The notes under the pieces: model-generated
Told to the model about the DNA's origin: nothing
The model's input: only the letters and a program-made list of their open reading frames with translations
The model's database searches: none
In this document: positions 1-64,000 of the stretch, piece by piece
Position numbering within the stretch: the stretch's first letter is position 1
How the letters are laid out: each line of letters opens with the position of its first letter
Source: Thermosynechococcus vestitus BP-1
Lineage (GTDB): Bacteria; Cyanobacteriota; Cyanobacteriia; Thermosynechococcales; Thermosynechococcaceae
Reading direction: 5' to 3'
Assembly (NCBI RefSeq): GCF_000011345.1
Contig: NC_004113.1
Location: forward strand, 682,001 to 746,000
DNA: 64,000 nt
Program-made: the position numbers and the translations under genes

Positions 1-411
1 ATCGAGAATAATCATCCGTACCCAGTCCCCTGAGCCAATGGGCACTGTGGATTTATTGACAATGACTTTGTATCCCAGATGCAAATGGGCGCCAATGCCG
101 CGGGCAACGGCTTCCACATAGCGGGTATCGGTTTCACCATTGGGCAGTGCAGGCGTACCGACAGCAATAAAGAGCACTTCACCAAACTCAACCCCAGTGC
201 CCAGATCGCTACTGAAGCGAATGTGACCACTGGCAATGCAACCCCGGAGTAACTCCGTTAGACCCGGTTCATAAATGGGGGATTCCCCCTGTTGCAGCAG
301 CTTGACTTTATCAATATTGTTGTCAATGCAAATGACTTCATGGCCAATATGTGCCAGGCACACTCCCGTCACCAAACCCACATAGCCGGTGCCAATTACA
401 CAGACCCGCAT
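1..411 (-). CDS. ugd: UDP-glucose 6-dehydrogenase, N-terminal part (cut by window edge)
   Basis: Oxidises UDP-glucose to UDP-glucuronate with two NAD+, in the cytoplasm. The reading frame is open for 137 codons from an ATG at 411 to the window edge, so only the N-terminal NAD-binding half is seen. It starts with a Rossmann fold (GTGYVG, residues 7-12) and has the conserved KSTVPIG stretch at about residues 120-126 that is typical of UDP-glucose/GDP-mannose dehydrogenases. It lies upstream of the UDP-xylose synthase gene's 3' end on the same strand, 14 bp apart, so the two probably form an operon making UDP-glucuronate and then UDP-xylose for surface polysaccharides. The catalytic Cys lies beyond the window. 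Confidence 0.9.
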   Translation of the reverse strand, partial: MRVCVIGTGYVGLVTGVCLAHIGHEVICIDNNIDKVKLLQQGESPIYEPGLTELLRGCIASGHIRFSSDLGTGVEFGEVLFIAVGTPALPNGETDTRYVEAVARGIGAHLHLGYKVIVNKSTVPIGSGDWVRMIILD

Positions 412-425
412 TCCCCGTGGCCTCC

Positions 426-1382
426 CTAAACTTCCACCATCATAGGCGTATAGGGTATGCCCAGCCGCTCAGCAAAGTCAGGAATCGTCCGCTGCAACCC
501 CTCGAGGAGGGAAATGGTTGGTTGCCAGCCCAACACCGTGCGAGCGAGGGTAATGTCGGGACGACGGCGCTGGGGATCGTCACTGGGTAGGGGCTTAAAC
601 TGGATTTCTACCCCTGGATTAATCAGGGCCTGGATTTTTTGGGCTAGCTCTAGCACCGTGTATTCATCGGGGTTGCCAAGGTTCACAGGGCCAATGTGAT
701 CGCTATTCATCAGCTGAATCAACCCTTCCACCAAATCGCTGACATAGCAAAAGCTACGGGTTTGGGAGCCGTCCCCATAAACCGTGAGGGGAATGCCCTG
801 CAACGCTTGGACAATAAAGTTGCTGACTACGCGGCCATCGTTGACCTGCATTTTCGGGCCATAGGTGTTAAAAATCCGGGCCACGCGAACCTCCACATTG
901 TTTTGGCGGTGGTAGTCAAAGGTCAGCGTTTCTGCCACTCGCTTGCCTTCGTCATAGCAGGAACGGATACCAATGGGGTTGACATTCCCCCAGTAGGACT
1001 CAGGTTGGGGATGCACCAACGGGTCACCATAGACTTCCGAAGTTGAGGCCAGGAGAAATCGTGCCTTCACGCGTTTGGCCAACCCCAGCATGTGAAGGGT
1101 ACCCATAACATTGGTTTTAATGGTTTTGACGGGGTTGTACTGGTAGTGAACCGGCGAGGCGGGGCAGGCCAAGTGATAAATTTGATCCACCTCAAGGCGA
1201 ATTGGATCGGTGACATCATGGCGGATGAGTTCAAAGTTAGGATGACCTATCCAGCGCAAAATGTTGCGCTTTGTACCAGTGAAGTAGTTGTCTAGGCAAA
1301 TGACCTCATGACCCGCTTCCATCAGCCGATCCACTAGATGGGAACCAATAAACCCAGCGCCGCCTGTAACCAGAATACGCAT
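426..1382 (-). CDS. UDP-glucuronate decarboxylase (UDP-xylose synthase), SDR family
   Basis: Extended short-chain dehydrogenase, 318 residues, the usual length for bacterial UXS. Glycine-rich NAD site GGAGFIG at residues 7-13. The catalytic motif TSE sits at 114-116 and Tyr143/Lys147 form the YxxxK pair (SCYDEGKR). The TSE glutamate and the following [14 protein letters not shown] block point to decarboxylation of UDP-glucuronate to UDP-xylose rather than dTDP-glucose 4,6-dehydratase activity; both belong to the same superfamily, so that is the main alternative. Its neighbour ugd supplies the substrate, which supports the call. ATG start at 1382; about 0.5 kb of apparently non-coding DNA lies upstream. 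Confidence 0.85.
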
Positions 1383-1907
1383 TGTGTTATCTAAAAAATT
1401 ATGAGTGACGTTCTGTCTTTGCCTTAGATTAGCATGAGTTTATCAGAGGCCAGCAATGTCTGATTCTGGTCCGCTTCTAGTGCGCGATCGCTCCCCCTGG
1501 CAGTGACCTGTACCCGCCGGCGCTAGCCCCCAAGGACAGCAGGCCCAACCCCTAGAGAACACCCTACAAAACATCATGAACATCATTGAAGGGCTGATCC
1601 ATGCTCCTAGGGATCAATAGGGCTAGGGAGATTGCATTACCGCCATTGATGCTGGCCAGCAGCAGTATTCAGTGGAAATCCTCTTTGTACAACGATTGAC
1701 AAGGGCTGCCCCCTACCCTGTCAATTTCTGGCACCCGTGATTGACTCCTCAGTGATACCATTCGCTGACAACAGAAACCGCAACAGTCTAGCGTTGTTAT
1801 TGAGGTTAGTTGTTTGAGGGAATGTCCCACGCGGATTATCCGTATCATTGGCAACCGCCGAATCAGAGGAAGTTTTTGTAGATTTAACCGGTATTTGGCC
1901 AATTCCC
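1383..1907. other. intergenic gap without a convincing gene
   Basis: About 525 bp between uxs and pyrC. It contains one HIP1 octamer near 1483. Short open frames on both strands (for example a 74-codon minus-strand frame ending at 1721 that runs into the 3' end of pyrC) have no family features that I recognise. Some stretches read like decayed coding sequence, but no frame stays open long enough to support a gene. It probably holds the uxs promoter and possibly a degraded ORF. Confidence 0.4.
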
Positions 1908-3221
1908 CTAGCCCAAGCCAAACTTGAGAGCACGTCCACGCACACTGGTATTCACCCGCCCTTGGCTAAACACAACCTCACCATTGACAAAGGTGTAAAC
2001 TGGCCACCCCGTCAATGACCAGCCCTCAAAGGGACTCCAGCCACACTTGGTGAGAAGTTCCTCACGGCGCACTGGGCGATAGGTGTGCAAATCCACCAGC
2101 ACCAGATCCGCATCGTAACCGGGGGCAATTTTCCCTTTGTTGGGAATTTCATAGGCGGCAGCAACCGCAGTGGACATCCAACGCACCACTTGGGGCACAG
2201 TACAGCGGCCTGCCATCGCTTGGGTCAGCATCAGCGGCAAGGAGGTTTCTACCCCCGGCATACCAGAGGGGCTTTGGGGATAGGGCTGCGCCTTTTCCTC
2301 TAGGGTGTGGGGGGCATGATCGGTGGCAATAAAGTCAATCACCCCATCCAATAGTCCTTGCCAGAGCTTTTTATTATCTACTGCTGTGCGCAGGGGTGGG
2401 TTCATTTGCGCAAGGGAACCGATTTTGGCGTAAGCCTCTGTGGTTAGTAGCAGGTGTTGGGGGGTGACTTCTACTGTGATCCAAGGACGCTTGTGCTCGC
2501 GCAGAAAGTCCACTTCAATCCCTGTGGAAAGATGGAGAATGTGCAGGCGGCGTTCGTATTTACGGGAGAGGGTCACTGCTAACTGGGTGGCGTTGAGGGC
2601 AGCAATCTCATCTTGAATTTGCGAGTGTATGGCCACATCGGTAATGCCCGCAAATTGTTCGCGGCGGGCACGGATGCGACCCTGATCTTCGGCATGGACA
2701 GCAATGAGGCGCTTGCCCTCACTAAAGATACGGTCTAAAATTGGCTCCTCATCCACCAAGAGGGGTCCGTGCATTGACCCCATGAAAATCTTGATGCCAC
2801 AGACGGGGTGGACGGTGTTGAGAACGGCCAGGTTATCCTTGGTGGCGCCAATAAAAAAACCATAATTAACGACACATTTGGCAGCAGCACGAGCCAGTTT
2901 GTTCTCTAGGCTAGCCTGATCAATGGTCAGGGGACGGGTATTGGGCATCTCCAAAAAGCTGGTGACCCCCCCCTTGGCACAGGCACAACTGGCGGTGAAT
3001 AAATCCTCTTTGTGCTCTAAGCCCGGTTCGCGAAAATGCACCTGCGGATCAATCACCCCCGGCAGTAGGGTTAAGCCTGTTGCATCAATCACGGTATCGC
3101 TGGGGTTCACAGTGACAGTCTCTGCCACTTCTGCAATGCGATCGCCCTCAAGGCGCACCTGTTGCTGTCGCAGTTCTCCCTCTGGGGTACAAATCACTGC
3201 ATTTTGGATCGCGATCGCCAC
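1908..3221 (-). CDS. pyrC: dihydroorotase
   Basis: Converts N-carbamoyl-aspartate to dihydroorotate in pyrimidine synthesis. 437 residues, amidohydrolase TIM-barrel of the class I dihydroorotase/allantoinase group. The signature DPQVHFREPG lies at residues 58-67; putative metal or active-site residues are H62, K144 (GIKIFMG), H176 (AVHAED), H230 (LHILHLS) and D301 (ATDHAPHT). The first His of the usual HxH metal pair is Gln60; I recall this variant from other cyanobacterial and Bacteroidetes homologues, so it is probably a subfamily trait and not a lesion. It is divergent from ndhA with about 190 bp between the start codons. Allantoinase is the alternative, but the protein is the obvious pyrC candidate here. 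Confidence 0.88.
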   Translation of the reverse strand: MAIAIQNAVICTPEGELRQQQVRLEGDRIAEVAETVTVNPSDTVIDATGLTLLPGVIDPQVHFREPGLEHKEDLFTASCACAKGGVTSFLEMPNTRPLTIDQASLENKLARAAAKCVVNYGFFIGATKDNLAVLNTVHPVCGIKIFMGSMHGPLLVDEEPILDRIFSEGKRLIAVHAEDQGRIRARREQFAGITDVAIHSQIQDEIAALNATQLAVTLSRKYERRLHILHLSTGIEVDFLREHKRPWITVEVTPQHLLLTTEAYAKIGSLAQMNPPLRTAVDNKKLWQGLLDGVIDFIATDHAPHTLEEKAQPYPQSPSGMPGVETSLPLMLTQAMAGRCTVPQVVRWMSTAVAAAYEIPNKGKIAPGYDADLVLVDLHTYRPVRREELLTKCGWSPFEGWSLTGWPVYTFVNGEVVFSQGRVNTSVRGRALKFGLG

Positions 3222-3305
3222 CCTGTGCTCCTTAAAAATTGGCCCTCTCGCTTTATCCTACTGACATCTAAGAGCCAAAGAGACAAGATATAAACTATAA
3301 ATATC

Positions 3306-3374
3306 TATAATACCTGTGGTGATAAAAATTTGCCCCAGATCTATCTTCCCAACGGAAATAAAACCCTTATACTG
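3306..3374 (+). promoter_or_regulatory. possible -10 elements upstream of ndhA
   Basis: Two good sigma-70-like -10 hexamers lie in the pyrC/ndhA divergent spacer: TATAAT at 3306-3311 and TATACT at 3368-3373. Neither has a clear -35 hexamer at 17 bp. The second lies about 40 bp before the preferred ndhA start codon. The assignment rests on sequence likeness only. Confidence 0.35.
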
Positions 3375-3411
3375 TAGAGCGTGTCTGTAGGTGGGGCGCG
3401 ATCGAATCGCT

Positions 3412-4530
3412 ATGGAATCTGGTATTGACTTACAGGGGCAGTTTATTAGTGCGTTGCAATCCCTTGGCCTCTCCCATGATCTGGCCAAGCTACTATGGCT
3501 ACCCCTGCCAATGTTAATGATGCTAATTGTGGCTACGGTGGGCGTCCTGGTGGCCGTTTGGCTAGAACGGAAAATTTCTGCTGCTGTGCAACAGCGGATT
3601 GGTCCTGAATACATTGGCCCATTGGGAATTTTGGCACCCTTGGCCGACGGCCTAAAACTGATCTTTAAGGAAGATGTTCTCCCCGCAAATAGCGATCGCT
3701 GGCTGTTTACCCTTGGTCCAGCAGTGGTCGTGATTCCCGTCTTTTTGTCTTACATCATTGTCCCCTTTGGCCAAAACCTACTGATCTCGAACTTGGCAAT
3801 GGGGGTCTTCCTCTGGATTGCCCTGTCAAGTATTGCACCCATTGGCCTGCTGATGGCGGGCTATGCCTCCAACAACAAATACTCCCTGCTGGGGGGACTG
3901 CGGGCAGCGGCCCAATCCATTAGCTATGAAATTCCCCTTGCCTTGGCAGTGTTGGCAGTGGCCATGATGTCCAATGGCTTGGGCACGGTGGAAATTGTTG
4001 AGCAGCAGTCGCAATACGGCATCCTCAGTTGGAATGTCTGGCGGCAGCCCATCGGCTTTTTGGTCTTTTGGATTGCCGCTCTGGCAGAGTGTGAGCGCCT
4101 CCCCTTTGACCTGCCGGAAGCCGAGGAAGAACTCGTGGCTGGCTACCAAACGGAGTACGCTGGCATGAAATTTGCCCTCTTTTACCTGGGTGCCTACGTT
4201 AACCTTGTGCTTTCAGCACTCTTGGTCAGTGTTCTCTACTTCGGCGGTTGGAGCTTCCCCATTCCCCTAGAAACCATTGCCAATCTCCTCGGGGTGAGTG
4301 AAACCAATCCCTTTTTGCAGATTGCCTTTGCAGTGCTGGGCATCACAATGACCCTGATTAAGGCCTACTTCTTCGTCTTTTTGGCGATTCTGCTGCGCTG
4401 GACGGTGCCCCGTGTGCGTATTGACCAACTCCTAGACCTTGGCTGGAAATTCCTATTACCAGTGGGTCTAGTGAATTTGCTGCTGACCGCTGGCTTAAAG
4501 CTCGCTTTTCCCGTAGCCTTTGGCGGTTAA
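3412..4530 (+). CDS. ndhA: NAD(P)H-quinone oxidoreductase subunit 1 (NdhA)
   Basis: Membrane subunit of NDH-1 (Nuo-H type) at the base of the peripheral arm, forming part of the plastoquinone site in the thylakoid membrane. The protein is rich in transmembrane segments and contains the family blocks [17 protein letters not shown] and [24 protein letters not shown], the conserved acidic loop near the quinone chamber. I chose the ATG at 3412 (MESGIDLQ), giving 372 residues; a GTG at 3391 would add seven residues that include a HIP1-like stretch and are less likely to be coding. First gene of ndhA-I-G-E, the standard cyanobacterial order; about 30 bp separate it from ndhI. Confidence 0.96.
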
Positions 4531-4559
4531 GAAACTCCCGATTTCTACGAGGTGACACC

Positions 4560-5150
4560 ATGAAATTCCTCAATCAGATTACCAACTATGCCAAGGAGGC
4601 AGTGCAGTCTGCTAAGTATATTGGTCAAGGCCTCTCCGTGACCTTCGATCACATGCGGCGGCGGCCGATAACAGTGCAGTATCCCTACGAAAAGCTCATC
4701 CCTTCAGAACGGTTCCGGGGACGGATTCACTTTGAGTTTGACAAGTGCATTGCCTGTGAAGTGTGTGTGCGCGTTTGCCCCATTAACCTGCCTGTGGTGG
4801 ATTGGGTCTTCAATAAAGAGCTCAAGAAGAAAGAACTGAAGCACTACAGCATTGATTTCGGCGTGTGCATCTTCTGTGCCAACTGTGTCGAATACTGTCC
4901 CACCAATTGCCTTTCGGTAACAGAAGAATACGAACTGGCCACCTACGATCGCCATGAGCTGAATTACGACAGTGTTGCAATGGGACGCATTCCCTACAAA
5001 GTCACCCAAGACCCAATGGTGACTCCAATCCGTGAGTTTGCCTACCTGCCAGCTGGGGTGATGTCTGGCCATGATTTGCCTGCGGGTGCCCAACGGGCGG
5101 GAGAGCGTCCCGAGGCGATCGCCAACACTGCTAAATCCTCTGAGAACTAG
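4560..5150 (+). CDS. ndhI: NAD(P)H-quinone oxidoreductase subunit I, 2x[4Fe-4S] protein
   Basis: Peripheral-arm iron-sulfur subunit of NDH-1 (NuoI/TYKY type) that passes electrons towards the quinone. 196 residues. Two ferredoxin-type motifs: C63-C66-C69-C73 ([12 protein letters not shown]) and C103-C106-C109-C113 ([12 protein letters not shown]). The N-terminus has the amphipathic segment usual for NdhI and the C-terminus is a hydrophilic tail after the ferredoxin fold. It lies between ndhA and ndhG in a four-gene operon, with only 11 bp to the ndhG start. Confidence 0.96.
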
Positions 5151-5161
5151 GAGTTGTTGTT

Positions 5162-5764
5162 GTGGACTTAGCCACCCTGACCCAAACGATTACCTTCTTT
5201 GCCCTTGCTGCTGCAGTCATCATTGCTGCTCTTGGCGTTGTGCTTCTAGACAATGTTGTCTATTCTGCCTTTTTGCTGGGGGGAGTGTTCCTGAGCATCG
5301 CTGGGCTGTATATCCTTATGAATGCTGATTTTGTCTCAGCGGCGCAAATTCTCATCTATGTTGGTGCCGTAAACGTTCTCATCCTGTTTGCCATCATGCT
5401 CGTCAATAAGCGCGAGACCTATACCCCAGTGCCAGGGCGTTGGCTACGGCAAGGGGGTGCCGCAGTGGTCTCCCTTGGGGTCTTTGCCTTGCTGACAAAA
5501 ATGATTTTGCAAACCCCTTGGCAACTCAGCTCCGTGCCCCCCACGCCTGACAGCATCACCACCATTGGCCAGCACTTTTTCAGCGATTTCCTCTTGCCCT
5601 TTGAGTTGGCCTCGGTCTTACTGCTGATGGCTTTGATTGGGGCAGTGGTTCTTGCACGCCGCGAACTGGTCCTGGAACCGGAACCCATCCTAGGGGAAGA
5701 GGTGGTTCCCCCCTTGGAGTTACCGGAACGTCCCCGTGAACCTGTCGCTTTGTCTGAAAAATAG
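5162..5764 (+). CDS. ndhG: NAD(P)H-quinone oxidoreductase subunit 6 (NdhG)
   Basis: Small membrane subunit of NDH-1 (NuoJ type). 200 residues with about five hydrophobic segments; the block AAQILIYVGAVNVLILFAIM near residues 60-80 contains the conserved glycine/valine stretch of the bent helix found in this subunit. The start is GTG at 5162. The last 30 residues are Pro/Glu-rich and probably stromal/cytoplasmic. It follows ndhI by 11 bp and precedes ndhE by 9 bp, so it is co-transcribed. Confidence 0.94.
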   Translation: MDLATLTQTITFFALAAAVIIAALGVVLLDNVVYSAFLLGGVFLSIAGLYILMNADFVSAAQILIYVGAVNVLILFAIMLVNKRETYTPVPGRWLRQGGAAVVSLGVFALLTKMILQTPWQLSSVPPTPDSITTIGQHFFSDFLLPFELASVLLLMALIGAVVLARRELVLEPEPILGEEVVPPLELPERPREPVALSEK

Positions 5765-5773
5765 GGAAAGACG

Positions 5774-6079
5774 ATGCAGTTAACCTATGTTTTGATCTTG
5801 GCAGCACTGCTGTTTTGTATTGGCATCTATGGTTTGGTTACCAGTCGCAATGCCGTGCGTGTCCTCATGTCCATTGAGTTGCTTCTGAATGCGGTTAACC
5901 TCAACCTGATTGGTTTTGCCAACTATCTGGATGGCCAGCAAATCAAGGGGCAAGTCTTTGCAGTATTTGTGATTACTGTGGCAGCCGCTGAAGCCGCCGT
6001 GGGTTTAGCGATTATTTTGGCCATCTATCGCAACCGCGACACTGTTGATATGGAGAAATTTAACCTCCTGAAGTGGTAG
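5774..6079 (+). CDS. ndhE: NAD(P)H-quinone oxidoreductase subunit 4L (NdhE)
   Basis: NuoK-type membrane subunit of NDH-1, 101 residues, three transmembrane helices. The conserved buried glutamates that take part in the proton channel are seen in [12 protein letters not shown] (Glu in helix 2) and in [11 protein letters not shown] (Glu in helix 3). Last gene of the ndhA-I-G-E operon. ATG start at 5774, 9 bp after the ndhG stop. Confidence 0.95.
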
Positions 6080-6152
6080 GCTAGGAGCTGGAACTTGCTT
6101 CCCTCAATTGCCGTCTATCTTCAAGAGCCAGTGTCAGCAAAAGGGCAAACCT

Positions 6153-7322
6153 ATGACAGTGCGTCTTGGTAAATCGGTCACCTACCTCTCGTTCATGGCA
6201 TTGGGGGCAGCCGCTGCAATGTTTGTCACCCACTTGATGCCAGCGTCAACGCCCTTGGTGACCCCCAGCTTGGCACAGTTACCGGCACCGCTGCCAGCGG
6301 GAAATGACACTAACTTTATTGCCCGTGCTGTTGAACAGGTGGGGCCTGCCGTGGTGCGGATTGATGCTTCCCGTACGGTGCAGACCCGTGTGCCAGCTAT
6401 TTTTAATGACCCTTTCTTTCAGGAATTTTTTGGGCCAATGATGCCCCCCCGCAGCCGTGAAGAACGGGGTCTAGGGTCTGGTTTTATCATTAGTAGCGAT
6501 GGCCTGATCCTGACAAATGCCCACGTGGTAGATGGTGCTAACCGGGTGCGAGTAACCCTCAAAGATGGCCGCACCTTTGAGGGTCAGGTGCTTGGTCAAG
6601 ACCGTCTGACTGATGTGGCGGTGGTCAAGGTGAATGCGAGCAATTTACCGGTGGTGCGTCTGGGTAATTCTGATCATTTGCGCCCTGGGGAGTGGGCGAT
6701 CGCCATCGGTAATCCGTTGGGTCTCGATAATACGGTGACCGCAGGCATTATCAGTGCAACCGGACGCTCGAGCGGCGATATTGGTGTGCCTGATAAACGA
6801 GTGGGCTTTATTCAAACCGATGCAGCTATTAACCCCGGTAACTCTGGCGGCCCCCTGTTGAACCAGCGGGGAGAGGTGATTGGCATGAATACTGCGATCA
6901 TTGGCGGTGCCCAGGGCTTGGGATTTGCCATTCCCATCAACACAGCCCAGCGAATTGCCAATCAACTGATTGCCAATGGTCGCGTAGATCACCCCTTCTT
7001 GGGTATTCGCATGACCAATCTTACCCCTGAGGTGCAGCAACGCCTCAACACCAACCCCAATAGTCCTGTGCGCGTGGAGGAAAGTTCGGGTGTGTTGATT
7101 TTTGAAGTGCTACCCAACTCTCCCGCTGCCCGTGCGGGTCTGCAACCTGGAGATGTGATCCGTCGTATCAATGGCCAAACCATCACTAAAGCAGATCAAG
7201 TGCAGCAAATCGTGGAAAGCACAGGCATTGGTCGCACAATGGAACTGGAAGTGCGCCGTCGTGGCCAGACGGTGATCGTGGCTGTCCAGCCGGCTCCCCT
7301 CCCAGCCCAGGCCATTCGCTAA
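6153..7322 (+). CDS. HtrA/Deg-family serine protease with PDZ domain
   Basis: Periplasmic or thylakoid-lumen quality-control protease (HhoA/HhoB/HtrA group in cyanobacteria). From the ATG at 6153 it has 389 residues: a hydrophobic N-terminal signal/anchor (residues about 9-26), a trypsin-like domain with H124 (TNAHVV), D154 (LTDVAVV) and S231 (NPGNSGGPL), and one C-terminal PDZ domain (about 290-385). An upstream TTG at 6108 would add 15 residues before the signal peptide and is less likely. It follows ndhE by about 70 bp on the same strand and is one base from the DUF3326 gene. Which of the cyanobacterial paralogues it is cannot be settled from sequence reading alone. Confidence 0.9.
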
Positions 7323-7323
7323 C

Positions 7324-8337
7324 GTGCTGACGGCAGTTCTGATCATTCCAACGGGCATTGGGGCTGCCATTGGCGGGTATGCAGGGGATGCGATTCCCGT
7401 TGTTCGTGCCTTGGCCCAGGTGTGCGATCGCCTGATTACTCACCCCAACGTTCTGAATGGGGCGATGCTCTATTGGCCACTGCCCAATGTTTGGTATGTC
7501 GAGGGCTATGCCCTTGATGAGTTTGCCGTTGGCCATTGGGGATTGCTGCCACCCCGCCCGAATCGTGTTGGTCTGTTGCTAGATGCCGCGATGGAAGCGG
7601 ATCTCCAACTTCGCCATCGTCAAGCAGCGGCGGCCTGTTCTGCTACCTTGGGTTTAACCATTACTGAACCGGTGATTACCGATGAACCGTTGGGGGTACA
7701 GTTACAAACCGCTGCCTCCGGCACAACATGGGGCACTGTGGCGAACCCCGCCAGTTTATTGCGGTCGGCAGAAAAACTGATTCAAGGGGCTCAGGCGGAG
7801 GCGATCGCGATCGTGACTCGCTTTCCTGATGATCCAGGTACAGAAGCATTGCACCACTACCGTAGTGGCCAAGGCGTCGATCCCCTGGCAGGGGCAGAAG
7901 CAGTCATTAGTCATTTGGTTGTCCAGCACTTTCAAATCCCAGCAGCCCATGCCCCAGCCCTGCAACCATTACCCCTAGAGGAGAGTGTACATCCCCGTGC
8001 CCTTGCCGAAGAAATTGGCTATACCTTTTTACCCTCCGTGCTGGTGGGGTTGAGTCGTGCTCCCCGCTATAGCTTCAGTGCCCCGCAAGCCCTGTGGCGA
8101 CAGGACGTAGATGCAGTGATTGTACCCGCCACTGCACTTGGTGGACGGGGAATCCTGGCTTTTGCTCATCAAGGTATCCCCATCATAACGGTAGCTAACA
8201 ATACCACAACCCTCAATGTTACAGGTGCCGATTTGGGGATAGAAACAATTCCTTGCCAATCCTATGCTGAGGCTATTGGCGTACTGAGTGCGATGAAGGC
8301 GGGAGTCTCTTGGCAAACAGTTGTCACAGCAACCTAA
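7324..8337 (+). CDS. DUF3326 family protein
   Basis: 337 residues, conserved in cyanobacteria and plastids, function not known to me. It begins with a GTG one base after the protease stop codon, so it is translated from the same message. The N-terminus (PTGIGAAIGGYAGDAIP) and a later block VIVPATALGGRGILAFAHQGIPIITVANN are glycine-rich and look like a nucleotide- or sugar-binding fold, but that is only an impression. Its stop codon at 8335-8337 lies directly at the point where homology to the downstream DUF2887 array begins, so its own 3' flank was replaced by the truncated array copy. Confidence 0.75.
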   Translation: MLTAVLIIPTGIGAAIGGYAGDAIPVVRALAQVCDRLITHPNVLNGAMLYWPLPNVWYVEGYALDEFAVGHWGLLPPRPNRVGLLLDAAMEADLQLRHRQAAAACSATLGLTITEPVITDEPLGVQLQTAASGTTWGTVANPASLLRSAEKLIQGAQAEAIAIVTRFPDDPGTEALHHYRSGQGVDPLAGAEAVISHLVVQHFQIPAAHAPALQPLPLEESVHPRALAEEIGYTFLPSVLVGLSRAPRYSFSAPQALWRQDVDAVIVPATALGGRGILAFAHQGIPIITVANNTTTLNVTGADLGIETIPCQSYAEAIGVLSAMKAGVSWQTVVTAT

Positions 8338-8810
8338 AGTTGCCATTGAGCCTGGCCCTGATGCCGCTCACGGTGTTATCCGCAGCAGAGATGCCGAGAG
8401 TGGCGAGGTTATTGGCTGAGCGCACTCACACAGAGGCGGTGCCAAGGCCAGAAGTCATAATAGAGTTAATCACGACGATTGTGCTGTACAAGTTCACGGA
8501 GCTGAGTCGGGAGGAGGTGTTGCGGATGCTGGGGTTTACCACTGAGGAATTGAAGCGGACACGGTTTTATCGGGAGGTGTATGCGGAGGCACGGGAGGAA
8601 GGATTACAAGAAGGACTGGAGCAGGGATTACAGCAGGGAGAAGCACTTGTGATTTTGCGCCTGCTGAGGCGGCGATTTGGGAGTGTGCCTAGTGAGCTGG
8701 AGGAGCGGATTCAGCAGCTCTCTGCTCCTCAGATTGAGGCTTTGGCGGAAGCGCTGCTTGACTTCAGGGAGCTGGAGGAAGTGGCAGCATGGCTAGAGCA
8801 GACCTCCTAA
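8338..8810 (+). pseudogene. 5'-truncated copy 1 of the DUF2887/DUF4351 array
   Basis: Homology to the four full copies downstream starts abruptly at about 8340, just after the DUF3326 stop, at the equivalent of residue 132 of the full protein (LPLSLALM). The N-terminal nuclease-like domain is missing. What remains encodes the middle helical part, three tetrapeptide units (LQEG, LEQG, LQQG) and the C-terminal DUF4351-like part ending in WLEQTS. A frame is open from a TTG at 8310 inside the upstream gene, or an internal ATG at 8361 could start a short protein. The 7-bp spacer to copy 2 matches those between the full copies, so this is the remnant of a fifth unit. Confidence 0.8.
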
Positions 8811-8817
8811 CTCACCC

Positions 8818-9747
8818 ATGCGCCGCGACTCTCTCTTTTATCAACTCTTTGCCCAACTACCCCAGACCCTCTTTGACCTCTTGGGCATAGACACCCCTGA
8901 GGGGTATCGTTTTGACTCAGTTGAGCTGAAGCAAACCGCCTTTCGCATCGATGGCGTCTTTGTGCCCCCTGACCCTGCAGGCACGGTTTATTTCTGTGAG
9001 GTGCAGTTTCAGCGGGATAACACTTTCTATGAACGCTTCTTTGCGGAGATTTTTCTCTATCTGCGCCTGTATCGCTCCACCTTTGCAGATTGGCAAGCGG
9101 TGGTGATTTATCCGAATCGGCAAACGGAGCAAGAGTCTTTTGCCCCCTATGACCTGTTGGTCCATAGTCCCCGCCTGCGGCGAGTGTATCTGAATGAGTT
9201 GGGGTCACCAGAGAGCTTGCCATTGAGCCTGGCCCTGATGCAGCTTACGGCGTTATCCGCAGCAGAGATGCCCACAGTGGCGAGGTTACTAGCTGAGCGC
9301 ACTCACACAGAGGCGGTGCCAAGGCCAGAAGTCATAATAGAGTTAATTACGACGATTGTGCTGTACAAGTTCACGGAGCTGAGTCGGGAGGAGGTGTTGC
9401 GGATGCTGGGGTTTACCACTGAGGAACTGAAGCGGACACGATTTTATCGGGAGGTGTATGCGGAGGCACGGGAGGAAGGATTACAAGAAGGACTGGAGCA
9501 GGGATTACAACAGGGACTGCAACAAGGACTGGAGCAGGGATTACAGCAGGGATTACAGCAGGGATTACAGCAGGGAGAAGCACTTGTGATTTTGCGCCTG
9601 CTGAGGCGGCGATTTGGGAGTGTGCCTAGTGAGCTGGAGGAGCGGATTCAGCAGCTCTCTGCTCCTCAGATTGAGGCTTTGGCGGAGGCGCTGCTTGACT
9701 TCAGGGAGCTGGGGGAAGTAGCAGCATGGCTAGAGCAGACTTCCTAA
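8818..9747 (+). CDS. DUF2887/DUF4351 protein, array copy 2 (Rpn-like PD-(D/E)XK nuclease fold)
   Basis: 309 residues. N-terminal DUF2887 domain (1-130) with D45-G46 and E61-V-Q63, which fit the D...ExQ/K core of PD-(D/E)XK nuclease-fold proteins in the Rpn/PDDEXK-transposase-like group. A helical middle (to about 220) is followed by eight GLQQG-type tetrapeptide units and a DUF4351-like C-terminus (RRFGSVPSELEERIQQLS...). Known relatives promote recombination or act as putative transposase-like nucleases; DNA cleavage here is inference. No Shine-Dalgarno sequence is evident; the ATG follows the previous stop by 7 bp, which suggests translational coupling. Confidence 0.8.
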   Translation: MRRDSLFYQLFAQLPQTLFDLLGIDTPEGYRFDSVELKQTAFRIDGVFVPPDPAGTVYFCEVQFQRDNTFYERFFAEIFLYLRLYRSTFADWQAVVIYPNRQTEQESFAPYDLLVHSPRLRRVYLNELGSPESLPLSLALMQLTALSAAEMPTVARLLAERTHTEAVPRPEVIIELITTIVLYKFTELSREEVLRMLGFTTEELKRTRFYREVYAEAREEGLQEGLEQGLQQGLQQGLEQGLQQGLQQGLQQGEALVILRLLRRRFGSVPSELEERIQQLSAPQIEALAEALLDFRELGEVAAWLEQTS

Positions 9748-9754
9748 CTCACCC

Positions 9755-10660
9755 ATGCGCCGCGACTCCCTCTTCTATCAACTCTTTGCTCAGCTACCCC
9801 AGACCCTCTTTGACCTCTTGGGCATAGACACCCCTGAGGGGTATCGTTTTGACTCAGTTGAGCTGAAGCAAACCGCCTTTCGCATCGATGGCGTCTTTGT
9901 GCCCCCTGACCCTGCAGGCACGGTTTATTTCTGTGAGGTGCAGTTTCAGCGGGATAACACCTTCTATGAACGCTTCTTTGCGGAGATTTTTCTCTATCTG
10001 CGCCTGTATCGCTCCACCTTTGCAGATTGGCAAGCGGTGGTGATTTATCCGAATCGGCAAACGGAGCAAGAGTCTTTTGCTCCCTATGACCTGTTGGTCC
10101 ATAGTCCCCGCCTGCGGCGAGTGTATCTGAATGAGTTGGGGTCACCAGAGAGCTTGCCATTGAGCCTGGCCCTGATGCAGCTTACGGCATTATCCGCAGC
10201 AGAGATGCCGAGAGTGGCGAGGTTACTGGCTGAGCGCACTCAAACAGAGGCGGTGCCAAGGCCAGAAGTCATAATAGAGTTAATCACGACGATTGTGCTG
10301 TACAAGTTCACGGAGCTGAGTCGGGAGGAGGTGTTGCGGATGCTGGGGTTTACCACTGAGGAACTGAAGCGGACACGATTTTATCGGGAGGTGTATGCGG
10401 AGGCACGGGAGGAAGGGTTACAAGAGGGGCGACTGGCGGGAAGACAAGAAGGACTTCAGGAAGGCTTGCAGCAGGGATTACAGCAGGGAGAAGCACTTGT
10501 GATTTTGCGCCTGCTGAGGCGGCGATTTGGGAGTGTGCCTAGCGAGCTGGAGGAGCGGATTCGGCGGCTCTCTGTTTCACAGATTGAAGCTTTGGCGGAG
10601 GCGCTGCTTGACTTCAGGGAGCTGGGGGAAGTGGCAGCATGGCTAGAGCAGACTTCTTAA
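9755..10660 (+). CDS. DUF2887/DUF4351 protein, array copy 3
   Basis: 301 residues, nearly identical to copy 2 over the first 200 residues, including D45 and E61-V-Q63. The repeat segment differs: six tetrapeptide units, among them RLAG and RQEG that the other copies lack, so it is the most divergent minisatellite of the set. The C-terminus reads IRRLSVSQ where copy 2 has IQQLSAPQ, a pattern also seen in copies 4 and 5, pointing to gene conversion or stepwise duplication. Start ATG 7 bp after the preceding stop (spacer CTCACCC). Confidence 0.8.
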   Translation: MRRDSLFYQLFAQLPQTLFDLLGIDTPEGYRFDSVELKQTAFRIDGVFVPPDPAGTVYFCEVQFQRDNTFYERFFAEIFLYLRLYRSTFADWQAVVIYPNRQTEQESFAPYDLLVHSPRLRRVYLNELGSPESLPLSLALMQLTALSAAEMPRVARLLAERTQTEAVPRPEVIIELITTIVLYKFTELSREEVLRMLGFTTEELKRTRFYREVYAEAREEGLQEGRLAGRQEGLQEGLQQGLQQGEALVILRLLRRRFGSVPSELEERIRRLSVSQIEALAEALLDFRELGEVAAWLEQTS

Positions 10661-10667
10661 CTAACCC

Positions 10668-11561
10668 ATGCGCCGCGACTCTCTCTTTTATCAACTCTTT
10701 GCCCAGCTACCCCAGACCCTCTTTGACCTCTTGGGCATAGACACCCCTGAGGGGTATCGCTTTGACTCAGTTGAGCTGAAGCAAACCGCCTTCCGCATCG
10801 ATGGCGTCTTTGTCCCCCCTGACCCTGCAGGCACGGTTTATTTCTGTGAGGTGCAGTTTCAGCGGGATAACACCTTCTATGAACGCTTCTTTGCGGAGAT
10901 TTTTCTGTATCTACGCCTGTATCGCTCCACCTTTGCAGATTGGCAAGCGGTGGTGATTTATCCGAATCGGCAAACGGAGCAAGAGTCTTTTGCTCCCTAT
11001 GATCTGTTGGTCCATAGTCCCCGCCTGCGGCGAGTGTATCTGAATGAGTTGGGGTCGCCAGAGAGGTTGCCATTGAGCCTGGCCCTAATGCAGCTTACGG
11101 CGTTATCCGCAGCAGAGATGCCGAGAGTGGCGAGGTTACTGGCTGAGCGCACTCACACAGAGGCGGTGCCAAGGCCAGAAGTCATAATAGAGTTAATCAC
11201 GACGATTGTGCTGTATAAGTTCACGGAGCTGAGTCGGGAGGAGGTGTTGCGGATGCTGGGGTTTACCACTGAGGAACTGAAGCGGACACGGTTTTATCGG
11301 GAGGTGTATGCGGAGGCACGGGAGGAAGGATTACACGAAGGATTGCAACAGGGACTGCAACAAGGACTGGAGCAGGGATTACAGCAGGGAGAAGCACTTG
11401 TGATTTTGCGCCAGTTAAGGCGGCGATTTGGGAGTGTGCCTAGTGAGCTGGAGGAGCAAATCTGGCGGCTCTCTGTTTCACAGATTGAGGCTTTGGCGGA
11501 GGCGCTGCTTGACTTCAGGGAGCTGGAGGAAGTGGCAGCATGGCTAGAGCAGACTTCCTAA
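10668..11561 (+). CDS. DUF2887/DUF4351 protein, array copy 4
   Basis: 297 residues, same domain order as copies 2 and 3, with D45 and E61-V-Q63 present. Five tetrapeptide units, the first being LHEG instead of LQEG (shared with copy 5 only). The C-terminus has ILRQLRRRFG where copies 1-3 have ILRLLRRRFG, again shared with copy 5, so copies 4 and 5 are closest to each other in the 3' half. Spacer before it is CTAACCC. Confidence 0.8.
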   Translation: MRRDSLFYQLFAQLPQTLFDLLGIDTPEGYRFDSVELKQTAFRIDGVFVPPDPAGTVYFCEVQFQRDNTFYERFFAEIFLYLRLYRSTFADWQAVVIYPNRQTEQESFAPYDLLVHSPRLRRVYLNELGSPERLPLSLALMQLTALSAAEMPRVARLLAERTHTEAVPRPEVIIELITTIVLYKFTELSREEVLRMLGFTTEELKRTRFYREVYAEAREEGLHEGLQQGLQQGLEQGLQQGEALVILRQLRRRFGSVPSELEEQIWRLSVSQIEALAEALLDFRELEEVAAWLEQTS

Positions 11562-11568
11562 CTCACCC

Positions 11569-12522
11569 ATGCGCCGCGACTCTCTCTTTTATCAACTCTT
11601 TGCCCTCTTGGGCATAGACACCCCTGAGGGGTATCGTTTTGACTCAGTTGAGCTGAAGCAAACCGCCTTTCGCATCGATGGCGTCTTTGTGCCCCCTGAC
11701 CCTGCAGGCACGGTTTATTTCTGTGAGGTGCAGTTTCAGCGGGATAACACCTTCTATGAACGCTTCTTTGCGGAGATTTTTCTCTATCTGCGCCTGTATC
11801 GCTCCACCTTTGCAGATTGGCAAGCGGTGGTGATTTATCCGAATCGGCAAACGGAGCAAGAGTCTTTTGCTCCCTATGACCTGTTGGTCCATAGTCCCCG
11901 CCTGCGGCGAGTGTATCTGAATGAGTTGGGGTCACCGGACAACTTGCCATTGAGCCTGGCCCTGATGCAGCTTACGGTGTTATCCGAAGCAGAGATGCCC
12001 ACAGTGGCAAGGTTACTGGCTGAGCGCACTCACACAGAGGCGGTGCCAAGGCCAGAAGTCATAATAGAGTTAATCACGACGATTGTGCTGTACAAGTTCA
12101 CGGAGCTGAGTCGGGAGGAGGTGTTGCGGATGCTGGGGTTTACCACTGAGGAACTGAAGCGGACACGATTTTATCGGGAGGTGTATGCGGAGGCACGGGA
12201 GGAAGGATTACACGAAGGATTGCAACAGGGATTGCAACAAGGATTACAGCAGGGATTACAGCAAGGAAGACAACAGGGATTGCAACAGGGACTGCAACAA
12301 GGACTGGAGCAGGGACTGCAACAAGGATTACAGCAGGGATTACAGCAGGGAGAAGCACTTGTGATTTTGCGGCAGTTAAGGCGGCGATTTGGGAGTGTGC
12401 CTAGTGAGCTGGAGGAGCGAATCTGGCGGCTCTCTGTTTCACAGATTGAGGCTTTGGCGGAAGCGTTGCTTGACTTCAGGGAGCTGGAGGAAGTGGCAGC
12501 ATGGCTAGGGCGCTTTGCTTGA
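11569..12522 (+). CDS. DUF2887/DUF4351 protein, array copy 5 (last copy, altered N- and C-terminus)
   Basis: 317 residues. It lacks eight residues near the N-terminus (after FA, residues 13-20 of the other copies) through a 24-bp deletion between the imperfect repeats CTCTTTGCCC and CTCTTTGACC, a slippage signature. The minisatellite is the longest of all: twelve tetrapeptide units. The final residues are LGRFA instead of LEQTS, so the 3' end of the array was joined to other DNA here or retains the ancestral terminus. Loss of the first helix may affect folding; the putative active-site residues remain. Confidence 0.78.
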   Translation: MRRDSLFYQLFALLGIDTPEGYRFDSVELKQTAFRIDGVFVPPDPAGTVYFCEVQFQRDNTFYERFFAEIFLYLRLYRSTFADWQAVVIYPNRQTEQESFAPYDLLVHSPRLRRVYLNELGSPDNLPLSLALMQLTVLSEAEMPTVARLLAERTHTEAVPRPEVIIELITTIVLYKFTELSREEVLRMLGFTTEELKRTRFYREVYAEAREEGLHEGLQQGLQQGLQQGLQQGRQQGLQQGLQQGLEQGLQQGLQQGLQQGEALVILRQLRRRFGSVPSELEERIWRLSVSQIEALAEALLDFRELEEVAAWLGRFA

Positions 12523-12821
12523 GTGGTGCTGCGGGTCAGGGGGGAAGGGGTCTTGGTCGGGTGACGGTGGTGGCATAGAGGTTAAAAGTTTAAGTGGTAT
12601 TGCTATTGCTTAATTAAGCTTAATTAAGAAGTGTTGCTATTGCTGAACTAGTGGCAATCATCTGCAGGGGTTGGGAAATTTTTCGGGAATGTTGCTGCGA
12701 GATGAAATTTTTTATTAAGGGAAAACCATACTAAGTTTATGGAGCCTGTGGGGTGTGGATACCCTAAGGTGTGGCTTGCGGATGGCAGGTTGGCTTTCTG
12801 GTGCGTTGATTAGGTGCGGCT
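12523..12821. promoter_or_regulatory. spacer with 20-bp palindrome upstream of the hpsA-like operon
   Basis: The spacer holds a perfect 20-bp palindrome at 12609-12628 that is also a tandem repeat of the 10-bp palindrome CTTAATTAAG. It is bracketed by direct repeats TGCTATTGCT at 12601-12610 and 12635-12644. AT-rich sequence follows to about 12740. The position between the array and the hpsA-like gene makes it a candidate operator for that operon, but no regulator is known to me for this motif. Confidence 0.45.
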
Positions 12822-15800
12822 ATGAAAGAGCATTATCGCTCCCTTGGACTTTCGAAGCGACAGTATCGCAAACTGATGCGGTCTATCCGTCATCTGTTTT
12901 TCCAGTTACAGCGGTGGGTGCGGCGGCGGCTGGCACCCCTAGGACTGCAACAACGGCGACAGGGACGGTTGCGCTGGGGGCGAGCAGGGTTTGTGCTGCC
13001 AACGGTGGTGATTGTCTTGGTGGTGGTGACGCTGACGGTGGCGGCTTTGATGATCCGCACGCTGAACCGCACTGCTGAGGTGAGTGGTCAACGTCAAGAA
13101 ATTCAAGTGATGAATGCGACGGCACCGGCCATTGACCGGGCGCGGGCCAAGTTGGAGTATTTCTTTACGCAAGACCCTTTGCGGCCCAATGGCGTACCAG
13201 GGGAAGATGTGATTAACCAAATTATTGGGAACCAAGGGAGTGCGGCGCGCGATCCTGATCCTTACACCTTGGCGGATGAGCAACGCATTGACTTCGATGG
13301 GGACGGCAACCTAGATAATGCCTGGGCCTTTCAACCCACGCCAACTTCCATTGTGGCCTACTCGATTTTGATGAAACGGCCCAATGATACGCAGCTTAAC
13401 CAGAGTGACGCCGACAAAGCAAGGCAGCTCATTACCCGCAGTCGGCCCATGGGGATTACGGAACTGGGGAATCAGTGTGGGGACGTGGGCAATCTTGCCG
13501 GCCAACAAACGGAGGTCGGCTGGGATGAGGTGACCAGTGCCATTCTGCGGAAGAACTTTCAGATCAATGCCTTTGTTTATGAAAACCGCAACGGCGGTCA
13601 AGCCCTCTCGACGGTTGAGTTTGTGCAAGAGCGGCAAATGGAGCGGGGCAATAAGTGGGGGGCGTGGTTCCGTAATGACTTGGAGATTTTCCCGGGGCCA
13701 GACTTTCGCTGGAATGGGGCGATGCACACAGAAGGCAGCATTTTCATGACCAGTGGCAATGGTTTTACTGCTTACCTTGTGAGCTCGCCAAAATCCTGCA
13801 TTTACACGCGATCGGCCTCAGAAATCACGGCAACGGAGGTGGTGGACAGCAACACGGGCCAAACGCTCTTCCAAGGGCAGTTTGTAGCTGGGAGCCTGCG
13901 GGATAACAACACCAATGCGCCAAATGTACAGATTCACTCCTACAGCGAACCTCCGAGTGCTCCTTACACCACCGGTGATGCCGATCCACCGGCGCAAAAC
14001 GTTAAACTGACCGACAAACGAGACTCGGTGAAAGATGGCATAGAGCCTGCTATGGTTGCTCTGAACCCAGTGGCTATCTTAACTGAGGATCGGAGCAAGG
14101 CTCGCGGCAGTGACCCGACGAATTTGAGCGTGCGGGATGAGAACTGGCCTCTACAGTTTTATGTGCAACAGGGGCGCTTTGCCAATAAGACCCAGCCCAA
14201 GCCCTACGTGGATGACACCTACCGCGCTGATGATCGCTACGGACCAAAGCCGGTTTATGACACCACGATTCCCTCCTCTGACCCAAGGAAGCAAATTCCT
14301 GTTGGTAAGAAAGTGGGCGACCCAATTGATGGCACCGTCCCAGGGGCTAGGGACCTGCTGACCCGCAACGTGGCTCCACCGGGCAGCCCAAACAAACGGG
14401 AAGACTTAGGACTGGATGGCTATTGGGAGCGGCGAGCCCGCCAAGAAGGCTTGCGGATTATCGTCGGGGAACGTTTGGAACTGGGTAAACCCCTGGATCC
14501 ACCAGAAGGAAACCCAGCCGATTCTAGTCGCCGCAATGAATTCTATCAGCATCGCACCCTGCGGGACGACCTTGCGGCTGTGCAAGCAGCAGTTGTTTAT
14601 CACTACAAAGCGCGGGGGACAACCATTGACCCCTCCATTCCCGATCCCTTTACCACTCCCTATCCGGGGCAAAATGAAGGGGGCTATGAGCCTGTGGCCT
14701 GCTTGGCCGCCACCTACCACCACGGGACGCCGCAAACCGCCCTGCGGAGCATCATGTTCAACCAGTACAACGGCGTTTCAGGCTTGGGCCAATTCTTTGA
14801 TTTCTTTACGGGGCGGGGCACCAATGGCTGGGAGTTTGAACCGCCTGACTTTAACAGCCAAGACATGCGGAACGCCCTACAAAATCTTGCGAACGCATAC
14901 GGCGATCCCCAGGGCGCTTTCCCACCAACACAGGGAACCACGGTTCACCCTGACCCAACCACAACCAAGGCGGGGAACTTCTCCAATCTGAGGCGTGCCA
15001 TGGAAGCGTGGGAGAACGCAGGCTGGAACCTCAGAGCCCTTAGCCTTGCGGATCAGAGCACCATCCACACCGCTGGCTGCGCCCTAGGAATGCTCGCCTA
15101 TAGCGTGCATAAGCTGCAAACACTCAGTCTGCCTGGGGCTCTTGGGACGACGCTGGACAACCAGATTAACATTCTCAGGACTACTGGTGGTACTAGTACT
15201 ACTGGTCCTCAAGTGCAGATAGACGGACAACGAGTAGACCAAAGCCCACCACCATACCCACCAGGGACAACAAGTGGGGTTGTCACAGTCATTCGCAATG
15301 GTTTCCCTTCTAGTCGTCCCCTTTCCTATCGCGGGGGCTATCTGGATGCCAATGCCTACATCACTGCCCTGATCTCTGACACTAGCTGGGGTCAGCGACC
15401 GCTCCAAGAGACTAGTGCCGACGTTAATGCTCGCCTTGCGCGGCTAATTGCCCTCAGGGAGCAAGTTGTGCATGACCTGAATCCCGGTGGGTACCAATGT
15501 TCCATTACCGATAATTATCCCAATTTAAAGAAGGCTTTTTGCCTAGACGAGCAATCATCAAACCCTTCACAGCTTTCGAAGCGGGGCTTTGTGCTTGGTC
15601 AGGACTTCCTGATGCCTAGCCGCGGTGGGGACACTCCTTATCTAAGGGTTGAGGATGCCCCCAGCTATAACTTTGACCTGGATCCTAATCGAGATAGAGA
15701 TAAGTATGTCTATGTAAGTGGCGCAGGACTAATGCAGTTGACACGCATTACAACAGATGAGCAAGGCAAAATACTCACCGTAAAACTGAAAAACGTGGGT

Positions 15801-17930
15801 GCTTCATATAATGCGCCACAGAACAGACAGATTCCAGCAGGTGCCTCCGCTTCCCTTTTGACTGAGACAGGTCAAATTAATGTTGCCGTTGGATTTCCAA
15901 ATAATCCAATTGTGAATAGTACTACTGTAGATATCAACTACACAGGGCTAAGCCAACCCCTCCAGGTGGGAGATATTATCGAGATTCGCCGTCCTCCTAC
16001 TGGGGTTGGAGTCCTTGGTCGGGTAGAAGGGGTCTTTGAGGTGGTGCCGAGCACAAGCACACTACCACTACCACCAAACACAGCCAGAGTACGTTACATT
16101 GGTGGCACAGAACGCAGTGGTTCTGGCAGTGCCAATATTGCTGTAGGCTCCGAAGTGGTTGTCCTTTGGCGGAAGAACAGTTCCCCTGGTCCTCTGGGGA
16201 CATTCAATACCGTCATCAAATATCCTGCCCTGCAGCGTATCTTTAATGGTGTGACTCCAGACAGGATTGTGGCTACACCACGACCCAACACTAGCGCTTT
16301 CCTCACCCCCACTGAGACTGCCACTGGCAACACTAGCGGCTTTCCCAACCGCCTGAATCAAATCATTGACTTTAATGGCAACGCCGTCAATGTTGCCTTC
16401 CTCGATAACGCCCTCTTTAATGGCCGTGAAGAGATGGTGGTGCGGGAAATGGATATTGACCTAGACCTGTTGCGGCGCAAGACCATTGGCGGGGATACGT
16501 GGCTGCCGATGGGGGGCATTGTCTATGCCTTCCGTGAAGACGCCGTGCGGGAGGATGGCATTGCCCGTCCGGCGGTCAGTGGTCAAAACTGGATGAATAC
16601 AGATCCCAACAGTCCCCACGATCCCCCCTTGGCTGCTAACGGGATTTCGACCAAGCCGGTGGACTTCTTTGCCGATCCCATGCGGCGCCCCAATGGCTTC
16701 CGCCTCTGGAATGGGGCACGCCTTGACCGCGAAGGGATTCCCGACGACAAAAATATTGCTGGTTTGTCCTTTATCAGTGATAACCCCGTTTATATTCAGG
16801 GGGACTTTAACCTGCACAGTAGCGATGGCACAACTAGCAACCTCATTGAGGAGTTTACAGACAAACTGGCAGATGACTGGAGCAACTTCTACGATCGCAG
16901 CAAGCTAGATCCTCGCTTTGCGCGTCCGAAGGAAGATAAGTGGCGACCCACAGAAATTCTGGCGGATGCGGTCACGATTCTCTCCAGTAACTTCTGCAAT
17001 GGGTCTGCCAATGACTACTTTGCTGAAGCCTACAATAATACTGTTCGAGCTTTGAACAACTCCCCAGAAAATCTGGCCACTAATTTTCCCGACAATACAG
17101 GAGCGGATGCGCGGGTCGACAACAGTAATCGCATTTATCCTACCTGCGCGGGTATTGCCAAACTGCGCACCTCTTTCCTGAATGCCAACCGCCCCAGCGC
17201 TGATCTCCCCAACGATACAGTTTGGCTGCGGGAAAGCCCCTTTGACCCCAGCTCACCGATTTATGTGGATCGCAATGGCACCCCCTGGGCCATCAACTAT
17301 ACGACTGGTGAGCGGGTGGATCGCAATGGTACACGGTTGACCCAGTATCCCGGTGGCAACGGAGCAGACCCGAGCCCGAACAACCCCTACAATGCTTATT
17401 ACAGTTTTGACGACGCTCGTGCCCGAAATACAGCGCAAGAGACCCGCGTCAATGCCGTGATCGTGAGTGGCACCGTGCCCTCGCGGCGTACCCAATCCTA
17501 TGGGGGGATGCACAACTTCCCGCGGTTCCTGGAGGCCTGGGGAACCCTCCGGATTCAGGGTTCCTTTATTCAACTGAACTTCTCGACCCAAGCCACGGCC
17601 CCCTTCGACCAAGACCAGTGGGAAATTCCCAACGACCCTAGCTGCCAAAATGTCAATACGGCCTTTAACTGCTCGGCCAAGACTTGGGAGCGGATTCAGT
17701 ACTACGGTGCTCCCCAACGCCGCTGGGGCTACGATGTGGCTCTGCAACTGGCACCCGCAGGACCCGTTGCACGGCGGTTTATTACCCCAGGGCGGCAGCG
17801 CACAGAGTACTACACTGAACTGCGGGCCGATGACCCCTATATCCTGCGGCTGCGCTGTGCCAGGCGACCTGCGGGCATGGGCGGGGGCAGGATTGATCCG
17901 AATCTTGACGATGCCCAGTGCGATGCCTAA
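12822..17930 (+). CDS. HpsA-like giant pilus-associated protein
   Basis: 1702 residues. After a basic N-terminus it has a single membrane segment (about 57-79) preceded by AGFVLPT, which resembles a type IV prepilin/PilX N-terminus but lacks Glu5. The rest is a long, polar, presumably extracytoplasmic region with few cysteines. An Asp-rich loop DFDGDGNLD near residues 157-165 looks like a calcium-binding repeat loop. Length, N-terminus and the downstream pseudopilin genes match HpsA, described in filamentous cyanobacteria for hormogonium polysaccharide and motility. In a unicellular organism the role is probably a pilus-associated adhesin or minor-pilin complex component (inference). First gene of a five-gene same-strand cluster. 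Confidence 0.72.
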   Translation: MKEHYRSLGLSKRQYRKLMRSIRHLFFQLQRWVRRRLAPLGLQQRRQGRLRWGRAGFVLPTVVIVLVVVTLTVAALMIRTLNRTAEVSGQRQEIQVMNATAPAIDRARAKLEYFFTQDPLRPNGVPGEDVINQIIGNQGSAARDPDPYTLADEQRIDFDGDGNLDNAWAFQPTPTSIVAYSILMKRPNDTQLNQSDADKARQLITRSRPMGITELGNQCGDVGNLAGQQTEVGWDEVTSAILRKNFQINAFVYENRNGGQALSTVEFVQERQMERGNKWGAWFRNDLEIFPGPDFRWNGAMHTEGSIFMTSGNGFTAYLVSSPKSCIYTRSASEITATEVVDSNTGQTLFQGQFVAGSLRDNNTNAPNVQIHSYSEPPSAPYTTGDADPPAQNVKLTDKRDSVKDGIEPAMVALNPVAILTEDRSKARGSDPTNLSVRDENWPLQFYVQQGRFANKTQPKPYVDDTYRADDRYGPKPVYDTTIPSSDPRKQIPVGKKVGDPIDGTVPGARDLLTRNVAPPGSPNKREDLGLDGYWERRARQEGLRIIVGERLELGKPLDPPEGNPADSSRRNEFYQHRTLRDDLAAVQAAVVYHYKARGTTIDPSIPDPFTTPYPGQNEGGYEPVACLAATYHHGTPQTALRSIMFNQYNGVSGLGQFFDFFTGRGTNGWEFEPPDFNSQDMRNALQNLANAYGDPQGAFPPTQGTTVHPDPTTTKAGNFSNLRRAMEAWENAGWNLRALSLADQSTIHTAGCALGMLAYSVHKLQTLSLPGALGTTLDNQINILRTTGGTSTTGPQVQIDGQRVDQSPPPYPPGTTSGVVTVIRNGFPSSRPLSYRGGYLDANAYITALISDTSWGQRPLQETSADVNARLARLIALREQVVHDLNPGGYQCSITDNYPNLKKAFCLDEQSSNPSQLSKRGFVLGQDFLMPSRGGDTPYLRVEDAPSYNFDLDPNRDRDKYVYVSGAGLMQLTRITTDEQGKILTVKLKNVGASYNAPQNRQIPAGASASLLTETGQINVAVGFPNNPIVNSTTVDINYTGLSQPLQVGDIIEIRRPPTGVGVLGRVEGVFEVVPSTSTLPLPPNTARVRYIGGTERSGSGSANIAVGSEVVVLWRKNSSPGPLGTFNTVIKYPALQRIFNGVTPDRIVATPRPNTSAFLTPTETATGNTSGFPNRLNQIIDFNGNAVNVAFLDNALFNGREEMVVREMDIDLDLLRRKTIGGDTWLPMGGIVYAFREDAVREDGIARPAVSGQNWMNTDPNSPHDPPLAANGISTKPVDFFADPMRRPNGFRLWNGARLDREGIPDDKNIAGLSFISDNPVYIQGDFNLHSSDGTTSNLIEEFTDKLADDWSNFYDRSKLDPRFARPKEDKWRPTEILADAVTILSSNFCNGSANDYFAEAYNNTVRALNNSPENLATNFPDNTGADARVDNSNRIYPTCAGIAKLRTSFLNANRPSADLPNDTVWLRESPFDPSSPIYVDRNGTPWAINYTTGERVDRNGTRLTQYPGGNGADPSPNNPYNAYYSFDDARARNTAQETRVNAVIVSGTVPSRRTQSYGGMHNFPRFLEAWGTLRIQGSFIQLNFSTQATAPFDQDQWEIPNDPSCQNVNTAFNCSAKTWERIQYYGAPQRRWGYDVALQLAPAGPVARRFITPGRQRTEYYTELRADDPYILRLRCARRPAGMGGGRIDPNLDDAQCDA

Positions 17931-17950
17931 CCCAGGGAGGTGATTGACCG

Positions 17951-18592
17951 ATGACTTGCCCGACGGCTCACCGTGGCCTCACCCTTGTGGAATGTGTCAT
18001 TGCCATTCTGGTGGTGAACTTGGCCTTGGCCATGTTGGCCGCACCCTTGGCCCTGATTGCCGCTACCCGCTTGCGCAATGACCGCATTAATCAGGCCACA
18101 GAAATTGCGCGGGGAGAAGTTGACCGGCTGCGGGTGATGATGGAGCAGGGGATCAACATTCACAGTAGCTCCACCTCACTCCTGCCCCCTGCAAGCTCAG
18201 TGGGCGCAACCTTAGGGAATGCGGCAGCTCTCTCCACCCAACTGCCACCGACGGGAGCAACCCCCATTCTCGACTGCATTTTACCCCCAAACGCAACCAC
18301 CGCCTGTGAACGGCAACTGAACAATACCCGCTTTGGGGTGCAGATCTATCGGGGCAGCTTGGTCACCAATAGCAGTGGGTTGGTTTTGGGCTATCCAGTG
18401 CAGGTGCGCGTCTATAGTGCCGAGTCCCTGCCGGTGCCAATCGATGCCGTCAGTATTGGCCAACCCATTGAGCCGGCAACCGCAATGATCACCAGCGGTG
18501 GACCAGAAAGTGAAAGGCGACCCCTGGCGGTCTTGACCACGGAGATTGTGCGTGCTGACGCCGCTGAAGCCCTGTCTTATCTCAGGCGTTGA
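17951..18592 (+). CDS. prepilin-type protein, HpsB-like
   Basis: 213 residues. Type III prepilin signal at the N-terminus: a short polar leader followed by RGLTLVECVIAILVVNLALAML, where cleavage before Leu and Glu at position 5 of the mature protein are as expected for prepilin peptidase substrates. The hydrophobic helix is followed by a globular domain with two cysteines (ILDC...ACERQ). It lies 20 bp after the hpsA-like stop codon, with a GGGAGG ribosome-binding site in the spacer. Its position and size match the pseudopilins encoded next to hpsA in other cyanobacteria. Confidence 0.75.
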   Translation: MTCPTAHRGLTLVECVIAILVVNLALAMLAAPLALIAATRLRNDRINQATEIARGEVDRLRVMMEQGINIHSSSTSLLPPASSVGATLGNAAALSTQLPPTGATPILDCILPPNATTACERQLNNTRFGVQIYRGSLVTNSSGLVLGYPVQVRVYSAESLPVPIDAVSIGQPIEPATAMITSGGPESERRPLAVLTTEIVRADAAEALSYLRR

Positions 18593-18649
18593 TGCCGAAA
18601 AATGCACCCCATGACCCAAGAACATGAGCACTGCAAAGGAGGAATCACA

Positions 18650-19729
18650 ATGAAATGGCGAGGCTGGCGGTGGTGGCGAGGGAAGGGCTTTACCTTGACG
18701 GAGATCTTGGTCTCTTTGGTCATTGCCGGCATTCTTATGGCGAGCTTGGGCAGCATCTTGATTGACATGCTGCAGACCGAACGCCGCGAGGCCTCCTTGA
18801 ATCAACTGCGGCAAGACCTCAAGGCAGCGATGGATGTCATTAGCAATGACTTGGCGCAGGCGGTCTTTGTCTATAACGGCAACTGCCTTGCCGGCAACGG
18901 GCAGCAGTGCGGCGATACCAGCCGTAGCGATCCCTTAACGAATTACCTGCCGGAGTTTCCCTCAACCATGACGCCCGTGCTGGCGATGTGGATTTTGGAG
19001 CCGTTTCCCTACGATCAAAACCAGTTGGGGTATGCCGTCTTTAAGATGCCGCGGGATTGCGAGAAAGTATGGTCGAACGATGAACCCAGAACAAAACAAC
19101 ACTGCCGCGAGCTGCAACATGGCCGCCGCACCTACACCCTAGTGGTCTACTACATCGATACGGCAGCCACTTCCTTCTGGGCACCCGAGTCCCCCTGGCA
19201 GGGGAGAGCACGGCTGGTGCGCTATCAACTGCGCAAGTATCAGGTGGCTAATGTGGCTGAGAACCGCGATTATGACTACTTGGGGATTAATCGAGGTTAT
19301 GTGGAACCAGTGGGGGAGACTAACTTTGCCCGCTGGCCCATGAAAGTCGGTGGTTCAGCCACTGAAAATCTGCAGCAGACTCGAGCGGGTGGTCGTCCTC
19401 TAGCCGACATTAAGGATTACCTGCGCGTGACCGATTTGGTGGTCGTTACTGATTTTATTGACACGGATACCACTTTTGCCGCCGCCGACTGCCCACAGAC
19501 ACCTGCGGGGGCAACGCCCTTTGTGCGCACGCCCCGCGACAGCACCCCTGCGGGCTTTTTTGCCTGTGTGCAGGATCGCGGCTCTAGCTTTAATGGGGCT
19601 ACCTATGTTTATTTGCGGGGGAATCCAGAGGGGCTGCCGGGCATTCGCCCCCAAGATCTGGAAAATCGCCCTGTGATCACCACAACGGTTTTAAGCCGTT
19701 CTGTGGAAGGAAAAACGCCCACCTACTAA
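18650..19729 (+). CDS. prepilin-type protein, HpsC-like (PulJ/GspJ-type minor pseudopilin)
   Basis: About 359 residues from the ATG at 18650, which is preceded by a strong AAGGAGG at 18636-18642; upstream ATG codons at 18602 and later lack such a site. The N-terminus is KGFTLTEILVSLVIAG, a classical prepilin cleavage site with Glu5. The length and the block NQLRQDLKAAMDVISNDL after the helix fit GspJ/PilW-type minor pseudopilins. Several cysteines (CLAGNGQQCG and later) suggest a disulfide-bonded globular domain outside the membrane. Confidence 0.75.
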   Translation: MKWRGWRWWRGKGFTLTEILVSLVIAGILMASLGSILIDMLQTERREASLNQLRQDLKAAMDVISNDLAQAVFVYNGNCLAGNGQQCGDTSRSDPLTNYLPEFPSTMTPVLAMWILEPFPYDQNQLGYAVFKMPRDCEKVWSNDEPRTKQHCRELQHGRRTYTLVVYYIDTAATSFWAPESPWQGRARLVRYQLRKYQVANVAENRDYDYLGINRGYVEPVGETNFARWPMKVGGSATENLQQTRAGGRPLADIKDYLRVTDLVVVTDFIDTDTTFAAADCPQTPAGATPFVRTPRDSTPAGFFACVQDRGSSFNGATYVYLRGNPEGLPGIRPQDLENRPVITTTVLSRSVEGKTPTY

Positions 19730-19747
19730 GCCGGGAGGATGCGAGGC

Positions 19748-20362
19748 ATGGAACGCCGCCAGCGGGGATATACGATGACAGAGGTGTTGGTGGTGATCGT
19801 TGTGATCGCCATTGTGGTGGGGATTGGCACAATGAGCCTGTTTCCACTGCTGCAACGGCAACGGGTACGGGCGGCAGCCAATAATGCCCGCAATGTGCTG
19901 CGCCTGGCGCAGGCCACTGCTAAAAAACAAAAGCTGCCTTGGATTGCTGCCTTTCGCAATACCGACTTGGGGCCGCAGTGGTCGATTAATCCTGTGGGGA
20001 GCGATCGGGAGCGGTGGCAATGGCAGCCCCTGGTGGACGATGATGAGCAACTGGTAATGGTGATGTGGGGGACGGATTTTTACTCCCCTCTGACCAATGA
20101 GGACAATCAACACTCCCCTCTGACCAATGAGGACAATCAACGCTTAGAATGCTGGCAACCGGCAGCACAGGCATCGCCAATGCAGCAATGTGAGCTGGCC
20201 TTTGACTACCAAGGGCGGGTGATTACACCGGTGACGCCGCGGCGCATTAGCTTTAGCATCTATGCCTATGAGAGTGCTTACCTGCAATGTGTGCGGGTGT
20301 CGACGATTCTCGGGGGTATGCGCATTGAGGAGGGCAAGAGCTGCGGTGAGTATCGAGAGTAA
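19748..20362 (+). CDS. prepilin-type protein (GspH/FimT-like)
   Basis: About 204 residues from the ATG at 19748; GGGAGG is about 9 bp upstream, so I prefer this to the ATG at 19739 that touches it. Prepilin site RGYTMTEVLVVIVVIAIVVG with Glu5, followed by RARAA-type helix (RVRAAANNARNVLRLAQATAKKQ) as in GspH/FimT minor pseudopilins. The protein carries an exact 10-residue tandem duplication (SPLTNEDNQH) caused by a 30-bp DNA duplication at 20082-20141. The gene follows hpsC-like by about 18 bp and is part of the same operon. Confidence 0.75.
   Translation: MERRQRGYTMTEVLVVIVVIAIVVGIGTMSLFPLLQRQRVRAAANNARNVLRLAQATAKKQKLPWIAAFRNTDLGPQWSINPVGSDRERWQWQPLVDDDEQLVMVMWGTDFYSPLTNEDNQHSPLTNEDNQRLECWQPAAQASPMQQCELAFDYQGRVITPVTPRRISFSIYAYESAYLQCVRVSTILGGMRIEEGKSCGEYRE
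20082..20141 (+). repeat. exact 30-bp tandem duplication inside a pseudopilin gene
   Basis: Two identical 30-bp copies, 20082-20111 and 20112-20141, both beginning ACTCCCCTCTGACC. The duplication is in frame and doubles ten residues. Perfect identity suggests a recent slippage event. Confidence 0.9.
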
Positions 20363-20424
20363 GATCCATAGAGGGGTGGGCACGACCCAATTGCCATAAA
20401 GCACTTGAACACTGGGGGTTAACC

Positions 20425-21027
20425 ATGAAACCGAAGGGAACGTTCTACATTAACCTGCTGTTTTTTCTGCAACAACGCCGGCAACAGCAGCGCAGTGGCA
20501 ACGGGGGGTTAACCCTGCCGGAGGTGTTGGTGGTGATCTTGATTTTGGGGGTGATTGCCCTGATGGCCTTGCCCTCTTTGATGAACCAGCGCCTTAAGGC
20601 GCAATTGGCCGGTGCTAAATCCGCCGTGGGGGCAGTTAACCGTGCCCAGGAGGCCTACCGCGTGCGCCATAAAACGTTTGCCACCAAGCTGGTCTATTTG
20701 GGGATCTACAACACTAGCAACGGCGGCTATCGGGTGGATGGCTATTATCCCCTGGTCCTCACCTACGACCAAGTGAGAGACAAAGAGAGCGGGCGTATTC
20801 TCCATGGCGGGGGCAATCCTTGGTATGCTGCGGTCCATGCCCAGGCCATTGATCCCGCCGGCAAAGGGGTGTCGGGTTGCGTCTGGGCCAAGGAGGAAAA
20901 CTATGGGGTAACAACGGCCTCGGTGAGGGAGGGGACAACGAACGCTCCCCCCGGTGACTGCTGGGGTCCGATTGAAGGAGGGGGTACGCAACCACTGGAG
21001 TATCTGCCCATCCAAACAACGGAATAG
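20425..21027 (+). CDS. type IV pilin-like protein
   Basis: 200 residues. A long basic leader (about 27 residues) ends in NGG, followed by LTLPEVLVVILILGVIALMALPSLMNQRLKAQLAGAKS, the canonical type IV pilin helix with Glu5 and the post-helix pattern of PilA/minor pilins (GspG-like). The C-terminal globular part has two cysteines (SGCVWAKEE and GDCWGPIE) that could form the pilin D-loop. Last gene of the hpsA-like cluster, 62 bp after the previous stop. Whether it is a major or a minor pilin cannot be told here. Confidence 0.78.
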   Translation: MKPKGTFYINLLFFLQQRRQQQRSGNGGLTLPEVLVVILILGVIALMALPSLMNQRLKAQLAGAKSAVGAVNRAQEAYRVRHKTFATKLVYLGIYNTSNGGYRVDGYYPLVLTYDQVRDKESGRILHGGGNPWYAAVHAQAIDPAGKGVSGCVWAKEENYGVTTASVREGTTNAPPGDCWGPIEGGGTQPLEYLPIQTTE

Positions 21028-21112
21028 TTCTGAATCCTTTGGAGGGGGCACCGCTGAGATTGCGCCAAGGCGAGTCTGGGCTGCGATTGGCGGGGGCCGG
21101 CTGGCTAAGGGG

Positions 21113-22441
21113 CTAAAGGTCTACTGCGGTGGTTTGGCTTGGGGGGGCTAATTCGCGGGCGATCGCCACCAATTCCTGCTCAAAGGCCAACTGGGCCCGA
21201 TTGGTGCGTCCGCCAAGGTAGAGGCGCTGGTTTTCCTGAAGCCCCCAGACCTGAGAATGGGAAACATAGCTCATGATCACCCCGGCCATCAACAGGGCAA
21301 AGCCGGCATAAAACAGGGGAATCCCCGGATCGGCTTTAATTTGTAGCCCCGTACTGCCCACCAGCTCCACCAAGGTCAGGGTAACGCCGTTCACTTCCGT
21401 ACTCATGCCGGTGCGCAGGCTGGTGAGAAACTCCCCCTTGGGGCCATAGAGGAGCACGGTGCCCTGGAGATCGCGGGCAATGAGGGAGACCCCCGCCGAG
21501 AGATCGGGGCGGGTGGGCAGCCAGGTGCCCCAGAGGCGACCCTTGCCGCCGGTGTCCAGTGGTGCCATGGGCAGTTGCAGTACCGGACTCCTGTTGAGGC
21601 GAAAGCGAATGGCGGCAATCCCCCAGTCCGCCTGATAGAGGCTGACCCCACCATACCTCAAGGGCCGGTTGACATGGATGGTGCCCCGCTTCACCTCCTG
21701 CCCTTTGGCATCCTGGATTGAGAGATCCGAGTAGAACTGGTCAATCTCACCGGCATCGGTGTAGTCAATCCAAAAGCGATTCACCTTCACTGACCAGTCC
21801 TGGGGAATGCGCGCCAAGGGACCCGCCTCCACAATGTGCTGCAGATGAACGGTTTCGCCACTGGGAATGAGTTCCTGAGCCATGAAGCCGGTGAGGGCAC
21901 CTAAAATGCCCCCCAGGAGAATGAGAAGCATGCTGGCGTGCACCACAATGGGGCCAAGGCGACCCACCAGCCCCTTGCGGGCATAGAGCTGCGTATCGGT
22001 TTGCCAGACGCGGTAGCCCTTTGCCCTGAGGGCGGTGGCCAGTGCCGTGAGGGAGCCTTGGGGAATCGTCGTGCTCAGGGCCAGCTTGGTGAATTGACGC
22101 GGTTCTTGGTAATAGTGCCAGCGTTGGGCAGTGGTGAGGGCAGGGACCTGACGCGTGAGGGTACAGGCGGTGAGACTGGCGCCAAAGAGGACCAACAGCG
22201 TGAGATACCAAGGGGTGCGATAGACATGATCCAACCCCAGGGCCAGCAGGACCCGCCAACTGAGAAAGCCAAATAGGGCGGGGTTTTCGGGATAGTTGGC
22301 TTGATAGAAGCTGAGGGATTGCCCCTGTTCAATGACCGTGCCGGCCATGCTGGCGATGGCAATCACAAGCAACAGGAGAATGGCTAGGCGCAGATCGCCA
22401 AGGAGAGCAAGCACACGGCGAAACACAGGGGCATTGATCAT
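21113..22441 (-). CDS. ccs1: cytochrome c biogenesis protein Ccs1/CcsB (ResB family)
   Basis: System II cytochrome c maturation: with CcsA/ResC it delivers haem to apocytochromes on the lumenal/periplasmic side. 442 residues; N-terminal hydrophobic helices ([19 protein letters not shown], then [12 protein letters not shown] and a third near residue 165), a large extracytoplasmic region and a last helix near residue 380 ([21 protein letters not shown]) with the conserved family pattern. Its neighbours hemF (haem synthesis) and a CCB2/CCB4-like gene on the same strand make a small haem/cytochrome cluster. Confidence 0.92.
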
Positions 22442-22486
22442 GGAGCCTAGGGGGAGAGGATTGGGCGGTGGTGTCTTAGGGGGGCT

Positions 22487-23503
22487 TTAGACTGGCCAAT
22501 TGACCCAGTCTTGGGGCTTGAGAAAGGTGCTATAGAGTTCCGCTTCGCGGCTGTTGGGTTCGGGGGTATAGCCATATTCCCAGCGCACCAGGGGGGGCAA
22601 AGACATCAAAATGGACTCGGTGCGGCCATTGGTTTGGAGGCCAAAGATGGTGCCGCGGTCATAGACAAGGTTGAATTCCACATAGCGCCCGCGGCGATAG
22701 AGCTGAAACTGCCGCTCGCGATCGCCATAGGTTAGGTGACGCCGCCGTTCCACAATGGGTAGGTAGGCCTCGAGGAAGGCTTGGCCACAGCTTTGAATGA
22801 AGGCAAAGAGGTCTTCCCAGGACCGACTGCCAATCGAACCTACCCTTTGGCTATAGCGAGCCGCTTCGCCATCGGGATTGGGACCGCGGTATAGCTCGCG
22901 ATCGCTGCCATCTTGGTAGTCAAAGAAAATACCGCCGACGCCGCGGGTTTCGCCGCGGTGCTTTAGGTAAAAGTATTCATCACACCAGCGCTTAAACACG
23001 GGATAGTATTCGCGGTGGTGGCGATCGCAGGCCGCCTGATGCACCTGATGGAAATGTTTGGCATCCTCGGCAAAGGGGTAGTAGGGGGTTAGATCTGCCC
23101 CACCGCCAAACCACCACACCGGTCCGGCTTCAAAGTAGCGGTAGTTCAAATGCACCGTTGGCACATAGGGGTTGCGGGGATGGAGCACCATGGAGGTACC
23201 CGTGGCATAGAAGCCGTACCCTGCCGCCTCAGGACGCTGCGCCAAGATCGAAGGCGGCAACTGCTCCCCCCACACTTCCGAGAAATTCACGCCCCCCTGC
23301 TCCAGAAGCTGGCCATTTTTCATCACCCGCGATCGCCCGCCGCCCCCTTCCGGACGCTGCCAAGTGTCTTCTTGAAACTGGGCACCGCCATCGGCAGCCT
23401 CTAGGCCCTGACAAATCTGATCCTGTAGATCCTTGAGAAAGGTGGCCACCCGTTGGCGGGAGTCACTGGGCACAGCGGTGCTCGCAGAAGTTGCAACAGT
23501 CAT
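22487..23503 (-). CDS. hemF: oxygen-dependent coproporphyrinogen III oxidase
   Basis: Converts coproporphyrinogen III to protoporphyrinogen IX with O2, in haem and chlorophyll synthesis. I chose the ATG at 23503 (MTVATSAS), 338 residues; a TTG at 23557 would add 18 residues and is less likely. Family blocks [38 protein letters not shown] and [16 protein letters not shown], including the conserved catalytic Arg/Asp/His residues, are all present. Next to ccs1 (46 bp) and in the same direction. Confidence 0.95.
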
Positions 23504-23563
23504 AGTCAATAGCGGAATCCTAATAAACGGTCTTTTAGTGTCCACCGTCGCTTGCAAGCGGGT

Positions 23564-24205
23564 CTAGGTTTTATTGTACTGTTGTGCCAGCACCTGAGCG
23601 AACTTTGCCGCCAGGGCCGCCACCCACCGCTCATCCTGCTGCGTATAGCTGCGGGGGGCATTGGTGCCCAAAATCATGACGGTTTGCTCATCCACGGGTT
23701 GGCAGATCACCCCTTGGGTATTGGGGGGCAAATACTCAAATTCAATGCGTCCGGGGTAAAGGGCCAAATTCACTAAATAGATGGGGCGTTGGGTTTGCAG
23801 GGCTCGCTGCACAATGGCGCCAGGGGTGGTCATTGGTTGGGGCCCCAGAATACCGCGGCGCAGGAGGGGGCGATCGTGCCGCCAAATGACAATGGACTTT
23901 GTGGGCGTATTCTTCAACAACGTGTAGGAGAGCCAGGCAAGTTCTGTTTTCAGCGCCGGCGAGAGATCAGCCGCCAGCTCAAATCCTTCTTCCCCTTCAA
24001 GGATTACCGCTTCTGGAGGACGGGGCTGTACCCGCTGCCAAATCAGGGTTGTCAAGATCAAGACCGCTGCCAGGAGTACCCCCACCACATCGGCGCGGGC
24101 CTGGGCAGGGGTGAGCATGGGGGTGAAAAGACGATTGATAAACAGCAGTGTGCCCCCCAACACCCCCGTGGTGAGGGGCAAATAGCGCAGGAGTTGGTCA
24201 TTCAT
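23564..24205 (-). CDS. CCB2/CCB4-like cofactor assembly protein of cytochrome b6f
   Basis: 213 residues. Two N-terminal membrane helices (YLPLTTGVLGGTLLFINRL and VVGVLLAAVLILTTLIW) followed by a soluble domain with patterns such as ILGTNAPRSYTQQDERWVAALAAKFAQVL. This matches the cyanobacterial/plastid family 'cofactor assembly of complex C subunit B' that attaches haem c(i) to cytochrome b6. The position beside hemF and ccs1 supports a role in cytochrome assembly. Only a family-level call is possible; CCB2 and CCB4 are paralogous. Confidence 0.75.
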   Translation of the reverse strand: MNDQLLRYLPLTTGVLGGTLLFINRLFTPMLTPAQARADVVGVLLAAVLILTTLIWQRVQPRPPEAVILEGEEGFELAADLSPALKTELAWLSYTLLKNTPTKSIVIWRHDRPLLRRGILGPQPMTTPGAIVQRALQTQRPIYLVNLALYPGRIEFEYLPPNTQGVICQPVDEQTVMILGTNAPRSYTQQDERWVAALAAKFAQVLAQQYNKT

Positions 24206-24532
24206 CTAAAGTTCTAAAAACTTTGCAGTCGTCACGTAGCTATCTATATATTTACCAATGCCCCGATCACGGTGCTAGGAGTGGCTGCAGGATTGAAAAG
24301 AAAAGGATTCCTCAAAGCTGGCCAGCGATCGCTAGGGGTTGTTGCCCTGCTGAGTTGGAGTTTTTGGGGTTGTTTTCCCTTTGCCCTGGCCACGGTGCCC
24401 CTCCGCCTAGAAATCAGCCTCTCGCGGCGGCAATTGACCCTCTACCAAGGACACACTCCCCTGCGCCGGTATCCAGTGGCCGTGGGTCGCCCAGGATGGG
24501 AAACCCCTATCGGTCAATTTCAAGTTCGCCAG

Positions 24533-24740
24533 TTGACATCCTCCCCCCGCTAAAGCAGGGAGATTCCCAAAATCACTTTTGGGACTTTCTGCTTCTTCGC
24601 AGTTGCCCTCCAGACGTATGTCTATCAGGTCTTACACCCGCTCCACAGACTGTAACCGTGTGTCCCACGGCCAAAATATTCCGAGCGGCATTTATATCCC
24701 GATCATGGTGCGCCCCACACTTAGGACAGTCCCATTCTCG
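24533..24740 (-). ncRNA. probable omega/re-RNA at the right end of the tnpB element
   Basis: In studied IS605 elements the guide RNA scaffold overlaps the 3' end of tnpB and ends exactly at the element boundary, with the guide read from the adjoining host DNA. Here the equivalent place is the minus-strand segment ending at 24533, with a hairpin (CTCCC/GGGAG around GCTTTAGC) near the end and the sequence GGATGTCAA at the boundary. The guide would then be host sequence running down from 24532 (CTGGCGAACTTG...), i.e. the transpeptidase gene. The upstream limit is a guess; no transcript evidence is available. Confidence 0.45.
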
Positions 24741-25754
24741 GACGCTCAATGGCAACCGCTCAACAATGTGACCACACTGTCCACAGCGTTTAGAACTGGG
24801 AAACCATCGGTCAATCTTCACCAGTGTCCGACCATACCACTGGGCCTTGTATTCCAATTGCCGTACCAGTTCACCCCATCCAGCATCACTGATGGATCGG
24901 GCAAGCTGACGGTTCTTGACCATATTCTTCACAGCCAACGACTCGATTATGATCGTTTGGTTTTCACGTATCAATCGAGTCGTCAACTGGTGCAAATGGT
25001 CTTTTCTGGAATCAGAGATTTTCTGGTGAATCTTGGCAACTTTCAACCGCGCCTTATCCCAATTGCGAGAGCCTTTTTGTTTGCGACTCAAAGACCGCTG
25101 CGCCTTACGGAGTCGTTTGTAGTAGCGGTTAAAGTGCTTGGGGTTGGCAATCTTTTCCCCTGTACTCAGGGTAATGAGGCTGCTCATCCCTACGTCCAAA
25201 CCAACCGACGGGTCGACGGGCTGCAGTTTCAACTCTCTGGGGTCATCAAACCTCAGACTGATGTACCACTGTCCAGCAGGGTTAAGCCTGATGGTCACCG
25301 TGGATGGTTCAACACCATCTGGAAGCCGTCTCGACCAGCGAATATTCAGCGGTTCGTTGCACTTTGCCAAGAATACTTTTCCGTCTTTCCACCTAAAAGC
25401 AGACTTGGTGAATTCTGCGCTGCCACCATTGCGTTTCTTTTTGAAGTTGGGATATTTTGCCCGACCTGCAAAGAAGTTACTGAAAGCAGATTGCAGATGT
25501 CTCAATGCCTGCTGCAAGGGGACAGAGCTAACCTCATTCAAAAACTGAAGGTCATCTTGCTTCTTCCACTGAGTAAGCAAGGCAGAGGTTTGAACGTAGT
25601 CAAGTCTCTCTTTTCGTTCATACCAGGCTTCTGTTCTCACTGCCAGTGCTCGATTATAAACCAACCGAACACAGCCCAATGTTCTCCGAAGCAGGGATTC
25701 TTGCTCGGTCGTTGGGTAGAAGCGGTAACTGAAAGCCTTTTGCATGCCTCGCAT
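24573..25754 (-). CDS. tnpB: TnpB, RNA-guided endonuclease of an IS605-type element
   Basis: About 393 residues from the ATG at 25754 (MRGMQKAFSYRFYPT); an ATG at 25745 is equally plausible, the one at 25799 is not. N-terminal wedge/helix-turn-helix part, then a RuvC-like nuclease with D187 (VGLDVGM), E271 (IIIESLAVKNM) and D353 (HDRDINAARNIL), and a zinc-binding CGQCGH...CPKCG (C324, C327, C343, C346). All catalytic residues are present, so the protein should be active. Members of the family are cleaved-DNA effectors guided by a transposon-end RNA. The guide RNA would come from the 3' end of this gene and the adjoining element end. Confidence 0.92.
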   Translation of the reverse strand: MRGMQKAFSYRFYPTTEQESLLRRTLGCVRLVYNRALAVRTEAWYERKERLDYVQTSALLTQWKKQDDLQFLNEVSSVPLQQALRHLQSAFSNFFAGRAKYPNFKKKRNGGSAEFTKSAFRWKDGKVFLAKCNEPLNIRWSRRLPDGVEPSTVTIRLNPAGQWYISLRFDDPRELKLQPVDPSVGLDVGMSSLITLSTGEKIANPKHFNRYYKRLRKAQRSLSRKQKGSRNWDKARLKVAKIHQKISDSRKDHLHQLTTRLIRENQTIIIESLAVKNMVKNRQLARSISDAGWGELVRQLEYKAQWYGRTLVKIDRWFPSSKRCGQCGHIVERLPLSVREWDCPKCGAHHDRDINAARNILAVGHTVTVCGAGVRPDRHTSGGQLRRSRKSQK

Positions 25755-26106
25755 TATAGCGATTATTCTGTGAGTAACACAACTATACTTGGCAGTCACA
25801 GACTGCCGCTCCTATCCCTCCCCTCCCTAAAGGAGGGGGTCTCTCGGAGGTAAAGATGATTCGCGATCCCGCTTGGAAAAATCCCTTTACGGGGGCAGTG
25901 ATTGCCGGCGGCCATCCCCAAAACCCCTTGGGACGGCGTTGGATTGGCTTTTGGAGCGATGGCACCAATTGGGTTGGCTTGCATGGTACCCCCAATCCTG
26001 ATTCCATTGGTCATGCGGTTTCCCACGGGTGCGTGCGCATGTACAACCGCGACATTGAAGAGCTTTTTGAGAAGGTGCAACTTGGAGTGCCCGTGATTGT
26101 GGTGCC

Positions 26107-27471
26107 CTAGAAAGGGGCGACAAGGGCAGCCCCAAAAAAGACGACGGCGATCGCATCCACGAGGCCATGGAGCAGGACCCCTGTCCAGAGGCGCTGTGTG
26201 CAGGCAAACGCCAAGCAGTAAAAGATAGAGGCGAGGGTTGCCATGAGCATATAAACCCCTCGGTAGGCGATGAGGGACAGTTGCACATCGGCATTGGGCT
26301 CGTTCCCGCCATGGAGGAGGCCAAAAAGGAGCGCACCCAGGAGAATTGCCCCCCAAGTGGTGACGACCGGCGGCTGGCGATCGCCCCCATAGTGGCGCAG
26401 CAGGTCCCGCAGGAAAACCATCAAACCACTGCGAAAGATCACCTCCTCAAAAATGCCCACCCGCATTGCAAAGAGCGTTACATAGACAAATACCCGCAGC
26501 GGCGAGGGGGTCCAGTTGAAGGCCGCCAAGGGCAAAAAGCCCAATAGACTCCCCAAGGACACCAGGGGTACCAAGGCCACCAGGAACATTGCCGCCAGTA
26601 AACGGGCATCCCGCCAGCGGGGTTCAAAGCTATAGCCAAAGTGCGATCGCCCCAAACCGCTGCCCAAAATAATCACCAGGATAAAGAGTTGCAAGGCAAC
26701 AAGGGGGCCAAAACGAAAGTAGGGGGTCGAGAACCAGTAGAGGCTAAAAAGCGAAAGGGCAATCAAGGGAATGTCCTGCACTCCCAAGCCGGTGGGGGTG
26801 GCGCGGAGACGGTGGCGCCGCTGCCAATCGCCCCAAGCACATAGGAGCAGATAGACAGGGGTAATGATCAATCCTTCGGTGTAGGCCTGGGGGAAGGCTG
26901 GGGCAATTAGCCCACGATGGCTGAGGAACAAATAGAGGGCTGCGCCACTGATCCATGCCCACAGCACCGGCGTTGGCGTCTTTTTGTCTCGCAACAGGAA
27001 AATAACACGCACCATTGCCCAGACGCCCCCGAGAAAAATCAGCCCATTCAGGCCCGCCCGATCGCTCAAGATCAAGCTCGTGAGCCTCTGGTGCCAGGGA
27101 AAGTGGGTTGCTCCCGGCAGGGCTAAGCCAATGGCAATGTACAGTCCGAGACTCAGGAGTAACCGTCTCTGCCACCGTTGAGCAATCTTGTCAAAATCAG
27201 GTGTACCCCTTGCCCACCACAGCACTGGGAACCCACCAATGATGACAACGGCGGCGGCCTCCACCAGACTTTCTAGCCACGGCCAAGGGTTTGGGGATAA
27301 ATAGTGCAAATAGAGGAATTGTGCCCAAAACCACAGTCCACAGGCAGCGATCGCCATCTGTTGCTCGCGGCTGCTGCAAAATTGGGGTGAGCGAAGAAAG
27401 GCTTGGGGGGCTGTGGCCAACCAGTGACTAACCGCGTTTTGCACCTGGCTGATTTGTTTGCAAATTGGCAT
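26107..27471 (-). CDS. CPBP-family intramembrane metalloprotease-like protein
   Basis: 454 residues, about ten or more hydrophobic segments. The C-terminal third has the CPBP/CAAX (Rce1-like) motifs: FEEVIFRSGL with the EExxxR core, a FGLLHGG histidine motif and a final LLHGLVDA motif. It is an integral membrane protein; proteolytic activity is inferred from the motifs, the substrate is unknown. The long N-terminal membrane region before the CPBP domain is typical of cyanobacterial members. It is convergent with the transpeptidase remnant (4-bp overlap at its stop) and divergent from pheS. Confidence 0.82.
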   Translation of the reverse strand: MPICKQISQVQNAVSHWLATAPQAFLRSPQFCSSREQQMAIAACGLWFWAQFLYLHYLSPNPWPWLESLVEAAAVVIIGGFPVLWWARGTPDFDKIAQRWQRRLLLSLGLYIAIGLALPGATHFPWHQRLTSLILSDRAGLNGLIFLGGVWAMVRVIFLLRDKKTPTPVLWAWISGAALYLFLSHRGLIAPAFPQAYTEGLIITPVYLLLCAWGDWQRRHRLRATPTGLGVQDIPLIALSLFSLYWFSTPYFRFGPLVALQLFILVIILGSGLGRSHFGYSFEPRWRDARLLAAMFLVALVPLVSLGSLLGFLPLAAFNWTPSPLRVFVYVTLFAMRVGIFEEVIFRSGLMVFLRDLLRHYGGDRQPPVVTTWGAILLGALLFGLLHGGNEPNADVQLSLIAYRGVYMLMATLASIFYCLAFACTQRLWTGVLLHGLVDAIAVVFFGAALVAPF

Positions 27472-27508
27472 TCTAGAACCATCGCGATCGCAACTGCGGG
27501 CAGAGCGT

Positions 27509-27514
27509 TATAAT
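27509..27514 (+). promoter_or_regulatory. -10-like TATAAT upstream of pheS
   Basis: Perfect TATAAT about 63 bp before the pheS start codon. The -35 region is not recognisable and overlaps a GCGATCGC octamer. Likeness only. Confidence 0.4.
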
Positions 27515-27576
27515 CAAGGCTTGTTCCTAGCCTATGGGCATAGATCGAGACCCCTACCCCGCAACCGCATTTTGCC

Positions 27577-28587
27577 ATGACCAGCCCTATTCTTGATCGC
27601 GATCGCCTCAGCCAACAGCTCCAAGATTTGCAAGCGAAAGCCCTGCAGGCGATCGCCACCGCCAGTACCCTCGATGCCCTAGAGCAACTGCGTGTGGCCT
27701 ATCTTGGCAAAAAGGGCGAACTCTCGCAAATTCTGGCCCTAATGGGGAAATTGCCCGCGGGCGATCGCCCCACCATCGGTACCCTCGCCAACACCCTCAA
27801 GGAAAAACTCCTCCAAGAACTAGAAGCACGCCGAGCAACCCTGCAAGCGGAAAAAATTGCCGCTCAACTGGCGGCTGAAAGCCTTGATGTCACAATGCCG
27901 GGGGTCTATCGTCCCCAAGGGCACATTCATCCTCTCCATAGCACCATTGACCGTATTCTGGATATTTTTGTCGGTCTGGGCTATACCGTTGCCAATGGCC
28001 CAGAAATGGAAACCGAGTACTACAACTTTGAGGCCCTGAATACACCCGCAGATCACCCGGCTCGCGATATGCAGGATACCTTTTACCTGCCCGATGGCAA
28101 TCTCCTGCGCACCCACACCTCCTCGGTGCAGATTCGCTACATGGAACTCTATGAGCCCCCCATTCGTATTGTTGCCCCCGGCCGCTGTTACCGCCGCGAT
28201 ACCGAGGATGCCACCCACGCGGCTGTGTTCCATCAGATTGAGATTTTAGCGGTCGATGAGGGGCTGACCTTTACCGATCTCAAGGGCACCGTCACGACCT
28301 TTTTGGCTGAACTCTTTGGTGACGTTCCCATTCGCTTCCGTGCCAGCTATTTCCCCTTTACCGAACCCTCCGCTGAAGTGGATGTGCAGTGGCAGGGACG
28401 CTGGCTAGAGGTGATGGGCTGCGGCATGGTGGATCCGGCGGTTCTCAAAAATGTCGGCTACGACCCAGAGGTCTATACAGGCTTTGCCGCTGGGTTTGGC
28501 GTAGAGCGGTTTGCCATGGTGCTGCATCAAATTGATGATATTCGCCGCTTCTACACCAGTGATCTGCGCTTTCTGCGGCAGTTTTAG
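27577..28587 (+). CDS. pheS: phenylalanine-tRNA ligase alpha subunit
   Basis: Class II aminoacyl-tRNA synthetase catalytic subunit that charges tRNA-Phe together with PheT. 336 residues, normal for bacterial PheS. An N-terminal coiled coil (about 1-95) for tRNA binding is followed by the catalytic domain with HPL (IHPLHST), motif 2 region [21 protein letters not shown] and motif 3 [22 protein letters not shown]. PheT is not in the window, so the two subunits are encoded apart, as is common in cyanobacteria. ATG start at 27577; parA follows 11 bp downstream. Confidence 0.96.
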
Positions 28588-28598
28588 GAGGGGTCAGC

Positions 28599-29234
28599 TT
28601 GGCAACACCCCGTTTGCTGGTGGTTCTCAATGGCAAAGGCGGCGTGGGCAAAACCACAACAGCAATTAATCTGGCGGCCACCTATGGACAGCAGTACAAG
28701 GTGCTGTTGGTGGATAGCGACCCCCAGGGGTCAGCGACCTGGTGGTTTCAGCGCAGTGGTCAATCCATGGGCTTTGATTTGGCTCAGGAGGTCAACCCCA
28801 AACTTCTCAGTCACGTGCGCAAGCTCTCTGACTATGACCTGATTGTTGTCGATACACCCCCGGCCTTAACCTCCAGTGCCCTAGGGGCAGTCGTCCCGAT
28901 CGCCGACTATCTGGTCCTGCCCACCCCCCCTGCCCCCATTGACCTTGCCGCCCTCATTGAAACCGTGAAGCAAGTGGTGGAACCCTCGAAAGTGCCCCAC
29001 CGCGTCCTGCTCACCCGCGTTGATCCCCGCTGTGTCAATGAAGCCCTCGAAGCCCAAAATACGCTCCTGCAGTTGGGGGTAGCCGCCTGTCATTCCTTTA
29101 TTCGCGCCTACAAAGCCCATGAACGGGCCGCCCTCGATGGGGTTCCCATTACCCAATGGAAAGGCAAACACGCTAAAGAGGCTCAAGCCGATTACCGCCG
29201 CGCTGCTGAAGAGTTACAGCGGGACTGGCATTGA
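28599..29234 (+). CDS. ParA-family ATPase
   Basis: 211 residues, deviant Walker A motif KGGVGKTT at residues 13-20 directly after the first strand, [11 protein letters not shown] as the Asp-containing A' motif and a VVDTPPALT Walker B region. The start is TTG at 28599: it is preceded by an excellent AGGAGG (28587-28592) and no ATG or GTG would leave the first beta strand intact. The family partitions DNA or positions protein complexes; without a ParB neighbour the cargo is unknown, and carboxysome McdA-type or orphan ParA roles are possible. It follows pheS by 11 bp, so it is probably co-transcribed. Confidence 0.88.
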
Positions 29235-29334
29235 GCCACGCCCCCACCTCAAGCCAGTGGGCATTCTCGCTCCTAGCCAAATCCTGTAAAATCAAAAAGA
29301 CAAAATCGGCAATCAAAACTGAGGGCAGGGTGCC

Positions 29335-29674
29335 ATGGGTCGCCTTTTCGGTCTAGCTTTGTTTTTTGGCGGCTTTTATTTCATCGGCCAAAACATCGTG
29401 TTTTCCTACTCGCTGTTCTTCCGGCTTCTGGGCAAATCTCAGCGCCTCTGGAACGGTTCTACTCGTCCTAATCGGCCTTTTGATGATTCTCTTTGGCAAC
29501 TCGAGCACAAAAAAGTTTGGCTACGTCGCCCTGGCATTGGGGGCCTTCCTCGTCTTTCTCAATGGATATGTTTTCCTGCTGCCCGTCAGCCTTATTCAGT
29601 TTACCCTTGGCTTCGCTGCCATGGCCCTGGGCTGGCGCCTGTTTAGCGGTAATCGGCCAGCCGGTTTTTTGTAA
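29335..29674 (+). pseudogene. small membrane protein gene with a frameshift
   Basis: The frame starting at ATG 29335 gives MGRLFGLALFFGGFYFIGQNIVF, a good start for a small cyanobacterial membrane protein, but then becomes non-hydrophobic. The +1 frame takes over at about 29410-29450 with ASGTVLLVLIGLLMILFG and continues to a stop at 29674 with three more hydrophobic segments ending in RPAGFL. Fusing the two gives one protein of about 113 residues with four hydrophobic helices. So a one-base change or a sequencing error in the region 29405-29450 has split the gene; programmed shifting is a less likely alternative. Confidence 0.65.
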
Positions 29675-29748
29675 GATTCAAGATACCCCCAAGAGTCTAT
29701 TTTGGACTGACTTGTTTTTGAATTAGTTTGAATGAAGGTCAACAGCAC

Positions 29749-32367
29749 GTGGATACAACCGTTCTCAGCCAATACCGTCAGCAAACCCAAGAACGTGCCG
29801 CGTTGGGCATTCCCCCCTTGCCCTTAACGGCAGCCGAAACCTCCGCAGTCTGTGATCTGCTGCAACAGCCACCGGCGGGGGAAGAAGAATACCTGCTGCA
29901 CCTGATTCGCGATCGCGTGCCGCCCGGGGTCGATGAAGCCGCCTATATTAAAGCAGGCTTTTTGACAGCGATCGCCAAGGGAGAACTCAGCAGCCCCCTG
30001 ATTACCCCTGTGACAGCGGTGGAGCTCCTAGGGACCATGCTGGGGGGCTACAATGTCCACTCCCTGATTGACCTGCTGCGCCATGGGAACCCTGAACTGG
30101 CCACTACAGCAGCCAAGGCCCTGAGCCATACCCTCCTGGTGTATGACGCCTTTCACGATGTCCAAGACCTCATGCACCAAGGGAATCCCTATGCCCGCCA
30201 AGTGATGGAATCCTGGGCCAATGGCGACTGGTTTACCTGCCGTGAACCGCTGCCAGAGGCTATTACCGTCACCGTTTTTAAAGTGGCGGGTGAAACCAAC
30301 ACCGATGATCTCTCCCCTGCGCCCCATGCCACCACGCGTCCCGATATTCCCCTGCACGCTACAGTCATGCTGGAAAGCCGCTTGCCGGGGGCACTGCAAA
30401 TCATTGCTGAACTGAAGCAAAAGGGCTACCCCCTTGCCTATGTGGGGGATGTTGTCGGCACCGGTTCCTCCCGCAAGTCCGCCACCAACTCTGTGATTTG
30501 GCACATTGGCCGGGACATTCCCTACGTCCCCAATAAGCGCACAGGGGGTGTCTGCCTTGGTGGTAAAATTGCCCCCATTTTCTTCAACACGATGGAGGAC
30601 TCAGGCGCGCTGCCCATCGAGTGCGACGTCAGCCAAATGACGATGGGGGATGTGATCACGATTTACCCCTACCGCGGCGAAATTACCAATGAAGCGGGGG
30701 ACGTGATCAGCCGGTTTACCCTCAAGCCCGATACCCTCTTGGATGAAGTGCGAGCGGGTGGGCGTATTCTGCTGCTCATTGGTCGTACCCTCACCGACAA
30801 AGCGCGCTCAGCCCTTGGTCTCGAACCCAGTCCCCTCTTTACCCGTCCCAAGCCTCCCGTTGACAGCAGCAAGGGCTATACCCTGGCGCAAAAGATTGTC
30901 GGCAAAGCCTGTGGCCTCCCTGGGGTCCGCCCCGGCACCTACTGCGAACCGGTGATGACAACGGTTGGCTCGCAGGATACAACAGGTCCCATGACCCGCG
31001 ATGAGCTCAAGGAATTGGCCTGCCTGGGCTTTGGTGCGGATTTAGTGTTGCAAAGTTTCTGTCATACGGCGGCCTATCCAAAGCCCGTTGACATTAAAAC
31101 CCACAAAGAACTGCCGGACTTTATCACCTCGCGGGGCGGGGTCTCCCTGCGACCGGGAGATGGCATCATTCACTCGTGGCTCAACCGCATGCTGCTGCCT
31201 GATACCGTGGGGACGGGGGGCGATTCCCACACGCGGTTTCCCTTGGGCATTTCCTTCCCTGCTGGCTCTGGCTTAGTGGCCTTTGCGGCCGCCTTGGGGG
31301 TGATGCCTTTGGATATGCCGGAGTCGGTGCTGGTGCGCTTCAAAGGTTCCTTGCAACCGGGGGTGACGCTGCGGGACATTGTCAACGCCATTCCCTACGT
31401 GGCCATTCAGCAGGGTAAGCTGACGGTTGCTAAGGAAAACAAGAAAAACGTCTTTTCAGGACGCATTATTGAAATGGAGGGGCTGCCGGATTTGCAGTTG
31501 GAGCAGGCCTTTGAACTGACCGATGCCACAGCGGAGCGATCGGCGGCCGGCTGCACAATTAAACTTAGCGAAGAGACGGTGGCCACATACCTGCGCTCCA
31601 ATGTGGTGTTGCTCAAAAACATGGTAGCTCGGGGCTATGGCGATGCGCGGACAATCCTGCGGCGCATCAAAAAAATGGAGGCATGGCTGGCCAATCCCAG
31701 TCTTCTCGCTGCGGATGCCGATGCTGAGTATGCTGATGTGATTGAGGTCGATCTCGATCAGATCAAGGAACCCCTGGTGGCTGCCCCCAACGATCCCGAC
31801 AATATCAAAACTCTCTCGGAATGTGCCGGCGATCCGGTGCAGGAGGTCTTTATTGGCTCCTGTATGACCAATATTGGCCACTACCGTGCCGCTGCCAAGG
31901 TGCTGGAAGGGGAAGGAACGGTGCAGGTTCGTCTCTGGATTGCCCCGCCCACCCGTATGGATGAGCAGCAGTTGCGCGAAGAGGGCTACTACAGTATTTT
32001 TGCCGCTGCTGGGGCACGGATGGAGATGCCGGGCTGCTCTCTGTGTATGGGTAACCAAGCCCGCGTTGCGGATAACACCACGGTTTTCTCCACCTCCACA
32101 CGGAACTTCAATAACCGCATGGGCAAGGGGGCACGGGTCTATCTGGGATCTGCAGAGCTGGCGGCTGTCTGTGCCCTGCTGGGGCGCATTCCTACCCGCG
32201 AAGAGTACCTAGAAATTGTGACGCGGAAAATCGATCCCTTTGCAGCGGATCTCTATCGCTACCTCTACTTTGATCAAATTCCTGACTACGAAAACCAAGG
32301 CCGTCTCATTTCCTGGGAGGAGGAAGCGAAACTACTAGCCAGTATTGGCGACTTGCCCCTGGCCTAA
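29749..32367 (+). CDS. acnB: aconitate hydratase B
   Basis: Isomerises citrate to isocitrate in the TCA cycle. About 872 residues with the AcnB order: N-terminal helical (HEAT-like) domain, the swivel domain with [12 protein letters not shown] (about residues 240-250), and the catalytic domains with the [4Fe-4S] cysteines in SFCHTAAYP and GCSLCMGNQ and the conserved [17 protein letters not shown] block. The GTG at 29749 is my choice, since a purine-rich GAAGG precedes it and the upstream in-frame TTG at 29728 has no ribosome-binding site; the TTG would add seven residues. Its stop overlaps that of a minus-strand gene remnant in CTAA. Confidence 0.94.
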
Positions 32368-32648
32368 ACCCAGCGGGAGAAAGCAACACCGGCTTCCACA
32401 CAAAGAAACCCTAGGATAGGGGTGCTGAGCCAATAGAGCCACGCCAGCCAGGGATAGCCTTCGCGGCGGAGGCTGGATACCTCTAGGATAAACGTGGAAA
32501 AGGTGGTCAGGTCCTGGGCTACTGCATGGCGTAAATGACGATATTTATCTTGGCTGAGATTGGCTAGAGCTCCTGGGAGAGACTGCGGATGCTCTGCTAC
32601 TGCGCGGCGACCATGCCAAAAATCCCAAAGGTCTGAATTGGTTAATTC
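32364..32648 (-). pseudogene. 3' remnant of a membrane-associated gene
   Basis: An open frame of 94 codons on the minus strand with protein-like composition, running from just after a TAG at 32651 to a stop that overlaps the acnB stop. It encodes a helical region with many basic and aromatic residues (LWDFWHGRRAVAEHP, KYRHLRHAVAQDL) and a hydrophobic end (YPWLAWLYWLSTPILGFLC). There is no ATG, GTG or TTG in the first two thirds, so it is probably the surviving C-terminal part of a longer gene. I do not recognise the family. Confidence 0.5.
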
Positions 32649-33306
32649 CTAAAACCTTTGGTCTGTTCAATTCAAATCCCTGCTTCTATTGAGAAGTTCA
32701 TACATTCTCCTAATGAGGTCAACTTTTTGCGCTTGAATGTCTATTGTCCTCCCCTTTTCTTGGGAACGCCTACTATCCTATCTACCTACCCTCTAGGAAC
32801 ACTTGACTTTGCCGCTTGAAGTCCTGTTTGCCCCTTTAGTTATCCCCAGGGCGATTTTTGCTGGTTGAGGAAACTGCTGCTGCATCCCATTGCCATAAAG
32901 CACTCTTAACCCTGTCTCAGTGACTGTTGCCAATTGCCATCACCTTTCAAGTGGACATTTAACTGTTAGGGGCTCTGGAAGTGATCAGTTGGGCATGGAT
33001 TGAGAATAAATTCAGATAAAAGTAAATTCATTTCTATTGGGGTCAAATCCTATTTGAGTAAAAGTACTCAGGGATAATATCAACATTTGTTACAAATGTT
33101 ACTGGGGATCATAAGAGTTGTAGAGAATCCCCATGAAACGCTGACATTTCCTCCCATTCCCGAGGGGATCGCAGTAGCTTGAGAATCAGTACAGAACAGT
33201 ATGTGAATGTGTTGTGACGGTTTCGGGCTGTTATAAAACAGATGCCCTGATGACTACACCAAGGAATTGTTCTGTAAAGACTGCAAACCCTATCTATAGA
33301 GTGCCT
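32649..33306. other. AT-rich gap upstream of pntA
   Basis: About 660 bp without a credible gene on either strand. It holds an inverted repeat pair CCAAAGGT (32625-32632)/ACCTTTGG (32654-32661) at its left edge, a 16-mer ATTGCCATAAAGCACT at 32889-32904 that also occurs at 20390-20405, and a 19-bp palindrome at 33082-33100. The pntA promoter must lie here. Confidence 0.5.
33082..33100. promoter_or_regulatory. 19-bp palindrome upstream of the pntA operon
   Basis: Perfect dyad AACATTTGT-T-ACAAATGTT, 206 bp before the pntA start codon. The odd centre and 9-bp arms fit a dimeric regulator operator. It is not the NtcA (GTA-N8-TAC) or SyCRP1 (TGTGA-N6-TCACA) consensus, and only loosely resembles an RpaB HLR1 half (GTTACAAA). 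A hairpin in a leader RNA is the alternative. Confidence 0.5.
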
Positions 33307-34461
33307 ATGAAAGTTGGGGTCGTTAAGGAACGCGAAGTGGGGGAACAGCGGGTTGCCCTGATTCCTGAAGTTGTTGCCAAGCTGGTGCAGCAGGGGTATC
33401 ACCTCTGGGTGGAGTCCGGTGCAGGGGATATGGCTCACTTCAGCGATGATGACTACCGTGCCGCAGGGGCGGAAATTGGTTACTCGATTGAAGAGGTCTG
33501 GGGCAGTGTTGATGTGCTGCTCAAGGTTGCGCCGCTGCGCGATCGCGAGGTGGAGTGGATTCGCCCTGGCACCACCCTCATGAGTTTTCTCAATCCCCTA
33601 GGGAATCCGTGGCAAATGCAACACTTGGCAGAGCGGCACATTACTGCCTTTGCCCTCGAGTGTATTCCCCGCACCAGTCGTGCCCAGAGTATGGATGCCC
33701 TCTCTTCCCAAGCGGCAGTGGCGGGCTATGCGGCAGTGTTATTGGCCGCTTCCCATTTGCCGCGCTTTTTCCCCATGTTGACGACAGCCGCGGGTACAAT
33801 TCCCCCCGCCAAGGTGTTTGTGATTGGGGCAGGAGTGGCTGGCTTGCAGGCGATCGCGACCGCTCGGCGTCTAGGCGCGGTTGTTGAAGCCTTTGATATT
33901 CGCCCAGCGGTCAAAGAAGAAGTGCAAAGCCTCGGTGCCAAATTTGTGGAAGTCAACCTTGAGGAGGAGACGGGGGCTGCTGGCAGCTATGCCAAAGAGG
34001 TTTCTGAGGCCGCAAAGCACAAAACCCAAGAGGCGATCGCTGCCCATGTCCACAGCGCCGATGTGATCATTACCACGGCCCAAGTTCCTGGTAAACCGGC
34101 TCCCCTGTTAATTACAGAACGTATGGTGGCCAGCATGAAACCGGGTTCAGTCATTGTGGATTTAGCCGCTGAACAGGGGGGCAACTGTGCCTGCACAGAA
34201 CCAGGGCGCTCCATTTGTCATCAGCGGGTTACCATTATTGGCCCGATTAATCTGCCCTCCACGATGGCGGTGCATGCCAGTCAAATGTATGCCAAAAACA
34301 TTTCAACGCTCCTGAAGTACGTTGCTCCCAAGGGGGAATTGGTGTTGAACTTTGGCGATGACATTGTGGATGCCGCCTGTGTCACCCATGAAGGGCAGGT
34401 CCGCAACCCACGGGTGCTGCAACTCCTGCATCCTGCCCAAACCTTGGCACCCATGCTTTAG
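33307..34461 (+). CDS. pntA: NAD(P) transhydrogenase subunit alpha part 1 (soluble NAD-binding)
   Basis: Proton-translocating transhydrogenase domain I, which binds NAD(H) on the cytoplasmic side. 384 residues from ATG 33307 (MKVGVVKEREVGEQRVALIP); an upstream GTG frame to 33214 adds a non-conserved N-terminus. Alanine-dehydrogenase-like fold with the Rossmann motif VIGAGVAGLQAIATA and the SMKPGSVIVDLAAEQGGN and mobile-loop region typical of PntA. First gene of pntA1-pntA2-pntB, the three-subunit arrangement used by cyanobacteria; 24 bp to the next start. Confidence 0.95.
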   Translation: MKVGVVKEREVGEQRVALIPEVVAKLVQQGYHLWVESGAGDMAHFSDDDYRAAGAEIGYSIEEVWGSVDVLLKVAPLRDREVEWIRPGTTLMSFLNPLGNPWQMQHLAERHITAFALECIPRTSRAQSMDALSSQAAVAGYAAVLLAASHLPRFFPMLTTAAGTIPPAKVFVIGAGVAGLQAIATARRLGAVVEAFDIRPAVKEEVQSLGAKFVEVNLEEETGAAGSYAKEVSEAAKHKTQEAIAAHVHSADVIITTAQVPGKPAPLLITERMVASMKPGSVIVDLAAEQGGNCACTEPGRSICHQRVTIIGPINLPSTMAVHASQMYAKNISTLLKYVAPKGELVLNFGDDIVDAACVTHEGQVRNPRVLQLLHPAQTLAPML

Positions 34462-34485
34462 TTCTTTGCTCAGGGGGTGAGTTCA

Positions 34486-34764
34486 ATGACAGATTCTGTG
34501 CTTGTTGGTCTGATGATTTTTGTCTTGGCTAGTTTCATTGGCTTTGAGGTGATTAACAAAGTCCCCCCCACGCTACATACTCCCCTCATGTCTGGCTCCA
34601 ATGCCATTTCTGGTATTGCTGTGATTGGTGCCCTGCTGATGGCGGGGAGTGGGCGCACAACCTTAACGGTCGTCTTGGGATTCATTGCGACGGTGCTAGC
34701 CACGATTAACGTGGTGGGCGGTTTTTTGGTCACGGATCGCATGTTGCAGATGTTTAAGCGGTAG
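34486..34764 (+). CDS. pntA2: NAD(P) transhydrogenase subunit alpha part 2 (membrane)
   Basis: 92 residues, three transmembrane helices corresponding to the C-terminal membrane part of a fused PntA. Family block GFEVINKVPPTLHTPLMSGSNAISGI is complete. I prefer the ATG at 34486, which follows a GGGGGTG at a suitable distance; a GTG at 34477 overlaps that site. 5 bp separate its stop from pntB. Confidence 0.95.
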   Translation: MTDSVLVGLMIFVLASFIGFEVINKVPPTLHTPLMSGSNAISGIAVIGALLMAGSGRTTLTVVLGFIATVLATINVVGGFLVTDRMLQMFKR

Positions 34765-34769
34765 GAACC

Positions 34770-36170
34770 ATGGATTGGCTAACACGCATTGAAGAATTGA
34801 GCTATCTGGGTGCGGCAGCGCTCTTTATCCTCGGTTTGAAAAAACTGGGGTCTCCAGCCACGGCACGTCAAGGAAATTGCCTTGCTGCGTTGGGGATGTT
34901 GATTGCGATTGTGGTCACGCTCCTCGATCGCCAGATGATGAGCTACACGGGTGTCCTAGCGGCCATTGGCCTCGGCAGTGTCATTGGCGCGATCGCTGCC
35001 TACAAAGTGGAAATGACGGCCATGCCTCAGATGGTGGGGTTACTCAATGGCTTAGGAGGGGCGGCCTCTGCCCTGGTGGGTATCGGTGAATTTTGCCGCA
35101 GCGTGACCCTGGGTGAACCACTGACCCCCAGCACACTGATCACCATTATTTTGGGGGTGCTCATTGGCGGGGTCACCCTCACTGGTAGCCTTGTTGCCTT
35201 TGGCAAACTTCAGGGACTGATGTCAGGAACCCCGATCATTTTCCCAATGCAGCAGGCCATTAACCTCGGCTTACTGGTGGCTTTCTTGGTTGCCAGTGGG
35301 TGGGTGTGGTTGGATCCGAGTCAGCTGCTGCTGTTCTGGGGCTTGGTGGCGATCGCCAGCGTTTTAGGGGTGCTCTTTGTCCTGCCCATTGGGGGTGCCG
35401 ATATGCCGGTCGTCATTTCCCTCTTGAACTCCCTCTCAGGGCTGGCTGCCAGTGCCGCTGGTTTTATTGTTGGCAACAGTATATTGATTATTGCGGGTGC
35501 CTTGGTGGGGGCTTCAGGGCTGATTTTAACCCAGATTATGTGCAAAGCCATGAATCGCTCCTTGGCCAATGTCCTCTTTAGTGGTTTTGGCAGTACGACA
35601 ACCGGCAACGGAGCAGTGACAGCGCATGCCACGGCGAAGTCAGTGCGCACCATTGACCCTGAAGAAAGTGCAATGATGCTCGGCTATGCCAAGTCGGTGG
35701 TCATTGTCCCCGGCTACGGCATGGCGGTGGCTCAAGCGCAGCACAGCGTCAAAGAACTAGCGGATCAATTGGAGCGGCTGGGGGTCGATGTCAAATACGC
35801 GATTCACCCCGTTGCCGGTCGCATGCCGGGACACATGAATGTGCTGCTTGCTGAGGCGAACGTCCCCTACCCCCAACTCAAGGACATGGAGGACATCAAT
35901 CCAGAATTTGAGAATGTGGATATAGCACTGGTGATTGGCGCCAATGATGTTGTCAATCCCGCTGCCCGCACCAACCCCGGCAGCCCCGTGTATGGGATGC
36001 CCATTCTCGATGTGGATCGGGCCCGGCACACGATTGTGATCAAGCGCAGCCTCAATCCAGGTTTTGCCGGTATTGACAATGAGTTGTTCTACAAAGAGAA
36101 AACGCTGATGCTCTTTGGCAATGCCAAGGAAGTGCTCAATCAACTCATTGCCGAGGTGAAACACCTCTAG
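34770..36170 (+). CDS. pntB: NAD(P) transhydrogenase subunit beta
   Basis: 466 residues: nine or so N-terminal membrane helices forming the proton path, then a soluble NADP(H)-binding domain (from about residue 290) with the nucleotide site VPGYGMAVAQAQH and the conserved AIHPVAGRMPGHMNVLLAEANVPY and ALVIGANDVVNPAA blocks. Together with the two PntA parts it couples hydride transfer from NADH to NADP+ with proton movement. Its 3' end overlaps the convergent HAD gene by 26 bp. Confidence 0.96.
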   Translation: MDWLTRIEELSYLGAAALFILGLKKLGSPATARQGNCLAALGMLIAIVVTLLDRQMMSYTGVLAAIGLGSVIGAIAAYKVEMTAMPQMVGLLNGLGGAASALVGIGEFCRSVTLGEPLTPSTLITIILGVLIGGVTLTGSLVAFGKLQGLMSGTPIIFPMQQAINLGLLVAFLVASGWVWLDPSQLLLFWGLVAIASVLGVLFVLPIGGADMPVVISLLNSLSGLAASAAGFIVGNSILIIAGALVGASGLILTQIMCKAMNRSLANVLFSGFGSTTTGNGAVTAHATAKSVRTIDPEESAMMLGYAKSVVIVPGYGMAVAQAQHSVKELADQLERLGVDVKYAIHPVAGRMPGHMNVLLAEANVPYPQLKDMEDINPEFENVDIALVIGANDVVNPAARTNPGSPVYGMPILDVDRARHTIVIKRSLNPGFAGIDNELFYKEKTLMLFGNAKEVLNQLIAEVKHL

Positions 36171-36879
36171 GAGGGGTGACGGCCACACTGCGGTCAAACA
36201 CTGGGGCAATTGCCTCAAGGTCAAACTGATCCAGGCGATCGAGGGCCCAATGACAGCGACGCTGAAGCATATGGAAGGGATAGGTGTGGGCTACCCCCAA
36301 GACTTTGACGCCGGCTTCGCGGGCGGATTGAATGCCCACCAAGGTGTCCTCGATCGCCAGACAATCAGCGGCTGTGAGATCACTCCCTAGGGCTTGCAAG
36401 GCTTCAACGGCACGTAGATAGGGGTCAGGATAAGGTTTGCTGCGTTCCACACTTTCGGCACTGATAATGCAGTCGACCATCGAGTGGAGGTGTCCCCGCT
36501 CAAGGGCTAAGTCCACATCGGATCGCACCGCACCGGTGACAATGGCGATTTTCAATCGGGCAGCATGGAGTTTTTGCAGCAGGGCGATCGCCCCCGCAAA
36601 GAAGGGAAACGGTTCGATACTGGCCAAGCGGGCTCGGTAGGCGGCGGCCTTTTGAGCCACCAGTTTATCCAAATAGGCCGGGGTCACTGCCCGTCCGCGG
36701 CGACTGAGGAGGTTATCCAAACAGGCCCGATCGCTCCGTCCCAGGCAAAAAAGGTCGTACTCCCCCCGCTGCGGCCGCAAATTTTCTTGCAGCAAGATCT
36801 CCTCAATGAGGGCAGCATGGATGGCCTCATCATCGAGGATCACGCCATTGAAGTCAAACAAAACTGCCTTCAGGGGCAT
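36145..36879 (-). CDS. HAD-superfamily hydrolase, beta-phosphoglucomutase-like
   Basis: 244 residues, subfamily IA HAD with cap. Motif I is FDFNGVILDDE: the nucleophile Asp9 is present but the second Asp of DxD is Asn11, a change I recall as usual in this cyanobacterial subgroup. Motif II lies in IAIVTGAVRSD, the motif III Lys in SKPYPDPYLRA and motif IV in CLAIEDTLVGIQSAREAG. Asn11 removes the usual general acid/base, so phosphatase or mutase activity may be altered. Ends inside pntB's 3' end (convergent overlap of 26 bp) and lies 2 bp downstream of trpC on the same strand. Confidence 0.82.
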   Translation of the reverse strand: MPLKAVLFDFNGVILDDEAIHAALIEEILLQENLRPQRGEYDLFCLGRSDRACLDNLLSRRGRAVTPAYLDKLVAQKAAAYRARLASIEPFPFFAGAIALLQKLHAARLKIAIVTGAVRSDVDLALERGHLHSMVDCIISAESVERSKPYPDPYLRAVEALQALGSDLTAADCLAIEDTLVGIQSAREAGVKVLGVAHTYPFHMLQRRCHWALDRLDQFDLEAIAPVFDRSVAVTPPRGVSPRQ

Positions 36880-36881
36880 AC

Positions 36882-37805
36882 CTAGTGGGCTAACTCTGGA
36901 AATAACTGCTGAATCCGCGCTCGGAGTTCCTCCGCCTCGCTGAAGTGTGCCATCGCCGCTGGGGGGCGCATTAGGGATTCTCCGACTAAAATGGCTTGGG
37001 CGCCGGCTTGTGCCATCCGTTCGACATCGGCGCGCTGATGAATGCCCGATTCGCTGACCACAAGGATGTTGCGATCGCGCAGTTGCGCCCCATAGTTGGC
37101 CAAAAGTTTTTCAGTAGTGGCCAGATCAACACTAAAGTCCATCAGGTTGCGATTGTTGATCCCCACAAGCTGCACGTCCTCTAGTGCCAGCACCCGTTCC
37201 ATCTCCTCGGCGGTGTGCACCTCCACAAGGGCGGTTAGACCCAACCCATGGGCAATCCGCAGAAAATAGCGCAAATCCTTGTCCGAGAGGATAGCCGCGA
37301 TGAGTAGCACTGCGTCGGCGCCCCGCACCCTTGCCAGAAACATCTGGTAGGGATAGAGGATAAAGTCCTTGCACAACAGCGGCACCGCCACCTCTTGGCG
37401 AATTTGAGCGAGGTACTCAAAGCTGCCCTGGAAAAACTCACTGTCCGTTAGGACGGAAAGGCAGGTTGCACCCGCGGCAACGTAGGCTTGGGCGATCGCC
37501 ACCGGGTCGAAATTGGGGCGAATAATGCCTTTACTGGGGGAGGCCTTCTTGACCTCAGCAATCAGCGCTGGTTGGGTGACAGGGTTTTGCACAGCCGCCA
37601 AAAAAGAACGCACCGGTGGCGCCTCCAGCACCTGACGCTGTAAATCAGCCAAGGGCAGGACTTCCCGCAGTTGCTCCACCTCCTGTTCCTTGTGCCAAAC
37701 AATCTTCTCAAGAATGTTGCGAGGGGCATCATCGGCCACCGGTACTTGGTAGTGGAGGTTGCGAACAGTGACAGCGGGATTGGGGGGACGGCGGCGAATT
37801 TGCAT
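36882..37805 (-). CDS. trpC: indole-3-glycerol-phosphate synthase
   Basis: Tryptophan synthesis: closes the indole ring from CdRP. 307 residues from the ATG at 37805 ([12 protein letters not shown]), the start usual for cyanobacterial TrpC; an ATG at 37853 would add 16 residues. (beta/alpha)8 barrel with the catalytic Lys/Glu region [44 protein letters not shown] and [11 protein letters not shown]. About 40 extra N-terminal residues precede the barrel, as in other cyanobacterial forms. It lies alone among tryptophan genes here, with a HAD gene downstream. Confidence 0.95.
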
Positions 37806-37922
37806 AGTCAGCTTCGTAGGGAGTTGCAATCGTTGACCATAAGAATAAACCACAAGGACAACCCTTAACCACCCTCTCTAACCCTGCTATGGTGTCAAAG
37901 GAGCAGTAGGAAACCACTGTTG

Positions 37923-39610
37923 ATGGCCATTGGCGTTTGGGTTTTAGGGGATCAACTGTCGCTACAGCAGGCCGCGCTGCAAAGTTGCGCCCATCCTGTC
38001 CCCGTCATCCTCATTGAGTCCCACCAGTGGGTCAAACAACGCCGCTACCATGCCCAAAAACTGGTGCTGGTGTGGTCGGCTATGCGGCACTTTGCCCAAG
38101 AGCTCGAAGCGGCCGGTTGGCCAGTAACCTACGCGATCGCCCCCGACTTTGTCACCCCGCTGCGGCAGTGGATTAGCGCCCACAACATCCACGAAGTGCG
38201 GCTCATGCAACCTAGCGATCGCCCCTTTCGTGACTTCATTGCCACCCTTGACCTGCCCTGTGCCATTAAATTGCTGCCAAACAATCACTTTCTCTGGTCA
38301 GAAGCGGACTTTCAGCAGTGGGCAGCCGGTTGCAAAACCCTTGTTCTGGAACACTTTTACCGTGCAGGGCGCCAGCGGTTTCAAATCCTGATGGAGGGCA
38401 AATCTCCTGCCGGCGGCAAATGGAACTACGATGCTGAGAACCGCCAAGTGCCCCCTGCTAACCTCAAACCCCCACCACCGCTGCGCTTTTGCCCCGATAG
38501 GATGACCCAAGAAGTCATTGAAACAGTGCGCCAAGGAAACTTTGACCAATGAAATGGGATACAAGCCCCGTCCTTGTAGGACGGCTTTTGTGATATTTGT
38601 GCTAGAATGAGGGAGTCGCCATAGGACATTGGGAGACTTTAAATGGACGTGGAGAAACCGTAAGACTACCTCGGTAGCAGGTTTCTGTGAAGCGTCAAGG
38701 AATCCTCGCTCCTTTGGGACGAGGAGGTATGTCAAACCTACGGTCACATCGAACCCTTTTACTGGGGGGTCACCCGCGCTCAAGCCCTGCAAGTCTTGGA
38801 AAACTTTATTGAATACCGCTTGCCCCAGTTTGGCCCCTACCAAGATGCCATGGTGGTGGAAGAACAGACCCTGTGGCACAGCCTCCTTTCCCCCTATTTG
38901 AATTTAGGCCTACTGCATCCCCAAGAAGTGATTGATGCGGCCTTAGGGGCCTACAGTGAAGGGCAACTCCCCCTCAATAGCGTTGAGGGGTTTATTCGCC
39001 AAATTCTTGGCTGGCGCGAGTATATGTATGGCCTTTATCACTACCTCGGTGCCGACTACTGTCAGCAAAACTTCTTGCAGCACCACCAACCTCTGCCGGC
39101 TTTCTTTTGGCAGAGCGATCGCGCTACAATGAGCTGCCTGCGCCACGTTCTCAAGCAAATTGAGTGCACTGGCTATGCCCATCACATTCAGCGGCTGATG
39201 ATCCTGGCCAACTTTGCTCTCATCACTGGCTTAGCGCCTCAGGAGGTGGAAAACTGGTTCCACAGTGTCTTTATTGACGCCTATGATTGGTAATGCAAAC
39301 CAATGTCTTGGGAATGGGCTTATTTGCCGATGGCGGACGCTTGGCCTCCAAACCCTATGCCGCCTCCGCTAACTACATTCAGCGCATGAGTAATTATTGC
39401 CAAGGATGTGCCTATGATCCAAAGCAACGCGTGGGCGATCGCGCTTGCCCCTTTAACTTTTTTTATTGGCATTTTCTAGCACGCCATCGCACAGTCCTGA
39501 GTCAGCAAGGACGCATGGCCATTGCCCTTAAAAATCTGGAGAAATTGAGTCCCTTGGAAATCGCCGCCATTCAACGGGAGGTAGAGCGGTGGTATTTTGA
39601 AAATTCATAG
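37923..39610 (+). pseudogene. cryptochrome/photolyase-related gene (DPRP/FeS-BCP type), broken twice
   Basis: The parts together make a full photolyase-related protein of the iron-sulfur bacterial cryptochrome family: N-terminal antenna-like domain (WVLGDQLSLQQAAL), FAD-binding helices (GFIRQILGWREYMYGLYHYLG, FALITGLAPQEVENWF) and C-terminal cluster cysteines (YCQGCAYDP, DRACPFNFFYW). Lesion one: a 189-bp mini-element inserted after GNFD (38546), introducing a TGA two codons later; the host frame resumes at 38736 with TYGHIEPFYW. Lesion two: a one-base deletion at about 39290, where AYDW should continue with VMQTNVLGMG but reads a stop. With two independent breaks the gene cannot make the protein. 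The ATG at 37923 is preferred over the TTG at 37920. Confidence 0.85.
38547..38735 (+). mobile_element. 189-bp non-autonomous IS605-type mini-element (MITE-like)
   Basis: The element limits follow from restoring the host frame (GAC|ACC, giving FDTYGHIEP). It has no coding capacity. The left end carries a hairpin CCGTCC TTGTA GGACGG (about 38568-38584); the right end carries AATCCTCGCTCC...GACGAGGAGG and finishes with ATGTCAA, the same last seven bases as the tnpB element at 24.5 kb. It follows TTTGAC, a TTGAC-like target. The right-end part resembles the scaffold of a TnpB guide RNA, so it may be a stand-alone RNA source. Confidence 0.78.
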
Positions 39611-39619
39611 ATCGGGAAA

Positions 39620-39709
39620 ATGTCAACTGTATTTCAGATTACAATTACTGGTAAAACCCACCTTTTCCGAGTCATTCAGGCATCCGCTGATGCCCTCATT
39701 GAAATCTAA
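39620..39709 (+). CDS. possible 29-residue peptide
   Basis: A short frame, MSTVFQITITGKTHLFRV..., beginning 8 bp after GGG of a weak ribosome-binding site and ending in TAA. It is too short to identify; it could be the start of a decayed gene or chance. Listed only because no other feature explains the segment between the photolyase remnant and the next gene. Confidence 0.15.
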   Translation: MSTVFQITITGKTHLFRVIQASADALIEI

Positions 39710-39871
39710 GGCATTTTTTAAATCCATCATGGCAAACCTTAACCAAAAGATAACCAAAAAATAATACTCTCCTAGGCTGAATTCGACATAATTAGACAGG
39801 TGCATCAAGCGTAAGTACACTTGCCGCTCTCAAGCAATTCAATTCGATGCTCATTCCGGGGGGACACGCAA

Positions 39872-41047
39872 ATGAATGAGACCCTGAAGGCGACATCTAA
39901 CCTTCAGCTTGCCGCAGCCACCACCTTAGCAGACCTGCCCTATTTTTCTTATCAGGTTTCGCCGGAGACCATTGCTAAAGACGTTGCCGATCAATTTCAA
40001 CGTGACCCTGACCTACCAGGGGTGTTGGTGGTGGCAGGCGATCGCGTCATCGGCATGATCTCCAAGGTCAAGTTTTTTGAGCGCATGAGTCAGCAATTTG
40101 GCCGAGATCTATACTTGCCGCGCCCGATTAAGTTATTGCCGGAAATTGCCAACCCCAAAGTTCCTCCCCTTGTCTTGATGGCACGCACTCCCGTCGAAGA
40201 AGCCGTGGAGCAGGCCTTGAATCGCCCCCCTGCCTTTGTCTATGAACCCATTGTCGTGCGCAGGGGTAAGCAACTGGTGTTGGTGGATATGCGGGTCGTC
40301 CTCATTGCCCAGGCTCAAGTCCTGAGTAGGAAAAATCTTTTTATTCAGCAGCAGCACCTCCACACCCAGCACATCCTTGAGAGCCTAAAACTGGAAAAAG
40401 AGCGCAACCAGGACTACGCCAAGCGCCTGGAAAGCCAGCTCACCCGCGCCCAGCAGATGAATGAAGCCCTAGAGCAGCAGGAGCGCTCTGTCCGTGAGCA
40501 AGCAGAGCGGATTGCTCAACTGAACCAACGGTTCATCTCCATCAGCCAAGTGCTCTCAGAGCGTGGCCAAAAAGCCTTTCAGGAAACCTTCACGGGAGTT
40601 AACCAAATTAGCCGCCACACCGCGGAGGTATATCGTCTCAGCGAACGCCTGAAACAGGACGTGGAAATTATTGACCAAGCCACCCATCAAATTGCTGAGA
40701 TTACCCGTCAGGTGAAGCACATTGCGGTGCAAGCGGGGTTGATTGCCAGTCGCAGTGGCCAGCGGACGCCGGGCTTCGATATTATTGTCGAGGCCATTAA
40801 CAAACTGGCCAACCAAGTGGTTGTTGCCAACCAGCAGGTGGAGGAAATGGCCAATCATTTTCGCCATCACATCCGCGAAGTGGTGCAGTCCACCGCCTCT
40901 GGCGAAAAAATCGCGCGATCGCTCCTCAGTCAAGTAGAAACTACCCAGCAAGCTATCCAAGAACTACAAACCCTCCTGAATGCTGAAGATACAGCAGCTG
41001 CGGCAACCGAGGAGGAGGAGGTTCTGGCAACTGCTGTGGTGGCTTAA
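39872..41047 (+). CDS. cytosolic CBS-like / MCP-like coiled-coil signalling protein
   Basis: 391 residues from the ATG at 39872, preceded by GGGGGGAC. No membrane segment. The N-terminal 150 residues look like the CBS-type sensory domain found in front of GGDEF and MCP modules (PGVLVVAGDRVIGMISKVKFFERM). Then a long coiled coil with many Gln/Glu/Arg and a region, ITRQVKHIAVQAGLIASRSGQRTPGFDIIVEAINKLANQ, that reads like the hairpin tip of chemoreceptors with key residues changed. It may act as a cytoplasmic receptor/adaptor, perhaps in phototaxis or pilus control; no che genes are in the window, so partners are unknown. Confidence 0.6.
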   Translation: MNETLKATSNLQLAAATTLADLPYFSYQVSPETIAKDVADQFQRDPDLPGVLVVAGDRVIGMISKVKFFERMSQQFGRDLYLPRPIKLLPEIANPKVPPLVLMARTPVEEAVEQALNRPPAFVYEPIVVRRGKQLVLVDMRVVLIAQAQVLSRKNLFIQQQHLHTQHILESLKLEKERNQDYAKRLESQLTRAQQMNEALEQQERSVREQAERIAQLNQRFISISQVLSERGQKAFQETFTGVNQISRHTAEVYRLSERLKQDVEIIDQATHQIAEITRQVKHIAVQAGLIASRSGQRTPGFDIIVEAINKLANQVVVANQQVEEMANHFRHHIREVVQSTASGEKIARSLLSQVETTQQAIQELQTLLNAEDTAAAATEEEEVLATAVVA

Positions 41048-41117
41048 AGCAGTAGATTCAGGCTATTGCCACAGGGTATCCTGGAGCTAGAACACTACTG
41101 AATTTCTAGGATTGAGG

Positions 41118-42044
41118 ATGCCCCAACCCACTGTTATTCTCCATGGCGGCGCTGGCAGTTCACTCCAAGACAAAGGTGGTCTCATTCCTGTCCGCCAATC
41201 CCTCCATGGCATTGTTACCCAAGTGGTTCAGGCCCTCAAAGAAGGGGCAACGGCGATTGAGGCAGTGGTTTTGGGGTGTCGGCTCCTAGAGGATGAACCG
41301 CGCTTTAATGCCGGCACAGGCTCGGTGCTGCAGTCCGATGGGCAGATTCGCATGAGCGCCTCTCTAATGGATGGGCAGCGGCAGTGCTTTAGTGGTGTCA
41401 TCAACGTCTCGCGGGTAAAAAATCCCATTGATCTGGCCCACTGGCTACAACAGTGCCCCGATCGCGTTCTGTCGGATGTGGGGGCAGCAGAGTTGGCCCG
41501 TGAATTGCAGCTGCCTGTGTATCAACCCCTAACGGATCAGCGACTCTACGAGTGGCTCGAGGAACGCAAGGGCAATTTCTCAAAATCAATGGCGAGGGTG
41601 GTGGCCGAAGGGGCAAGACGGGGCACGGTTGGTGTGGTGGTTTTAGATCAGCAGGGACACTTGGCTGTGGGGACTTCCACTGGCGGCAAAGGTTTTGAGC
41701 GTATTGGGCGGGTGAGTGACTCTGCAACCCCAGCGGGAAACTATGCCAACAGCTTAGCAGCGGTCAGTTGTACAGGCATTGGTGAAGACATTCTCGATGA
41801 GGCGCTGGCCGCGCGGATTGTGGTGCGAGTAACCGATGGCCTGTCCCTAGAGGCGGCCTTTGAAAAATCCTTCCGGGAAGCTGCCCGTCGGCAACGGGAT
41901 TTTGGCGCCATTGGCTTGGATCGTCAGGGGGCGATCGCCTGGGGTAAGACCTGTGATGTTCTCCTTGCGGCCTACTGGAATGGCACGGCCATTGGCGATA
42001 CCTTGGAGTTACCACCGGGGCTACAGGTGGGCAGTCAAAAATAA
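41118..42044 (+). CDS. isoaspartyl peptidase / L-asparaginase (Ntn hydrolase)
   Basis: 308 residues from ATG 41118. Plant-type asparaginase family: HGGAG at residues 9-13, the NAGTGSVL motif with N64, and the autocleavage site GARRGTVGVVVLD, where Thr170 becomes the N-terminal nucleophile of the beta chain after self-processing. Followed by STGGKGF and the substrate-binding block GRVSDSATPAGNYAN. It hydrolyses isoaspartyl dipeptides and asparagine and may also act in cyanophycin dipeptide (beta-Asp-Arg) breakdown, as reported for cyanobacterial members. Monocistronic by position. Confidence 0.9.
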   Translation: MPQPTVILHGGAGSSLQDKGGLIPVRQSLHGIVTQVVQALKEGATAIEAVVLGCRLLEDEPRFNAGTGSVLQSDGQIRMSASLMDGQRQCFSGVINVSRVKNPIDLAHWLQQCPDRVLSDVGAAELARELQLPVYQPLTDQRLYEWLEERKGNFSKSMARVVAEGARRGTVGVVVLDQQGHLAVGTSTGGKGFERIGRVSDSATPAGNYANSLAAVSCTGIGEDILDEALAARIVVRVTDGLSLEAAFEKSFREAARRQRDFGAIGLDRQGAIAWGKTCDVLLAAYWNGTAIGDTLELPPGLQVGSQK

Positions 42045-42114
42045 TTTATCCTTGATGTCAAGTTTTTTTATTGCTCGCCACATTCAATTAGGTGCATCCG
42101 CTGGAGCAAACGCC

Positions 42115-42120
42115 TATAAT
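42115..42120 (+). promoter_or_regulatory. -10-like TATAAT upstream of ndhK
   Basis: Perfect TATAAT 44 bp before the ndhK start codon, in an AT-rich spacer of 120 bp. No convincing -35. Confidence 0.45.
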
Positions 42121-42164
42121 CTTAAGTGTTTTTACATTTGGCCGATGTCCCTTGAGGGAACCCT

Positions 42165-42878
42165 ATGACCAATACGACCTCGCCTGCCATTCTTAATCCC
42201 ATCGCCCGTCCTGAAGTTCCCCAAGAACTTGCTGAGAATATCATCCTCACATCCCTCAACGATGTCTATGACTGGGCACGGCTATCGAGCCTCTGGCCGC
42301 TTATGTATGGCACTGCCTGTTGCTTCATTGAGTTTGCTGCCATGATTGGCTCGCGCTTCGATTTCGATCGCTTTGGCTTGGTGCCCCGCAACAGTCCCCG
42401 GCAGGCAGATTTGATCATCACCTCCGGCACAATCACGATGAAGATGGCACCGGCTCTGGTCCGCCTTTACGAGCAAATGCCCAGCCCCAAGTACGTCATT
42501 GCCATGGGTGCCTGCACGATCACAGGGGGCATGTTTAGCTCTGATTCTTATTCCGCTGTGCGTGGTGTGGACAAGCTGATTCCCGTAGATGTCTATTTGC
42601 CTGGCTGCCCACCCCGTCCAGAGGCAATCATGGATGCCATCGTCAAGCTGCGCAAGAAAATTGCCAACGAACATATCAATGAGCGGGGTAACCTTGCCCA
42701 AACCCACCGCCTCTTTACCGCCAAGCACAAAATGAAACCCGTGCCGCCCATTCTCACTGGCCAATATCTCAATGCGCCTAGTCGGCAAGCGCCTCCCCCT
42801 GCCCTTGCGGCAGCCATGGGAATAGCCGTTCCTGCCCTTGGAGAAGCGGTGAGCGAAACCACCAGTGTTGCAGAATAA
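42165..42878 (+). CDS. ndhK: NAD(P)H-quinone oxidoreductase subunit K
   Basis: NuoB-type subunit carrying the N2 [4Fe-4S] cluster next to the quinone site of NDH-1. 237 residues. Ligand cysteines C52-C53 (GTACCFIEF), C117 (MGACTITGG) and C148 (LPGCPPRPE) are all present, as is [11 protein letters not shown]. Usually cyanobacteria keep ndhC-K-J together; here ndhC and ndhJ are not in the vicinity, which matches what I remember of Thermosynechococcus. ndhL follows 38 bp downstream. Confidence 0.96.
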
Positions 42879-42916
42879 TTCCAATTCAGTCCTTCTTGGT
42901 AAAGAGGTAGCAAGCA

Positions 42917-43147
42917 ATGGCAGTTTCAACAGAGCTTTTAGTTCTTGGTGTCTATGGGGCCTTGGCAGGGCTGTATCTGCTGGTGGTGCCAGCGATTGTC
43001 TATGCCTATTTGAATGCGCGCTGGTATGTGGCTAGCTCCTTTGAGCGGGCATTTATGTACTTTCTAGTAACTTTCTTTTTTCCGGGATTACTGCTGCTTG
43101 CACCCTTTATTAACTTTCGTCCACAGCCGCGCTCCCTCAATTCCTAG
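42917..43147 (+). CDS. ndhL: NAD(P)H-quinone oxidoreductase subunit L
   Basis: 76 residues, two membrane helices ([25 protein letters not shown] and [20 protein letters not shown]). It is the oxyphotosynthesis-specific NDH-1 subunit (formerly IctA). It fits the family in length and in the segment [17 protein letters not shown]. Start ATG at 42917 after a GAGGTAGCAAG ribosome-binding region. DUF3007 follows 5 bp downstream. Confidence 0.93.
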
Positions 43148-43152
43148 GTGCT

Positions 43153-43485
43153 ATGCGCCGCATTGATGTTCTAGGAATTGGTGTTGGTGTTTTCTTTGGT
43201 GGTGGCTTGGTCTACCTCCTGTTGCGGATGGTTGGGCTTGAGCCACTGCAGGCGGGGGTTTGGAGTCAGGCGATTTTTGTCTTGGGGATTCTTGGCTGGC
43301 TCTCCACTTACCTACTGCGGGTTTTTACGGGTCGGATGACCTATCACCAACAACTCAAAGACTATGAAGAGGCACTTCTGCGCGATCGCTTAGCACGGAT
43401 GTCACCGGAGGAGCTAGCGGCCCTCGAAGCTGAAATTCTCGCGGAAACCAACGCTACGGCTGATCCGGAATTGGGGGATAATTAG
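43153..43485 (+). CDS. DUF3007 family membrane protein
   Basis: 110 residues, conserved in cyanobacteria and plastids. Two N-terminal helices (DVLGIGVGVFFGGGLVYLLL and SQAIFVLGILGWLSTYLL) and a cytoplasmic charged C-terminus (LKDYEEALLRDRLARMSPEELAALEAEI). Its usual place is directly after ndhL, as here (5 bp spacing), which suggests a link with NDH-1 assembly, although no function is proven to my knowledge. Confidence 0.8.
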   Translation: MRRIDVLGIGVGVFFGGGLVYLLLRMVGLEPLQAGVWSQAIFVLGILGWLSTYLLRVFTGRMTYHQQLKDYEEALLRDRLARMSPEELAALEAEILAETNATADPELGDN

Positions 43486-43510
43486 CTCCAGTTTCCCCGA
43501 TGGCTTGACA

Positions 43511-45067
43511 ATGCACTTTCCCCGCTCCTGTGGTTTACTGCTCCATCCCACCTCCCTTCCCGGCGGTCACGGCATTGGTGAGTTGGGTACCGCTGCCCGT
43601 GAGTTCTTGGAATTTTTAGTGGCCAGTGATCAGCAGTACTGGCAGGTGCTGCCCCTAGGCCCCACCGGCTTTGGCAATTCCCCCTATATGTGCTATTCGG
43701 CTATGGCGGGTAACCCACTGCTGATTAGCTTGGAGGAAGTCGCAAAAGCGGGTTGGTTAACGGAGGCGGATCTAGGGCAGATTACCCTTGAGAATCGCGA
43801 TCGCGTGGATTTCGACGCTGTGATTAGCCAGAAGCTGCCGCTCCTACGCCTGGCGGCGCAACGTTTCCAGAGTCAGGCTACCCCAGGAGACTGGCAGGCC
43901 TTCCGGGACTTCCAAGCCCTTGCCCACTACTGGCTGCCCAACTATGCCCTCTTTATGGCAATTAAGGACCACCACCAGGGACAGCCGTGGTATGAATGGC
44001 CCGCTCCTTTGCGCGATCGCGAGCCCACCGCCCTTGCCGCTATCCAAGTGGTTCTCAAAGACCGCATTTTTGAGTACGAATTTCAGCAATTTCTCTTTTA
44101 CCAGCAGTGGCACGCCCTCAAGGAGGCCGCCAACCAACAGGGGATTCAAATTATCGGTGATATTCCCATTTACGTTGCCCACGACAGTGTAGATGTTTGG
44201 GCCTTTCCCCAATTTTTTGAGCTGAATCCAGAAACCGGTGCCGCTGCCCTGATGGCCGGTGTGCCCCCGGATTACTTCAGTGCTACAGGACAACTCTGGG
44301 GCAATCCCATTTACAACTGGAAAGCCCTTGCGGCCGATGGCTACTCTTGGTGGATTGAGCGCTTCCGTGCCCTCCTCGCCTATGTGGACATTATCCGTGT
44401 CGATCACTTTCGTGGCTTTCAGGCCTACTGGCAAGTGCCGGAAGGGGAGAAAACAGCTGTCAACGGCCAATGGCAACCAGGTCCTGGTGCTGCCTTCTTC
44501 GAAGCTTTGCAAGCGGCCTTGGGACGACTGCCTATTCTAGCGGAGGATTTGGGGGATATTACCCCCGATGTCATTGCCCTGCGGGATCAGTTTCAGTTTC
44601 CGGGGATGAAAATTCTCCAGTTTGCCTTTGGCGGTGGTTCGGATAATCCGTTTTTGCCCTTTAATCAAGAGCGCAACTGTGTGGTGTATACCGGCACCCA
44701 CGACAACGACACAACTGTGGGCTGGTATCGTAACCTCAGTAACTGGGAACGGCAGCGTTTTATTGACTATTTGGGCTATACCCCCAGCGAGCCCCACTGG
44801 GCCTTGATTCGCATGGCCTTGGGAACCGTTGCCAACCAAGCCATTATTCCCGTTCAAGACCTGCTCGGCCTCGATAGCCATGCCCGCATGAATTTTCCCG
44901 GTACTGACCAAGGCAACTGGGCGTGGCGGCTGACTCCTGGGCAACTCACCCCTGAACTTGCCGCTCATTTGAGGCACCTGGTGCACCTCTTTGGCCGTCA
45001 AGCGCCCCCCAGACCTCAGCCTGGTGAAGCCGAGGCAGGAACCCTCGGAATGGAGAAGCAGCCCTAA
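43511..45067 (+). CDS. malQ: 4-alpha-glucanotransferase (amylomaltase)
   Basis: GH77 disproportionating enzyme for glycogen/malto-oligosaccharide metabolism, 518 residues from the ATG at 43511 (TTG at 43505 is a weaker alternative). Conserved blocks: SCGLLLHPTSLPGGHGIGELG at the N-terminus, IRVDHFRGFQAYW with the nucleophile Asp, LAEDLGDITPDV with the acid/base Glu, and VVYTGTHDNDT with the third catalytic Asp. Its stop overlaps that of the convergent pentapeptide-repeat gene by CTAA. Confidence 0.95.
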   Translation: MHFPRSCGLLLHPTSLPGGHGIGELGTAAREFLEFLVASDQQYWQVLPLGPTGFGNSPYMCYSAMAGNPLLISLEEVAKAGWLTEADLGQITLENRDRVDFDAVISQKLPLLRLAAQRFQSQATPGDWQAFRDFQALAHYWLPNYALFMAIKDHHQGQPWYEWPAPLRDREPTALAAIQVVLKDRIFEYEFQQFLFYQQWHALKEAANQQGIQIIGDIPIYVAHDSVDVWAFPQFFELNPETGAAALMAGVPPDYFSATGQLWGNPIYNWKALAADGYSWWIERFRALLAYVDIIRVDHFRGFQAYWQVPEGEKTAVNGQWQPGPGAAFFEALQAALGRLPILAEDLGDITPDVIALRDQFQFPGMKILQFAFGGGSDNPFLPFNQERNCVVYTGTHDNDTTVGWYRNLSNWERQRFIDYLGYTPSEPHWALIRMALGTVANQAIIPVQDLLGLDSHARMNFPGTDQGNWAWRLTPGQLTPELAAHLRHLVHLFGRQAPPRPQPGEAEAGTLGMEKQP

Positions 45068-46416
45068 GATCGCCGTCGGCCATCGGGCATAATCGTGCCC
45101 CGCAAATCCACTTCACTCAGATTGGCACCACTCATATCCGCAGCAGTCAGGTTGGCTCGCGTCAAATCGGCTCGCGACAGGTTAGAGCCTGAGAGGTTAG
45201 CATCCCCTAAGTCTGCCCCACTCAAGTTAACACCGCTGAGATCTACGGTTCCCAGGAAGGTGCCGCTAAAGGTTGCCCGGCTCAGGTTGGCTCCCACCAA
45301 GCGGGCGCGGCTCAGGTTTGCTTCGGAGAGGGTCGCCCGACTCAGGTTGGCTCCCACCAAGCGGGCGCGGCTGAGATTGGCTTCTACCAAGTCAGCACGG
45401 CTAAAGTTAGCTTCCGTTAACTCCACCTCGCGGAGATTGGCACCGCTGAGATTAGCCCCCCGCAACTTCACCCCATTAAAGACTAGGCCACTGAGATTGG
45501 CACTGCGTAGATCCGTTTGACTCAAATCCGCATGATCCAGCAATGCCCCCTGCAAATTTGCCCCTTCGAGATTCGCTCCCCGCAGATTGGTGCCCACCAG
45601 TTTGGCATGGCTGAGGTTGGCGCCCCGCAAATTTGCCCCACTGAGATCCGCACGGCTCAGGTTGGTATGACTCAGGTTCGCGCCACTAAGATTGGCACCA
45701 CTGAGGTTGACATCCGATAGCTCTAGGGACGACAAATCCGCCTTTGCCAGTTCGGCGCCGACAAGGTTGGCCTGAGCAAGGTTGGCTGCGGTGAGCTTGA
45801 CTTCCGTGAGATCAACGCGACTGAGATTGGCACCGGTAAGATTTGCCGCTGTTAAATTAGCACCACTCAGATTGGCACCGCTGAGGTTCGCGCCACTGAG
45901 ATTGGCATTGCTAACATCGGCCTGAATTAAATCCACACGGGTCAGGTTTGCCTGCTTTAGCTCTGTTCCATGTAAATTGGCGCCCTGTAAATTTGCTCCT
46001 GAAAGGTTAACGCCGTCCAGGGGCAATCCCCGCAGATCCGCATTGGCTAAATCCACACGGGAAAGGTTTGCCCCCTGAAGGACTGTTCCCCGCAGTGTAG
46101 TTTCACTCAATTCAGCGCGGCTGAGATTAGCTCGTGTCAGGTTTGCCCAACTAAGATCGCTACGACTCAAGTTTGCGCCAGCGAGGTTGGCATCCACCAA
46201 TTCTGCTTTGATGAGCATGGCATTGATGATTTCTGCGCCACACAGCACGGCGCCACTGAGATTTGCACCGCTCAGGTTGACCCACTCCATGTCGGCACGG
46301 GAGAGAATAATCCCCCGTAGATCAGCGTTGATAAACTCGCCATTTGTCAAACTGGCACGGTTAAAGTCCCGTTCACCGCTGGCGTAGCGCTTTAACAACT
46401 CTTGGGGATTCATCAA
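45064..46416 (-). CDS. pentapeptide-repeat protein (450 residues)
   Basis: Almost the whole protein after residue 20 is made of A(D/N)LXX repeats (for example ANLSGANLSGANL), roughly 80 units, which fold as a right-handed quadrilateral beta helix. There is no signal peptide and no second domain. The N-terminus MMNPQELLKRYASGERDFNRASL is the usual cap of cyanobacterial members. Function unknown; DNA-mimic (gyrase-protecting) and scaffold roles are known for relatives but cannot be assigned here. DNA repeats in the gene follow from the protein repeats. Confidence 0.9.
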   Translation of the reverse strand: MMNPQELLKRYASGERDFNRASLTNGEFINADLRGIILSRADMEWVNLSGANLSGAVLCGAEIINAMLIKAELVDANLAGANLSRSDLSWANLTRANLSRAELSETTLRGTVLQGANLSRVDLANADLRGLPLDGVNLSGANLQGANLHGTELKQANLTRVDLIQADVSNANLSGANLSGANLSGANLTAANLTGANLSRVDLTEVKLTAANLAQANLVGAELAKADLSSLELSDVNLSGANLSGANLSHTNLSRADLSGANLRGANLSHAKLVGTNLRGANLEGANLQGALLDHADLSQTDLRSANLSGLVFNGVKLRGANLSGANLREVELTEANFSRADLVEANLSRARLVGANLSRATLSEANLSRARLVGANLSRATFSGTFLGTVDLSGVNLSGADLGDANLSGSNLSRADLTRANLTAADMSGANLSEVDLRGTIMPDGRRRS

Positions 46417-46424
46417 AAAAAACG

Positions 46425-46470
46425 GGTCTGAAACCCCGCCCTTGAGAGCGGCTTTACACTCTAAGCCTAT
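46425..46470. other. possible remnant of an IS605-type left end
   Basis: The stretch CCCCGCCCTTGAGAGCGGC at 46433-46451, continuing CTTT, resembles the left-end hairpin of the mini-element at 38566-38588 (CCCCGTCCTTGTAGGACGG, then CTTT). No matching right end is nearby. It lies between the divergent pentapeptide and DegT genes. Chance hairpin is the alternative. Confidence 0.3.
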
Positions 46471-46641
46471 CTTAATTCCTCAGGATCAAACTACCCTTGA
46501 TTGCACGCCTGAACATTGTCTTTACAGTCCTTTTCTCGGCGATTCAGTGCTCCTTGTCCCCTCAATCATCGCCAAACCCGGTCTATCCGAGGCTTGTCTG
46601 AGCAAAAACTGTTTCAAGGAACAGTGACCTATGGCAGACTC

Positions 46642-47826
46642 ATGATGGAAACCTCTGCGCCCGATGCTGTTATGGACATCATTCCCATTCTGGACCTCAA
46701 AGCCCAATATCAATCCCTCCAACCAGACATCGATCGCGCAGTTGCCCGGGTACTCGCATCAGGTCAGTTCATTCTAGGGCCAGAGGTACAGGCCTTTGAG
46801 GAAGAGGTGGCCGCCTATTTAGGGGTGCGCCATGCGGTAGCAGTTAATTCAGGAACAGATGCACTGGTGATTTCCCTGCGCAGTTTGGGGGTGGGGCCTG
46901 GGGATGAGGTGATTACAACCCCCTTTTCGTTTTTTGCCACAGCGGAGGCAATTAGTTTGGTGGGTGCCCGCCCCGTTTTTGTAGATGTGGAATTGGACTC
47001 CTTTAACCTTGATCCCAGTAAAGTTGCTGCAGCGATTACCCCTCGCACTAAGGTGATTTTGCCTGTGCATTTATTTGGCCGACCGGCAGCGATGGGAGGA
47101 ATGATGGAACTTGCTCAGGCCCATGGGTTAGCGATCCTTGAGGATTGTGCCCAGTCCTTTGGGGCCCGCTATTGCCCGCCCTGTAAAAATTGTCCCTGTG
47201 AAAGGGCAACTCAAGAAGCCTTGGCCCATCGGTTCACGGGCGCGATCGGTACCATGGGTGCCTTTTCCTTTTTCCCCACCAAGAATTTGGGTGCCTATGG
47301 TGATGGCGGTCTAATTACCACCAATGATGAGGAGTTAGCAGAGCGATCGCGGATGCTGCGGGTTCACGGCTCCCGTCAACGCTACCACCACGAAATGATT
47401 GGCTATAATTCCCGTTTGGATAGCCTCCAGGCAGCAATTCTACGGGTGAAGCTGCCCCATATCGATCGCTGGAATCAACAGCGACGGCGAGTTGCCCAAA
47501 CCTATAACCAAGCCTTGGCGGGTCTTGAGGCAGTGGTGACCCCAGCCGTGTCTGCGGGGCATGTGTTTCACCAATATACGATTCGGGTGCTCAATGGCCA
47601 GCGGGATGCGCTGGCGGCTTACCTAAAGGAGGCTGGCATTAGTTCCATGATTTACTACCCGATTCCCCAAGATCACTGTCCAATGTACAAGGGGCAATCT
47701 CCTCCCAATCCTGTGAGCGATCGCCTTGCCAGCGAGGTTCTTAGCCTACCCATTTGGCCTGAATTAAGCGATGCCACCATTGAGTATATTGCGGCAACCA
47801 TTCGTCAGTTTTTTCACCGGTCCTGA
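46642..47826 (+). CDS. DegT/DnrJ/EryC1/StrS-family aminotransferase with Cys-rich insertion
   Basis: PLP-dependent sugar aminotransferase/dehydratase family, about 394 residues from ATG 46642; ATG 46645 or 46672 are also possible, and the frame upstream to 46516 looks non-coding. Conserved: NSGTDAL, TPFSFFATAEAI, EDCAQSFGARY, and the PLP Lys in SFFPTKNLGAYGDGG. Between ARY and TGAIGTMG it has an extra segment with YCPPCKNCPCERATQEALAH, four cysteines in seven residues, where family members normally have a short loop. It probably makes an aminosugar for surface polysaccharide; the substrate is not deducible. Confidence 0.85.
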   Translation: MMETSAPDAVMDIIPILDLKAQYQSLQPDIDRAVARVLASGQFILGPEVQAFEEEVAAYLGVRHAVAVNSGTDALVISLRSLGVGPGDEVITTPFSFFATAEAISLVGARPVFVDVELDSFNLDPSKVAAAITPRTKVILPVHLFGRPAAMGGMMELAQAHGLAILEDCAQSFGARYCPPCKNCPCERATQEALAHRFTGAIGTMGAFSFFPTKNLGAYGDGGLITTNDEELAERSRMLRVHGSRQRYHHEMIGYNSRLDSLQAAILRVKLPHIDRWNQQRRRVAQTYNQALAGLEAVVTPAVSAGHVFHQYTIRVLNGQRDALAAYLKEAGISSMIYYPIPQDHCPMYKGQSPPNPVSDRLASEVLSLPIWPELSDATIEYIAATIRQFFHRS

Positions 47827-48060
47827 GGACTTTCGCTGAGTATCCCTTCAGGCGTTGCCTGAGCATCTGCTCTAAGGCAGTCTTTGCCCCGCCTTAACAG
47901 AATCTTAAACTGAGACTCGCTAGGCTAGCTACAGCTCTTTGCCAAGATGGGGCGTTACAAACACAAGATGGGACGTGGTGTCCTCCATTAGCTTGCTGTA
48001 TGGGCTGGGTTTACCCCCTCTGGAAAGGGCTATCCTGTTGCTTCCCCGAGGAGATCCCCC

Positions 48061-49065
48061 ATGAAGGTTGCGGTGTTTAGTGCGAAATCCTACGATCGCC
48101 AGTTTTTGGATGCTGCCAATGCGGCTCAAGGGCATCCCCATCTCCTGACCTATTACGATGTGCTGTTGCGCCCTAAAACGGCTGCCCTAGTCGAGGGGCA
48201 CGATGCAATCTGCGCCTTTGTCAATGACGATCTTGGGGCACAGACCCTAGAACGACTAGCAGAGTTGGGGGTGCGTCTGGTCACCCTGCGCTGTACGGGC
48301 TTTAACAATGTGGATTTGGCCACGGCGGCCCGCTTAGGCATAACGGTCACCCGCGTCAGTGTCTATTCCCCTTATTCCGTGGCTGAACATACGGTGGGAC
48401 TGATGCTGATGCTCAACCGCAAACTCCACCGTGCCTACAACCGGGTGCGCGATGATAACTTTTCCCTAGAGGGACTAATGGGCTTTGACCTCCATGGTTG
48501 TACCGTTGGCATTATTGGCACAGGTAAAATTGGCCAAATTGTTGCCCAGATTCTGCATGGTTTTGGCTGCCACCTCTACGGTTACGATCCCTATCCCAGT
48601 CAAGCTTTTAGGGAGATCGGTACCTACACAACCTTAGAGACACTGCTGGCGGCATCCGAGATTATTACTCTCCATTGCCCCTTACTTCCCGAAAATGAAC
48701 ACCTGATCAATGCCACTACGATCGCCCAAATGAAGCGGGGCGTCATGTTAATCAATACCAGTCGCGGCAAACTGGTGGACACCAAAGCCGTGATTGAGGG
48801 CATTAAAAGCGGCCAAATTGGTTATCTGGGCATCGATGTCTATGAAGAGGAAGATTCCCTCTTTTTCCAAGACCTCTCGGACACCGTCATCCAAGACGAC
48901 ACCTTCCAACTCCTGCAATCCTTCCCCAATGTGGTGATTACTGCCCACCAAGCCTTCTTTACCCGCAATGCTCTCACGGATATTGCCCGTACCACGATTG
49001 AAAATTTGACCTGTTTTGAGCAAGGCCTGCCCCTAGCAAACGAAGTGAAACAGGCTTCACCCTGA
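48061..49065 (+). CDS. D-2-hydroxyacid dehydrogenase (D-lactate dehydrogenase-like)
   Basis: 334 residues, D-isomer specific 2-hydroxyacid dehydrogenase. NAD site GIIGTGKIG near residues 151-159, catalytic Arg in INTSRGKLVD, Glu in GIDVYEEE and His in ITAHQAFFT. The length and the block RCTGFNNVDLATAARLGITV match fermentative D-lactate dehydrogenases (LdhA/Ddh), which in Synechocystis reduces pyruvate and other oxoacids. A GAGGAGA ribosome-binding site precedes ATG 48061. Single gene. Confidence 0.9.
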   Translation: MKVAVFSAKSYDRQFLDAANAAQGHPHLLTYYDVLLRPKTAALVEGHDAICAFVNDDLGAQTLERLAELGVRLVTLRCTGFNNVDLATAARLGITVTRVSVYSPYSVAEHTVGLMLMLNRKLHRAYNRVRDDNFSLEGLMGFDLHGCTVGIIGTGKIGQIVAQILHGFGCHLYGYDPYPSQAFREIGTYTTLETLLAASEIITLHCPLLPENEHLINATTIAQMKRGVMLINTSRGKLVDTKAVIEGIKSGQIGYLGIDVYEEEDSLFFQDLSDTVIQDDTFQLLQSFPNVVITAHQAFFTRNALTDIARTTIENLTCFEQGLPLANEVKQASP

Positions 49066-49118
49066 GGCTCAACAAACTCAACGGGGGGACGAATAACTTT
49101 TCAGGCAAAGAGATCCGC

Positions 49119-49124
49119 TATAGT
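49119..49124 (+). promoter_or_regulatory. -10-like TATAGT upstream of argG
   Basis: TATAGT 40 bp before the argG start, followed immediately by a GCGATCGC octamer. Without a clear -35. Confidence 0.35.
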
Positions 49125-49163
49125 AGCGATCGCGTTTGTTTCAGAAAAGTTAGGTAAAGACCC

Positions 49164-50369
49164 ATGGGGCGTGCAGAAAAAGTCATTTTGGCCTACTCGG
49201 GGGGGGTGGATACCTCCGTGTGTATTCCCTATCTCCAGCACGAGTGGGGAGTCAAGGAAGTGATTACCCTGGCAGTGGATTTAGGACAGGGGGATGAACT
49301 GGAACCCATTCGCCAAAAGGCCCTTGATGCAGGTGCCAGCGCCTCGTTAGTGGCTGATGCCAAAGCTGAGTTCATCCGCAACTATGCCTTTCCAGCCATT
49401 CAAGCCAACGCCCTCTACGAAAATCGCTATCCCCTCTCGACGGCCCTTGCTCGCCCCTTGATTGCCAAGCTCTTAGTGGAGGCGGCTACCCAATACGGTG
49501 CTGATGCTGTTGCCCACGGCTGTACTGGGAAAGGGAATGATCAAGTCCGCTTTGATGTGGCGATTGCTGCCCTCAATCCCAATCTCAAGGTCTTAGCACC
49601 CGCGCGTGAATGGGGCATGAGCCGTGAAGAAACCATTGCCTACGGCGAACGCTTTGGCATTCCTGCTCCTGTGAAGAAATCTTCCCCCTACAGCATTGAC
49701 CGCAATCTTTTGGGACGCAGTATTGAGGCCGGCCCCCTTGAGGATCCGTGGATGGAACCCCTTGAGGAGGTCTATTGGATGACCCAAGCCATTGAACACA
49801 CCCCCAACTCCCCGGAGTATGTGGATATTGGCTTTGAAGCAGGGGTTCCCGTCAGCCTCGATGGTCGCCCCCTGGATCCCGTGACATTGGTCAGTGAACT
49901 CAACGAGCGAGTGGGTCGCCACGGCTTTGGCCGCATTGATATGATTGAAAATCGCCTAGTCGGCATTAAATCCCGTGAAATTTACGAAGCCCCTGGTCTG
50001 CTGGTGCTCATTGACGCCCACCGCGATTTGGAAAGTTTGACTCTGACGGCTGATGTGATGCACTATAAGCGAGGTATTGAGGAGACCTACAGCCGCTTGG
50101 TTTATAACGGCCTCTGGTACAGCCCCCTCAAGGAAGCCCTTGATGCCTTTATTCAACAGACCCAGCAGCGGGTCACAGGTACCGTGCGCGTCAAGCTCTT
50201 TAAGGGAACTGCGCGGGTGGTGGGACGACAATCTCCCTACTCCCTTTATACGCCGGATTTGGCCACCTATGGCGCTGAGGATCAATTCGACCACAGGGCA
50301 GCCGAGGGCTTTATCTATGTGTGGGGGCTACCCACCCGTGTCTGGGCAGAAAAACTGCGCCAAGGCTAA
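49164..50369 (+). CDS. argG: argininosuccinate synthase
   Basis: Joins citrulline and aspartate with ATP in arginine synthesis. 401 residues. PP-loop ATP site [15 protein letters not shown] near residues 9-23, then [13 protein letters not shown] and the conserved [15 protein letters not shown] and [17 protein letters not shown] blocks. ATG at 49164. The stop overlaps the convergent YciI gene by CTAA. Confidence 0.96.
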
Positions 50370-50638
50370 TCCGGTGCTTCGACAATACACCACTCATGGA
50401 GTTCGTAGTGAACGCACTGGTGTTGGACGAGGGGATCACGGGCAACAATTTCCTCAGCCGTCTTGCGGGAATCGGCATGAAACAACAGCATGCCACCCCC
50501 TCGCTCAGCCCAGTATCCCGTGCGGGCTTGATGTCCGGCGGCAATGAGGGAGCGCACATAGGCCCGATGGGCAGGAACATAGCAATCAAAGGTTGCTTTG
50601 TCCACAATGCCGCGCTCAATTTTGACAAACCATGGCAT
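50366..50638 (-). CDS. YciI-family protein
   Basis: 90 residues from the ATG at 50638 ([18 protein letters not shown]); the frame upstream to 50668 is not conserved-looking. Ferredoxin-like alpha/beta fold with the conserved His ([15 protein letters not shown]) and a [12 protein letters not shown] block. Function unknown; some relatives are cis-trans dienelactone or muconolactone-like hydrolases. It overlaps argG's stop by 4 bp. Confidence 0.8.
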
Positions 50639-50731
50639 TGGTGATTGGCTCCTGTGGATTTGCATCAAGACCTAGAATAGCTATAAGCAGTGTGCCTGAG
50701 TAACTCTGCTATGCCCTGATTGTGAGCGGCT

Positions 50732-52051
50732 ATGAGCAAAGCCATGACCCTTGAAACCTTGTTAAGTGAATTTGCCCGTGGAGTGCGGAATTTCCGTGGT
50801 GTTAATTTGGCAGGCAGTGTGTTTCCTTTAGTACAACTTAGCCATATTGATCTGGCGGGAGCCAATCTGCAGGGCATTAATTGGAGTGGAGCGGATTTGA
50901 TTAAGGCTAACCTTGCCAATGCCAATCTGCGGGGAGCTAACTTGATTGGGGCAGATCTCAGTGGGGCTAACCTTACCGATGCGAACCTGCAGGACGCAAT
51001 CCTAAGTGGTGCTGTTTTGGTGGGCGCCTACCTCTCCCGAGCCAATTTGCAGCGTGCAGTCCTAAGCGGTGCCATCCTCAAGGGGGCAGTTCTCCATGAC
51101 AGTAATCTCAAGGATACGAATGTGGTGGGAGCGGATTTATCGGAGGCGGATTTGACGGGGGCGATCGCCCGCCGCCAAGACTTGGAGGAGGCCAAGCTCT
51201 CAGGCACCATCCTACCCAACGGTGAAGTGGTTTTTGATCAAGGGGAAGGGGAGGAGGTACCATTGCCAACCCCTACCGCAACTCCTCAGCCAATGGCGAC
51301 TGCTAACGAAACCACGCTCATTGAGTGGACGAATGAGCAGGTGATTCAAATGCTGATCCTGCAACAGCACCCCTTGCCCAGTACCTATCAAAGTGCCGAT
51401 TTAAAAGTGGTGGATTTAGGCAATCACTGTTATCAACTGCGCACTGTCACTGACACGGTCGTTGCAGTGGTGGAGGGAGCCAGTGTGGCCGATGAAAAAG
51501 TGACCCTTTTTACCGAGGCACCCTTTGCAGATTTAGTGGCCAGTGTACTCCAAGCCCATTCATTTTTGCCCACCCAATACGTCAGTGAACCGCTGCCCGC
51601 ATGGCAGTACGAGCAGCTAGCGATTCCCCAGGGGGGCGAGGTGCGTTTGGGAACGGCGCGGCAACTCTGGAAGACTTGGTGGCTGCTGCTGAAGTCGGCT
51701 GCTGCTGAGCAAGAGCAGTCGCAATTGCAACTCTTGGTGGGTAAGGAGTGGCAGCCCATTCGCGAGATTGCCTTTTCACCCGCGGCAGCGGGGGGGCTGA
51801 TCATTAAGACAGCGGGGGGCGATCGCCACTATCCTGGGGATGCCTCACTGATTTGGCTAGAAAAAATGCCCGCGGCATCCCTGGCAACGAGTACCCCAGC
51901 GCCAACTCTGACTGTCCCTCCGTGGAAGGGGCTACTGAAATTTGACAATAACCGTTTGACGATTCAAACCGTAGCTGGACCAGTCTGTGTTGAGGGGGAA
52001 AATCTGACGGTGATCATTGGTGGGCAAACGATTGATCTCAACCAGCTCTGA
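50732..52051 (+). CDS. pentapeptide-repeat protein with a C-terminal extension
   Basis: 439 residues. The N-terminal 170 residues are A(D/N)LXX repeats (about 28 units), then a Pro/Thr-rich linker (PTPTATPQPMA) and about 230 residues of mixed alpha/beta sequence that I cannot place. In the latter the segment WKTWWLLLKSAAAEQEQSQLQLL and a HYPGDASLIWLEK block stand out. The N-terminus MSKAMTLETLLSEFARGVRNF is of the cyanobacterial type. Its stop overlaps the cca start as TGATG, so the two are co-translated. Confidence 0.82.
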   Translation: MSKAMTLETLLSEFARGVRNFRGVNLAGSVFPLVQLSHIDLAGANLQGINWSGADLIKANLANANLRGANLIGADLSGANLTDANLQDAILSGAVLVGAYLSRANLQRAVLSGAILKGAVLHDSNLKDTNVVGADLSEADLTGAIARRQDLEEAKLSGTILPNGEVVFDQGEGEEVPLPTPTATPQPMATANETTLIEWTNEQVIQMLILQQHPLPSTYQSADLKVVDLGNHCYQLRTVTDTVVAVVEGASVADEKVTLFTEAPFADLVASVLQAHSFLPTQYVSEPLPAWQYEQLAIPQGGEVRLGTARQLWKTWWLLLKSAAAEQEQSQLQLLVGKEWQPIREIAFSPAAAGGLIIKTAGGDRHYPGDASLIWLEKMPAASLATSTPAPTLTVPPWKGLLKFDNNRLTIQTVAGPVCVEGENLTVIIGGQTIDLNQL

Positions 52052-53331
52052 TGGTCGTCGTTCAACCCTTTGATTTTAGCCGCTGGCCCATTGCTGTCAG
52101 TGATTTACCCGCCGATACGTACCTTGTGGGGGGGGCGGTGCGGGATGCTCTCCTCGGTCGGACCACGTTGTACCCTGACTTGGATTTTATTGTGCCGAGG
52201 GATGCCATTGGCCTGAGCAAAAAATTGGCGGATAAGTACAAGGCTGGATGGGTTCTTTTGGATCGCGATCGCGGGATTGCCCGCTTAGTCTTTCCCCAGA
52301 CGACGGTGGATATTGCGCAGCGGCATGGTGAGACGCTCTTAAACGATTTGAGCGATCGCGATTTTCGGATCAATGCCATTGCCTACGACATTCACCACCA
52401 CCACATTGTCGATCCCCTCGGTGGCCTCTTAGATGTACAACGCCGCCAAATCCACTATGTGGCGCCAGAAAATCTTGCCGCTGATCCATTGCGACTCCTA
52501 CGCGCCTATCGCCAAGCCGCTCAACTCCAATTGACGATTACGCCCGAAACACGGCAGGTGATCCAAACCCTGGCCCCCCAACTGCGACGAGTGGCAGCGG
52601 AACGGGTACGGGTAGAACTCAGTTATCTCCTCAGTGCTGTTGAGGGTGCGGCTCAAGTGACCCTCGCCTTTCGCGATGGGGTATTGGCGGTGTGGTTGCC
52701 TTCGGTAACTGAGGAGCGGATGACCCACTACCATGCCCTTGAATCCACCCTGGCCAATTTCCCTTTCCCTGCCCTGTGGCCGGCGCTGACGAAATCCATT
52801 GCCGCAACGAATGCCCCCGGCGAACCCCAACGGCGAACCCTAGCGGCTTTGGCCAAGCTCACCTGCCTCGTGAATGCCAGCGATCGCCAAGCTGCGGAGG
52901 AATTGACTGCCCTCACCTACACCACTGATGAAATTCGCATTGTCCAAGTTCTGTGCCGACTCCTCAGCCACTGGTTAGTCCCCCTCCAACAGCCCCTGAA
53001 CCGTGAGCAAGCCTTCTATCTATTCCGCGCCGCAGGCCGCTATTTTCCAGCCTTTGTTGCTCTTGCCCTTAGCCGTGGTATCCCCAAAGGGCATCTGGTC
53101 CCCCTGGTCAAAGGGTGGTTAGACCCTCAGGATGCCATTGCCCATCCTCCCCAGTTGGTGCGAGGTGCTGATCTGGTGGAAGTGTTTCACGTCTCGCCGG
53201 GGCCGCGTGTGGGTGAATTGTTGCAAGCGGTGGAAGCCGCCCAAGCGCGGGGAGAAATTAGCGATCGCCCCCAAGCCCTCGCCTATGTCGCCCAACTCCT
53301 CAAGGGGTCAACCAAACCAAAGCCGAGTTAG
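52051..53331 (+). CDS. CCA tRNA nucleotidyltransferase (class II polymerase-beta-like)
   Basis: 426 residues. Nucleotidyltransferase head with GGAVRDALLGRTTLYPDLDF: the GG motif and the catalytic DLD. Then RDFRINAIAYD and the DPLRLLRAYRQAAQL block for neck/base recognition. Long C-terminal helical body as in cyanobacterial enzymes. It adds CCA (or only part of it, if a second enzyme exists) to tRNA 3' ends; poly(A) polymerase is the sister function and cannot be excluded. Starts by overlap with the pentapeptide gene; ends convergent, sharing TTAG with the next gene. Confidence 0.85.
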   Translation: MVVVQPFDFSRWPIAVSDLPADTYLVGGAVRDALLGRTTLYPDLDFIVPRDAIGLSKKLADKYKAGWVLLDRDRGIARLVFPQTTVDIAQRHGETLLNDLSDRDFRINAIAYDIHHHHIVDPLGGLLDVQRRQIHYVAPENLAADPLRLLRAYRQAAQLQLTITPETRQVIQTLAPQLRRVAAERVRVELSYLLSAVEGAAQVTLAFRDGVLAVWLPSVTEERMTHYHALESTLANFPFPALWPALTKSIAATNAPGEPQRRTLAALAKLTCLVNASDRQAAEELTALTYTTDEIRIVQVLCRLLSHWLVPLQQPLNREQAFYLFRAAGRYFPAFVALALSRGIPKGHLVPLVKGWLDPQDAIAHPPQLVRGADLVEVFHVSPGPRVGELLQAVEAAQARGEISDRPQALAYVAQLLKGSTKPKPS

Positions 53332-54386
53332 GAACTCGTTAGAAAAATCTCTTGCCAAAGGGTGTCATAGGCCTTTTGGGTCGCCCCATCGAGGGGAAGC
53401 AGAACTTCACTCTTGGCAAAGGCCGTCGGCGTTGCAAAGGGAATATACCGACTCAACAGGGTTTCCCTGAGATTCCTCACAAGGGGTGAAGGAGCAGGGC
53501 TAAACTGACTCAGTCGTTCAGCAACCTGGGGCTGCCACCAGTAGTTCAACCAAGCCAGGGCTGCGGCATTGGGTTCCCGAGGACAGACCCACAGGTCCAC
53601 CCAAAGGGCTGTGCCACTGGCTGGAAACACGGCCCCGTAGGTCTGGGGATCTTGCTGCAGGAGCGGCAGTAGATCCGTTGACCAACCCACTGCCAATTGC
53701 GTGCTACCGAGCATCAGGGGCTGCAAGTAGGCGTCAGAACTCAAGAAACGACAGCCTTGGCGCAGGTGCTGCAAGCGTTCCCGTAATTCCGGGTGGGGGG
53801 CTGGGCTGTTGTAGGATAGCCCCAAGGATTTCAGGGTTAAGCCAATCACTTCGCGGGGGGTATTCAAGAGGCTGTAGTGCCCCTGCACTGCGGGGTGCCA
53901 TAGGACATCCCAATCAGTGGGTTCCCAGCCCAAGTCAGCAAAGAAATCGCGGCGATAAATGAGGGCGGTTGCCCCCCAGCGATAGGGAAGCCCCCACAAG
54001 GTGTCCCCTTGGCTGATGGCTTGGAGAAGCGGCTGCCACGGTTCAGCCCAGTCAAATCGGTTTTGAATTCGGGTTTTGGGAATAGGGGCGATCTGGTGTT
54101 GGCTCATCGCCTGATTTAGCCAAGCGTCCCCGAGACTGAGGACGGCTGACCCTAGGTTGCCTGCTGCAAGGGTATCCGCTAAGGCTTGGGGGGTTTCCTG
54201 CAGGCGCAGATGAATCCCCACCCCTGCCTGTTGACGAAATCGCTGAATTAGTTGAGGCGGTAAGGATTTGCGCAGCAGATGAACGGTGAGCCCCCCATGG
54301 GCACTTGCTTGGCAACCGCTGAGGGCGATCGCCCCCAAGGCAAACAACCCCTGACAAAAGTGCCGCCGCTGCATCAGCGTTGCCAC
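53328..54386 (-). CDS. extracellular solute-binding lipoprotein (PotD-like)
   Basis: 352 residues. N-terminal [21 protein letters not shown] is a twin-arginine-like lipoprotein signal with the lipobox LSGC. The mature part is a periplasmic binding fold of the spermidine/putrescine or iron-type class ([55 protein letters not shown]). No permease gene lies next to it, so the ligand and transporter are unknown. The start may be the ATG at 54374 or 54386; the gene overlaps pgi's 3' end by 13 bp. Confidence 0.8.
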
Positions 54387-55963
54387 CGAAACTGCAATTG
54401 ACTCGGCTGAGCGGGATCCCCCAGTTGCTCAATACCGCGATCGTTGGCCGCCAGGTGCCGCAGAATCAGGTAAATCCGCTCCAGTTGATCGGGAGCATTG
54501 ATAGCGCCGGCGATCGCCCCCAAGTCGAGGGGCTCATCACTTTGTTCTAAGACTTTGACAATCTGGCGTTGCAGCGCCAAGTTTGCCGCTGCTGCTTTTT
54601 TCCCAGCTTCCACCCCCGGCTGATGGTAGGCATTGATATTCACCAAGAAGCCATAGAGACCCACCGCTCGCTCGTAGAGGGCAATCAGGGCACCCACGGT
54701 TTTGGGGGTCACCTCTGGAATGGTGACCGTCAGCGAGGGGCGATTCTTTTCATAGAGAGCTTGGCGGGTGCCGAGGAGCAGGCCACTGAGGTAATCCCCC
54801 GCCGTGATTCCCGGCTCCACCTCAATGCTGGGTTCTTGACCATCCCGCAACACTTCAATAAAGGTAACAAAAAAGTTAGGTAGGCCATCCCGTAACTGCT
54901 GTACATAGGCGTGTTGATCGGTGGTTCCCTTGTTGCCATAGACGGCAATCCCTTGGTGGACAATGTTGCCGTTGAGATCGGTTTCCTTGCCGAGGGACTC
55001 CATCACCAACTGCTGCAAGTAGCGGCTAAACAGCAGCAGACTGTCTTTGTACGGCAGGATAACCATATCTTTTTCCCCCCGACCCTTGCCTGCATGGTGC
55101 CAAGCTAGGGCGAGGAGGGCGGCGGGATTTTGGCGGATATTCGGCACACGCGTTGCCTGATCCATCAATTTTGCTCCCATGAGCAGGTCATCAATGTCAA
55201 TCCCTTGCAGGGCTGCGGGCAATAGGCCCACCGTTGAGAGTTCGGAGGTGCGTCCCCCCACCCAGTCAAACATTGGGAAAATGGCAAGCCAACCGTTTGA
55301 CTCCGCCACTTGGGCAAGGCCACTGCCGGGCAGGGTGACGGCCACGGCGTGATCGGCAAAGGCCAGACCGGCGCGTTGGAAGCGGGCTTGGGCTTCTAGC
55401 ATGCCGTTGCGGGTTTCCGGTGTCCCCCCCGATTTGGAAATGACAAGCACGAGAGTGGTGCGCAGGCGATCGCCCAATTCCGCAAAGACCCGTTCAAAGC
55501 CTGCCGGATCCGTGTTGTCCAAAAAATGAATGTTCAGGGGAGGATGGACGGGCGCGAGGGCAGCGGCGACAAACTGCGGACCCAGGGCAGAGCCACCAAT
55601 GCCAATTGAGAGAATTTCTGTAAAGTGACCCCCTTGGGGTGGGGCAATGGCCCCACTGTGGACTTGCTGGCTAAACTGCTTTACTTGGGCGATCGCATCG
55701 CGGATTTGCGAGCGCAACTCCGGACTAGGGGCTAAGTCTGGATCCCGCAGCCAGTAATGACCCACCATGCGCCCTTCATCGGGGTTGGCGATCGCCCCCG
55801 CCTCCAATTCCTTCATCTGCTCAAAGGCGCGCTCAAAGGCTGGCTCTAGGCGATGGACAACTTCTGGAGTCAGCCCCATGCGACTAACATCCACATAGAA
55901 CTCCAGTTCGGGGTGATAGTACAACCAGTCTTGGTAATGCTGCCACAGAGCCAAAGCATCCAT
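54374..55963 (-). CDS. pgi: glucose-6-phosphate isomerase
   Basis: 529 residues, cyanobacterial-type PGI. SIS-fold blocks: [47 protein letters not shown] and the catalytic Glu/His region [28 protein letters not shown]. Interconverts glucose-6-P and fructose-6-P. ATG at 55963; next to a lipoprotein gene on the same strand with which it overlaps. Confidence 0.95.
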
Positions 55964-56223
55964 AGAAAATACTCTCGCGCTACAATCTCAGCCTACCGCA
56001 ACAACCGTCCCTGATAATCTCAGCCGTGCGGGTCACTCTGAACATCACCCCCTATCTAGGGGCGCAGTTATCGGGTTGGCCGGTCTATCCTATGACTTGG
56101 CCACAGGCGCAGTATCGGGGCAGCACCGCCCATTGCCCGATCTAGCCCACGCTCAAGCCGATTCGCACCAAACATCTCCTCTGCAGTTTACCAGGGACAC
56201 TCGCCAGTCTGGAGTAGCGAGGT

Positions 56224-56748
56224 TTGGCCAGAAAAAAGCGATTGCTTTTGCAGCGTTCATCGCCCCCACCAAGACTCTGCCCTACCCCCTCATCGAAGAG
56301 GACAACCGCCGAACAACCTACCCTCAGCGATGTCGCTGTGGAAAAGTTCACTGTGTCAGTGCATAACGCAATGCGGGGAGCGCGCGAGCTGATCGAGGCG
56401 TGCCAGAAAATCACAACCCCTGAAGAGTGCAAAGCCATTATCGAGCAGGCGCACAAAAAAACAAGCAGTGGCCATGGCAGCCTTCGAGAGACTCCGGCGT
56501 TGCTGTGGGTTCGAAACATGGGCACTCCGCAAAACCTTGACCCTGCCCAGCGCGAAATGGGGCGCATGGTTTTGGACTTCAAAGGAGCAAATCGGGGTAT
56601 GACTCCCGCCCAGCTTTTAAGGAGCCACCGGCTGGATCAGGCGAGGGGACTTCTCCCCATCAAGGCGCTCTTTGGTAACCTGGGCCAGCTGCTTGCTCTG
56701 GCGGAGGAAGCGAAGAGTAATGAAAGCACGCTACCCTCAACTGCTTGA
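56224..56748 (+). CDS. hypothetical protein
   Basis: 174 codons from a TTG at 56224, or shorter from a GTG/ATG near 56360-56371. The central part (VHNAMRGARELIEACQKITTPEECKAIIEQAHKK) looks like a real amphipathic helical protein; the Arg/Pro-rich first 40 residues do not, so the true start is probably downstream. No family recognised. It sits between pgi and ndhD1 and points towards ndhD1's 3' end. Confidence 0.45.
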   Translation: MARKKRLLLQRSSPPPRLCPTPSSKRTTAEQPTLSDVAVEKFTVSVHNAMRGARELIEACQKITTPEECKAIIEQAHKKTSSGHGSLRETPALLWVRNMGTPQNLDPAQREMGRMVLDFKGANRGMTPAQLLRSHRLDQARGLLPIKALFGNLGQLLALAEEAKSNESTLPSTA

Positions 56749-56807
56749 TGGCTTGATCGCACCCCTGCGACAGGCGGCCAAAGGGAAAAGCCCCAAGCAC
56801 AGCCAAC

Positions 56808-58397
56808 TTACTGGGCATTGGCCTTGAGTTGCGGTGCCACCATCGGCAGAATCCCCAGGGGCTGCTCCGTCTGCTGAGCCAGGGTCGGTAGCACCTCCCG
56901 TGCCCGCGCAATCACCTGACCGGTCGTGGCATCGTAAATTTGCGTCAATAGCTTGGGATAGAGGCCAATGCCAATAATCGGCACCAACAGACAGGCAATG
57001 ATAAACACTTCACGGGGTTCAGCATCCACAAGGGCCTCATGCTCAACCAGTTCCTTGTTTTCGGGGCCGTAGAAAATTTCCCGCAGCATCGAGAGCAGAT
57101 AAATCGGTGTCAGGATGACCCCCACCGCTGCCAAAAAGACCACAATCACACGGAAGGGCAAAGAATAGGCATCACTGGTGGCAAAGCCAATAAAGACCAT
57201 CAGCTCAGCCACAAAGCCACTCATCCCCGGCAAAGCAAGGGAGGCCAAGGAGCAGGCGGTAAACATGGCAAAAATTTTCTTCATTTTCTGGCCAACACCG
57301 CCCATTTCCTCCAGAATCAGTGTGTGGGTACGGTCATAGGTAGCCCCCACCAAGAAGAAGAGGCTCGCGCCAATCAACCCGTGGGAGACCATTTGCAGTA
57401 CCGCCCCACTCATACCCAAGTTGGTAAAGGAGGCAATTCCAATCAGGACAAAGCCTATGTGGGAAATCGAAGAGTAGGCAATTTTGCGCTTGAGATTCCG
57501 CTGAGCATAGGAGGTCAACGCCGCATAGATGATATTCACAACCCCCAAAATCACCAAAACGGGGGCAAACTTGGCATGGGCTGCCGGCAGCATATCCACA
57601 TTCATGCGAATTAGGGCATAGCCTCCCATCTTCAGGAGAATCCCCGCCAGGAGCATGTGCACTGGCGCTGTTGCTTCACCGTGGGCATCCGGCAGCCATG
57701 TATGTAGGGGGACAATCGGCAGCTTGACGCCATAGGCCACCAAAAACCCTGCATAGACCAGCAGTTGAAAACCAAGGGCATAGTCCTTGGCCGCCAAGGT
57801 TTGCATATCAAAGCTGACGGTGTCGCCATAGAAGGCCATCGCCAAGCCCGCCACCAAAATAAAAAGGGAACTACCGGCGGTGTAGAGAATAAACTTTGTT
57901 GCCGCGTATTGACGCTTGTGGCCGCCCCAAATTGCCAAGAGCAGGTACACGGGAATGAGTTCCAGTTCCCACGCCAGGAAAAACACCAGCATATCCTGGA
58001 CGGCAAAAACAGCAATCTGGCCACCGTACATCGCCAGCATCAAAAAGTAAAACAGTCGCGGTTTCAGGGTGACTGGCCAAGCCGCCAAAATCGCCAGCGT
58101 CGTAATAAAGCCCGTGAGTAAAATCAGGGGCATTGAGAGCCCATCGGCCCCCACTGACCAGCGCAGGCCAATTTCGGGAATCCAGTCATAGCTTTCCCAC
58201 AGTTGCATGCCGGGGGTGTTTAGGTCATAGAAATTGGTGAAGGCATAGACAATCAAGGCAAAGTCAATCAACCCCACCGCCAGGGCATACCAGCGGATGG
58301 GGCGGCCTTTGCCCGTAGGATCTGGAATGAAGGGAATCGCCAAGGCAGCCACAATGGGAAACAGGATAATTGTTGTCAGCCAAGGAAACGTACTCAT
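56808..58397 (-). CDS. ndhD1: NAD(P)H-quinone oxidoreductase chain 4 (NdhD1)
   Basis: NuoM-type antiporter-like membrane subunit of NDH-1L, 529 residues, about 14 helices. Conserved Glu in [19 protein letters not shown], Lys/His in [41 protein letters not shown] and [15 protein letters not shown]. The pairing with ndhF (48 bp upstream) identifies the NdhD1/NdhF1 respiratory and cyclic-flow module rather than the CO2-uptake NdhD3/F3 or D4/F4 types, which stand next to cup genes. Confidence 0.94.
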
Positions 58398-58445
58398 GGC
58401 AGTTGTATTACTCCTCCAGCAGTTGGGAAAGCAGCATCAGCAGGG

Positions 58446-60416
58446 TTAGGTTTGCACTGAGAAGATGACAAATCCCAACACCGCCAGCAGCACAATGAGG
58501 GCGTAGAATTGGGCACGGCCATTTTGCAAGTATTTCAGCCCTTCACCGGTGACCATCGTGACAAAACCCGTGAGGTTAACCACGCCATCAACGACGTTGT
58601 AGTCCACTTCCAAAACCTGACGTGCCAAGCGCCGACAGCCTTTGATAAAGACCGCTTCATAGAGTTCATCAAAATACCACTTATGCAGTGAGAACTGGTA
58701 CAGCGGTTGAATGGCTTTGGCGATCGCCTGCGGACTGGGGGTGCCCTTGAGGTACATCAGGTAGGCCACAGTGATGCCCATCAGACCAATCCCCACAGAG
58801 CTACCCCCAAGGATAAGGAACTCCGTCAAATCCACCGCGTGCTCCGCCACCTTCTCCTCACCAGGGGCATGGATAAAGACTTCAAAGAGATTGTTGAAGG
58901 GAGTGCCCACAAAACCAATCAAGGTTGAGGGAATCGCTAGAACCACCAAAGGCAGTGTCATCGTCCAAGGAGATTCATGGGGTACGGCAGCGTGGTGGCT
59001 ATGGTGATCATGATGCTCCTGTCGCTCTGGGGGCACATTGCGGAACTTGCCCTCAAAGGTCATGAAGTACATGCGGAACATGTAAAAAGCGGTTAAGCCA
59101 GCCGTGAGCCACGTCAGCAGCCACATTGCTGGGTTGGCATGAAAGACGGCACCTAAAATTTCATCCTTCGACCAAAAGCCGGCAAAGGGAGGCACGCCAG
59201 AAATCGCCAAGCACCCCACTAGAAACGTTGCCCCCGTAATCGGCATATACTTGCGCAGACCGCCCATATAGCGCATATCCTGGGCCAAGTCTGGGTTATG
59301 GCCAACCACCCCTTCCATGCTGTGAATCACTGACCCCGATCCAAGGAAGAGCATCGCTTTGAAGTAGGCATGGGTCATCAGGTGAAAGAGGCCAGCACTG
59401 TAAGCACCTACCCCCATCCCCATAACCATGTACCCCAGTTGGGAAATGGTGGAATAGGCCAAGCTCTTTTTGATGTCGTTTTGGGTGATGGCAATCGTTG
59501 CCCCCATAAACGCCGTAAAGGCACCCGTCCAAGCAATGGTCGTCATGACTTGGGGCAATTGCTCAAACACAGGGAACATCCGCGCAATCAGGAAGACCCC
59601 CGCTGCCACCATGGTTGCTGCGTGAATCAAGGCGGAAATGGGTGTCGGACCCTCCATGGCATCCGGTAGCCACACGTGCAGGGGAAATTGGGCAGATTTG
59701 GCCACTGGTCCTAGAAAGACCAAGATAGCAAGAATGGCGGCAAGACTAGGGGAAAGTAGCCCCGTATTGACCAGTTCCGTCAGGCGATCGCCCATCCCGG
59801 CAAAGTCAAATGTGCCGGTTGCCCAAAACAGACCCACCATTCCCAACAGGAGCCCAAAGTCCCCAACTCGGTTGGTGACAAAGGCTTTTTGTGCAGCTTC
59901 TGCGGCGCTTTTGCGGTCATACCAGAAGCCAATTAGCAGGTAGGAACACATCCCCACTAGTTCCCAAAAGATGTAAACCTGCACCAAGTTGGGACTGACC
60001 ACCAACCCCAGCATTGAGGAACCAAACAAGCTCAAGTAGGCAAAAAAGCGCACGTAGCCCGGATCATGGGCCATGTAGCCATCGCTGTAGAGCATGACTA
60101 AAAAGGCCACCGTTGTGACGATGACCAACATCAATGCTGCTAAGGGGTCAATCACGTATCCCATGGCAATGTGGAGATTGCCCGCCGCTGCCCATTCAAT
60201 CATTTGTGTATAGGGGAGATGGCCTTGGACTTGGCTCCAGAAAAGAGTCAGGGAATGCCCCATGGCGATCGCCATCAACGCCATGATGAAAATGGCACTG
60301 GGTCGCCGCAGTTTCGAGGTGGTCTCTGAGAAGGCAATCAAGCCAAAGCCAACAATCAGCGCTCCCAAGAGGGGTAAAACGGGAATCAGCCAAGCGTATT
60401 GATACAGGGGTTCCAT
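58446..60416 (-). CDS. ndhF1: NAD(P)H-quinone oxidoreductase chain 5 (NdhF1)
   Basis: NuoL-type distal membrane subunit of NDH-1L, 656 residues with N-terminal antiporter core (FWELVGMCSYLLIGFWYDRKSAAEAAQKAF, AQFPLHVWLPDAMEGPTPISALIHAATMVAAGVFLIARMFP) and the C-terminal lateral-helix region (HHDHHSHHAAVPHES is a His-rich loop near residue 480, then the long helix). First gene of ndhF1-ndhD1. The IS481 element inserted 108 bp upstream of its start separates it from its original upstream region. Confidence 0.94.
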   Translation of the reverse strand: MEPLYQYAWLIPVLPLLGALIVGFGLIAFSETTSKLRRPSAIFIMALMAIAMGHSLTLFWSQVQGHLPYTQMIEWAAAGNLHIAMGYVIDPLAALMLVIVTTVAFLVMLYSDGYMAHDPGYVRFFAYLSLFGSSMLGLVVSPNLVQVYIFWELVGMCSYLLIGFWYDRKSAAEAAQKAFVTNRVGDFGLLLGMVGLFWATGTFDFAGMGDRLTELVNTGLLSPSLAAILAILVFLGPVAKSAQFPLHVWLPDAMEGPTPISALIHAATMVAAGVFLIARMFPVFEQLPQVMTTIAWTGAFTAFMGATIAITQNDIKKSLAYSTISQLGYMVMGMGVGAYSAGLFHLMTHAYFKAMLFLGSGSVIHSMEGVVGHNPDLAQDMRYMGGLRKYMPITGATFLVGCLAISGVPPFAGFWSKDEILGAVFHANPAMWLLTWLTAGLTAFYMFRMYFMTFEGKFRNVPPERQEHHDHHSHHAAVPHESPWTMTLPLVVLAIPSTLIGFVGTPFNNLFEVFIHAPGEEKVAEHAVDLTEFLILGGSSVGIGLMGITVAYLMYLKGTPSPQAIAKAIQPLYQFSLHKWYFDELYEAVFIKGCRRLARQVLEVDYNVVDGVVNLTGFVTMVTGEGLKYLQNGRAQFYALIVLLAVLGFVIFSVQT

Positions 60417-60516
60417 GCGTGCTACCTAACTTTCCATGAGAGCTGCCTGCCTAGAAAACCAAATAGGTATGAATCGCTAGTGCAAGCAAAACCCTCTACA
60501 TTCTGCCATATCCCTT

Positions 60517-61512
60517 TTAGTAAGTGTCAAGACCCGTGACATTATCTACCCTTGAAACGAAGAGGTCTGGTCGCTCAGTTTGCCACCATCGCAGTTTCTC
60601 AATGGGAGTCATGTGGCCCAAAACGCGTTGGGGAATGCGGTGATTGTACGCCCAAAGGTATCGCGTGAGCGTCTCTTGCAAGTCGGCTGCCGAGACAAAG
60701 CGTTCAGCGCGCAGAATCTCCGCAATGCGGCCGTTGAAGCGTTCCACCATCCCGTTGGTTTGCGGATGGCGGGGTTGGATGAGCCGATGGGTGATGCGCT
60801 TTTCACGACAGAGCTGATCAAACGGATGGTGTCCCGTGGGTTGGCGTTCGCCTGCGGAGGAGAAACGGTCGGTAAACTCCTTGCCGTTATCAGTCAGCAC
60901 CGTACGCACCACGAAAGGAGCGTTGGCAAGGACATTTGCAAGAAAGCGCGTTGCCGATTCTGCGCTCTTCTCCTCGTGGATTGCCAAATAGACCCAGCGC
61001 GTTGCCCGATCAATCGCGACAAAGAGGTAGCGGCGCTGCTCCTCATCCGGCATTTGTGGCAGGTATTTGACGTCGATGTGGATGAACCCAGGTGCGTACG
61101 CTTTGAACTGCCGCGTGGTGCTTTTGGGACTGCCTTCGAGGCTTTCGCGTTCCTTTTGCAGTATCCTGAGGTTCGAGACTCCGTGGCGACGCAGGCAGCG
61201 ATCCAGCGCTGAGCGGCTCAGATTGGGGTTGAGGAACGTCCGGGCAAGAACGAGAAGGTCATCAAGAGGCAGCAAAAGGAGCTTACGCACCTCAACGATC
61301 ACAAGCTCTTGCGCTTCCGTAAGCGTCGTTTGCAGGCGGTGCGGGCGGGTGCTTTTGTCTTCAACGGTTGCGCGCTTACGCCATTTCGCTACCGTGTGCC
61401 GGTGGATCCCGTAACGTCTGGCAAGCTCGCGATGACTGATCGAAGCCGGTGCTTGTTGGATTTCACGGCGAATTCGGGGTGTCGTTCGGGCGTTGGCATG
61501 AATACGTGGCAT
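60517..61512 (-). CDS. IS481-family transposase (DDE, rve integrase core)
   Basis: 331 residues from ATG 61512 (MPRIHANARTTPRIRR), chosen because it starts well within the inverted repeat; an upstream ATG at 61557 would add 15 residues. N-terminal helix-turn-helix (ISHRELARRYGIHRHTVAKWRKR, residues 25-47), then integrase catalytic core with D147 (FIHIDVKYLP), D208 (VLTDNGKEF) and E257 (GMVERFNGR). C-terminal LDTY runs a few bases past the element's left end into the target duplication (stop at 60517-60519), so the stop codon is supplied by host DNA. Full length, no frameshift, so presumably active. Confidence 0.92.
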   Translation of the reverse strand: MPRIHANARTTPRIRREIQQAPASISHRELARRYGIHRHTVAKWRKRATVEDKSTRPHRLQTTLTEAQELVIVEVRKLLLLPLDDLLVLARTFLNPNLSRSALDRCLRRHGVSNLRILQKERESLEGSPKSTTRQFKAYAPGFIHIDVKYLPQMPDEEQRRYLFVAIDRATRWVYLAIHEEKSAESATRFLANVLANAPFVVRTVLTDNGKEFTDRFSSAGERQPTGHHPFDQLCREKRITHRLIQPRHPQTNGMVERFNGRIAEILRAERFVSAADLQETLTRYLWAYNHRIPQRVLGHMTPIEKLRWWQTERPDLFVSRVDNVTGLDTY

Positions 61513-61625
61513 GGTGATACTCCATCGTTGAACGCTTTCCGACCTTGGAACAAGCACTCAAGGAGCCGGTACGCTTCGAAGAGTTTAGCACGACTTCTGG
61601 GAATATAATGATGCGGGACCTGACA
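60525..61625 (-). mobile_element. IS481-family insertion sequence with 6-bp target duplication
   Basis: 1101 bp. Ends TGT...ACA. Imperfect inverted repeats of about 21 bp: left TGTCAAGACCCGTGACATTA, right (complement) TGTCAGGTCCCGCATCATTA. It is flanked on both sides by AGTAAG (60519-60524 and 61626-61631), a clean target-site duplication. The element carries a single transposase and looks intact. It sits 108 bp upstream of ndhF1, with transposase and ndhF1 in the same direction. Confidence 0.93.
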
Positions 61626-61882
61626 AGTAAGCAACGAGGGGTACTAGCTACAGAAAATTAAAAAACGGATGTTCTCTAGCTTTGCCGCCAGACATAATGA
61701 CAGCCCTTCCCTGAAGCAGGGGGGACACTAACAAAAATGAAATGTTCTGTTGATGAGCGCTGACAGTGGCTTCGACAGCGTTGTGCCTCTTGCCGCCTTG
61801 TGAAAAGAGCTGTAGTCATGGAACAAGCAAGAAAGGCTCGCCCGTCTAAGGATACATTGAGGCAGCGATGAGGGAGACCGCG

Positions 61883-62602
61883 ATGGAATTGCGTTTTGTC
61901 ATGGGACGCTTGCACCGGCTAGGGTCTGTCATTGGGGGGGCGATCGCCCTGATTTTTATCCCCCATACTACCCTTGGCCAAAATGCCCCTGATTCGCGCA
62001 TGGTGCAGCGGGTCGAAAACGCCACATTTGTCCTCGGCGAGTTTACATTCAATAGCAGCAATCGCATTCCCCCAACAATTGTCCAGCGTGCCCAAGGGAT
62101 TGCCATTATTCCCAATGTGGTTCAAGCTGGCTTTATCTTTGGTGGTCGGCGTGGTGCCGGCATTCTGCTTGTGCGCAATGAGAAGAACCAATGGAGTCAG
62201 CCTGCTTTTATTACAATGACCGGTGGGAGCTTTGGCCTGCAAATCGGCGCCCAAGCCACGGATGTCGTGCTGGCCTTCATGGATAAATCCGTCGTCATGC
62301 GCAGCTTGGCGCAGTCCTTTCGCTTAGGGGGCAATGTCTCCGTGGCCGCAGGCCCCGTGGGTGGAGAAGTTGTCAGTCCTACAGACCCTAGTCCCCAAGT
62401 CTTTTCCTACACCCGCAGTGCAGGTCTTTTTGCCGGCGTTGCCCTTGAGGGTGCCAAGATTAGTTTTGACCGTAGCGCCAGTACTCGCTTCTATGGCCGC
62501 TCCAACCTGACCCCGATGCAAATTTTCGAGAACTCGCCACCCCTCCCTTCCCCTCCCGTCCTCAATGGTCTCTACAATGCCCTTGCCCGTGCAGCTCGCT
62601 GA
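61883..62602 (+). CDS. SYLF-domain (YSC84-like) lipid-binding protein
   Basis: 239 residues from the ATG at 61883, which follows GGGAGACC; ATG 61868 is the alternative. A hydrophobic signal segment (SVIGGAIALIFIPHTTLGQ, cleavage near AL-GQ) precedes a SYLF domain with the blocks RIPPTIVQRAQGIAIIPNV, GFIFGGRRGAGILLV and FSYTRSAGLFAGVALEGAKISF. Members bind phosphoinositides or membranes; in bacteria the protein is probably exported, function unknown. About 250 bp separate it from the IS481 right end; that spacer has a small CCCTG/CAGGG hairpin near 61715. Confidence 0.82.
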   Translation: MELRFVMGRLHRLGSVIGGAIALIFIPHTTLGQNAPDSRMVQRVENATFVLGEFTFNSSNRIPPTIVQRAQGIAIIPNVVQAGFIFGGRRGAGILLVRNEKNQWSQPAFITMTGGSFGLQIGAQATDVVLAFMDKSVVMRSLAQSFRLGGNVSVAAGPVGGEVVSPTDPSPQVFSYTRSAGLFAGVALEGAKISFDRSASTRFYGRSNLTPMQIFENSPPLPSPPVLNGLYNALARAAR

Positions 62603-62663
62603 TCCCTCATCAAGACAGTGATAAGATAGCAGTCAATAGTCCGCACTGTATAGAGAGAACACT

Positions 62664-63011
62664 ATGGCACAGGGACAGGGTTTTGGCTTCGGCCTTGGCA
62701 AAATGAAAGAGCTGGCCGCCGCTATCCAAAAAGCGCAGCAAGTTCAAGAGGGCGCCAAGAAGCTTCAGGAAGACCTTGAAAGAATGGATATTGAGGGTCA
62801 AGCCGCGGGGGGTGCCGTGAAAGTGATTATGAGTGGCACCCAAGAACCCCGCCGCGTTGAGATCAGCCCCGATCTCCTGAGTGAAGGGGCTGAAGTGCTC
62901 TCCGACTTGGTGACAGCCGCCATGCGCGATGCGTACCAAAAATCTACTGCCACTATGCGGGAACGGATGGAAGAGTTGACAGGTAGCTTGAACGTTCCGG
63001 GTCTTGGTTAA
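62664..63011 (+). CDS. YbaB/EbfC-family nucleoid-associated protein
   Basis: 115 residues. The N-terminal helix ([28 protein letters not shown]) and central strand region ([28 protein letters not shown]) and C-terminal helix ([27 protein letters not shown]) are those of YbaB, a dimeric DNA-binding protein. Gly/Phe-rich start ([11 protein letters not shown]) is common in cyanobacterial members. It precedes a response regulator by 18 bp and may be co-transcribed with it. Confidence 0.9.
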
Positions 63012-63029
63012 TGCACTTCTGCGCCCACC

Positions 63030-63659
63030 ATGGCACCCAAGCTGCGGCTCCTGATTGTTGAAGATGACCCAATGATGCAACTCGGGCTAGGACAAGCCCT
63101 AGGAGAGCAGTTTGCTGTGGTGGGTTATGCCGAAGATGGCTATGGCGCCATTGATTTGACACGGCAATTACAGCCGCAAGTGATAGTTATGGACATTGGC
63201 CTACCCAGGCTAGATGGGATTGCAGCGACCCAACGGCTGAAGCGAGAATTTCCTGACATTCGTGTGGTGATGCTCACCTCTCACCAATCGGCCCTTGAAG
63301 CCGTTGCTGCCCTTTCTAGTGGTGCCGACGCCTACTGTATCAAGGGGGAAAGGATTGAGCGATTACTGATGGCGATCGCGGCGGCCCAAGAGGGAGCCAC
63401 CTATCTTGATCCCCAGATTGCTCGCCACGTCATCCAGCACCTGCATTCTCCCCAACCGACAATGGACTATCACCTTTCACAGCGGGAACTGGATGTCCTG
63501 AAGCTAATGGTGGAAGGTTACAGTAATCCTGAAATTGCCGGCAAACTGTTTTTGAGTCCAAATACGGTCAAGACCCATGTGCGCGGTATTTTGAACAAGT
63601 TGGCGGTGGATGACCGGGTGCAGGCGGCAGTTGTTGCCCTCCGTAACGGTTTAGTCTAG
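63030..63659 (+). CDS. NarL/LuxR-type response regulator
   Basis: 209 residues. Receiver domain (1-125) with acidic pocket E11-D12-D13, phosphoacceptor D55 (VIVMDIGLPR), T83 (VVMLTSHQS) and K105 (AYCIKGERIE). C-terminal LuxR helix-turn-helix (about 145-209): LSQRELDVLKLMVEGYSNPEIAGKLFLSPNTVKTHVRGILNKL. It is a DNA-binding transcription factor with an unknown cognate kinase (none in the window). ATG at 63030. Confidence 0.92.
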   Translation: MAPKLRLLIVEDDPMMQLGLGQALGEQFAVVGYAEDGYGAIDLTRQLQPQVIVMDIGLPRLDGIAATQRLKREFPDIRVVMLTSHQSALEAVAALSSGADAYCIKGERIERLLMAIAAAQEGATYLDPQIARHVIQHLHSPQPTMDYHLSQRELDVLKLMVEGYSNPEIAGKLFLSPNTVKTHVRGILNKLAVDDRVQAAVVALRNGLV

Positions 63660-63727
63660 GTCTGCCACAAGACTAAAGCAGACCTGTTTGGTAAAGGGGA
63701 ACCGTCAGTGTGGAGAGCCTGTGTCCT

Positions 63728-64000
63728 ATGGCATCCCCTACCAATGAGGCAACGGTTTTAGCCTCGGATCAAGAATCATCCCCTTTGTGGCAAATGAGTA
63801 GGCCTGCTTCTGTGGAGGAGTTGCCGCTCCTACAACCTAAGGTGCGGGTAGGGCGATCGCTCCACAATAAGATTGTGATTTCCTATCCGACCATTTCGCG
63901 GCGTCACTTTGAAATTGTTAAGACGGATACAGGTTATCGCATCCGTGATTTGGACAGTAAGCTAGGTCTGGTCTATGGCGATCGCCCCATCAAGGAAAAA
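63728..64000 (+). CDS. FHA-domain protein, N-terminal part (cut by window edge)
   Basis: 91 codons seen from ATG 63728 to the window end. After a polar N-terminal 35 residues it has the FHA start: KVRVGRSLHNKIVI (residues 38-51; VGRS), then SRRHFEIV (57-64) with the conserved Ser-Arg-Arg-His and a DLDSKLGLVYG. FHA domains bind phosphothreonine peptides. The C-terminal domain is beyond the window, so the type of protein (adenylate cyclase, kinase or other) is unknown. Confidence 0.8.
   Translation, partial: MASPTNEATVLASDQESSPLWQMSRPASVEELPLLQPKVRVGRSLHNKIVISYPTISRRHFEIVKTDTGYRIRDLDSKLGLVYGDRPIKEK

Follow-up and report, generated by a model that had tools for sequence, protein, structure and literature searches.

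A tandem array of Rpn-family nuclease genes with conserved internal start signals in Thermosynechococcus vestitus BP-1: probable gene-within-gene toxin-antitoxin units

The window analysed here, 64,000 nucleotides of Thermosynechococcus vestitus BP-1 (NC_004113.1, 682,001 to 746,000), carries an array of DUF2887/DUF4351 genes between a DUF3326 gene and an HpsA-like gene. Four of its members are full-length and one is 5'-truncated; they follow one another head to tail, separated by 7 bp throughout, and the coordinates bear out this arrangement as an earlier note on the DNA had described it. In window positions, the genes are:

7324..8337, forward strand: DUF3326 gene, left anchor, conserved in position across the genus
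8340..8810, forward strand: copy 1, 5'-truncated, without the nuclease domain; internal start, 3 repeat units and DUF4351 present; a stand-alone RpnS-like gene
8818..9747, forward strand: copy 2, RpnL-like, 309 aa; DUF2887, 8 units and DUF4351
9755..10660, forward strand: copy 3, RpnL-like, 301 aa; 6 units
10668..11561, forward strand: copy 4, RpnL-like, 297 aa; 5 units; the protein used for structure prediction
11569..12522, forward strand: copy 5, RpnL-like, 317 aa; 12 units, a 24-bp deletion and deviating last residues WLGRFA
12822..17930, forward strand: HpsA-like gene, right anchor of the locus

Copy 1 lacks its first ~135 codons and begins at 8340, two nucleotides past the stop codon of the DUF3326 gene (8337); the same type of junction with that gene is also present in two other genomes (G003 and G008). 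The neighbours of the array are mostly housekeeping genes, with no defence island. Direct-repeat families join the five copies, their best aligned blocks being 93-100% identical, and within the array the N-terminal domain is nearly invariant (dN <=0.013), as the earlier note had seen. The copies also contain a 12-bp minisatellite, encoding LxxG units that follow '...EAREEG':

8604..8639, forward strand: minisatellite of copy 1, 3 units
9481..9576, forward strand: minisatellite of copy 2, 8 units
10418..10489, forward strand: minisatellite of copy 3, 6 units
11331..11390, forward strand: minisatellite of copy 4, 5 units
12208..12351, forward strand: minisatellite of copy 5, 12 units

Unit number and the deletion in copy 5 (24 bp, residues QLPQTLFD, at 11604/11605) account fully for the copy lengths of 309, 301, 297 and 317 aa, an explanation that had been proposed before and that the sequence confirms. 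Across relatives the 4-aa repeat runs from 1 to 19 units and is helical by prediction; in the structure model it forms a single long helix linking the nuclease-like and C-terminal domains.

Judged by sequence, the array proteins are members of the Rpn nuclease family. Copies 2 and 5 match TIGR01784 (Rpn) with 82.6 and 75.9 bits against a cut-off of 52.1 (E 4e-23), and PF11103 (DUF2887) and PF14261 (DUF4351) are also matched. Five residues, D4, D45, E61, Q63 and R73, do not vary among 39 homologues and align in order with the active-site residues of RpnA, D11, D63, E82, Q84 and R94 (PMC5350276), with identical E-x-Q and Q-to-R spacings. An AF2 model of the copy 4 protein (pLDDT 86) has PD-(D/E)XK nucleases as its best structural matches: residues 1-129 match NucS/EndoMS (Z 9.6 and 9.3), McrC, BamHI and Can2, the top Z spanning residues 3-126. 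Foldseek alone, run with the full protein, gave no match with E <0.001, and the nuclease fold emerged in a second-look structural alignment. The predicted N-terminal domain is thus PD-(D/E)XK-like, with all five RpnA active-site residues kept, and the suggestion of a nuclease-type fold made in the earlier note holds.

Each copy also contains, in frame, a second set of start signals ahead of its C-terminal part. The predicted frames (RpnS), the Shine-Dalgarno sequences and a -10-like hexamer are placed as follows:

8456..8461, forward strand: CATAAT (-10-like) of copy 1, 64 nt ahead of the internal ATG
8512..8517, forward strand: internal Shine-Dalgarno AGGAGG of copy 1, 8 nt ahead of the ATG
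8526..8810, forward strand: predicted RpnS frame of copy 1, 94 aa
9333..9338, forward strand: CATAAT of copy 2
9389..9394, forward strand: internal Shine-Dalgarno AGGAGG of copy 2
9403..9747, forward strand: internal frame of copy 2 for the predicted RpnS, 114 aa; its ATG is unchanged throughout the homologues
10270..10275, forward strand: CATAAT of copy 3
10326..10331, forward strand: internal Shine-Dalgarno AGGAGG of copy 3
10340..10660, forward strand: internal frame of copy 3 for the predicted RpnS, 106 aa
11183..11188, forward strand: CATAAT of copy 4
11239..11244, forward strand: internal Shine-Dalgarno AGGAGG of copy 4
11253..11561, forward strand: internal frame of copy 4 for the predicted RpnS, 102 aa
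12060..12065, forward strand: CATAAT of copy 5
12116..12121, forward strand: internal Shine-Dalgarno AGGAGG of copy 5
12130..12522, forward strand: internal frame of copy 5 for the predicted RpnS, 130 aa

The internal methionine is invariant (78/78 and 72/72 homologues). Among 72 unselected cyanobacterial homologues, 58 have a correctly spaced GGAGG or AGGAG, against 5.7 expected from synonymous-codon shuffles (maximum 13), and all 72 have some 4-mer Shine-Dalgarno sequence ahead of the internal start, against 19.8 (maximum 31). Codon -4 is GAG in 76 of 78 (22 expected), and still in 21 of 22 representatives below 70% identity (6.9 expected). Within Thermosynechococcus a Shine-Dalgarno sequence stands at the internal start in 36/36 and at the main start in 0/36. 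By these comparisons cyanobacteria conserve the internal Shine-Dalgarno and ATG signal at synonymous positions, and the C-terminal part, RpnS, is very probably expressed as a protein in its own right.

CATAAT lies exactly 64 nt upstream of the internal ATG in 53 of 78 homologues (3.1 expected) and in 31 of 36 (2.4 expected). As it is confined to the array subfamily (7/72 in the unselected family sample) and a search for a -35 box found none, reading it as a promoter is weaker than the reading of the Shine-Dalgarno and ATG as a start. A longer motif, AGTCGCGCCATAATAGA, was tried as an operator common to the whole family but dismissed: its core, TCGCGCCATAATAGA, occurs just 0-2 times in six genomes whose DUF2887 genes number up to 12 or more. 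The RpnS part is modelled as one long helix and three short ones, with the three-helix RpnS fold of 7TH0 as comparison. Neither sequence search nor a fold search with the RpnS model retrieved the RpnAS crystal structure (7TH0), and PDB sequence searches returned no relative.

The T. vestitus genome contains a second array (G000:C1:1568244-1570029), and orthologous arrays are present in other species. These arrays and the internal start signals lie beyond what the earlier note had in view. Its proposal that the array is dynamic is borne out by comparing genomes: at one syntenic locus copy number is 1, 3, 3, 4, 6 or 9 depending on the species, and unit numbers differ as well. The main arrays keep two loci flanked by constant genes across the genus, with a few single or broken copies elsewhere. 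Between the two distant loci of one genome the toxin half is homogenised; the tail past the repeats is locus-specific, and the switch falls within the minisatellite. Between species dN/dS is ~0.10 for the N-domain and ~0.16 for the C-part, which indicates purifying selection on both. RpnS-only copies compared between G000 and G003 (dN 0.085, dS 0.36) look constrained, but gene conversion with full copies could also produce this pattern, and no argument is built on it; the G008 comparison was misaligned and is left out. Within arrays, unit numbers are not significantly more distinct than expected by chance in the full set of arrays (P 0.37); with one recently block-duplicated array omitted, P is 0.047. 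The DUF2887/DUF4351 family occurs in 69 of 244 cyanobacterial genomes sampled, often in several copies. Phage records and viral contigs held no relatives, so a phage-borne decoy antitoxin was not seen at the sensitivity of the search.

We think it probable, at a little under 0.8, that the copies together form a series of Rpn-type toxin-antitoxin units with a gene-within-gene layout, of the RpnL/RpnS kind. Several observations weigh against this: the weaker case for the promoter, unit numbers that are not significantly distinct within arrays, housekeeping neighbours in place of a defence island, searches that did not retrieve 7TH0, and repeats that begin farther from the internal methionine than in Zhong et al. 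Zhong et al. 2023 (PMC10327210) described RpnL/RpnS systems with an internal promoter, an internal start and 4-aa repeats of varying number, with pairing specific to unit number, stand-alone RpnS genes annotated as DUF4351, and tandem duplication giving rise to arrays. The sequences of the array and its relatives themselves show the family, the conserved active-site residues and internal start signals, the differing numbers of copies and units, and a mosaic pattern of evolution. By analogy with that work, we infer RpnS translation, RpnL toxicity, its neutralisation, unit-specific pairing and a role in phage defence.

The full gene would encode RpnL, a toxin made up of the PD-(D/E)XK nuclease, the helical repeat and the DUF4351 tail. 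The internal promoter-like element, Shine-Dalgarno sequence and in-frame ATG would yield the C-terminal 94-130 aa alone as RpnS, an antitoxin that would bind RpnL through repeat helix and tail and restrain the nuclease until some trigger, probably phage infection, released it. The number of 4-aa units would decide how well an RpnS fits an RpnL, making the 8-, 6-, 5- and 12-unit copies largely private pairs, and copy 1 would be an RpnS-only gene. Recombination between the direct repeats would add and remove copies, while gene conversion within the genome would keep the toxin half uniform and allow repeat number and tail to diverge. More tentatively, the minisatellite may be a built-in recombination boundary, at which conversion between distant loci would replace the toxin half and then halt. 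This would leave a uniform nuclease, antitoxin tails particular to the locus and repeat lengths particular to the copy, and the array would maintain a stock of toxin-antitoxin pairs that do not cross-react, the RpnS-only head gene being a further regulator. We regard that extension as possible but doubtful.

The earlier note had suggested a self-amplifying or recombination-promoting element. On such a reading the nuclease would cut DNA and so multiply its own gene and minisatellite. Copy and unit numbers do vary strongly, RpnA overexpression increases RecA-independent recombination (PMC5350276), and Zhong et al. allow for RpnL aiding the multiplication of repeats and copies (PMC10327210). Against this, the main arrays stay at two loci between constant genes throughout the genus, no inverted pairs of at least 40 nt were found in 7000-14000 of the window, and repeats of 93-100% identity suffice for RecA-dependent unequal exchange by ordinary recombination; the conserved internal Shine-Dalgarno and ATG would also go unexplained. 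We consider self-amplification very unlikely, and a mobile element such as a transposon or insertion sequence is not supported, given the constant loci and an interval free of inverted pairs of that length that could serve as terminal repeats. Equally improbable to us is a single length-variable oligomeric nuclease with no separate small protein, in which the repeat merely spaces two domains. The predicted long helix fits it, and the earlier note was right to place a helical repeat between the nuclease-like and C-terminal domains. However, a lone protein gives no reason for synonymous-site conservation of Shine-Dalgarno and CATAAT ahead of an invariant ATG, nor for truncated copies that retain exactly the internal cistron. 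Since the C-terminal part is very probably a protein of its own, the repeat more likely sets toxin-antitoxin pairing than mere spacing.

A neutral array of paralogues, shaped by tandem duplication and gene conversion with repeat length drifting by slippage and no system-level role, would accommodate unit numbers that are not clearly over-dispersed and the truncated and decayed copies that occur. It sits badly with dN/dS of about 0.1 between species, open frames in nearly all copies, a conserved active site and a mosaic in which the toxin half is homogenised but the tail belongs to its locus, and we think it very unlikely.

The array is most likely of a known Rpn system type with an unusual evolutionary pattern, and the toxin-antitoxin reading would place a large cyanobacterial DUF2887/DUF4351 family with the Rpn systems; no paper naming DUF2887 was found in the literature searched. 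The synonymous-site evidence, independent of the E. coli experiments, suggests that the gene-within-gene layout is an old and selected property. Natural copies, with 3, 5, 6, 8 and 12 units and hardly any change in the nuclease domain, offer a ready series for asking whether unit number alone decides the pairing.

The closest parallel is RpnL/RpnS itself (COG5464; E. coli RpnA-E and RpnP2; PMC10327210). Shared with it are the PD-(D/E)XK N-domain with its five active-site residues, an internal start ahead of the C-terminal part, whose first helix contains a variable number of 4-aa repeats, RpnS genes that stand alone, and tandem arrays; the candidate internal promoter is a weaker parallel. The nuclease domain of the array is the cyanobacterial PF11103 (DUF2887), however, rather than PF04754; the predicted RpnS, at 94-130 aa, is longer, and the repeats begin 26 aa past the internal methionine, compared with 8-20 residues in Zhong et al. 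(PMC10327210). The array sits at two fixed syntenic loci, whereas the systems of Zhong et al. are scattered insertions, and a homogenised toxin half that switches at the repeats is a feature of the array absent from their text (PMC10327210). E. coli RpnA (YhgA; Kingston et al. 2017, PMC5350276) matches the array in its catalytic residues, D11/D63/E82/Q84/R94 corresponding to D4/D45/E61/Q63/R73, but is a single gene with another C-terminal sequence; DNA cleavage has been measured for RpnA (PMC5350276), while for the array a nuclease is predicted from sequence and model. In the EcoR124I/II HsdS proteins (TAEL units, cited by Zhong et al.), the count of 4-aa units in a helix likewise alters specificity. 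There it changes the gap in the DNA site of a type I restriction enzyme, whereas the units of the array would alter protein-protein pairing.

The array appears to be an Rpn gene-within-gene toxin–antitoxin system in an unstudied cyanobacterial branch; the sequences show its family, active site, predicted fold, selected internal start, variation and mosaic structure. The earlier note proposed a hypervariable tandem array of DUF2887/DUF4351 nuclease-like genes, and this was borne out: the copies, the 7-bp spacers (constant throughout), the 12-bp minisatellite units (3, 8, 6, 5 and 12 in copies 1 to 5) and the 24-bp deletion were all found.

Copy 1, without nuclease domain: from 8340
Copy 2, full gene: 8818-9747
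Copy 3, full gene: 9755-10660
Copy 4, full gene: 10668-11561
Copy 5, full gene, 24 bp missing: 11569-12522

Identity among the copies is 93-100% (best blocks of the repeat-finder). Some 0.88 Mb from this array the genome (G000) carries another, made up of two copies. A third place holds a relic of the family, interrupted by two stop codons (G000:C1:1895081-1895188, piece L040).

The full copies all match DUF2887, with E values between about 1e-63 and 1e-70, and DUF4351, with E about 1e-21. Residues D4, D45, E61, Q63 and R73, invariant in 39 cyanobacterial homologues, stand in the same order as the proposed catalytic residues of E. coli RpnA, D11, D63, E82, Q84 and R94; changes at D11, D63, E82 or Q84 (to K) abolished all three RpnA phenotypes (PMC5350276). 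The predicted structure (pLDDT 86) resembles EndoMS/NucS (Z 9.6, 9.3), McrC, BamHI, Can2 and further PD-(D/E)XK nucleases over residues 1-129, and the repeat tract is part of one long helix (residues 208-254). The two copies tested also score above the threshold of TIGR01784, the model for Rpn nucleases. Together with the structural matches and the invariant residues, this upholds the suggested nuclease-like fold.

In E. coli an Rpn gene yields two proteins: the complete nuclease RpnL, which is toxic, and its C-terminal antitoxin RpnS, made from an internal promoter and internal start (Zhong et al. 2023, PMC10327210). We therefore examined selection on the internal start in the cyanobacterial genes. 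Every window copy has an in-frame GGGAGGAGGT-N7-ATG, with 8 nt between AGGAGG and ATG, and the internal Met is invariant in the homologues examined. The glutamate codon that builds the Shine–Dalgarno (SD) sequence is GAG in 76 of 78 distant cyanobacterial genes, where their own codon usage predicts 22; the glutamate two codons later is mostly GAA. Among representatives below 70% identity the figure is 21/22 (6.9 expected). In a sample of 72 genes chosen by the DUF2887 model alone, GGAGG or AGGAG precedes the internal ATG in 58, against 5.7 (maximum 13) in shuffles preserving protein and codon usage, and some SD 4-mer does so in all 72, against 19.8 (maximum 31). This is strong comparative evidence that the internal start is under selection. 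A divergent DUF4351 subfamily (about 30% identical; loci L069-L072, genomes G001 and G009) has GGAGG just before internal ATGs ahead of the repeat tract, reading CGG GAG GGA ATG ATG.

In Thermosynechococcus an SD is present at the internal start of 36/36 genes but at the main start of 0/36, which would favour production of RpnS over RpnL. The main ATG may be used despite its missing SD, through a leaderless or coupled start. The hexamer CATAAT, which resembles a -10 box, ends exactly 64 nt upstream of the internal ATG in 53/78 genes (3.1 expected) and in 31/36 Thermosynechococcus genes (2.4 expected). It is restricted to the array's subfamily (7/72 in the wider DUF2887 sample), and no -35 box was found upstream of it. 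We consider it, with moderate confidence, an internal promoter.

Locus 1 (HtrA - DUF3326 - array - HpsA) holds 4 genes in G000 and, in other species, 1 (G003), 6 (G008), 9 (G004), 3 (G007, the first without about 20 first residues) and 3 (G002), nuclease-less head copies left out. Locus 2 holds 2, 1, 1, 4 and 1 in G000, G003, G008, G004 and G007, and a copy has between 1 and 19 units. By the earlier note's own criterion, constant numbers of copies and units throughout would have argued against a dynamic array; both differ among species, the level compared here rather than strains, and that objection therefore fails. A two-gene block is tandemly duplicated in G004, and tandem neighbours also occur in distant cyanobacteria (e.g. 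G103, G242, G105, G220). Tandem duplication is the reported origin of Rpn arrays (PMC10327210). Unit numbers within an array are all different in G000 and G008. Over all arrays such distinctness is not significant (P 0.37); without the block-duplicated array P is 0.047. At locus 2 of G008 (L056:3621-4754) the repeat tract runs in a shifted frame (AGRITRGKTRGTRRRTSGRLAAGITTGIATRLTTRIT...) and is in frame again before DUF4351, so two compensating indels saved the tail frame and replaced the LQQG helix sequence. In a metagenome-assembled genome (L075, G005 contig 71) a DUF2887 gene joins the locus 2 left flank to the locus 1 right flank (HpsA), reflecting either repeat-driven misassembly or inter-array rearrangement.

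The two halves of the genes have different histories. A tree of the nuclease half groups copies by genome, both loci together; a tree of the after-repeat tail groups those of G000, G003 and G008 by locus, except G000b_1, whose tail derives from locus 1. Taking the last gene of each locus, same-genome paralogues are 98-100% identical in the N-domain and 69-73% in the tail; orthologues are 93-97% and 86-95% identical. In G003 the genes of the two loci, which lie 620 kb apart, do not differ over their first 720 nt and begin to diverge within the minisatellite. The toxin half is thus kept uniform by gene conversion that ends at the repeats. The repeats may themselves halt conversion, or longer tracts may be purged by selection on the tail. 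We found no report of such a toxin-uniform, tail-private mosaic in the open-access literature searched or the text of PMC10327210.

If the E. coli work is a guide, the internal start would be translated into RpnS, and RpnL would be toxic to the cell and neutralised by RpnS. In E. coli the number of four-residue repeats in RpnS sets its pairing with RpnL (PMC10327210); unit number may likewise govern pairing here. The array may serve phage defence. Its neighbourhood is no defence island: among ten nearby genes scanned against defence library models, the only match was an IS605-type TnpB/OrfB transposase gene with a Cas12f-like domain (24573-25799, minus strand). Elsewhere in the window, tandem repeats of 30/60 bp (GGCTCCCACCAAGCGGGCG...) at 45271-45391 perhaps mark a pentapeptide-type repeat protein gene, and a 30-bp unit is perfectly duplicated in tandem at 20082-20141, inside or beside an ORF.

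In G000, G003 and G008 the junction between the truncated copy and the DUF3326 stop codon falls on the identical base. The copy in that position in G004 is truncated differently. The SD, ATG, 3 units and DUF4351 are retained in all four, and the G004 copy has lost CATAAT. Exactly 3 units occur in every nuclease-less or N-truncated locus 1 head copy (G000, 8604-8639 in the window; G003, G008, G004 and G007; pieces L065, L055, L057, L061), against 1 to 19 in full genes, though these copies trace to only two or three independent truncations. Some E. coli RpnS are separate genes annotated as DUF4351 (PMC10327210). The truncated copies fit the same pattern, consistent with a retained stand-alone antitoxin, though few independent events lie behind them.
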